Shown: one piece after another, positions 1-41,931 of the stretch
Numbering within the stretch: the stretch's first letter is position 1
Layout: every line of letters begins with the position of its first letter
Source: Eubacteriales bacterium
Lineage (GTDB): Bacteria; Bacillota; Clostridia; Peptostreptococcales; Acidaminobacteraceae
Assembly: GCA_030625575.1 (NCBI GenBank)
Contig: DAOUQP010000004.1
Span: 1-41,931, forward strand
Length of the DNA: 41,931 nucleotides
Direction: 5' to 3'
The notes under the pieces: model-generated
Seen by the model: only the letters and a program-made list of their open reading frames with translations
Databases searched by the model: none
What the model was told of the DNA's origin: nothing
Made by a program: the position numbers and the translations under genes

Positions 1-731
1 CCTTGTATCTCCGTAGGCAGATACGAAGTCGATATCTTGGAATACTGAACATGCCCCTCCATATCATCGTAGGAAAACAATGCTTGCCCCTGACCATCCA
101 CACCATTGTGAAGTTTTGTCCCCACAGCTAGAGCATCATTCGGCATTCCGAAGAGATTAACCATAGGAGCTATGCAGTAGACCCCGATATCCATAAGAGC
201 TCCATTCGACAACTCTTTCTTGAAGGTATTCATGATATCGCCTTTCAAAAAAGAGTCATACCTAGATGAATACTGACAGAAACTGCTGCTGTATCTTCTT
301 ACCTTTCCTATTTTATGCAAGTTTTCTTTCACTCTGTTGAAATTAGGAAGCATAGTAACACGCATGGCTTCCATCAAAAGTCTGTTTTTCTCCTTTGCAA
401 GCTTGATCATTCTTCTAGCTTCTTCAGCATTGGAACTGAAAGGCTTCTCCACCAATACATGTTTACCTTGTCTAAGTGCTTTCATAGTGTATTCGTAGTG
501 GAGAAAATTAGGCACTGCTATGTAAACAGCATCTATTTCATCGTTGCCGAGCATTTCATCCAAATCAGTGTATATAAATGGAACATTGTACTGCTTTTGA
601 AACTCCTTAGCTTTCTCCAGGCTTCTAGAGTAAAAGGCATGGAAAGAAAACTCATCAACTTCATTTGCCGCTTCTAAAAACAATTCAACTATCTTTCCGC
701 TTCCAATTATTCCAAATCTCGTCTTTCCCAT
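1..731 (-). CDS. Gfo/Idh/MocA family oxidoreductase (C-terminus runs off the window)
   Basis: Reverse-strand reading from ATG at 731: MGKTRFGIIGSGKIVELFLEAANEV...YIAVPNFLHYEYTMKALRQGKHVLVEKPFSSNAEEA...; N-terminal GxxGxG Rossmann motif and the EKP motif typical of the family. Confidence 0.88.
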   Translation of the reverse strand, partial: MGKTRFGIIGSGKIVELFLEAANEVDEFSFHAFYSRSLEKAKEFQKQYNVPFIYTDLDEMLGNDEIDAVYIAVPNFLHYEYTMKALRQGKHVLVEKPFSSNAEEARRMIKLAKEKNRLLMEAMRVTMLPNFNRVKENLHKIGKVRRYSSSFCQYSSRYDSFLKGDIMNTFKKELSNGALMDIGVYCIAPMVNLFGMPNDALAVGTKLHNGVDGQGQALFSYDDMEGHVQYSKISTSYLPTEIQ

Positions 732-923
732 ATAGAACCTCCTGTCACTTGTTTTTCATGTATGCATATCTAATAAATTTCAACGTTGTATTATCTATAT
801 CGTTCTTATATACTCCGAAGAAATCAATCAAGTAATTCTTTTCGTCAGCGATATCTATAGTTTATAATAATCTCAAAACTTATTCCATCATTGTACTTCA
901 AAATACTGTTTTTCCAAAAATAA

Positions 924-945
924 AAAAGGCTGACCGCCTTTTTCT
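924..945. terminator. Hairpin AAAAAGGC-TGACC-GCCTTTTT, terminator near the hemW 3' end
   Basis: Inverted repeat with A and T runs. Confidence 0.55.
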
Positions 946-983
946 TTTACAACAAAATCTATTATCACACATACTGATGAACT

Positions 984-2093
984 CTATCTCAAAAACTCTC
1001 CATATACTTGATTTGAAACATCGAATCCATAGTCTGTAAGATACACTCTTCCCATCTCCACAACCAAAGCTCCGTATTCGACCATCTTTTCGATTTCCAT
1101 TTCATATTCCATTAAAAAGTCAATATCAAATCTCTCTTTGAATTCCTCTATGGAAAACCCTTCTGTCTTTCTCAGATTCAACATTATGTATTCGAACTTT
1201 TCCTCATCGAAACCTATCTTTTCAACATCAGATACAGGTCTTTCGCCTTCTTTTATCTTCTCTAGATATTTTCCCATCACCGACTCGTTGGCATACCTCT
1301 CACCGTTCAAATAGCCATGCGCAGAAAGTCCCAGACCGATATACTCGTCAGCTGACCAGTACATTAGATTGTGTTTTGATTCATATCCTTTTTTTGAAAA
1401 GTTGGAAATTTCATATCTATGATATCCATTATTCTTTAGCTCGGATTCAATAATATAAAAATACTCTCGATCGACCTCATCTGAAACAGGTAGAATTTTC
1501 CCGGATTCTTTCATACGATTGAGAATCGTATCCTCTTCATACATTAAACTATAAGTTGAAATATGCTCAGGATTCAGTATTGAAAATTTATTGATATCTT
1601 TTAATAAATCTTCTTTTTTCTGACTAGGCAACGCATAAATCAAATCCAAGTTGATATTATCAAATCCAGCATCTCTAATCATTCGGTATTTTTCTTTTAC
1701 ATCATCAAAACTATGAAGCCTGCCTAACATTTTCAACTGTCTTTCATCTGTTGTTTGGACACCCATGCTGATGCGATTTATGCCTAACTTCTTATAGCAC
1801 AACAGCTTGTCCATTGTAACAGATTCAGGGTTTACTTCTATAGTAAATTCTTTAACTTCACTTAGATTTAAATTGGCGGTTATTTTCTCTACCATTTCAC
1901 AAGACAATAGACTTGGTGTACCACCACCAATATATATTGTTTTTATATCTTTCATTTCATCTTGATATAAGAGTATTTCATTAGCTAAAGCATCGATATA
2001 CTCATCCATTAAAGTCAAATCTGTCTTTGATACGAAGTGACAGTAATTACATTTTTTCTTGCAAAATGGTATATGTATATAAATTCCTTTCAT
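984..2093 (-). CDS. hemW: Radical SAM heme chaperone HemW (oxygen-independent coproporphyrinogen oxidase-like)
   Basis: N-terminal YIHIPFCKKKCNYCHF (CX3CX2C), YIGGGTPSLL, SMGVQTTDERQLKMLGRLH; about 370 aa; near lepA. Confidence 0.9.
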   Translation of the reverse strand: MKGIYIHIPFCKKKCNYCHFVSKTDLTLMDEYIDALANEILLYQDEMKDIKTIYIGGGTPSLLSCEMVEKITANLNLSEVKEFTIEVNPESVTMDKLLCYKKLGINRISMGVQTTDERQLKMLGRLHSFDDVKEKYRMIRDAGFDNINLDLIYALPSQKKEDLLKDINKFSILNPEHISTYSLMYEEDTILNRMKESGKILPVSDEVDREYFYIIESELKNNGYHRYEISNFSKKGYESKHNLMYWSADEYIGLGLSAHGYLNGERYANESVMGKYLEKIKEGERPVSDVEKIGFDEEKFEYIMLNLRKTEGFSIEEFKERFDIDFLMEYEMEIEKMVEYGALVVEMGRVYLTDYGFDVSNQVYGEFLR

Positions 2094-2131
2094 ATGTATA
2101 CCTACTTGTCATTAATTTTTATTATAAATAT

Positions 2132-3769
2132 TTACATAGCAGCTTTTGCTTTCTTTTTATTACAATACATTTTATCTTCAGCATTTTTAATGATGTCATT
2201 GATGTTTTGTTCAGGTTCAATTTTCGCATCTACTCCAAACGCTATTGAAATTTCAATTGAATCAATATACGATTCAGAGCATTTTTTCTTTATTCTATCT
2301 ACTATTCTTTCCGAATCTTCAATTTTTGTTTTAGGCAGTAAAGCGATAAACTCATCTCCACCAATTCTTGCAATAATATCATCACTGCGAAATTCGCTTT
2401 TAATGATTTTTGCAGCTTCCTTTAATAACTTATCGCCTTTTTTATGACCATAATTATCATTAGTATTTTTCAACCCATTGACATCCGCAAAAACTATAGA
2501 TAACGGATAATTTCTTTTTGTATCCAATCTACTAATTTCTTCTTCAAAAAATCTACGATTATAAAGTCCGGTTAATGCATCGTGATAACTCATATATGTA
2601 ATCTCACGCTGTGCATTTTTTCTCTGAGATATATCTGAGTATATTCCATATCCGCCAACTACTCCGCCATCGATAATAATTGGAACTCCTCTGATTGAAA
2701 CTTCTCTTTCGATGCCTTCTAATCCATAACGAACACCTTCACTGTTTGCTACAACACCTTTAAATAAATCTTTGGTTATTTCCCTAGCTTCATCTATAAC
2801 TTCATCATTTCCAATTATATCATCAAGATTTTTCCCGATAACATCTTCAAGTTTATATCCGAAAAGCTGAGTAAATTCACTATTTATATCAACGATGCAA
2901 TAGGTTTCATCAAGCATTACTATTGCTTCCTTTGTATTTGTAAACAATGCTTTAAAATTCGAATTTTGTTTTAACAGTTCCCGTTCTACACTTTTTCTTA
3001 AAGATATATCTGAATATATAGCATATATTCCGACTACTTCGCCGTTAACAACAATTGGAATTCCTTTGATTGTAACTTCTTTTCCATTTCCATCTTTATC
3101 ATAGCGAATTTCTTCAAAATCTACTTCTTCTCCTTTTGTAACTTTATTCGTTAATTTTTCAGCATTTATTATTGTATCTTCATTTGTAATTAATTTATCA
3201 ATATCTATTTCTTTTATATCTTTTAATTCATATCCAAATAACTTTGTAAATTCATCATTTATATTAATAATACAGTTGTTTTTATCAAGCATCGCTATTG
3301 CATCTGTTGAATTCATAAATAATGATTTAAACTTTAAATTTTGTTTCAACAGTTCACGCTCTGCATTATTTCTTTTAGAAATATCTGAATATATACCATA
3401 TCCTCCAACTACTTCACCATTAATGATAATCGGAACAACTTTAATATTAACTTCAACTCCATTGCCTTTTGAGTCATAACGAATGCTGTCTATATTTATT
3501 TCCTTCCCATTTATCAAACTCTTAGTCAATTCTTTTGCTTCATTTACTACATTTCCTTTTGCAATTATATTATCAAGATTTCTTCCAATAATATCTTCAA
3601 GTTCATATCCAAACAATTCAGTGAATCTATCATTTATATTGAGAACACACTGATTATCATCAGCTATTACTATTGCATCCTGTGCATCCCAAAAAAGCGT
3701 TTCATAAATCATTTTTATATGTTCGCTTTTATCATCAACAATATTTTCGAAATAATTTTTATTGTCCAT
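2132..3769 (-). CDS. Diguanylate cyclase with three tandem PAS domains and a C-terminal GGDEF domain
   Basis: Three similar PAS units (IVxDINxxFTxLFGYxLEDIxxxxxDxII...GGYGIYSDIS), then HDALTGLYNRRFFEE...ARIGGDEF; RSDD five residues upstream of GGDEF fits an RxxD I-site. Confidence 0.93.
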   Translation of the reverse strand: MDNKNYFENIVDDKSEHIKMIYETLFWDAQDAIVIADDNQCVLNINDRFTELFGYELEDIIGRNLDNIIAKGNVVNEAKELTKSLINGKEINIDSIRYDSKGNGVEVNIKVVPIIINGEVVGGYGIYSDISKRNNAERELLKQNLKFKSLFMNSTDAIAMLDKNNCIININDEFTKLFGYELKDIKEIDIDKLITNEDTIINAEKLTNKVTKGEEVDFEEIRYDKDGNGKEVTIKGIPIVVNGEVVGIYAIYSDISLRKSVERELLKQNSNFKALFTNTKEAIVMLDETYCIVDINSEFTQLFGYKLEDVIGKNLDDIIGNDEVIDEAREITKDLFKGVVANSEGVRYGLEGIEREVSIRGVPIIIDGGVVGGYGIYSDISQRKNAQREITYMSYHDALTGLYNRRFFEEEISRLDTKRNYPLSIVFADVNGLKNTNDNYGHKKGDKLLKEAAKIIKSEFRSDDIIARIGGDEFIALLPKTKIEDSERIVDRIKKKCSESYIDSIEISIAFGVDAKIEPEQNINDIIKNAEDKMYCNKKKAKAAM

Positions 3770-3830
3770 ATCTTAAATTCCCCCAATGTTTTATAAGATA
3801 TTTACTGAAAAATTTGATTTTTTTCTCTCT

Positions 3831-5639
3831 TTATTTATCATCAAATTTTAAAACAGACAAAAATGCATTTTGCGGTACATCTACATTTCCAAATTGACGC
3901 ATTCTTTTCTTTCCTTCTTTTTGCTTTTTAAGAAGTTTTTTCTTACGACTTATGTCGCCACCATAACATTTAGCTAAGACATCTTTACGCATAGCCTTGA
4001 TGTTCTCTCTTGCTACAACTTTATTTCCTATAGAAGCCTGGATAGGAATTACAAACATCTGCCTCGGAATTACATCTTTTAATCTTTCGCAAATTTGTCT
4101 TCCTCTTGAAACAGACTTCGTTTCATGAACTATAATACTAAATGCATCAATGACTTCTTTATTTATAAGTATATCCATTTTTACTAAATCAGACGGTATA
4201 TATTCTTTAAATTCATAATCCAGTGATCCATATCCTCTTGTTTTTGATTTCAGCGCATCAAAGAAATCGTAAATAACCTCGTTCAAAGGAAGGTCATATG
4301 TCAATATCACTCTCTTTTCATCTATATAATCCATATGATCCAAAGTCCCTCTACGGTTCTGGCACATTTCCATGACATTGCCTACATATTCAGTTGGAAC
4401 AATGATTTTTGATTTCACAATAGGTTCTTCAATAATTTCAATTTCTGTCTTATCGGGAAGATTGCTTGGATTTTGAACCATTAAAACACTGCCATCTGTC
4501 TTTGTAACCCTATATATTACACTTGGAGATGTTGCAATAATGTCCAAATCGTGTTCTCTTTCAAGTCTTTCTTGAATAATTTCCAAATGCAACAGTCCCA
4601 AGAATCCACACCTGAATCCAAACCCTAATGCAACGGACGTCTCCGGTTCAAAAGATAAAGCAGCATCATTTAATTGTAGTTTTTCCAAAGCTTCACGAAT
4701 ATTCTCGTAATGTTCTCCGTCAGCTGGATATATACCGCAATAAACCATAGATGTAGCTTTCTTATATCCCGGCAAAGACTCCTCAGTCGGGTTGTTTACA
4801 TCCGTAATAGTGTCACCTACACGACAATCTTTAACGTTTTTAATACTAGCTGTTATATATCCAACATCACCCGCGCTAAGTTCACCAACTTCTAACATCG
4901 TCGGTGAAAAATATCCGACTTCTGCAATTTCAAAATTTTTACCAAGCGCCATCATCTTTATTTTATCGCCTTTTTTGACCTTGCCATCAAATACTCTTAC
5001 CAACGCAACTGCACCCTTATAAGAATCATAGAACGAATCGAATATCAACGCCTTTAAAGGCGCTTCTTCATCGCCTGATGGAGCTGGTATTTTTTCTACA
5101 ATCTGTTCAAGAACAGCTTCAATGTTCAAGCCGCTTTTCGCACTGACTAAAGGAGCATCTTCTGCAACAATACCGATTGTCTCCTCAATTTCATGTTTCA
5201 CTTCATCAGGTCTTGCACTCGGTAAATCAATCTTATTCAATACAGGTACAATCTCAAGAGCCTGTTCATCTGCTAAATAGACATTTGCAAGAGTTTGCGC
5301 TTCTACTCCTTGGGTTGCATCAACTACCAATATGGCACCTTCACATGCAGCTAGAGAACGCGAAACTTCATAAGTAAAGTCCACATGTCCTGGTGTATCT
5401 ATTAAATTTAAAATATATTCTTCATTATCTTTTGCCTTATAAACCAAACGTGTCGTTTGAAGTTTGATTGTTATTCCTCTTTCTCTTTCCAAATCCATGT
5501 TATCAAGAATTTGATCTTTCATTTCACGCTTTGTCAGTAGTCCGGTTTTCTCTATTAAACGATCCGCTAAAGTGCTTTTACCATGATCGATATGAGCAAT
5601 TATTGAAAAGTTTCTAATTTTTTGTTGTCTTTCATCCAT
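3831..5639 (-). CDS. lepA: Elongation factor 4 (LepA), ribosome back-translocating GTPase
   Basis: [37 protein letters not shown]; 602 aa; typical C-terminus. Confidence 0.97.
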
Positions 5640-5712
5640 ATTTTTGACCCCTTCAAGTTAATATCTAATAAATTATAACAGAATAATATCTTTAATAAAA
5701 GGAAATTTATTG

Positions 5713-5741
5713 TTGATTTTTGTATTGAATAATGGTAAAAT
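5713..5741 (+). promoter_or_regulatory. Probable rpsT promoter (TTGATT - 17 nt - TAAAAT)
   Basis: Spacing and position upstream of the GGAGGTG RBS of rpsT. Confidence 0.55.
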
Positions 5742-5776
5742 CAGTTTGTTGATTAGGAATCAAGGAGGTGAATATA

Positions 5777-6040
5777 ATGGCTAACATTAAATCTGCTCAA
5801 AAAAGAATTAAAGTTATTGCTAAAAAAACTGCTAATAATAAGGCTAACAAGTCTGAATTGAAAACTGTAATTAAGAAATTTAACGAAGCTGTTGATTCGG
5901 GTGATAAAGCTTTAGCACAAGAAAAATACGTACTTGCTGAAAAAACATTGGATAAAAATGCTACAAAAGGTACGATTCATAAAAGTGCAGCTTCAAGAAA
6001 AGCATCTAGATTAGCAAAAAGATTAAACAAAATGGCATAA
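5777..6040 (+). CDS. rpsT: 30S ribosomal protein S20
   Basis: MANIKSAQKRIKVIAKKTANNKANKSELKT...; strong RBS before the internal ATG at 5777 (ORF track starts at 5768). Confidence 0.96.
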   Translation: MANIKSAQKRIKVIAKKTANNKANKSELKTVIKKFNEAVDSGDKALAQEKYVLAEKTLDKNATKGTIHKSAASRKASRLAKRLNKMA

Positions 6041-6076
6041 CAAATTGTTTATATTCACCGTCAGAATAAAAGCAAT

Positions 6077-6106
6077 GCGTACCTATTATTGGTACGCTTT
6101 TTTATT
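6077..6106 (+). terminator. rpsT rho-independent terminator
   Basis: GCGTACC-TATTATT-GGTACGC followed by TTTTTTATTTTTT. Confidence 0.8.
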
Positions 6107-7115
6107 TTTTTGACGTTAATTTCATAAACAAGCTTTCTATATGAGCTCTTTTATTTACTCCTTGGCTTTTAGAAACACTCTCGTACTCAATACAAGATTC
6201 AAGGGACTTCGTAAGAGATTTCTTATCTAATCCGTTAACTCTTTTCAATATAAGTTTAACAGGATATGAAGATTTAAATCCTAGTATTTCTTGTATATCA
6301 TTTATCGGATGACTTTTTAAACTTAAAGTTTTTGCTATCAACATATTATTATATTGTTTTGTCAACAAAGGCATAATTTCATATGTACTATGACCTTTTT
6401 TTAAAAGTTCATGTAATTTTTTAAAACTTGTCTTGATATCCCCATCTGCCAAACTATCCGTCAAGGCAAATACATTCATTTCAAGAGGCATCACCATAAT
6501 TTCCTTAAGATTTTCTATATCTATCATTTCATATGGCAATGATGAGATTTTTACAATTTCGTTTTCCATTTGATATAGGCTGATAGATTGGTTTCTATCA
6601 TTATACATTGAATAATTAATGAAAAATTCCAATGATTGGTTCGATAATTTTTTTCCGTTATCTCTAAATTTCTTAATAACCCATTTCCGAAAATCACTGC
6701 CATCCAATTTTTCAAATTCAACCACTTCAATTTCGGCTTTTTTAAACCGTTTATATACTTTAGACATCTTATTTTTAAATGTAATTATATTGACGCTTCC
6801 AATCGCCTTGTGGCTTACATCAATAAGATTATCAATCTGATCATCAGTCAAATTCATTTGGTCCAAGTTCTTTATCTCAACAATTTTATATTCACTCATA
6901 ACCGGCAAAGTGATGATACCGTTATAAACTTGATTATAATCGGCTTCCGCCCCGTCATAGTATCCGTAGTTGAAAACAATAAGCTCAGGATTCAAGTAAT
7001 CTTTCTTTATTCTTTGAATAGTGTGGTCATAAAGATAATTCTCACGGTTGACCATAAGATAAGCACTCTTTAAAGATTTTGTTTTTGATAATTTCAGTAT
7101 ATCAAGATAGTTCAT
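6102..7115 (-). CDS. holA: DNA polymerase III delta subunit
   Basis: 337 aa with HolA-like layout (YLMVNRENYLYDHTIQRIKK..., FALTDSLADGDIKTSFKKLHELL); directly downstream of comEC and next to rpsT as in Firmicutes. Confidence 0.88.
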   Translation of the reverse strand: MNYLDILKLSKTKSLKSAYLMVNRENYLYDHTIQRIKKDYLNPELIVFNYGYYDGAEADYNQVYNGIITLPVMSEYKIVEIKNLDQMNLTDDQIDNLIDVSHKAIGSVNIITFKNKMSKVYKRFKKAEIEVVEFEKLDGSDFRKWVIKKFRDNGKKLSNQSLEFFINYSMYNDRNQSISLYQMENEIVKISSLPYEMIDIENLKEIMVMPLEMNVFALTDSLADGDIKTSFKKLHELLKKGHSTYEIMPLLTKQYNNMLIAKTLSLKSHPINDIQEILGFKSSYPVKLILKRVNGLDKKSLTKSLESCIEYESVSKSQGVNKRAHIESLFMKLTSKK

Positions 7116-7125
7116 ATATATTCTC

Positions 7126-9228
7126 CTAAAAAAATTTAAATTTTATCGTATTTTCATTAACTATTTTTATCATAATGGTTCCAGATTCTTTTGTAGTCAG
7201 CACAAGTTCTGAATATCTTTCAAGTCTATCCATCGCTTCAGAATGAGGATGTCCATATGGATTGTTTCTACCTACAGAAACAATGGAAAGTGTTGGATTT
7301 AAATCCCTCAAAAAATCATCAGTCGATGAATCTTTTGACCCATGGTGAGGAACTTTTAGGATATCGATTTCAGAGATCATAGAATCTTTTTCAATATATT
7401 TTGTAATATCCCCTGTAAATAAAATTGTTACTCCATCGATGGACATTTTTATAACATGAGATGTATCGTTTAAATCCTTCGACTTCATCCCCTCTATTGT
7501 AGGATTAAAAACTTCCAAGTAAATTTGTCCGAATTTCAATTCATCGCCAGTATAAATGGCTTCTATATGATTATATAACAAATCCATATTTTTTAAAATG
7601 GAATCATCATTCAAAAATAGATGACCTATTTCAATATCTTCAAAATACCTTAATCCTCCATAGTGATCCATATGATTATGGCTTATCAATACGGCATTCA
7701 ATTGTTCTATACCTAAATATTCGAGATATTCATTAACATCACGCTTGCTTCCTGTATCTATGAGTATTTTACTATTCCTATAGTTTATCAATGCACTATC
7801 GCCGTTTCCCACATCAAAGAAAAAAATGGTATCTTCCATTACATCTTGATACATATTATTCAATATGATAATAAAGCATAGTGACAATGCTATTATGTAT
7901 GGTCTGTATGATTGTACTTTCAAATATAATGATTCATTCTCTTTTATTAAGAAATAAATAAAAAACAAAAAATAATAACTGAGAACTATTAAACTGCTGC
8001 AATAAAACAAATCAACGCTTAGAAATTCTATTTTTGAAATATACCTCAGCATTTCGATAATCAAGCCATAAATATATCGTATACCTCCGTCAAGCAGTGC
8101 AATTTTAAATGGTACAATCGCACTTAAACCCGTTATCGGCAATAACCATCCCATTATGGATATCATTATGATGTTGAAAGGTATTGTCAAGATATTCACC
8201 TGAGAATTTATCGTTAGAATTATCGGCAAAATTCCCAAATATACTCTATAAACATGCAAAATATCATCTTCTTGAGCTAAAGCAAAAGCCGCTAGAAAGC
8301 TCAGTTGATAACTGATATAACTGCAATAATATGGGTTGTATATTAAAAATACGATATTAAGCACAGCTATGGCCGACATGCTGTCGTATGCGTTATTAGT
8401 AATGATACTTAACTCTTTCAACAGTTTCTGCCCAAAAGCTCTCATAATGGAAATATGAAATCCGGCTAAAAAAGCTATCATTCCCAAAAGAATGAATACA
8501 AATGATTTTCTGATGGCATAATAAATTTTTAATCTACTCAATACTTTTTCAAAGCTGTTGGCAATAATTGAAACATGCAACCCCGAAACCACTAAAAGGT
8601 GAGATAATCCGAAGGCATTGAATATTTGCTTGGTTTCACTATCCAATATTTCCTTAATTCCAAATAGTATAGTAAAAACAAGGTCGCCTTCAGCTCCAAA
8701 TTTATTTTTTATGTGATTATATAGTTTTCCAAGTATCACGAATCTTAAGGTAGGTTGTTTTGATTCATGCTCGATAATTTCATCTATGCTCAGCTCATAA
8801 AAAAAGTTCTTTCCCGCCAAGTATAAACCATAATTGAATTTATTCAGACTTGATTCTGTATTGATTCTCTCAAGTTTTCCGGTTACTTTAATATAATCTC
8901 CATCTTTTAAATCAATCGGTGGATAATCGATTATTACATTGCGAACATCGTTGTTTATATTCAAATAGTATTTATCCTCTTGAAAAATAGATCTCGAAAC
9001 AACTCTACCTTCATAAGTATGTTCGCCTTCATTTAGAGAAGTTCTAAAAAAACAGGACAAAAGAATCAACGCTACAATAAGGATAATAAATACAATAGGC
9101 ACCTGACTCTCTCTAAAGAGAAACAAGGTGCCTATCAATAAAAATATGAAAATGCCATAATGATGATAAACTATACTTAAACTTAAAATATAGATGATCA
9201 TACTTAAAATCAATAATTGTCGTCTCAT
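7126..9228 (-). CDS. comEC: DNA internalization competence protein ComEC/Rec2
   Basis: Multi-TM competence domain (FGLSHLLVVSGLHVSI) plus C-terminal metallo-beta-lactamase domain (SHNHMDHYGG, HHGSKDSS). Confidence 0.93.
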   Translation of the reverse strand: MRRQLLILSMIIYILSLSIVYHHYGIFIFLLIGTLFLFRESQVPIVFIILIVALILLSCFFRTSLNEGEHTYEGRVVSRSIFQEDKYYLNINNDVRNVIIDYPPIDLKDGDYIKVTGKLERINTESSLNKFNYGLYLAGKNFFYELSIDEIIEHESKQPTLRFVILGKLYNHIKNKFGAEGDLVFTILFGIKEILDSETKQIFNAFGLSHLLVVSGLHVSIIANSFEKVLSRLKIYYAIRKSFVFILLGMIAFLAGFHISIMRAFGQKLLKELSIITNNAYDSMSAIAVLNIVFLIYNPYYCSYISYQLSFLAAFALAQEDDILHVYRVYLGILPIILTINSQVNILTIPFNIIMISIMGWLLPITGLSAIVPFKIALLDGGIRYIYGLIIEMLRYISKIEFLSVDLFYCSSLIVLSYYFLFFIYFLIKENESLYLKVQSYRPYIIALSLCFIIILNNMYQDVMEDTIFFFDVGNGDSALINYRNSKILIDTGSKRDVNEYLEYLGIEQLNAVLISHNHMDHYGGLRYFEDIEIGHLFLNDDSILKNMDLLYNHIEAIYTGDELKFGQIYLEVFNPTIEGMKSKDLNDTSHVIKMSIDGVTILFTGDITKYIEKDSMISEIDILKVPHHGSKDSSTDDFLRDLNPTLSIVSVGRNNPYGHPHSEAMDRLERYSELVLTTKESGTIMIKIVNENTIKFKFF

Positions 9229-9276
9229 AAATATATTATGAGATTTAACTTATTTCAATACAATGAAATAAATGTT

Positions 9277-9813
9277 TTATTCCTTATTGCCCATCAATTT
9301 TTTATACGTAATTCCTGTTTTTTCCAAAGCTAACAATATAGGTAGTGCAAGCACACCTCCGCCAATTCCTTGAACGATATTTGGCAAAACACCTAGCAGT
9401 GCAGCTTTATAGCCATATAATGCCGATTCAAATATATAATACCCTCCGACCATAATAATCGTTCCCACGGATATCGCAACGGCAAAATGAACAATTTTAA
9501 TCGACAGTTTATCTGTGTTTTTAGACAATGCGCGATAAATCAATCCTACCGCCAGAGCGTCAAGTCCTTTAATCATAAAAGTCGGAACTGCATAAATAAG
9601 ATATCCGGAAATAAAGTCAGCTAAAAAAGATCCAAGTGCAGCTGCCAAAAATCCAAATACATTACCCAATAAAATTCCCGATAAGTAAACTAACGTATCA
9701 CCAATATGTATGTAACCCTTTGTCGGTGTAGGTACTTGAATAACCAATGTTCCAACAGTCACCATAGCGGCGAACAAACTTGCTAAAATCCATTTTCTAA
9801 TATTTTTATTCAT
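9277..9813 (-). CDS. ECF transporter S component (substrate not assignable)
   Basis: MNKNIRKWILASLFAAMVTVGTLVIQVPTPTKGYIHIGDTLVYLSGILLG; about 6 hydrophobic segments, PTPTKGYIHIGD signature. Confidence 0.82.
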   Translation of the reverse strand: MNKNIRKWILASLFAAMVTVGTLVIQVPTPTKGYIHIGDTLVYLSGILLGNVFGFLAAALGSFLADFISGYLIYAVPTFMIKGLDALAVGLIYRALSKNTDKLSIKIVHFAVAISVGTIIMVGGYYIFESALYGYKAALLGVLPNIVQGIGGGVLALPILLALEKTGITYKKLMGNKE

Positions 9814-9883
9814 ATAATTACCTCCTACGAGGGTATTTTACCATTATCCGTGCCCTTTATTAATGTATTTATTAATGTTTTTT

Positions 9884-11659
9884 CTACCGCGTGCCCATAC
9901 AGTTATAAAACTTTTCAATTTCTTCTATCTCTTCTTGATTCAAATTATACATTCGATAAATGGCTTGATTCAAATTATCAAAGTTTTTCACATCAAATTT
10001 TTCATTGGCCAATAGAAGTTCATCACTATACTTTATCGGAATCTTCTTAAGAGGGGTACTATACAGTTCCAAGATATTCCCCTTTTTTTTACCAATATTA
10101 AAAAGCCAGAAATACATTAGTTTTGAATTAAGAATAGAAGCAATTACTCTTAGATCAAAAACAACAGTTTTAGGAATAATATAGTAAACATCCGCACTTG
10201 CATAAAAATCTTCTAAAGAAATCGCAAATTTATTGCAAATATTCCGATGTGGTACAACTATTTTAGGAACTTCAAAAATATTTTTTTCTCTAGGCCACTG
10301 AAGTGCATACCATTTTCTTATACCTTGAATCACTTCTCTTCTACTTTCCAAGATCGGTCTAAATTGTTCCAGATACTTATATTCTTTCGATGTTTCAGAC
10401 AACTCTACTTCATTATCAATATACAGTATGTATTTATTGCTTTTTATATTGATAGAAAAATTATCTATATCTGAATTCTTATAAAATCTCTTTAAATATT
10501 TAGAATCTGTTAAATCGTATTTACTTAATTCTTCCTCAGTTAGAACAAAAACACCTTGTCCTGTTTCAACTCGTTCCAATTGATATAAATTGATTTTTTT
10601 TTCATTTAAATAATCTGCACCAGAAACAATTCCTTGATGGATTTCAAAAAAATCACCTAGATTGAAAGTACTTTGCTTTTTAATTTTATCAATAAGGTCG
10701 TAATCTTTTTTATCAGTGTAAACTTGAATATAATTATTATCAGAATAAAGATTCATTTCTTTGATTTCAAATATCTTATCGTGGTTATGAATAATTACAT
10801 TTCTGTTATTGCATTTCATTGAAGTAATGGTTATAACGTTATGTTGCCCAAGAGCTTCTTTAAAGAGTTTCTTTTCATGAAAATTAATGATTTCTTTAAA
10901 ACTTATGTTTTCTTTAATGAACTTTCTAAGTTTATTAGCTCCATCAGCAGTAAAAAAATAATTAGTTGTAATTACACCCATAACACCATTCGGTGCTAAA
11001 AGTTCCCACCCTTTATACATAAAAAAGTAGTAATAATCCATTTTGCTTTCATAGTATTTTTTGCCGAATTTATTTTTTTTAATATCCCTAAAAAACGTTT
11101 TATTGTTTTTTTCTCCTATATACGGTGGATTCCCTAAAATAATATCAAATGTTTCTTCAATATCCGTTTCTAAAGTATTGCCGTGGTTCACATTAAGTTC
11201 TAATTCCCATGGAAATTCTTCAAACAACAACAACATTTTATTTGTATATATCAATAAAGGTTCCCACTGAAGATCGTAGGCAAAAAGATTTTTAACTATC
11301 AATTTCAATTCTTTATCGCTTTTAGGATTTATGTATTCAATATAAGCAAATAGTAAATTTCCAGTCCCAGAAGAAAGGTCAGCAACCTTCGCATCACTTA
11401 TAGACTCTTCATAATATGAAAGAGTCTTTTCCACAATTAAATTTGATATTTCATTTGGAGTATAAAAACTACCGGTCGTTAATTTTTCTTCTTTTGAAAT
11501 CACGCTTTCATTTGTAATGTCAATAAATAAATCTAAAAAGATATTTTTTGACTTCAAATTAAAATCATAATGCTTCTCGATGTAGTCTTCATACAAATCA
11601 TATGAAATATGAAATTTATCCAGCACTTGATGAATAGACTGAATAACCATTTTTTTCAT
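9884..11659 (-). CDS. Solitary N6-adenine DNA methyltransferase with C-terminal TaqI/CamA-like specificity domain
   Basis: GSFYTPNEISNLIVEKTL, motif I DLSSGTGNLL, catalytic NPPY (ILGNPPYIGEKNN), C-terminal RREVIQGIRKWYALQWPREKNIFEVPKIVVPHRN. ATG at 11659 has a good RBS (ORF track start is 11692). Confidence 0.9.
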   Translation of the reverse strand: MKKMVIQSIHQVLDKFHISYDLYEDYIEKHYDFNLKSKNIFLDLFIDITNESVISKEEKLTTGSFYTPNEISNLIVEKTLSYYEESISDAKVADLSSGTGNLLFAYIEYINPKSDKELKLIVKNLFAYDLQWEPLLIYTNKMLLLFEEFPWELELNVNHGNTLETDIEETFDIILGNPPYIGEKNNKTFFRDIKKNKFGKKYYESKMDYYYFFMYKGWELLAPNGVMGVITTNYFFTADGANKLRKFIKENISFKEIINFHEKKLFKEALGQHNVITITSMKCNNRNVIIHNHDKIFEIKEMNLYSDNNYIQVYTDKKDYDLIDKIKKQSTFNLGDFFEIHQGIVSGADYLNEKKINLYQLERVETGQGVFVLTEEELSKYDLTDSKYLKRFYKNSDIDNFSINIKSNKYILYIDNEVELSETSKEYKYLEQFRPILESRREVIQGIRKWYALQWPREKNIFEVPKIVVPHRNICNKFAISLEDFYASADVYYIIPKTVVFDLRVIASILNSKLMYFWLFNIGKKKGNILELYSTPLKKIPIKYSDELLLANEKFDVKNFDNLNQAIYRMYNLNQEEIEEIEKFYNCMGTR

Positions 11660-11695
11660 GAATACCTCCAAAAAAAGTTTGGCAAAAGCCAAACT

Positions 11696-12103
11696 CTATT
11701 TTTTTAATGAATAACGGTCTTCCTTAATTTTTGTCACTCCAGGAATTGTTTGAATAATTTCATCGACAACTAAATCGACGTCTTTAATTCGAACATCAAT
11801 CCCTTTCTTTTTCAAATACTTCATTATTGTTATTAATCTAATATAATAATGATTAGGATGTTTAAAAAAAGGATGTTTTAAAATCATTTTTTTTATTTCA
11901 TCTCTATCAATCACATTGTTTTTTTCAATTTTGTCTTCGACACCATTAACCAAGTCATTTATCTTTGTCGAAGGGTCCTCATTATTCTCTATAATATTTT
12001 TAATGTCATCAATAATACTTTCAACTGTTATATCACTGCTTTCCAGTGATTTATATACAGTTTTACTGTTTTTTATCTTTGACTTACCCGAAGGTAATTC
12101 CAT
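11696..12103 (-). CDS. Uncharacterised protein in the methyltransferase operon
   Basis: Tightly spaced ORF; start at 12103 (MELPSGKSK...) preceded by AGAGGAG; ORF track extends to 12127. Confidence 0.7.
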   Translation of the reverse strand: MELPSGKSKIKNSKTVYKSLESSDITVESIIDDIKNIIENNEDPSTKINDLVNGVEDKIEKNNVIDRDEIKKMILKHPFFKHPNHYYIRLITIMKYLKKKGIDVRIKDVDLVVDEIIQTIPGVTKIKEDRYSLKK

Positions 12104-12164
12104 TTTCAAGCTCCTCTCAAATACCAAGTAGATCTATACTGATTTTACTATTAAATTACAATTA

Positions 12165-13064
12165 TTACAACAGGTCATCAATTGTTATAATCTTATCTGA
12201 CAAATGAACCAAAGAATCTCCAAAAATTTTATTTATAAGTTCTTTCCCCTCATTGAGAGCGTCTATACCTCTAAAATCAATTTCCAACTTGTTTTTCAAA
12301 TCGACAATCTCTCCTAATGTCAATTTATCTTCAACTATTTGATAAATCCCCTCTTCTAGAGCTAATATCATGATCTTTTCGGAATTTCTGAGTACTTCAT
12401 CAACCTTTATTCTATCTTTGACAGCATAAACCGCCTCATGAATATCATAACTTTCTTCTTCACTTTCAATACCGATAGTATCATCTATTATATTAGAAAA
12501 AATATAAAGTAATATTGAATTATTTCTGATAAATTCATTAATCTCCAAATATCCAATTGAATTTTTAGCTTCAGCAAATTTACTCATAATTCCCTTTAGC
12601 AAATATTCTTTGAAACTTCCATCAAATATTGTCATTTCGTCAACAAAATAGTAATTATTATTATAAGGATATATCCTTGCAAAAATAATTCCTGTTTCAT
12701 CAAGAAGTTCGATATTCCCTATTACATAATCTGTTTTGTCAAAGAGATCTTTTAGAATAAAGTTGTTCTCGGTTTTTACTACAGTAAAAAAAGAAATTTT
12801 TGAATTTCTAAAAGATTTATATAAATTTTCATCAACATGACTGTTTTCCTTATATAAATCAATCAATTCATATTTATCTTGAAAACGATAATCATGAATA
12901 ATCCAATCATTAAAACCCTTATCCCCATGCGCCTCAGAAATTTGTTTATCAGAAACGTATTTTTTATAAGCTTTTTCCATATTTTCTTTGAGTGACTCTT
13001 CAGATAAAAAATTAAGTAATTTAACTTTTAACTGTAAAATCTCATCAATTATTTTCGTTGCCAT
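12165..13064 (-). CDS. Uncharacterised protein, first gene of the methyltransferase operon; central part resembles a region found in some SEC-C/YecA-like proteins
   Basis: FNDWIIHDYRFQDKYELIDLY...SKISFFTV...IIFARIYPYNNNYYFVDEM; start at 13064 (MATKIID) after GAGGTGG; ORF track start 13073. Confidence 0.65.
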   Translation of the reverse strand: MATKIIDEILQLKVKLLNFLSEESLKENMEKAYKKYVSDKQISEAHGDKGFNDWIIHDYRFQDKYELIDLYKENSHVDENLYKSFRNSKISFFTVVKTENNFILKDLFDKTDYVIGNIELLDETGIIFARIYPYNNNYYFVDEMTIFDGSFKEYLLKGIMSKFAEAKNSIGYLEINEFIRNNSILLYIFSNIIDDTIGIESEEESYDIHEAVYAVKDRIKVDEVLRNSEKIMILALEEGIYQIVEDKLTLGEIVDLKNKLEIDFRGIDALNEGKELINKIFGDSLVHLSDKIITIDDLL

Positions 13065-13135
13065 CGTAACCACCTCATATATTATTGTATAATAATAACT
13101 GAATAGAATAAATAACGCAATAGGAGGAATAAAAA

Positions 13136-14332
13136 ATGACAGAAAAATTGTTCATTAACAATTCATATATTACAGAATTTACTGCTGATATCATAAATGT
13201 TATTGAAGATGATTCAAAATTTATGATTGAACTGGATAAAACATGCTTTTATCCCGAAAGTGGTGGGCAACCAAGCGACATAGGTTTTATCGACAATTGC
13301 AGTATTTTTGATGTCCAATATAAAGATGAAAAAATCTATCATTATTCAAAAGAAAAACCTGAAAGTACTCTTGATGTTCAATGCCGAATCAACTGGGATT
13401 CAAGGTTTGATTTGATGCAACAACACTCAGGACAACATATATTATCTTCGTCATTCGAAAAATTATTTGATGCAAATACAATCGGTTTTCACTTAAGCGA
13501 AGAATCTGTCACTATTGATCTTGATAAGAAATTAGATGCTTTTGAACTAGAAAAAGCAGAAAAATTAAGCAATGAAATTGTCTTTAAGAATCTTCCTATT
13601 ATCATACATTATCCTGATGAAACTATGCTGAATCAAATGCCGCTTAGAAAACCGACTAAGGTTTTTAAGGACATTAGGATTATAGAAGTAGAAAACTTTG
13701 ATTTTTCACCATGCGGTGGAACTCATGTGAAAAACACTGGTGAAATAGGACTTATTAAGATTAAAAAGTTTGAAAATCATAAAGATGGAATCAGGCTGGA
13801 ATTTACATGTGGCATGCGAGCATTAAAAGATTACCAATTAAAAAACAACTTGGTTAATAAAATAGCTGTCGATATGTCTGTAAGTTCTGATGAAGTTGAA
13901 AATAGCTATGAAAAGCTTAAAGAAGATATGAACCTTTTAGTTCAGGAAATAAAAGATTTAAGACAGCAACTTATTGAATACAAAATCAACGGTCTCAAAG
14001 AAAATGCTGAAATTCACAGTAATATCAAACTTATCAAATATGAATTTACAGATATAGATATGAAATCATTAAAAACGATTTCGTCTACGATCGTCAACGA
14101 ACCTGATTTTATAACTCTTTTTTCACTTGTGAATGATGATGTTAAACTACTATTTGCAAGGTCCAAAAATGTAGATGTAAATATGAAAGATATTATTAAA
14201 GAGCCATTGGAATTAATAAACGGCAGAGGTGGAGGCAGTCCATTTGCAGCCCAAGGCGGAGGAAACAAAATAAATAATGCGAGCCTAGCTTTAGAAACTG
14301 CTTATAAGCATATAAATAGCCTATTGAAATAG
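13136..14332 (+). CDS. Alanyl-tRNA editing protein (AlaX-L type, with DHHA1-like C-terminus)
   Basis: FYPESGGQPSDIGFI, QQHSGQHILSSSFEK, FSPCGGTHVKNTGEIG; C-terminal GGGSPFAAQGGG. Confidence 0.93.
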   Translation: MTEKLFINNSYITEFTADIINVIEDDSKFMIELDKTCFYPESGGQPSDIGFIDNCSIFDVQYKDEKIYHYSKEKPESTLDVQCRINWDSRFDLMQQHSGQHILSSSFEKLFDANTIGFHLSEESVTIDLDKKLDAFELEKAEKLSNEIVFKNLPIIIHYPDETMLNQMPLRKPTKVFKDIRIIEVENFDFSPCGGTHVKNTGEIGLIKIKKFENHKDGIRLEFTCGMRALKDYQLKNNLVNKIAVDMSVSSDEVENSYEKLKEDMNLLVQEIKDLRQQLIEYKINGLKENAEIHSNIKLIKYEFTDIDMKSLKTISSTIVNEPDFITLFSLVNDDVKLLFARSKNVDVNMKDIIKEPLELINGRGGGSPFAAQGGGNKINNASLALETAYKHINSLLK

Positions 14333-14341
14333 GCTATTTAT
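14317..14341. terminator. Bidirectional hairpin between the convergent alanyl-tRNA editing and MBL-fold genes
   Basis: AAATAGCCTATTGAAATAGGCTATTT, overlapping the stop codon of the + gene. Confidence 0.6.
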
Positions 14342-15218
14342 TATATTTCACTTCACCATCTATCACTTCAAATGCAATCTTGCCTTCTTCAATAAGATAT
14401 CCCAAGTGAGAACTAAGAAGCGAGTCATTCAAATAATAATTGGGGATGTTTTCTATCAATCCATATTCTTTAATCATCGCTTTATGAATATTATTTTTAT
14501 TATCAGGTGTTTCTAGATAATCCAGTATGAATTCATTTAATGATTCTAACACTTTTAAATTATTGTCGATATCTTGTTCGATGCTTTTTTTTACTCCACC
14601 ATGAGATAATACGTAATACTCAGCCTTGATCTCTTTAATCATATCAAGTGAATTGAACAACTCTTTTAAAGAATAATTATAAAGAAATTTATATTTTTCA
14701 ATTATCTTGGATTCTATCACACTATCAGCTACAAAAAAAACATCATCTGGAGTTATCAATCCAATCTGCTCTGGTGAATGCCCTTTTAAATCTATTATTT
14801 GAAATTTATTTCCTTCAATGTTTAATTCATCTTCATCAATAACAATGTCTATATTAGATGGCTTGGCTTGCAAGAACTTCGCTCTCAACACTTTTGGTGG
14901 ATAAGAGCCAAAAAGATAATGCGGTTCAGTAGATGTTGTTTCTATATAACTTTTTTCTATTCTAGACGAATAGAAATCGGCTTCTGTTCTTTTTTGAATC
15001 AAACCATTCCCGCCACAGTGATCAGCATGAGAGTGAGTGTTGACAACTGCTTTTATTTCCCAATTATTTTCTTTGATTATCTTTAAAACTTTCTTTGCAA
15101 CATCATCATTAAGACCAGTATCGATTAACACTACTTCTTTCTCATTCAATCTATAAAGACCGATAATCGATGGATTGTCAAAATAGTATGTATTGTTTTT
15201 AATCTGTATTAATTGCAT
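14334..15218 (-). CDS. MBL-fold metallo-hydrolase
   Basis: VNTHSHADHCGGNG, LKGHSPEQIGL, LSHGG; 294 aa. Confidence 0.88.
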   Translation of the reverse strand: MQLIQIKNNTYYFDNPSIIGLYRLNEKEVVLIDTGLNDDVAKKVLKIIKENNWEIKAVVNTHSHADHCGGNGLIQKRTEADFYSSRIEKSYIETTSTEPHYLFGSYPPKVLRAKFLQAKPSNIDIVIDEDELNIEGNKFQIIDLKGHSPEQIGLITPDDVFFVADSVIESKIIEKYKFLYNYSLKELFNSLDMIKEIKAEYYVLSHGGVKKSIEQDIDNNLKVLESLNEFILDYLETPDNKNNIHKAMIKEYGLIENIPNYYLNDSLLSSHLGYLIEEGKIAFEVIDGEVKYNK

Positions 15219-15247
15219 AGTTTCACCCCTTTTTTAAATTTTATCAT

Positions 15248-15285
15248 AAAAAAGCACCATCTGAAATCAGATGATGCCTTTTTTA
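15248..15285 (-). terminator. Rho-independent terminator-like hairpin
   Basis: AAAAAAGCACCATCTGAAATCAGATGATGCCTTTTTT; just downstream of gdhA. Confidence 0.7.
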
Positions 15286-15290
15286 ATATT

Positions 15291-16640
<1,350 letters not shown>

Positions 16641-16706
16641 TTAATATATTTTTATATTTAAGGAGTATATTATCACATTATTTGTACATTGTATACATTA
16701 TACTTA

Positions 16707-17654
16707 TTAATAAACTGAATTTTCTGGCATTTCTCCCTCTAGAGCTTGAATTATATTATTCGCTGCAATAATGGCCATTGCCTTTCTTGCTTCATTAGTG
16801 GCACTTCCAATATGCGGCAGCGTTATTACATTTTCTAGATTTATAAGTTCATTTGGAACAATCGGTTCATTTTCATAAACATCAAGACCAGCGCCAAACA
16901 ATTTCCCTGTTTTCAATACCCTGATTAATCCTTCTTCATCAATTACCGCTCCTCTAGATGTGTTGATAAGCACTGCGTCATCTTTCATCAATTCAAATTC
17001 TCTTTTACTGAAAAGATGATAGGTTTCTTTATTTAAAGGTGTATGTATGCTGATAAAATCGGATTCTTTCAATAAAGTGTCAAAATCAACGTATTTAGAA
17101 TTCAATTCTTTATCTTCTTTTCGAGTCCTATTATAATATATGATATTCAATCCAAATCCATTTGCTCTTTTTGCAACCGCCTGACCTATTCTTCCAAAGC
17201 CAACAATACCTAAAGTTTTTCCATATAGTTCTTTTCCCAATAAAAGCTTTGGTTTCCATTCTTTAAATTTACCATCTGAAACATACGCATCACTTTCAAC
17301 AATTCTTCTCGAAACAGCCAATAAAAGCGACAAAGCTAAATCCGCAGTTGCATTTGTTAAAACATCAGGCGTGTTGGTTAAATATATCCCCTTTTCTTTC
17401 GCATAATCGACATCGAAATTATTATAGCCTACAGAATAATCAGCAAATATTTTTACATTTTTAGATTTGTCGATAACCTCTTTATCAATCTTATTTGATA
17501 ACATAGTAAGAACAGCGTCATAATTCATGACAATATTCAAAAGCTCATCCTTTGTTAAATCTCTGCCCTTTAAATTGATATCAACTTCATATTTTTTCTT
17601 TAACAAATCAATCGCTTCTTCATCAATCATTCTTGTAACATACACTTTTTTCAT
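16707..17654 (-). CDS. D-2-hydroxyacid dehydrogenase (glyoxylate/hydroxypyruvate reductase-like)
   Basis: GIVGFGRIGQAVAKRA, NTSRGAVIDEEGL, LPHIGSAT; start likely at 17654 (MKKVYVTR). Confidence 0.92.
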   Translation of the reverse strand: MKKVYVTRMIDEEAIDLLKKKYEVDINLKGRDLTKDELLNIVMNYDAVLTMLSNKIDKEVIDKSKNVKIFADYSVGYNNFDVDYAKEKGIYLTNTPDVLTNATADLALSLLLAVSRRIVESDAYVSDGKFKEWKPKLLLGKELYGKTLGIVGFGRIGQAVAKRANGFGLNIIYYNRTRKEDKELNSKYVDFDTLLKESDFISIHTPLNKETYHLFSKREFELMKDDAVLINTSRGAVIDEEGLIRVLKTGKLFGAGLDVYENEPIVPNELINLENVITLPHIGSATNEARKAMAIIAANNIIQALEGEMPENSVY

Positions 17655-17723
17655 AAAAAAACACATCCTTTTTATAGACTTTTAAAAATATTGATGCTAA
17701 AATATCAAAGTACGGAGGTAGAT

Positions 17724-18308
17724 ATGCAATTATATATTCTTACTATAATCATCGGCTATTTCATAGGCTCAATTCCATTTTCCTATTTAGTCGGCAAAAA
17801 AACTGCACATTTAGATTTAAGAGAGCATGGTAGCGGTAACTTAGGTTCGACAAACGTTACTAGAGTTGCCGGTAAAAAAGCTGGGCTTGTTGCGTTTGTA
17901 TTGGATCTATCTAAAGGTATTCTATCATATCTCATCGGTTATTACCTATTAGGAATAACAGGAGCAGTATTGTGTGCTGGAATGACTATTATCGGCCACT
18001 GCTACTCTATTTTCATGAAATTTAGAGGCGGAAAAGGTGTTGCCACAACATATGGAATTTTACTTATGTTCAATCCTATTCTTGCTATAACATTATTTGT
18101 TATTCAGGTTTTAATTGTTAAAGTTTCAAAACTTATGTCATTAGGATCAATCATGGCAGCAATCTTCATACCTATTCTAGGTTATTTTTTCAATATGGAA
18201 ATCCAATTTATCTACTTAGGAATATTTTTAGCAATCTTTATTCCATTTAGACATAAAGATAATATTAAAAGACTTCTTTCAGGTACTGAGAACAAGTTTA
18301 AAATATAG
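17724..18308 (+). CDS. plsY: Acyl-phosphate:glycerol-3-phosphate acyltransferase PlsY
   Basis: GSIPFSYLVGK, REHGSGNLGSTNVTRVAGKKAG, FRGGKGVATTYG; RBS GGAGG before ATG at 17724. Confidence 0.95.
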   Translation: MQLYILTIIIGYFIGSIPFSYLVGKKTAHLDLREHGSGNLGSTNVTRVAGKKAGLVAFVLDLSKGILSYLIGYYLLGITGAVLCAGMTIIGHCYSIFMKFRGGKGVATTYGILLMFNPILAITLFVIQVLIVKVSKLMSLGSIMAAIFIPILGYFFNMEIQFIYLGIFLAIFIPFRHKDNIKRLLSGTENKFKI

Positions 18309-18313
18309 TTTTG

Positions 18314-18409
18314 GGAGTGGATAGGTGCTGGTGTGCCTCCTGGTCTTCAAAACCAGTGTGTGGTGTTAAGAGCGCCTCTGGTGGGTTCGATTCCCACGCA
18401 TTCCCGCCA
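18314..18409 (+). tRNA. selC: tRNA-Sec (anticodon UCA)
   Basis: GGGAGTGGATAGGTGCTGGTGTGCCTCCTGGTCTTCAAAACCAG...long variable arm (GGTGTTAAGAGCGCC)...GTGGGTTCGATTCCCAC GCATTCCCGCCA; extended D-stem, TCA anticodon, encoded CCA. Confidence 0.96.
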
Positions 18410-18418
18410 ATGCAAAAA

Positions 18419-18446
18419 AAGCGATTACTAAAAACGTAATCGCTTA
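18419..18446. terminator. Hairpin between selC and the convergent small-protein gene
   Basis: AAGCGATTAC-TAAAAAC-GTAATCGCTT followed by ATTTTTT. Confidence 0.75.
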
Positions 18447-18635
18447 TTTTTTACTCTTATGCATGAACCCATAAATTATGTAGCTTATTCCAACTATCAC
18501 AGAAATGACATACATTGTTACAGAATGTGTTTCATAATTTGATAAATAAAAATCAATTAGCGGAAATGAAATAAATAAAAATCCAGTGATAATTAAAAAT
18601 ATTTTTTGGGTTTTTCGATCACTAAGCATATCCAT
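18444..18635 (-). CDS. Small two-TM membrane protein, uncharacterised
   Basis: 63 aa with two hydrophobic segments; in line with the upstream operon; weakly supported small ORF. Confidence 0.55.
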   Translation of the reverse strand: MDMLSDRKTQKIFLIITGFLFISFPLIDFYLSNYETHSVTMYVISVIVGISYIIYGFMHKSKK

Positions 18636-18658
18636 TCCTCCTTAGAATAGTATTCCTA

Positions 18659-19528
18659 TTATGCTAATACCCTTTTTAATATATCACCTTTCATTTTTTT
18701 GCTATCTAAATCATGAAGTACTTCATGTCTTGAATTATATAAAATAACTTCAGTCGTACTACTGTTGATGGATTCTGAATATTTACCCAGTTCAATTACA
18801 GCTTTCCCCATTAATCCTACTGGATCTTCATTGCCCGATGTTAAAATAATTGGAACATTTATATTGGTTAGTTTATTTTCTTTTTCAAGCACTCTTTGCG
18901 ACACTTCAATTAATAATTCTGCAAACCCTATGGATATTGGAAATGAACAAAGAGGATCATTCCCGTATTTTTGAATTTCTTCATCCATCGAAGAGACAAA
19001 ATCATATCCTGTTTTATTACCAAAAGGCTTGTTAAAATCATTAAATACTAAGTTCAAAATCCATTGATGAGTTTTATGGTGAGATATAACTTTAGAAATT
19101 ATACCGACTAACGCTTTAGTCAACCCAATTTTTTTAGAATCGATATAAGCACTTCCTGACAATATAACTTGATCAACTTCAATCTGATCAATCAATAGCC
19201 TGGTAAAATATGTTCCTAAACTATGTCCAAAATGAATAATTTTATTACAGGAAAATTCCTCTTTTAATATCTGATGAGATTCTAAAGTGGAATCTAGAAT
19301 AACATCAATCATGCTTGGTTCCATGACTCCCAATGGTGTATTTTCCCCATGACCAAAATAATTGAACCCACTGACTGTTATGCCGTTTTTATTCAACGTC
19401 TCAATCAAGTCATCATATCTTCCAATATGATCACCCATTCCGTGTAGAATATGAAAACCTATTCCAATCGGATTATCAGGTTCAAAAATTTTTAAATTCA
19501 ATCCACTTTTTAATTTGATTTCTCTCAT
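18659..19528 (-). CDS. Alpha/beta hydrolase (monoglyceride-lipase-like)
   Basis: FHILHGMGDHIGRYDDL, HFGHSLGTYF nucleophile elbow, C-terminal NSRHEVLHD. Confidence 0.88.
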   Translation of the reverse strand: MREIKLKSGLNLKIFEPDNPIGIGFHILHGMGDHIGRYDDLIETLNKNGITVSGFNYFGHGENTPLGVMEPSMIDVILDSTLESHQILKEEFSCNKIIHFGHSLGTYFTRLLIDQIEVDQVILSGSAYIDSKKIGLTKALVGIISKVISHHKTHQWILNLVFNDFNKPFGNKTGYDFVSSMDEEIQKYGNDPLCSFPISIGFAELLIEVSQRVLEKENKLTNINVPIILTSGNEDPVGLMGKAVIELGKYSESINSSTTEVILYNSRHEVLHDLDSKKMKGDILKRVLA

Positions 19529-19529
19529 A

Positions 19530-20417
19530 TCAATTCTCCCTTATTGGTTGTTTTAATTCGGTTAAGTCAATCATAAAATTTTCATCAATTTTATTAACTT
19601 TCCACTGCTCGATTATTTCTCCTCTATTTCCATCTTCTCCCTCTATTTCAACGAATTTAACAGTAACAATATCATATTCAGTATAATTTTGCATAAAATA
19701 AATATTTCTTTGATATCCATCATGATAATAAATATAACTCTCCATCATCTCTTGAAAAACATTATATGGATATATTTGCTTTGAATATTCATTTAGTGAT
19801 TCATACGCGAGGTCGAATCTCCTGTTAAATACCATTTCAATAAAAGAAATAACTATATCAGAACTATTAATATCTCTTTTATATATTACTCTTTCATCTC
19901 TTTTCAACGGTTCCATAATATTTATTTCATGAATTTTCTCTATTACTTTTTCTCCACCAATTAAAAATTGAACTTTCATAAAATGTTTCATATCTGTTAA
20001 TGTATTAACTATTGACATTAAGTGAAGATAAAAATTATCATCATTAAAAAAATCATTATTTATAAATTTAGAATCGAAATTTATATAAATTACATCATCT
20101 ATAACTTCAAATGAATCAAGTGTGACATTTTCCGGCAAAACATTTTCAAAGAATTTTGTTTTAGGACCTTTAATTAATTCTTCAAAAATCGAACGTTCGA
20201 ATTCATCATTTTTAATATCAACCGTTCTAATTTCACTCATCAAATTATCATTATGAACAAAATAAAGTTTAGCTGTAACTTTCATATTTTCAAGCGATGG
20301 ATTTATAACATAAACGTCATTATATTTTTCGTAAGTCCATGTAAAAAAAAGTATAATATTAATTAATAAAATACCAATCAATATTGAGAAGATTATTTTA
20401 TACGCATATTTAAACAT
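19530..20417 (-). CDS. GerMN-domain membrane-anchored protein
   Basis: N-terminal TM; AKLYFVHNDN...FEELIKGPK...VTLDSFEVIDDVIYINFDSKF pattern of GerM/GerMN domains. Confidence 0.75.
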   Translation of the reverse strand: MFKYAYKIIFSILIGILLINIILFFTWTYEKYNDVYVINPSLENMKVTAKLYFVHNDNLMSEIRTVDIKNDEFERSIFEELIKGPKTKFFENVLPENVTLDSFEVIDDVIYINFDSKFINNDFFNDDNFYLHLMSIVNTLTDMKHFMKVQFLIGGEKVIEKIHEINIMEPLKRDERVIYKRDINSSDIVISFIEMVFNRRFDLAYESLNEYSKQIYPYNVFQEMMESYIYYHDGYQRNIYFMQNYTEYDIVTVKFVEIEGEDGNRGEIIEQWKVNKIDENFMIDLTELKQPIREN

Positions 20418-20420
20418 ATA

Positions 20421-21872
20421 TTACACTCCCATATTTTTCGGCAAAACAATGGTAAATTTTGTGCCGACATCAACTTTGGATTGTATATAAATTTGACCCT
20501 GATGCAGATTTATAATCTGTTGAGAAATAGATAAACCCAATCCTGTACCACCCGAATTTCTTGCTCTTGATTCATCAACTCTATAAAATCTATCGAATAT
20601 ATACTTGATATCATTTTCTGGAATGCCAATTCCTGTATCCTCTATTTCAATTGTTAAGCTATCTTTTGGAGAAGAGTAAATTTGCACGTAAATATCTCCA
20701 TTTTCTGGAGTGAATTTTATCGCATTACCCAATATATTGATTATCGCCTGTTTAATTTTATCTTGATCTAAGCTTACTTGAATTCTATCTCTTTCGATCA
20801 AATGTATTTTTATATTTTTCTTTTCAGCTATTGGATTCAATCTTTTAATAACATTTCTCAATAAATAATTTACATATGTCAATTTTAGCTCTAGCTCTAA
20901 TTCTTTCTTTTCCATATCAACCAAATAAAGCAACGAGTCGATTATTTTGTTTAATCTATCTACTTCAGAATCAATATCTTGTAAAAAATCTGTTACAACT
21001 TCTTTGGGTATATCTTTCTTGCTTGCCAATAAAGTCTCTGAAATTATCTTTATTGATGTCAGCGGTGTTCTAAGTTCATGAGAAACATTTGCTACAAATT
21101 TTGCACGTTGTTCATCAACTTGATACAATCTCGTGCTCATTAAATTAAATGCATTACCCAGATTGCTAATTTCATCGGTGCTGGTAATTCTTATTTTCTT
21201 ACGAAAATCTCCCATTGTAATCGATCTGACAGCTTCCGTCATTCTTTCTATTGGTCTTGATAGAACATCTGAAATAATAAAACTTACTAAACCCGTTATC
21301 AACATACCGACGAGAGATATTAATATTACTTTTTTCATTGTAGAATTAATACTAACAAATATATCATCAGCATTCTTTGAAATAAATATAGATCCTAATA
21401 CATTGGAATCTTTATTTGTAATAGGAACACTGACATACATAGTTTTACCTACATCTTTAATATTATAAAGATTGGCATTGCTGGCACCAGTTAATGCTAT
21501 ATCTATTTCTCTTAATTTATCAATAATAAATCCTTTTAGTACATCATGTGAATCAATAACAACTTCTTTTTCTTTATTTAAAATCAATATTCTAGAATCG
21601 AGTTTTAAACTCATTTCTTTGACATACTCAGAAACATAATTAAATACAGCCTCTTTTTCTAGGTTGTCATAATCTTTTGATATTTGATTAGATAAAATAC
21701 TTCCCTGTGTTAGTAAATTTATCTTAATTTCATCAATATAATCGTTAAATAATGACTGATAAAAAATATTCAACATCATAAAGATTGAAATTAGTAGCAA
21801 TAATAAATAGGTGGAAACAAGTTTCCACCTAATGCTAACAAATTTCCTACTAATCCCTAAAATAGTATCCAA
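20421..21872 (-). CDS. Sensor histidine kinase (PhoR/WalK-like; HAMP-HisKA-HATPase)
   Basis: Two TM segments, HAMP, FVANVSHELRTPLTSIKIISETLL, NILGNAIKFTPENGDI, DTGIGIPENDIKYIFDRFYRVDESRARNSGGTGLGLSI. Confidence 0.95.
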   Translation of the reverse strand: MDTILGISRKFVSIRWKLVSTYLLLLLISIFMMLNIFYQSLFNDYIDEIKINLLTQGSILSNQISKDYDNLEKEAVFNYVSEYVKEMSLKLDSRILILNKEKEVVIDSHDVLKGFIIDKLREIDIALTGASNANLYNIKDVGKTMYVSVPITNKDSNVLGSIFISKNADDIFVSINSTMKKVILISLVGMLITGLVSFIISDVLSRPIERMTEAVRSITMGDFRKKIRITSTDEISNLGNAFNLMSTRLYQVDEQRAKFVANVSHELRTPLTSIKIISETLLASKKDIPKEVVTDFLQDIDSEVDRLNKIIDSLLYLVDMEKKELELELKLTYVNYLLRNVIKRLNPIAEKKNIKIHLIERDRIQVSLDQDKIKQAIINILGNAIKFTPENGDIYVQIYSSPKDSLTIEIEDTGIGIPENDIKYIFDRFYRVDESRARNSGGTGLGLSISQQIINLHQGQIYIQSKVDVGTKFTIVLPKNMGV

Positions 21873-22530
21873 CTCCCCATTTGGTCAATATATATTCAGG
21901 GTGTGAAGAATCACTCTCGATTTTTTCTCTTAGTCTTCTAACATGAACATCAACGGTACGAACATCTCCAAAATATTCATAACCCCAAATAATCTCCAAT
22001 AATTCTTCTCTTGAAAAAACTTTATTTTGATTTATTATTAGCAAAAGCAATAAGTCGAATTCTTTAGCAGTTAGATTAATTTCTTCTCCTTTGATCATCA
22101 CCTTGCGACCCAAAGTATTAATTACAAAGTCACTAATCACAATTTCTGGAGTTTTATGAATTTCACCAATATTAACTCTTCGCAAAACAGCTTTTATCCT
22201 AGCCTTTAATTCAAGAATATTAAAGGGTTTCGTCAGATAATCATCCGCTCCAGCTTCAAGGCCATTTATTTTTGAATCGTCATCACCTTTTGCTGTCAGC
22301 ATAATTATTGGAACATTTGATGTTTCTCTTATTTTCTTACAAACTTCAACGCCATCCATTTTAGGTAACATAACATCTAAAATTATAAGGTCATATTTAT
22401 CAGAATAAAATTTATTGATAGCACCTTCTCCATCAATAGCGGTTTCTACTAGATATTCTTCTTGTTCTAAGCTAAATTTAAGTCCTTTTAACAGAATAGG
22501 TTCATCGTCAACAATAAGTAATTTTTCCAT
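21850..22530 (-). CDS. OmpR/PhoB-family response regulator
   Basis: LLIVDDEPILLKGL, DLIILDVMLPKMDG, MLTAKGDDDSKINGLEAGADDYLTKPF, winged-helix DVRTVDVHVRRLREKI. Confidence 0.96.
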   Translation of the reverse strand: MEKLLIVDDEPILLKGLKFSLEQEEYLVETAIDGEGAINKFYSDKYDLIILDVMLPKMDGVEVCKKIRETSNVPIIMLTAKGDDDSKINGLEAGADDYLTKPFNILELKARIKAVLRRVNIGEIHKTPEIVISDFVINTLGRKVMIKGEEINLTAKEFDLLLLLIINQNKVFSREELLEIIWGYEYFGDVRTVDVHVRRLREKIESDSSHPEYILTKWGVGYYFRD

Positions 22531-22542
22531 ATTTACACACTC

Positions 22543-24432
22543 CTAATAAAGTATTCTATAGTCGTCAACTCTTTTAGTCACTTTTATATCATCAAAGTGT
22601 TCTAAAAGAGGAACTGAATATTTTCTAGAAATATCCATAAAATCTTTTAAATCTTTTACCCTAATTAATTTATTTTCCTTTATATATGATATTATATCTT
22701 TTTTAGCTAATAAATAAAAATCTTTTTCAAAAATCATTTCACTATTTATTTTAATCAACAATCCTTCATTTATTAAAATATTAATGATTTCATACTCTTT
22801 TTTAGAATACTGACTCTGCAATTGCTTAATTGTAGGTGGTTTAAGTCCGGATTCTTTAAATACCTTTAAGATTTCATCTTTTTTAATCATTTGTTCTTTT
22901 GATAATCTTATTTTAAAATTTGCTAATGCGATTGTTCCATTATTGCTTTTTACAATGCCGTTTACAACAAAATAATTCAACATAGCATCAAATTGATTCT
23001 TTTTTATATCACTTAAAAATTTACTTCTTATTTCTTCTTGATTCACACCGTTTTTTAAAGGATTTTTATCATGATATTCATTTAAAAATATTACAATTTC
23101 CTCACTAAGCTCATTGATTTTCTCCACATGACAATAATTGTTTTCAACAAGCTGAAGAATTGTATTTTCTGACACCAATTTTTCTAATCCCTCATTTATT
23201 ATTACTTCACTCTCACCAATCTGTTTCATTATATCCACTAAAGATACAAATAATTTCTTTTCCTTTTCAATCATCGATATAATCAACTCATCAATCGAGC
23301 CTTTCTCTATTAAAATCATGGATTCGATAACACTGGAATTATACCTTTTATGTTTTACAGCCTTTGAATCTAAAATGGTTCCTCCGCCAATGGTTTCCAT
23401 TGGTGAATAAAATCTAAGTACAAAACGATCCCCATATTTACAAGCAGTAGGTTTCTCTAGACGAAACTGCGCAAAAGCTTCTTCACCCGGAGTTATCTTT
23501 TCTCTATCCAATAGTATCAATCTTGCTATTACTTCTTGTGTGCCATGATAAAACCTTACTCTAGAGCCATGACGAAGCTCACGTTTAGAATGCTCAAGCA
23601 GTTTAATAGTTACATCAATAATATGAGTTGTCGTCAAACTATTAGGTTTAGCGAGAACATCTCCTCTTTGAATGTCTTCTTTTTTAATATTTGAAAGGTT
23701 GATGGCGGTTCTTTGCCCGGCCAAAGCTTTATCAGTATTTATTCCATGTACCTGAATACTTCTTGCTTTCGTTTTAATATTCTCGGGATAGATTTCGATT
23801 TCATCGTCTACAAATACTGTCCCTTCCAACAAAGTTCCTGTTACCACCGTCCCATGCCCTTTCATGGTAAAAACACGATCGACATTCAATCTGAATGGAG
23901 CTTGGTCATTATGTTCTTTAATAGAAAAGGTTTCTTTATCAATGGTATCTGCCAACAAATCCAGATTCATACCTGTAATAGCAGACACTGGAATAATCGG
24001 GCTATCTTCAAATGCAGTCCCTTCGATAAACTCTGTTACTTCATCTGTTACAAGTTCCAGCATCTCATCATCAACCATATCTGCCTTGGTTAATGCAATG
24101 ATTCCCTTTTCAACACCCAAAACATTCAATATGTCAAAATGCTCAACAGTCTGAGGCATAATACCCTCATCCGCTGCAACGATAAAAAGCACCAAATCTA
24201 TTCCACTTACTCCAGCAAGCATATTTTTTATAAACTTTTCATGCCCCGGAACATCAACTATTCCAGCTCTTCTTCCACTCGGAAGGTCAAAATAAGCGAA
24301 GCCTAGTTCAATAGTGATTCCTCGTTTTTTTTCTTCCTTTAGTCGGTCCGTTTCTATACCTGTTAAAGCTTTTATTAAAGTTGTTTTACCGTGATCGATA
24401 TGACCAGCAGTTCCAATTATTATATTTGCCAT
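22543..24432 (-). CDS. selB: Selenocysteine-specific elongation factor SelB
   Basis: [53 protein letters not shown]...[13 protein letters not shown]; long winged-helix C-terminus. Start set at 24432 (ORF track 24525). Confidence 0.95.
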
Positions 24433-24436
24433 AATT

Positions 24437-25813
24437 TCACTCCAATATATTATTAATCGATGATACAATATACTCAAAATCATTTTCTTGTAAAGTTCTA
24501 ACATCCAGTAGTATTCTGTTTTCACTGATTCTTGCGATAATCGGCACTTCTAAATTTCTAAGTTTTGAAGAAATTTGACTTGCAGAAAATTTTGTTGAAT
24601 TTATTTCAATTAATGCTGAAGGAATCACATCAAGCGGAAAAGTGCCGCCGCCGACTTGAGATTCTCCATCTATAATCCTAATATCTTTATTATCAAAATA
24701 CTTCAATAATTTATTCGCTCTCTCATTGACACTGTCATAAGTTTCAGCAATCATTCTTAAAGTCGGTATTTCTTCAATAGCTTTTTTTTCATCAAAATAA
24801 TATCTTAAAGTCGATTCCAATGCAGAAATAGTCATCTTTCCAACCCTTAAAGCACGAGTAAGCTGATTCTTCTTAATTGCATCTATGTATTTCTTCTTTC
24901 CTACAATAATTCCAGCTTGAGGTCCACCTAGAAGTTTATCCCCACTGAAAGTTATAATATCTATGCCTTTTCCCACCTGCTCCAATACGGTCGGCTCCAC
25001 TGAAAGACCGTATTTTGTTAAATCAATAAGAGTACCGCTTCCCAAATCTAAAACAACTGGAATATTTTTTTCTTTTCCAAGTGCAACTAGATCTTCCACT
25101 GGAACTTCTTTTGTAAATCCAAGAATTTTATAATTACTCGTATGAACTTTTAAGATTGCACCTGTATTATCATTTATGTTGTTTTCGAAGTCTTTTAAAT
25201 GAGTTTTATTTGTAGTCCCCACCTCTATTAAAGTTCCTCCACTGATTTTCATTACTTCAGGAACTCTAAAAGATCCCCCGATTTCAACTAATTCTCCTCT
25301 TGAAACAATGGCCTCTTTATCCTTTGCGACCGTGTTCAACACAAGCATGACAGCTGCAGCGTTATTATTAACTACCAATGCTCCTTCAGCCCCTGTCAAA
25401 TCCATTAAAACTTTTTCAATATGAGTATATCTAAGTCCTCTTTTTCCTGATTCTATGTCAAATTCCAGATTTGAATATCCATTATTTATACTTGATGTAT
25501 GCTGACTGGTTTCATAATTTATGATGGACCTACCTAAATTTGTATGTATAATCACACCAGTGCCATTTATCACTCTTTTTAAACTAAAAGACAAATAATT
25601 CGCTACCTTATTATTTATAGTATCAATAATTATTTTCTCATCAACCGCTTCAGTCAATAATTCACTCAATATATTCTTTCTGATTTCATCTAATGTTTCA
25701 TTTATCATCTTCAGAACAATTTTACGAGGATAATCATCTATCATTTTTTGAATTTCATCATGATTTATTAAATAATCTACCTTCGGCAATTGTCTAAGCA
25801 GTGTTTTTTTCAT
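24437..25813 (-). CDS. selA: L-seryl-tRNA(Sec) selenium transferase SelA
   Basis: LLRQLPKVDYLI, INGTGVIIHTNLGRS, EGALVVNNNAAAVML, TFSGDKLLGGPQAGIIVGKK. Confidence 0.97.
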   Translation of the reverse strand: MKKTLLRQLPKVDYLINHDEIQKMIDDYPRKIVLKMINETLDEIRKNILSELLTEAVDEKIIIDTINNKVANYLSFSLKRVINGTGVIIHTNLGRSIINYETSQHTSSINNGYSNLEFDIESGKRGLRYTHIEKVLMDLTGAEGALVVNNNAAAVMLVLNTVAKDKEAIVSRGELVEIGGSFRVPEVMKISGGTLIEVGTTNKTHLKDFENNINDNTGAILKVHTSNYKILGFTKEVPVEDLVALGKEKNIPVVLDLGSGTLIDLTKYGLSVEPTVLEQVGKGIDIITFSGDKLLGGPQAGIIVGKKKYIDAIKKNQLTRALRVGKMTISALESTLRYYFDEKKAIEEIPTLRMIAETYDSVNERANKLLKYFDNKDIRIIDGESQVGGGTFPLDVIPSALIEINSTKFSASQISSKLRNLEVPIIARISENRILLDVRTLQENDFEYIVSSINNILE

Positions 25814-25854
25814 TTATATCCCTCACTTCTCTTAAAACATTATAGCACAAAATC

Positions 25855-25895
25855 AAATAGCCAACTCCTTTATTCAAGGTGCTGGCTATTTTTCT
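25855..25895 (-). terminator. Terminator-like hairpin between the AbiE cassette and selA
   Basis: AAATAGCCA...TGGCTATTTTT inverted repeat directly downstream of the AbiEii stop. Confidence 0.6.
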
Positions 25896-25903
25896 CTTGC
25901 GTT

Positions 25904-26737
25904 TTATTCCAATACAGTTCTTAAAGTATTAATTATTGTAGCAAATTCTATATCTTTAGCATAAGGATACTTTTCTTTATATGAATTCCATATTTTCATA
26001 ACATCTTCACTCTCTGAAATATCTTTCAAATACCCTTTTCTATTTTCAATATATATCGTAGTACCCCTTTCTTCTGCCTTTTTCCATACGGCTTCTTTAA
26101 TATCTGCCATATTTAAATTATCTTTTCTTAAAGCCAAAAGTATATACACATCGTAAAAATCTCTTGCTCTTGTATTTGAAATATTTCTAGCTAAAATAGA
26201 CTCTATCTTTTCTGCAAGAATAGTATTGAAATTATAGGCTTTAACCCAAATGTTTCGATCCTCAAACATCAGTTTATAAGAATAATCTACTTCACTGGGT
26301 ATAATTACATCCCCTGTTGTTATATCAATTTTTACGTTAACTTTTATTGTAAAAAATTTAGCCTCAATTGAAGCTCTAAAATCATCATACTCTGTAGCAT
26401 CGTGGATATTTTTTATGTTCTTTAATTCGAATTCTACATTATCATCAATATCCATTGATAAGATTTCATTAAGAATCTCTTCAATACTATCTCTGTTGAT
26501 AGTAATTCCTTTTATTGTTGTATCAATATCTACCGTACTTCTCATATCTATTCCTATCATAGCCGCAATCAAAAATCCACCCTTAAGTATAAAATTATCT
26601 TTGTACTTAGATACAGAAATTCTTTCTAATAATCTTTCCATCATAAAGTTTTGTAGAACAGTATTAGCTACTAAATTATTCTTTTTTGCCATGTTATTAA
26701 TCCAGTCTTTTAGTTGTCTTGGACTACTTATTTTCAT
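25904..26737 (-). CDS. AbiEii/AbiGii-type nucleotidyltransferase toxin
   Basis: FILKGGFLIAAMIGIDMRSTVDIDTTIKG, ARDFYDVYIL, overlapping the AbiEi gene by 4 bp. Confidence 0.9.
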   Translation of the reverse strand: MKISSPRQLKDWINNMAKKNNLVANTVLQNFMMERLLERISVSKYKDNFILKGGFLIAAMIGIDMRSTVDIDTTIKGITINRDSIEEILNEILSMDIDDNVEFELKNIKNIHDATEYDDFRASIEAKFFTIKVNVKIDITTGDVIIPSEVDYSYKLMFEDRNIWVKAYNFNTILAEKIESILARNISNTRARDFYDVYILLALRKDNLNMADIKEAVWKKAEERGTTIYIENRKGYLKDISESEDVMKIWNSYKEKYPYAKDIEFATIINTLRTVLE

Positions 26738-27330
26738 GACAACACCTCCATATACTGCCGCATCAATTTCCTGACATTGAAAATTTCTGCATATTCTAAC
26801 AATTTCGCAAAGTCTGCTCCAGGTTCCTTCATATATTGTTTTACTGCCGCGATTACCAGATCGGTATCAAGCTGATCTTTTTTTTTGATACAATCACATA
26901 ACGTTCGTTCTTTATTGTATACTACAATTTTATTTCCATGTGGAGATAGCAAAGTCATTTCACCAATTTCATGGAGATCTTTATGAATATAAAAAAATTT
27001 GTATTTATCTTTTTCTTTTAAGAGTCTCGTATTATATCCAGTAGGAATAGTTAAAGTTAATTGAAATGGTGTCCTATCAGTTAAATCATGTAAAAACAAT
27101 GCAGTTTCATGAGAAAAAATACCCTTCTTACACCTATACTGTGTTACTAGATACTCGTCTTTAATATAATTTGCATCAATATAGATTCCATGTTCTATTC
27201 TTTCAATTTCTCCTGATTTGTTCAATCTTTGCAATGTTTTATTGTCAATTCCTGCTTCAGTCGCTTGTCTTGACTCTAAAACTCCATTATTATTTTTCAT
27301 CAATTCAAAAACTAATTCTTTGTCTTTCAT
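26734..27330 (-). CDS. AbiEi-type antitoxin / transcriptional regulator
   Basis: N-terminal winged-helix (ESRQATEAGIDNKTLQRLNKSGEIERIEHGIYI), GIFSHETALFLHDLTDRTPFQLTLTIPTGYN, ERTLCDCIK. Confidence 0.9.
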   Translation of the reverse strand: MKDKELVFELMKNNNGVLESRQATEAGIDNKTLQRLNKSGEIERIEHGIYIDANYIKDEYLVTQYRCKKGIFSHETALFLHDLTDRTPFQLTLTIPTGYNTRLLKEKDKYKFFYIHKDLHEIGEMTLLSPHGNKIVVYNKERTLCDCIKKKDQLDTDLVIAAVKQYMKEPGADFAKLLEYAEIFNVRKLMRQYMEVLS

Positions 27331-27359
27331 AAAACCATCCCCCCAACGTCTTTATTGTA

Positions 27360-27381
27360 CGTATACATATTATCATATACG
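27360..27381. promoter_or_regulatory. Inverted repeat CGTATA-N10-TATACG overlapping the predicted -10 of the AbiE promoter (candidate operator)
   Basis: Perfect 6-bp arms; minus-strand promoter candidate TTGTCT-N17-TAATAT spans it. Confidence 0.45.
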
Positions 27382-27470
27382 CACCAAAAAGACAACCGGG
27401 TATTTATAGATGCCTTGAATTACCATACGAAGCCGAAAAGCCACTTGCTTTAGCTGTGAGGAGAATGTCA
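27381..27470 (+). pseudogene. Candidate relic of a TnpB C-terminus / omegaRNA 3' scaffold end (IS605/IS1341-type)
   Basis: In-frame APKRQPGIYRCLELPYEAEKPLALAVRRMS; DNA GAAGCCGAAAAGCCACTTGCTTTAGCTGTGAGGAGAATGTCA resembles the conserved right-end hairpin of tnpB elements; no tnpB ORF upstream. Confidence 0.5.
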
Positions 27471-27619
27471 ATCATCATATCTCTCCATTATCAATCATCC
27501 TTTTCAATTGAAATAAATGCACATTTCATTATAACCCATTAATCATTCAAAATATACATAGATAATCATATATGACTTTAATAAACATTTTACCTAACAA
27601 TTGTTATTTTTAAAAAAAA

Positions 27620-27650
27620 ACAAAAAAACCGCAGATATCTGCGGTTTTAC
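27620..27650 (-). terminator. selD terminator, starting at the stop codon
   Basis: AAAACCGCAGATATCTGCGGTTTT palindrome with flanking T-run on the minus strand. Confidence 0.8.
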
Positions 27651-28720
27651 TTGATGTATATATATTTTTCTTTTTTTTCAATCACTTCGCCTATAATGGC
27701 CACTTCTAAATCATAGTCTTTTTTTAATTCATCGATATAAATCGATGCTTGATCCTTAGGCAAACTTACCAATAGTCCTCCCGATGTTTGAGGATCGAAT
27801 ACTATTTTTTCATATACCGAATCAATATTTTCATCGAAGTCGACAAACTGAGAATAGTACTTGATGTTTTTAAATGTACCTCCCGGTACAATTTTTTTCC
27901 TTGCTTTTTCAATGACTGTACTCATTAACGGTAATTTTGTATGATCAATCACTATGGTAACTCCAGAATTTGAAGCCACTTCGTAAGCATGCCCTCCTAC
28001 TCCAAACCCAGTTATATCTGTAACAGCATGAGCATCGACTTTATCAAGGGCTTTTGCTGCATTTTTATTGAGCATCGACATAACTTTTACGACTTCATCA
28101 ATCTCTTCTTTGCCTATAAGTTCTCCTTTTACTGCGGTATTCAATATACCACTGCCAAGAGGTTTTGTAAGTACCAGTACATCTCCAACCCTAGCATCAG
28201 CATTTGTTTTAACATTGTCGGGGTGTATGATTCCAGTTACAGACAAGCCGTATTTCGGTTCTCCATCTTCTACAGAATGTCCACCGACAAGTAAGGCTCC
28301 AGCCTCCATGACCTTGTCTGCTCCACCCTTTAATATTTCAGCTAAAATATTAGGATCTAAATGCTTAGGAAATCCTACAATATTAAGTGCTACTATCGGC
28401 TCTCCACCCATTGCATAAATATCACTCAATGCATTGGCTGCAGCAATTTGTCCAAATGTATATGGATCATCGGCAACAGGAGTGAAAAAGTCAAGAGTTT
28501 GAATAATCGCCTGTTCATCATTCAATTTATATACTGCCGCATCATCAGATACATCCAGTCCAACTAATAAACGATCACTATGAAATTTTGGTAACTGACT
28601 CAAAACTTGAGCCAAGGTCTCAGGACCTATCTTGGCCGCTCAGCCAGATGCTTCTGTCATTTCAGTAAGTCGTTTTTCTTTTTTTGTATTCAACTGTGCA
28701 AAGTTGTTCAACTCCAACAT
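27647..28720 (-). CDS. selD: Selenide, water dikinase SelD, selenocysteine-containing (Sec at codon 27, TGA 28640-28642)
   Basis: Reading from ATG 28720: MLELNNFAQLNTKKEKRLTEMTEASG-U-AAKIGPETLAQVLSQLPKFHSDRLLVG..., in frame with ORF 27647..28615; catalytic Gly-(Sec/Cys)-xx-Lys motif position. Confidence 0.95.
28608..28642 (-). promoter_or_regulatory. Bacterial SECIS-like hairpin immediately after the Sec UGA of selD
   Basis: UGA GC GGCCAAG-AUA-GGUC-CUGA-GACC-UUGGCU: two-part stem with a bulge and small apical loop starting a few nt 3' of UGA. Confidence 0.75.
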
Positions 28721-28798
28721 GTCATCACCTCAAGTAAGATAATAACATATCAAATCATTTTTTATCATTATATTTATTGATGCATTTCTTGTCATCTA

Positions 28799-29305
28799 TT
28801 AATTTTCTAAATAGTTTCTAATAATCAATACCTTTTGCTCGCCGATTCCCTCGATCTCGATCAAATTATCAACGGTTAAATATCCTACCTTGTTGCGATA
28901 ATCTACAATTTTTTTAGCTGTCACTTCTCCTATGCTGTTGATCAACATAAAATCTTCAATAGTCATTGAATTCAAGTCCTTCACTTTTTCGCTTGGATTT
29001 TCTGAGATTTTAGGTATGACAACCTTATCACCGTCTTTGATAATCATAGCTAGATTGATATTTGTAATATTTGCTTCACTCGACAATCCTCCTGATATTT
29101 CAATCAAGTCTTCTAATCTAGAATTTTCATCGAGTTCATAAACTCCTGGATTTAAAACTTCACCGGTAATATATGCCTTGATTATCCTCGGTAATTTTAT
29201 TTCTGTTTCTAAGACAATTTCCCCGTCGAATTTCAAATAATCAAATATAAAATAAGAAAAAAGAGAAATGCAGATTGCAATAAAAATAATTATGTTTTTT
29301 TTCAT
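28799..29305 (-). CDS. comEA: ComEA-family competence/helix-hairpin-helix DNA-binding protein
   Basis: N-terminal TM, SLBB-like KAYITGEVLNPGVYELDENSRLEDLIEISGGL, C-terminal HhH MLINSIGEVTAKKIVDYRNKVGYLTVDNLIEIEGIGEQKV. Confidence 0.9.
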   Translation of the reverse strand: MKKNIIIFIAICISLFSYFIFDYLKFDGEIVLETEIKLPRIIKAYITGEVLNPGVYELDENSRLEDLIEISGGLSSEANITNINLAMIIKDGDKVVIPKISENPSEKVKDLNSMTIEDFMLINSIGEVTAKKIVDYRNKVGYLTVDNLIEIEGIGEQKVLIIRNYLEN

Positions 29306-29445
29306 AAATTTGTCACCTCACTATATTTTTCTACACGTTCCTTTTAATTCCTTTTTTTTCTTGCAATTATTTTGTATCTTCATATAAGGATTAGTAAAAT
29401 GTGATATAATGGAGCATGAAAAAAAATACATCTCGGAGGAATCCA

Positions 29446-30750
29446 ATGAAAAAAACATACTTTTTAATTGTACTAGGTTTATTACTCATCCTCAATTATT
29501 CTATGATTTCTTTTGCTGAAGAAACACCGAATATTGTTGGAAATAGCGGCATCCTAATCGACTATTCAACAGGCCAAATTCTTTACGAAAAGAATTCCAA
29601 TGGGAAATTTTATCCTTCTAGCACAACTAAAATTCTTACCGCACTAATTATTTTAGAGAATCACCACCTAGATGAAGTTGTGATAATCGATTCAGATAGT
29701 CCGTTTGTTGAAGGCAGCAAAATATTTATCTTTGAGAACGAGGAATTGACTGTTGAACAATTGCTTAAATCAATGTTGGTTGCTTCTGCAAATGATTGTG
29801 CCGAAGCTTTAGCTGTGTACCACTCAGGCAGTATTGAAGCGTTTTCTAAAGAGATGAATGAAAAAGCAAAAGAAATCGGTGCTTTCAATTCGAATTTTAT
29901 GAATCCTCATGGTCTCCACGATGAAAATCATTACACAACCGCATATGATTTATCTCTCATCGCAAGAGAGGCTTATAAAAATCCAATTTTTCAAGAAATT
30001 GTTAAAATGTCGACTTATTCTATAGAACCTACTGAATATCAAGAAGAAACTAGATATATGAAGACAACGAATAAATTCTTAAACAGCACTGATTTGATAT
30101 ATTATAAGGGAAAATACGTTACTGCTAAATACAATATTGTAGATGGTATGAAAACGGGATATACAACTGTATCGAAGAACAATTTGGTTTCGACTGCACA
30201 AAAAAACGGCATTCGGTTGATAAGTGTGGTTCTAAAATCAGATCCCAATAATATTTATTCTGATTCACGGGCTCTCTTGGATTACGGGTTTGATAATTAC
30301 AAATATCACAGTTTTACTTTTTCGGGGAATAAAATCACTTCAGTACCTATTGAAAACGGAACAAAAAATTCCGCAGATTTATTTTCTGATGAAACTATAA
30401 CCGGCTTGATTCCAAAAGATTTCAACATTGAAAATATCAATGAAGTTATCAACACCAATCCCATAACACTTCCTATTTCAGAAGATCAAGTGTTAGGTTC
30501 TATCGAGTACCACGTAGGAGACCAATTGATCGGTAAATCAGATTTAATAACCGATGCAGATGTTATCGAAAAAACATTTCTGATAACTCTACAAAATTAC
30601 TTGATAAAAAAGAATGGTCTTGGAGAGATTGAATATAACTATTATATAAATATAGCCATAAATATTTTAATATCTTTTATTTTATGGCGTACACTCATTA
30701 CAATTTCAAGAATTAGAAGCAAGAAAAAGAGATTGAAAAAGTACTTATAA
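29446..30750 (+). CDS. D-alanyl-D-alanine carboxypeptidase (DacF/DacB family)
   Basis: KFYPSSTTKILTALI (SxxK), SANDCAEAL (SxN), KTGYT; RBS CGGAGGA before ATG at 29446 (ORF track 29416). Confidence 0.93.
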   Translation: MKKTYFLIVLGLLLILNYSMISFAEETPNIVGNSGILIDYSTGQILYEKNSNGKFYPSSTTKILTALIILENHHLDEVVIIDSDSPFVEGSKIFIFENEELTVEQLLKSMLVASANDCAEALAVYHSGSIEAFSKEMNEKAKEIGAFNSNFMNPHGLHDENHYTTAYDLSLIAREAYKNPIFQEIVKMSTYSIEPTEYQEETRYMKTTNKFLNSTDLIYYKGKYVTAKYNIVDGMKTGYTTVSKNNLVSTAQKNGIRLISVVLKSDPNNIYSDSRALLDYGFDNYKYHSFTFSGNKITSVPIENGTKNSADLFSDETITGLIPKDFNIENINEVINTNPITLPISEDQVLGSIEYHVGDQLIGKSDLITDADVIEKTFLITLQNYLIKKNGLGEIEYNYYINIAINILISFILWRTLITISRIRSKKKRLKKYL

Positions 30751-30762
30751 AGGAGCGTATAT

Positions 30763-31440
30763 ATGGCGAATTTAAGTTTTACCGAGGTTTTGGGACCTGT
30801 TATGATTGGCCCTTCAAGTTCTCATACAGCAGGTGCTGCAAAGCTTGGGTTGATCGCAAGTATGATTAACAATAATAATTTTGATAAGATAGATATAATT
30901 CTCCATGGTTCTTTTGCACAAACATATAGAGGTCATGGAACAGATAAGGCTATTATCGGAGGAATTCTAGGAATGAAACCCGATGACATCAATATCAGAA
31001 ATTCAATATCCATAGCTGCAGAAAAAAAATTACTTGTTAATATTACTGAGGATGATCTAGGTTATTATCATCCTAATACTGCTAAATTGATTTTTTACAA
31101 TGCAGATGGATCTACACACACTATTATCGGCTCTTCAACAGGTGGCGGCAGTATTCAAATTGTTGAAATAGATTCCTTTAAAATTTCTTTTACAGGTGAA
31201 TATCCAACCCTGATTATCAACCATATAGACAGAAAAGGAATCATAAGTGAAATTACTACTGTTCTAGCTGATAATAATATCAATGTAGCCACTATGAATG
31301 TAAGTAGACTACAAAAAAATAAAGAAGCTTCTATTATCATAGAATCGGATTCGATAATTCCTCAAAATGTCAGCGAAAGACTAAAAACAATCGATGATGT
31401 AAAATCAGTCAGAGTAATCAATATAGGAGCTGAAATATGA
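30763..31440 (+). CDS. sdaAB: L-serine ammonia-lyase, iron-sulfur-dependent, beta subunit
   Basis: VLGPVMIGPSSSHTAGAAKLGLIA, GSFAQTYRGHGTDKAIIGG; C-terminal ACT domain. Confidence 0.95.
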   Translation: MANLSFTEVLGPVMIGPSSSHTAGAAKLGLIASMINNNNFDKIDIILHGSFAQTYRGHGTDKAIIGGILGMKPDDINIRNSISIAAEKKLLVNITEDDLGYYHPNTAKLIFYNADGSTHTIIGSSTGGGSIQIVEIDSFKISFTGEYPTLIINHIDRKGIISEITTVLADNNINVATMNVSRLQKNKEASIIIESDSIIPQNVSERLKTIDDVKSVRVINIGAEI

Positions 31441-32312
31441 TGTTTAATACAGGAAAAGAACTGCTTGAGTTAACAAATAAATATGATTGCAGCATCTCAG
31501 ATATTCTTATAAAAAAGGAAATGGAAATTTTCGAATCAACTGAAGAAGAAATTCTAGAAAAAACCAAGAAGATTTATGATGTTATGAAAAACTCTGCTAG
31601 CGAATCCATACTGCATCCTGAAAAATATAAAGGCCATATAATCGGTGGCGATGCAATAAAAATGAAAAAATACGCTGATAACAACGATACATATTGTGGG
31701 GAAACAATCAACCTCGCAATGGCAAGAGCTTTTTCAACATCAGAAGTCAATGCATCAATGGGACTCATTTGTGCTGCTCCTACAGCTGGTGCAAGTGGTA
31801 TCATTCCAGCTGCAATCATTACAGGCAGCGAAAAAATAAACGCTGATGAAATTTCAACGTTGAAAGCTTTGCTCACTTCTGCCGCTATTGGCGAACTTAT
31901 TACTAAAAATGCTACTGTTTCAGGTGCCGAAGGTGGATGTCAAGCAGAAACAGGCACTGCTGCTGCAATGGCGGCGGCTGCTTTAGTCGAGTTAAAAGGT
32001 GGATCTCCAAAAGCATCTCTACACGCTTCCAGTATCGCTTTAAAAAATGTCATGGGGTTGGTTTGTGATCCTATTGCAGGACTAGTTGAATCACCGTGTG
32101 CAAAGAGAAATGCTTCGGGGGTTACTAATGCTATGATATCGGCAGATATGGCTTTAGCTGGCGTTGAAAGCATCGTTCCCTTTGATGAAATGGTGGAAAC
32201 AATGCTTAAGGTTGGAAGATCTCTACCTAACACATTAAAAGAAACTGCGCTAGGTGGAATTGCAATAACAAAAACAGCAAAAGCTTTAGAAAAAAAGATA
32301 TTTAATAAATAA
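31437..32312 (+). CDS. sdaAA: L-serine ammonia-lyase, iron-sulfur-dependent, alpha subunit
   Basis: GLICAAPTAGASGIIPAAI, EGGCQAETGTAAAMAAAALVEL, CDPIAGLVESPCAKRNASG. Confidence 0.96.
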   Translation: MMFNTGKELLELTNKYDCSISDILIKKEMEIFESTEEEILEKTKKIYDVMKNSASESILHPEKYKGHIIGGDAIKMKKYADNNDTYCGETINLAMARAFSTSEVNASMGLICAAPTAGASGIIPAAIITGSEKINADEISTLKALLTSAAIGELITKNATVSGAEGGCQAETGTAAAMAAAALVELKGGSPKASLHASSIALKNVMGLVCDPIAGLVESPCAKRNASGVTNAMISADMALAGVESIVPFDEMVETMLKVGRSLPNTLKETALGGIAITKTAKALEKKIFNK

Positions 32313-32329
32313 AATTAAATAAATTTAGT

Positions 32330-32358
32330 TTGACAAATCACTGTTTTGAGTCTAATAT
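32330..32358 (+). promoter_or_regulatory. Consensus promoter TTGACA-N17-TAATAT upstream of the ABC transporter operon
   Basis: Exact -35 hexamer and 5/6 -10 hexamer with 17-nt spacing. Confidence 0.8.
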
Positions 32359-32366
32359 AATAATGG

Positions 32367-32386
32367 AAATGATAATCATTATTATT
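32367..32386 (+). promoter_or_regulatory. Fur-box-like operator
   Basis: AAATGATAATCATTATTATT closely matches the Fur consensus GATAATGATAATCATTATC core (TGATAATCATTATTA), just downstream of the -10. Confidence 0.75.
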
Positions 32387-32399
32387 TAGGAGGCTTATT

Positions 32400-33383
32400 A
32401 TGAAAAAAATCATAGTTTTATTAGTTATATTATCAACACTTGTATTATTATTCACTGGATGTAGTAACCAACCCGAGGAAAACGTTACTAAAACTTTGAC
32501 AATCTCGACTTCTTTCGCTGCCAACAGTATCCCTTTCTTCTACATGCTAGAAGAAAAAACACTTGGTGATGATATAGATTTTCAAGTTAATATTCACAAA
32601 ACAAGAGATGAAGCGACTGCAAAAATTTTAAAGAGCGAAATCGACATGGCTATGTTATCCGCTCAAGAAGCTGCAAATATGTATAATAAAGAACTCGATG
32701 TAAAACTTTTAAATGCGACATATGGTGCTACTTTTTTTCTTCTTTCGAGAAATGACGCTATAAATGATTACACTGATTTAATTGGAAAAGAAATATGGAC
32801 TTCTGTAAAAGGTGGACCTGTTTCATTTACTCTAAACCAACTTCTTTTAAATTCAACTATTGATCCGAATGCTGATGTTTCTTACAAATTCATCAATCTT
32901 AAAGAATTGACACAATTGGTTATCAATGATTTAAAGGACATTGAAGTTTTTTCAACAAGAGAACCTTTTGTAAGTAAAATTTTAGCTTCTAGTCCTGATA
33001 TCAAAATTGTTTACAATCTAGATCATGAATGGGAAAGAGTTTTCGGTAACAGAATTCCTTTATCAGGAGTTATCGCCAGAAATGATTATTTAGAGGATAA
33101 TCAAGATATGTATGTACTATTCAACTCAAAATATGATGAAGCTATAAAATGGATCAATGATAACCCGGAAGAAGCTGCACAATTAGGTGCAAAATATCTT
33201 GAAGGACTAAATTCCAAAATTCTTGAAAAATCCATCATAAACATGAATCTCGAAATGGTCGAAGAAAAAAATATAAAAAACGAGCTTAATGCATATTTTT
33301 CACAATGGCTCGAATTCAATCCTGAAATGGTAGGTAAAAAATTACCCGATTCCGATTTTTATTCAATTATAGGGGAAGATTAA
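32400..33383 (+). CDS. ABC transporter substrate-binding lipoprotein (NitT/TauT/SsuA-like)
   Basis: Lipobox LLFTGCSNQ, periplasmic-binding NMT1-like fold signature (LLNATYGATFFLLSRND...IWTSVKGGPVSFTLNQLL). Confidence 0.85.
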   Translation: MKKIIVLLVILSTLVLLFTGCSNQPEENVTKTLTISTSFAANSIPFFYMLEEKTLGDDIDFQVNIHKTRDEATAKILKSEIDMAMLSAQEAANMYNKELDVKLLNATYGATFFLLSRNDAINDYTDLIGKEIWTSVKGGPVSFTLNQLLLNSTIDPNADVSYKFINLKELTQLVINDLKDIEVFSTREPFVSKILASSPDIKIVYNLDHEWERVFGNRIPLSGVIARNDYLEDNQDMYVLFNSKYDEAIKWINDNPEEAAQLGAKYLEGLNSKILEKSIINMNLEMVEEKNIKNELNAYFSQWLEFNPEMVGKKLPDSDFYSIIGED

Positions 33384-33384
33384 A

Positions 33385-34131
33385 TTGCTCAAACAGCTCA
33401 ATAAAAAAACTTTATTTCTATCAAGCATTACATTTTTAATAATATGGCAAATAGCTTCATGGATTTATCCTCCTGTCATTGTTCCCAGTCCATACTTGGT
33501 AATAAAGAACATGGTGATGTATTTAGGAAATCCAGAATTTTATGCCGACTTATCCATCACCCTCATGAGAGGGTTGATAGGCTATGTCATTTCAGTTGTA
33601 TTAGGTATATTAATTGCTTTTTCAATTAACCATACTTCATTGCTGAAGAACATTTTATATCCATATTTGTTGACTTTGCAAATCATTCCAAGAATTTCAT
33701 GGATTTTGATAGCGATGATTTGGTTTCCACTGAATTCTCAAATTGTTATATTTATTATATCTATTACAATAATGCCGACAATTGCAATCAATACCTTGGA
33801 AGGTTTAGAAAATATCGACCCTTCTCTTTTGGAAATGGCTAAAGTCTACAAAATTAAAGGACCTCAGATAATTAGAAATATCTATTTACCTTCAATTGCA
33901 CCGTATATTTTTTCAGGTATGAAGATAGCGCTCGGCATCACATGGAAGACTGTTGTCATGGCAGAATTGCTGACTGTTCAAACAGGTATTGGAGCAAGGA
34001 TGTCTTATGCGAAAACTTCTTTCTCAACCGATCATATCTTAGCATTAACAGTTTATATAATTATAATCGGCCTTTTTTTCCAAGGTGTTTTATCTAAAGT
34101 TAAAGCGCATTTTGAAAGGTGGAAAATTTAA
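33385..34131 (+). CDS. ABC transporter permease (SsuC/TauC-like)
   Basis: VPSPYLVIKNMVMYL, EAA-like loop (YKIKGPQIIRNIYLPSIAPYIFSGMKIALGITWKTVVMAELL). Confidence 0.9.
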   Translation: MLKQLNKKTLFLSSITFLIIWQIASWIYPPVIVPSPYLVIKNMVMYLGNPEFYADLSITLMRGLIGYVISVVLGILIAFSINHTSLLKNILYPYLLTLQIIPRISWILIAMIWFPLNSQIVIFIISITIMPTIAINTLEGLENIDPSLLEMAKVYKIKGPQIIRNIYLPSIAPYIFSGMKIALGITWKTVVMAELLTVQTGIGARMSYAKTSFSTDHILALTVYIIIIGLFFQGVLSKVKAHFERWKI

Positions 34132-34961
34132 TGAAAAATGATATTGAAATGCTTCATATCGATAAATCATATAATGGCTTCAATATTTTAGAGGACTTTA
34201 ACTTAAAAATTCCAAGAAATAAAATCACTTGCATTGTAGGACCATCTGGTTGTGGAAAATCTACTATATTGAATATTCTTTCTGGGTTAACACATCAAGA
34301 CAAAGGGGAAATAACTTATATTGAAGAGAGTCTAATCAGTTATGCTTTTCAAGAGCCAAGATTGCTTCCTTGGAGAAATGCAAAAGATAATTTAAGATTG
34401 GTTCTTAAAAACAAAATGAATGAAGCTTTAATAGATAGTCATGTAGATTATTGGCTGGATTCTGTTGAGCTCTCTGATTATAAAGATTACTTTCCTAACC
34501 AGCTCAGTGGTGGTATGATGCAACGTTTAGCTTTAGCAAGAGCATTTGCTTTCCCAAGCAATCTTCTTTTAATGGACGAACCTTTTAAAGGGCTAGATGC
34601 TCCATTGCGTCATAAGATGATTGCATTGACGAGAAAACTATGGCAACAAGAAAACAAAACTATAGTTTTTGTTACTCACGATATACAGGAAGCACTTCTA
34701 CTAGGACATCGAGTCATTGCACTAGGTGGAAAACCAACTACTACTCTTGACGAGCTTGAAATAGACATTCCTGTCGAAGATCGAAAAATCGGTTGTGTCA
34801 AACTCGCCAGGCAACAAGGATATCTTTATGATTTAATTGAACACGGTAGCCTAGGCGTAAAAAACTGTCCGCGTATTCAACAAATAAAGAATAGATTTTA
34901 CGATCAAAAATCTTTCGAAACACTTCCTTGCGATGATGAAAAACATCCTCGTAAGCTTTAA
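34131..34961 (+). CDS. ABC transporter ATP-binding protein (SsuB/TauB-like)
   Basis: Walker A VGPSGCGKSTIL, signature LSGGMMQRLALARAF, Walker B LLLMDEPFKGLD. Confidence 0.94.
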   Translation: MKNDIEMLHIDKSYNGFNILEDFNLKIPRNKITCIVGPSGCGKSTILNILSGLTHQDKGEITYIEESLISYAFQEPRLLPWRNAKDNLRLVLKNKMNEALIDSHVDYWLDSVELSDYKDYFPNQLSGGMMQRLALARAFAFPSNLLLMDEPFKGLDAPLRHKMIALTRKLWQQENKTIVFVTHDIQEALLLGHRVIALGGKPTTTLDELEIDIPVEDRKIGCVKLARQQGYLYDLIEHGSLGVKNCPRIQQIKNRFYDQKSFETLPCDDEKHPRKL

Positions 34962-35004
34962 AAGTATTATCAACACTAAAAAATATTATAATTGAAATAC
35001 AGAA

Positions 35005-35036
35005 AAAACCCCAAACATATAACTGCTTGGGGTTTT
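35005..35036 (+). terminator. Terminator of the ABC operon
   Basis: AAAACCCCAA-...-TTGGGGTTTT hairpin. Confidence 0.75.
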
Positions 35037-35184
35037 CACATCATTCTACCGCTTCTGTGAATAAAAACACTATACGGGTATTTTGTAATATTCAACTAAA
35101 GTTCTCTTCAAAAATTCTCCCTCCATATAAATTCAAATATCTATATATCATCGAATTCATTCATGACTCTTGTTAATTAACAAT

Positions 35185-35829
35185 TTAAAATTCATCAGGT
35201 ACAGTAGTAGATACTGGATAGAATCTCAATTGAACTATCTTTAGACCTTTATTGTCATACTGCCAAAAATAATCTTGCATTTCATCAGCAAACAAATTAT
35301 ACCTTTCAGCAGTTCCATCACCATCTAAATCAACGTATACATACAATAACTCTTTTGTTGCGTTAATAGTTTTTGGTTTGCCTGGATTTCGAGAAATAGG
35401 TAAAGAAATAACGCTCAATTCCATAACCCATTCTTCCAATGTTTCATCCCAATAATATGCTCCGGAAGTCATTTCTGCACTTCTACCAGGTTTTCCTAGA
35501 GCTCTTACAAATACTGAATACTCAGATGTTCCAGTATTGTCTGGATCCGGATTCGGTAATTGAAAAGCAGCACCGTCTTTATCGGTTCCATTCTTATCTA
35601 AAACAGCAAAGTCACCCTCAGAAAGCATTATTTTAGTCTTTCCTTCAAGTGGTACGAAAATTACATGTCCAGCTGCATTATCAGGCATATTTTCCTTCTC
35701 ATTTACACCAATGATATTTAAATTAAAGTGTGCTCCTGATGGCATACTATTTCCTACACCTGCAATTACTGGTTGTGCAGCCAAAATTAAAATAAGTAAA
35801 AACATAAAAATACGCACTCTTTTTTTCAT
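35185..35829 (-). CDS. Secreted protein of unknown function
   Basis: Signal peptide MKKRVRIFMFLLILILAAQPVIAG; GAHFNLNIIGV...HVIFVPLEG...GLKIVQLRFYP; strong RBS AGGAGTG. Confidence 0.75.
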   Translation of the reverse strand: MKKRVRIFMFLLILILAAQPVIAGVGNSMPSGAHFNLNIIGVNEKENMPDNAAGHVIFVPLEGKTKIMLSEGDFAVLDKNGTDKDGAAFQLPNPDPDNTGTSEYSVFVRALGKPGRSAEMTSGAYYWDETLEEWVMELSVISLPISRNPGKPKTINATKELLYVYVDLDGDGTAERYNLFADEMQDYFWQYDNKGLKIVQLRFYPVSTTVPDEF

Positions 35830-36074
35830 AATACACTCCTTCTTATATTACAAAACACCCTTATAACCGTAATTAAAACATACCCATATTATGTTACCCA
35901 AAACAAGAATATGTAAATTTGTTATTACAAAATAAAAAAGGAGAAGATATTAATTAAAAGAAATACTTAAATATGATAGATATTATTAATTCAAGCTTCA
36001 TTTTTTGTCAATATCTATAATTTTAATTTTGATTATTCAAATATCTATAAATATTTTCAATAATTTATTTCATA

Positions 36075-36127
36075 AAAAAAACCTAGCAATCAGTCCCTCT
36101 ATCAAGAGAATCCAATCACTAGGTTTC
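36075..36127 (-). terminator. Terminator-like hairpin downstream of ridA
   Basis: AAACCTAG...CTAGGTTTTTTTT inverted repeat on the minus strand. Confidence 0.65.
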
Positions 36128-36141
36128 AGTTCAATAATTCA

Positions 36142-36525
36142 TTATTCTTTATATGCTACCATTTGAATTTCTACATTGACTCCTAATGGTAATGCTGCTA
36201 CTTCGAAAGCAGCTCTTGCAGGTTTGTGCTCACTGAAAAATTCAGCATAAATTTCATTCATTGCAGCGAAGTCTGAAATCTTGTCTAGAAAAACAGTTGT
36301 TTTAACGACATCTGTAAAATCATATCCTTCAGATTTCAATATTTCCTTTGCATTTAATAATGATTGTCTCGTCTCGGCTTGAATTCCACCTTCAACAACT
36401 TTTCCTACTTTAGGATCTATCGGTAATTGACCTGAAACATAAATAAAATTACCCGCTTTGATAGCTTGAGAATAAGGTCCTACAGCTTTTGGTGCATCAT
36501 CAGTATGTACAACTTTTAATGACAT
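36142..36525 (-). CDS. ridA: RidA family protein (2-iminobutanoate/2-iminopropanoate deaminase)
   Basis: DDAPKAVGPYSQAIKAGNFIYVSGQLPIDP, AAFEVAALPLGVNVEIQMVA. Confidence 0.95.
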   Translation of the reverse strand: MSLKVVHTDDAPKAVGPYSQAIKAGNFIYVSGQLPIDPKVGKVVEGGIQAETRQSLLNAKEILKSEGYDFTDVVKTTVFLDKISDFAAMNEIYAEFFSEHKPARAAFEVAALPLGVNVEIQMVAYKE

Positions 36526-36535
36526 AATATCACTC

Positions 36536-37177
36536 CTATCTTATTTCATCTAAATAATTATAAATTGTATATCTTGAAACACAAAGAACATCTGCAACAT
36601 AGTCAATTGCTCCCTTGATCAGAAATGTCCCTTGAGTATCGAGCTTTTTAACAACTGCCACTTTTTCATCTTTTGTCATGTAGATAATCGGCTTTTCATA
36701 TTCTTTGACTGCTTGATTTACAAGTTGGCTTAAAACACCGCTTACTTTATTATCGTCGTCTGTCGCTTTTTTGGCAATAACAAGATCGCTTTCAATTTTT
36801 ATGATATCGTTGAATGCTTTTTTTGCCGCCATCAAATCTGTAATATCGAAATTGATGCAAAAACAACCAATTACTTCACTGTTATCATCTCTGATAAAAG
36901 TAGTTGATGATTTTATAACCCGACCATCTTTACTCTTTCCAGTATAATTCACAATGTCTTTATCGACATTTCCTTCGACAACTTTATTAAAAGATATCTC
37001 GGTCATAGCAGAGTCATTGTCTCTTCCAGTTACATGACCATTTTCAATGGTTACAATAGAATGTTCTAAATCTGAAAAATCATGAAGTACAACTTCACAG
37101 TTATTACCAAAAGTCTGTGCTAAAACACTGACTAAAGGAATAAACTTTTTAATAATTGGATTAATATTTTTAGGCAT
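36536..37177 (-). CDS. YheO/DauR-like PAS plus HTH transcriptional regulator
   Basis: PLVSVLAQTFGNNCEVVLHDFSDLEHSIVTIENGHVTGR; C-terminal HTH GAIDYVADVLCVSRYTIYNYLDEIR. Confidence 0.9.
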   Translation of the reverse strand: MPKNINPIIKKFIPLVSVLAQTFGNNCEVVLHDFSDLEHSIVTIENGHVTGRDNDSAMTEISFNKVVEGNVDKDIVNYTGKSKDGRVIKSSTTFIRDDNSEVIGCFCINFDITDLMAAKKAFNDIIKIESDLVIAKKATDDDNKVSGVLSQLVNQAVKEYEKPIIYMTKDEKVAVVKKLDTQGTFLIKGAIDYVADVLCVSRYTIYNYLDEIR

Positions 37178-37193
37178 TTTTCCACTCCTATAA

Positions 37194-39596
37194 TTATTTC
37201 ACCACGATATTAACTAAACGATTCGGAATGACAACAATCTTGACAATTTGTTTTCCTTCGAGCAGTTCATCTAGGCGTTCATGCTCTCTTGCAATTTTTT
37301 CTATTTCCTCTTTTGAAGCTTTTCTATCAACAGAAATTTTATATCTTACTTTTCCATTGATCTGAACTGCCAGTTCAACAATATCCTCTTTAGTCTTTTC
37401 TTCATCATAAACAGGCCATTGTTGAGAACTTATATCACCATTATACCCTTTTTGCTCCCATAATTCTTCAGTAACATGCGGGGCAACCGGATTTAATAAA
37501 ACAAGTAAAACTTTGAAATTCTCATCAGTAATCGTATCTGCTTTATAATATTCGTTGACCAAAGTCATCATTTGGGCAATAGCAGTATTTGCTTTTAGAT
37601 TTTCATAATCATGAGTCACTTTTTTAATAGATTGATGAACTAGAACCTCTGTATCTTTATTATACTCATCACCGTTAACCACTTTTTTAGATAAATTCCA
37701 AACTCTATCTAAAAATCTCTTTGCACCTTTCACTCCATTCTCAATCCATGATACCGATTTTTCAAAATCACCGATAAACATCTCGTAAAGGCGTAAAGTA
37801 TCGGCACCATAATTATCGACAATTTCATCCGGATTAACTACATTGCCTCTTGATTTAGACATTTTCTCGCCGTTTTCACCAAGTATCATACCATGTGATG
37901 TTCTTTTGCTATAAGGCTCTGAAGTAGGAACAACACCGATGTCGAATAAAAACTTATGCCAGAATCTAGAATATAGTAAATGAAGAGTTGTATGTTCCAT
38001 TCCTCCATTATACCAATCTATTGGTGTCCAATATTCAAGGTTTTCTTTGCTTGCTATTTCTTCATTATTATGTGGATCTGTATATCTCAAGAAATACCAA
38101 CTAGATCCCGCCCATTGCGGCATGGTGTCAGTTTCTCTTCTAGCAGGTCCTCCACACTTTGGACAGGTCGTATTTACCCACTCGTCTATTTTTGCAAGTG
38201 GACTTGATCCGTCTTCTGTAGGTTCATAACTTTCCACTTCTGGAAGAATCAACGGCAATTCTTTTTCATCCAATGCAACCATTCCACATTTTTCACAATG
38301 AACGATTGGAATTGGTTCTCCCCAGTATCTTTGTCTTGAGAATACCCAGTCTCTAAGTTTATAATTCGTCTTTCTATTACCCAAATCATTGTCTTCAAGA
38401 AAATGATACATTTTTTCTTTAGCTTCTTTGACATTCATTCCGTTAATCAACTCTGAATTGACTAAGACTCCATCTCCAGAATATGCTTCTTTAGATATGT
38501 CTCCCCCAGAAATAACTTCAACGATTTCTAAATCAAACTCTTTGGCAAAATCATAGTCTCTTTGGTCATGCCCAGGCACGGCCATAATAGCGCCTGTTCC
38601 ATAAGTCATCATTACATAGTCAGAAACATAAACAGGAATTTCTTTTTTTGATATAGGATTAAAAGCCATTAAACCTTCAATCTTGATTCCAGTTTTATCT
38701 TTATTTAACTCTGTTCTCTCAAAATCAGATTTTTTCTTCGCTTCAACTTGGTAATCATGAATTTTTTCGATGTTTTCAATCTTATCATGAAGCGTTTCAA
38801 GCATAGGATGTTCTGGTGAAATTACCATATATGTAGCACCATAAATTGTATCTGGGCGAGTTGTATATACTAATAATTTTTCATCTGTATCTACAATGGA
38901 AAACTTGATTTCTGCACCATATGATTTTCCAATCCAATTTTTTTGCTGGATTTTTACTCTTTCGATATAATCGACTGTATCCAAGTCGTCAATCAATCTC
39001 TCGGCATATTCAGTGATTTTAAGCATCCACTGCTCTTTTTCTTTTCTGATAACTTGACTTCCACATCTCTCGCAAACGCCGTTCACTACTTCTTCATTAG
39101 CCAAACCCACCTTGCAAGATGTACAGAAATTTATGCTCATATTCGACTTATATGCAAGATCGTTTTCAAACAATTTCAAGAAAATCCACTGAGACCACTT
39201 ATAATAATCAGGGTCGGTCGTGTTGACTTCTCTAGACCAATCAAAAGAAAGACCTAAAGATTTAAGTTGTCTTCTGAAATTATTGATATTCTGCTCTGTT
39301 ATTATCTTTGGATGAACTTTATTCTTGATTGCGTAATTCTCGGCAGGTAAACCAAAAGCATCCCAACCGATTGGATATAAAACATTATATCCTTCCATTC
39401 TCCTTTTTCTAGCAACTACATCCAATGCAGTGTAGCTACGAGGATGGCCTACATGAAGACCTTGACCAGATGGATATGGAAACTCGATAAGTGGGTAAAA
39501 TTTTGGTAAAGAATGATCATCTTTCGCATAAAAAGTACCTTCATTTTCCCATTTTTCTTGCCATTTTTTTTCAACTATTTTATGATTGTATTTCAT
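37194..39596 (-). CDS. leuS: Leucyl-tRNA synthetase
   Basis: [61 protein letters not shown]; start at 39596 (ORF track 39614). Confidence 0.98.
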
Positions 39597-39605
39597 TAAA
39601 ACACC

Positions 39606-39848
39606 TCTTTCCAAAAAATAAAAAAAAGCACCTCTTTAAATATAGGGACGAAGCTTCACTCCGCGGTACCACCCTACTTGACCCACAGGTCCACTTAAAA
39701 GTCCGATAACGGCGACCAACCAATTTTCAATCAGGTGAGTTCAAGCAGCTATTTAACCAATTTCCACCAACCATTGGCTCTCTATATTAAATCGCAAACT
39801 CTAATACTCCTACTTAACTATACTATTAGATTCATTTAATCAAAATAT
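39606..39848 (-). promoter_or_regulatory. T-box riboswitch leader of leuS
   Basis: Minus strand AGGGTGGTACCGCGG (39661-39675), downstream T-run, Stem I-like region with GAACTCACC consistent with a CUC (Leu) specifier. Confidence 0.93.
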
Positions 39849-39851
39849 AGC

Positions 39852-40196
39852 CTACCTGTCAATATCTAATTCTATTTTTTTGGCATCGTGCCAAATTCTT
39901 TCTAAAGAATAATGATTTCTCATATCAGGTGTAAAAATATGAACGACGATATCATATAAATCTATTAAAATCCACTCTCCACCTTGTTTTCCTTCTGTTG
40001 ATTTAACATGTATATCATATTTATATGCCTCATCTGCAATATCGTCTGCCAATGATTTTGCATGTCTTGAGTTTCTTGCTGAAGCAATTATAAAAAAATC
40101 TGTAAGAGTGCTTCTCTCTCTTAAATCCAATAAAGTAATATCTTCAGCTTTTTTTGAATCCAAGTATTTACATAATGCAATCGCGCTTTTCTTCAT
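39852..40196 (-). CDS. rsfS: Ribosome silencing factor RsfS
   Basis: ALCKYLDSKKAEDITLLDLRERSTLTDFFIIASARNSRHAKSLADDI...EGKQGGEWILIDLYDIVVHIF. Confidence 0.95.
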   Translation of the reverse strand: MKKSAIALCKYLDSKKAEDITLLDLRERSTLTDFFIIASARNSRHAKSLADDIADEAYKYDIHVKSTEGKQGGEWILIDLYDIVVHIFTPDMRNHYSLERIWHDAKKIELDIDR

Positions 40197-40209
40197 AAAT
40201 TATTTCCTC

Positions 40210-41202
40210 CTAAGTTAAATTAACAAGTATTCCTGTATACATAACATATAAAAACATCAATACAACTCCCTGACTTTTATACATTCTTCCTTTTATTACC
40301 CCGGGTAAAACCAGAACTAACATAAATAAAAGAGAAAATGGAATGTCGAAGTATAATGTCTGTGGTATGTTTTTCGCTACAATATTAAAAATATTTACAT
40401 CAGTCATCGTCATTACTAAAGTATCTTTTACAATTAAGCCGCTAGTACCTATAATCATTGCAATATTAAGGATGTTCGCCCCTAATATATTGCCGATTCC
40501 AAGATCGCTGTCATCCTTTAAAATCGCAGTAATTCCAGTAACAAGTTCAGGTAACGATGTTCCGAAAGCTATCAATGTCAATCCAATTATGGATTCCGGT
40601 ACGTTTAATATTTTAGCGAGTTCAATACCGTGTGTTACTAGTAAATTTGATCCTAAAATTATAAATGCAGAGCCTAATAAAAATTTAAAAATATTTTCAA
40701 GTATATCTTTTCTCGATGGTTCAATAATCTTTTTATTATCGCTGGCTACGTTTTTATAAAGTTTTATATTGATGTAAAAAAATAATGCAATGGTACTTAA
40801 CAATACAGCTGATTCAACTTTATTCAATTCGTTGTTGAACGCCAAAACTGCTGTTAATAGAGTTATTCCAATCATCAAGAAACCTTTTTTCCCAAAAGCT
40901 TTCTTATTGACCTCTCTTGGTTTAAAAAATAAAATAATTCCCGCAATTAAACCAATATTACAAATAGTCGATCCAATTGCATTTCCTATGGCAATATCAG
41001 TGCTTCCTTTTAAAGTTGCACTTGTAGAAACCAACAACTCCGGTAAAGTAGTGGCAAAACTCACAATAGTCGCTCCAATTATAATTGAAGGAATGCCAGT
41101 AACTTTGGCAGTCCAGATCGAAGAATCCACAAACCAGTCTCCACCTTTAATAATGAAAACCAATCCTACAACAAATAAAAAAATCGTCATATAAACTGAC
41201 AT
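40210..41202 (-). CDS. CaCA-family sodium/calcium exchanger-like protein
   Basis: Two alpha-repeats: GIPSIIIGATIVSFATTLPELLVS and NVPESIIGLTLIAFGTSLPELVTG, each with IGNxxGSxxxNI/GANILNI. Confidence 0.93.
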   Translation of the reverse strand: MSVYMTIFLFVVGLVFIIKGGDWFVDSSIWTAKVTGIPSIIIGATIVSFATTLPELLVSTSATLKGSTDIAIGNAIGSTICNIGLIAGIILFFKPREVNKKAFGKKGFLMIGITLLTAVLAFNNELNKVESAVLLSTIALFFYINIKLYKNVASDNKKIIEPSRKDILENIFKFLLGSAFIILGSNLLVTHGIELAKILNVPESIIGLTLIAFGTSLPELVTGITAILKDDSDLGIGNILGANILNIAMIIGTSGLIVKDTLVMTMTDVNIFNIVAKNIPQTLYFDIPFSLLFMLVLVLPGVIKGRMYKSQGVVLMFLYVMYTGILVNLT

Positions 41203-41205
41203 GTA

Positions 41206-41766
41206 CTACACCTCTTTTTGTATAAATATCATTGCTTGCATACTTAATGGGTGAACTTCCTTACCCACTGATTTCACATAATTCATTGAAGATTCAAGAG
41301 CCATAATCATAGCCTTGTTCAAATCTATCTTCGCTGTCTCCCTTATCTCGTCAACACCATCAAAACTTCTACCAGGCTCGATATAATCCGCTAGATAGAT
41401 GATCTTTTCTAGAGTGCTCATACCAGGTCTGCCATATGTGTGATATTCAATGGCATTTAATATATCTATATTCTCAATCTTATATTTTTCTTTGGCAAAA
41501 TACGCACTTATCAAACCGTGGGCAAGTCCGATATTTTCTTCAATCACAGAATCGATTTTTAAATTGTTTTTCCGAATTATTTCACGGTAGTGTTTTTTAT
41601 CTAAACATTTTACATAATCGTGGAGCAACGCTGCAATAGTTGCATCTTCCACATTTTCATTATAAATCTTAGCGAGTTCTACAGCTGTCTCACTTACTCT
41701 TATTGTATGGTTATATCGCTCAAGCGATAAATTCTTTTTAAGATCGCTTTTTATCAGTTCTATCAT
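41206..41766 (-). CDS. yqeK: YqeK-family HD-domain hydrolase (Ap4A hydrolase-like)
   Basis: RYNHTIRVSETAVELA, ATIAALLHDYVK, GLAHGLISAYFA, YHTYGRPGMSTLEKIIYLADYIEPGR. Confidence 0.92.
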   Translation of the reverse strand: MIELIKSDLKKNLSLERYNHTIRVSETAVELAKIYNENVEDATIAALLHDYVKCLDKKHYREIIRKNNLKIDSVIEENIGLAHGLISAYFAKEKYKIENIDILNAIEYHTYGRPGMSTLEKIIYLADYIEPGRSFDGVDEIRETAKIDLNKAMIMALESSMNYVKSVGKEVHPLSMQAMIFIQKEV

Positions 41767-41821
41767 TTACATCACCCTTTAACTACGACAACTAGTTTAA
41801 CACAAATACATATTCACAACA

Positions 41822-41856
41822 AGAAAAGAGTTTCCATTATAATAGAAACTCTTTAT
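41822..41856 (-). terminator. Hairpin between nadD (partial) and yqeK
   Basis: AAAGAGTTTC...GAAACTCTTT inverted repeat followed on the minus strand by TTTCTTG. Confidence 0.55.
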
Positions 41857-41931
41857 TTGTATAACTTGTGTTTATAAATATATTGTTCAACCGACTCCGG
41901 CAACAGATACCTGATGGTATTTCCCTCTCTG
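41853..41931 (-). CDS. nadD: 3' end of nicotinate-nucleotide adenylyltransferase (partial)
   Basis: Minus-strand reading ...REGNTIRYLLPESVEQYIYKHKLYK* matches a NadD C-terminus (IRYLxPExVxxYIxxxxLY), adjacent to yqeK. Confidence 0.75.
   Translation of the reverse strand, partial: REGNTIRYLLPESVEQYIYKHKLYK

Follow-up and report, generated by a model that had tools for sequence, protein, structure and literature searches.

The adenine methyltransferase (MTase) gene described here lies at a real, order-wide conserved site for a solitary methylase in the Peptostreptococcales, accompanied by two conserved and uncharacterised neighbours, p300 and p136. The window analysed is a stretch of 41,931 nucleotides that forms part of a 2.3-Mb MAG, which named relatives assign to this order and, within it, to the family containing Fusibacter and Acidaminobacter; for one sister family a taxonomy record agrees with the GTDB placement. 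We consider it probable that the enzyme is a solitary N6-adenine methylase of long standing in this order, passed on vertically, marking a conserved site and serving a regulatory or chromosomal role rather than restriction, with p300 and p136 forming a terminated unit of their own.

Three close open reading frames are present on the minus strand, as the original prediction had described (Table 1). Gaps of 61 bp, 36 bp and 70 bp separate p300 from p136, p136 from the MTase, and the MTase from the ECF gene respectively, and the 71 bp between alaX and the start of p300 is where any shared promoter region would sit. A promoter scan gave 53, against 47.6 in shuffles, which is no excess, and no promoter is claimed. 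It had also been remarked that no restriction endonuclease is visible, and this is borne out: Pfam, NCBIfam and PADLOC revealed no nuclease domain in any of the three proteins, nor was a nuclease found among the flanking genes that could be identified (ECF S component, comEC, holA, alaX). In neither p300 nor p136, then, was the endonuclease domain found that, in the original prediction, would have identified the locus as ordinary restriction-modification.

Table 1 Features of the methylase locus and its flanking genes (positions in the window)
Feature	Position	Strand	Remarks
p300	12165..13064	minus	299 aa; start backed by relatives
p136	11696..12103	minus	135 aa; start backed by relatives
MTase, solitary gamma-class (Eco57I/TaqI-like) adenine DNA MTase	9884..11659	minus	591 aa; start backed by relatives; nuclease domain not found
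NPPY motif of MTase	11120-11131	minus	
Intrinsic-terminator-like hairpin	11670..11696	minus	starts at last base of p136 stop codon
MTase Shine-Dalgarno GGAGG	11665-11669	minus	directly behind hairpin, ahead of MTase start
ECF transporter S component	9277..9813	minus	conserved neighbour, outside the system
comEC	7126..9228	minus	conserved neighbour
holA (DNA polymerase III delta)	6102..7115	minus	conserved neighbour; name from original prediction, synteny marker
alaX-type alanyl-tRNA editing protein	13136..14332	plus	divergent neighbour

The identification of the third gene as an NPPY adenine methyltransferase is secure, given that the SAM motif DLSSGTGN and the catalytic NPPYIGE are both intact and that the Pfam families Eco57I (1.4e-23), N6_Mtase (2.4e-17) and TaqI_C (7.8e-12) are all matched above their cut-offs. 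At 591 aa, and with no nuclease domain found in the same chain, the enzyme does not qualify as type IIG. In a quick IQ-TREE phylogeny of 87 MTases, those of the alaX-comEC site (clade A, 52 rows) are set apart from the rest by a single branch with a support of 91, and NPPY is conserved throughout (52/52). Clade C consists of CamA and 16 further Peptostreptococcaceae-type rows, and a single clade of A and C is rejected (delta lnL 327, p-AU 1.8e-59). Seven long enzymes of type IIG size (891-1240 aa) attach near clades A and B, and four further long enzymes lie beside clade C. Among the long enzymes, L151, L164, L169 and L219 (type IIG-like) are the nearest non-solitary relatives of the window MTase in the tree, yet they are 891-1152 aa in length and the window enzyme is without their extra N-terminal part. 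Clade B, whose members lie next to ligA and/or gatCAB (L141-L144, L146, L218) with the addition of L145, constitutes a further solitary lineage at another housekeeping site (ligA and/or gatC-gatA-gatB), with DNA-contact residues nearly identical to those of the window MTase. One of its members, L218 (NZ_CP154629.1), comes from a 2.63-Mb Acetoanaerobium noterae record that is labelled a plasmid, but is chromosome-like in appearance.

Within clade A, mean pairwise identity reaches 47% in the recognition domain and 38% in the catalytic domain, the opposite of what is expected where restriction-modification specificity is diversifying. Since the recognition domain is the better conserved, no fused or adjacent nuclease was found, and inheritance is apparently vertical, these observations together speak for a solitary methylase with a regulatory or housekeeping role.

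The original prediction had pointed to a resemblance between the C-terminal segment of the MTase and that of CamA, the epigenetic regulator of Clostridioides difficile. This stands insofar as CamA is the best match of the MTase in the PDB (7LNI, phmmer E 2.2e-34; the second is M.BseCI, E 3e-24), but the kinship is at superfamily level only. Both proteins are gamma-class solitary m6A MTases with a TaqI-like C-terminal recognition domain, no adjacent nuclease, and common contacts to the first base pairs; they differ in clade, in sequence (26% identity), in chromosomal site and in neighbours, and the minor-groove His of CamA is Glu in the window enzyme. M.BseCI (PDB 7QW5) has the MTase architecture in common, but belongs to a restriction-modification system and is without the CamA-type R..W.R contacts in our alignment; it is the cognate of a type II system and recognises ATCGAT.

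Taking the DNA contacts of CamA from PMC8187626, we find the equivalents of R425, W439, R441, Q346, S472, A473 and Y521 to be invariant in clade A (52/52; R452, W466, R468, Q353, S499, A500 and Y544 in the window, by the numbering of the 602-codon ORF), although the conservation of Y521 depends on the alignment, a second one having placed mostly Thr at that column. Q438 is kept in 37 of the 52 rows. Relative to CamA, H171 has changed to Glu (52/52), I349 to Val (51/52), Y455 to His or Gln, and K456 to Arg. The contact set is nearly complete in clade B and much of it occurs in some long enzymes, so that part of this conservation is family-level; it is absent from M.BseCI and several plasmid enzymes. 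Because most residues by which CamA reads CAAA are invariant in clade A, the predicted target of the MTase is a CAA-type 5' half-site, which is a reasonable, if unproven, assignment.

The CamA clade itself merits separate comment. At 17/17 of the Peptostreptococcaceae loci read for it (L139, L140 [577-aa CamA], L152-L161, L166 and L171-L174), the methylase gene adjoins those for HPr and PTS enzyme I, as opposed to the alaX-comEC site of the window MTase. The members from outside the genus of CamA are 41-62% identical to it and keep nearly all of the base-contact residues. A patatin-like protein of ~301 aa is encoded immediately upstream of the CamA-like MTase at 7/17 loci (L154, L155, L156, L160, L161, L166, L173), and a 403-aa patatin downstream at 14/17. 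CamA has been described as C. difficile-specific and rare elsewhere (PMC8187626), yet it may instead be family-wide in the Peptostreptococcaceae.

Turning to distribution, p300 is present as a single copy in 40 of 99 near relatives, and nearly all of the 39 neighbourhoods read share the order alaX (divergent), p300, p136, MTase, ECF, comEC and holA, with a beta-propeller-like protein, TPR or other genes between the MTase and ECF in relatives. A secreted beta-propeller-like protein of 450-490 aa is often what separates the MTase from ECF/comEC (L034, L035, L036, L044, L045, L055). The same order occurs in named isolates of Fusibacter, Acidaminobacter, Maledivibacter, Thermotalea, Geosporobacter and Anaerosolibacter, and synteny of the alaX/p300/p136/MTase/comEC/holA block extends over four or more families of the order. 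The unit had originally been thought of as inserted between its flanking genes, whereas synteny reveals this to be the usual arrangement in the carrier families, and a recent insertion is rejected; the locus looks like an old chromosomal site with vertical inheritance.

Across a 395-genome sample of the order, the clade MTase was found in 66 genomes (membership being judged by length, identity and family where the locus was not fetched), p300 in 55, p136 in 51 and the whole trio in 38. The MTase occurs in 52/55 genomes with p300 and 40/51 with p136, against 66/395 overall, and the association with p300 is strong (Fisher p 5e-48, a statistic that ignores kinship), while that with p136 is weaker. 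That 38 genomes repeat the trio with its gene order unchanged is far above chance, and the case that would have refuted the original prediction, in which the partners never accompany the MTase elsewhere, did not arise. In a 291-genome sample of the class, p136 had two matches and p300 three, all of them within Peptostreptococcales, and neither was found outside this order.

The genes are nonetheless separable. Three apparent absences (G019, G029, G083) are contig edges, but p136 exists without the MTase in three f8 genomes, five f10 genomes, G004 and G095 (as well as G019, at such an edge), and in most of ten distant loci (L098-L107, of which L100 is truncated and L103, from G004, is not beside comEC) it directly precedes comEC, with holA usually next in line; L192 and L197 have this p136-comEC arrangement too. 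The MTase occurs without p136 in genera g2 and g8 and in f2 and f4 carriers, p300 without the MTase in G041 and G095, and reduced-genome relatives that are without all three genes still keep comEC-holA. Because two families have p136 but no MTase, and elsewhere the MTase occurs with one or both neighbours missing, the linkage is strong but not obligate, and a functional partnership is unproven. The proposal that p300 and p136 are dedicated partners is correspondingly weakened, both because G004 and two further families have p136 with neither of the other two genes (in those families beside comEC, at the loci examined), and because the MTase survives without one or both neighbours in several lineages.

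A further feature of the locus is a conserved hairpin between p136 and the MTase. In the window it takes the form GAGTTTGGC-TTTT-GCCAAACTT followed by T5, after which come GGAGG and the MTase ATG directly. Calling terminators by sequence pattern, we find such a hairpin no more than 30 nt from the stop codon of p136 at 33/37 loci (window to L097, including L043, which is without MTase), compared to a rate of 0.113 in dinucleotide shuffles; the stems differ greatly in sequence between loci. The hairpin is missing from 9/9 scored loci among L098-L107, where there is no MTase and p136 mostly runs to comEC. Terminators occur at 0/46 p300 stops and 2/45 MTase stops. Given a terminator at the p136 stop that is rare or missing at the other two, p300 and p136 form their own unit, and a simple three-gene operon is contradicted; of the operon originally proposed, what endures is that the three genes recur together, with the terminator parting p300-p136 from the MTase. 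The window and several relatives have no room behind the terminator for a separate MTase promoter. In the window the terminator abuts the ribosome-binding site of the MTase. We infer that in these cases transcription of the enzyme either reads through the terminator or starts within p136.

Neither neighbour has a match above cut-off in Pfam, or any match in NCBIfam or PADLOC, and sequence profile searches of the PDB returned nothing meaningful for either. The AlphaFold model of p300 has a pLDDT of 87. Its N-terminal ~190 aa correspond by homology to the central part of SEC-C/HTH_psq proteins (E 1e-25), such as a 349-aa homologue from the genus Clostridioides (L185), which share this domain; p300 differs from them in being without the SEC-C motif (no p300 member has a Pfam SEC-C match) and HTH_psq, and in having a C-terminal domain of ~95 aa that is predicted to be TBP-like. 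In the latter, residues 208-284 run in the order beta-alpha-beta4-alpha, which is that of TBP-like domains, and matches to the TBP fold have a probability near 1 and a TM-target of 0.36 over ~91 columns, the matched region being deduced from its length. The fold search gave no match below 1e-3, the best E of 0.0022 lying above the usual threshold.

The p136 protein has a helical N-terminus and a highly conserved C-terminal predicted winged helix (HPxFKxP..Y.IRLITIMKYLKKKG..D.D...VD...GV.K). Its AlphaFold model is of modest quality (pLDDT 73, pTM 0.49), in which residues 67-133 run through helices and a pair of strands in the order of a winged helix; residues 74-101 contain 7 K/R and zero D/E. 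The best Foldseek match is the DNA-binding domain of Rok from Bacillus subtilis (probability 1.00, TM-target 0.50), with an E of 0.099 that is above the usual threshold. Judging from the model, p136 likely has a winged helix. We also considered p136 as a Rok homologue and rejected this, as sequence similarity is not significant: Pfam WH_Rok matches 4/39 members weakly (best 0.0027, below cut-off), and hhalign against one Rok sequence (a 100% match to PDB 5ZUZ) gives an E of 0.07 and a probability of 0.8%. The base-contact residues differ despite the seeming similarity of fold, since D108, D110 and E128 of p136, the two Asp being invariant, align with Rok N154, T156 and R174 (in a weak, short hhalign block extended four residues by hand). 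These three Rok residues contact the minor groove, and N154D abolishes detectable binding (PMC6212790), so a Rok mechanism for p136 is not supported by sequence.

According to the explanation we favour, the MTase would mark a single conserved and probably asymmetric A-rich site (predicted to be CAA-type, related to the CAAAAA of CamA), and the methyl mark would affect gene expression or chromosome maintenance, with no part in restriction. The two-gene unit p300-p136 would stop at the intrinsic terminator on the p136 stop codon, and the MTase, transcribed through that terminator or from a start within p136, would presumably be held at a low dosage. Their predicted domains (a winged helix in p136; SEC-C-protein-like and TBP-like domains in p300) suggest that the neighbours are nucleic-acid-binding proteins, which may control the locus or operate where the DNA is methylated. 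We know of no solitary MTase with such order-wide conserved partners, and regard as rather unlikely the more elaborate possibility of a writer-reader epigenetic cassette, in which p136 and p300 would detect either the methyl mark or A-rich stretches of the chromosome and a leaky terminator would set the dosage of the methylase. The most serious competitor, to which we accord somewhat less than even chances, is that the MTase is a solitary methylase whose neighbours have an unrelated job (e.g. around comEC/holA, or their own regulation) and are kept by gene order. This would accommodate the loci in which neither MTase nor p300 is present and p136 immediately precedes comEC (most of the ten from distant families, and L192/L197), retention of the MTase where p136 is lost (G002, G022, G008, G026, G035, G039, and the f2/f4 carriers), the loss of the MTase from G095 with both partners kept, and the terminator that separates p136 from the MTase. 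It fits less well with the confinement of full-length p300 to this block in the loci read, the MTase accompanying it in 52/55 genomes, and with the several reduced relatives that are without all three genes.

Explanations that assign the MTase itself a different role fare worse. It could be a remnant of, or one part of a distributed, restriction-modification system, guarding against an endonuclease lost from the locus or encoded outside it, and its nearest relatives beyond the solitary clades are indeed of nuclease-fusion size (L151, L164, L165, L169 and the plasmid-borne L219); however, no nuclease is recognised in the trio or in recurring neighbour genes, conservation of the target-recognition domain exceeds that of the catalytic domain across families, and inheritance looks vertical, making this improbable. 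Orthology with CamA, and with it the same role, has very little in its favour beyond the best PDB match and the fact that most contacts to bases within the first four pairs are kept. It is ruled out as a candidate by the tree, the AU test (p 1.8e-59) and the chromosomal site, CamA relatives occupying the separate conserved HPr-EI site at all 17 of their Peptostreptococcaceae loci, and agrees poorly with 26% identity and with changes of H171, I349, Y455 and K456 in all or nearly all members. The undescribed anti-phage defence module that the original prediction entertained, on the grounds that unknown partners adjoin the MTase, is equally hard to credit for an old, syntenic core locus in which no ATPase, nuclease or other effector domain was found, PADLOC is blank for the partners, p300 has no match in viral contigs or phages, and p136 none in plasmids. 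On the last two of these results a phage, viral or plasmid origin was likewise rejected.

To our knowledge, few Gram-positive solitary methylases conserved above the species level have been recognised, and, should its neighbours turn out to be partners, the trio with its conserved terminator would represent a new combination. In type IV enzymes, winged-helix domains of prokaryotes are known to read m6A (PMC11037411), and the locus lets one ask whether winged-helix proteins also read methylation outside restriction. Combining a methylase found across the order, whose predicted target is CAA-type, with a terminator and two uncharacterised neighbours that are likewise conserved, it would provide a non-pathogenic system, for example in Fusibacter, for studying methylation and gene regulation.
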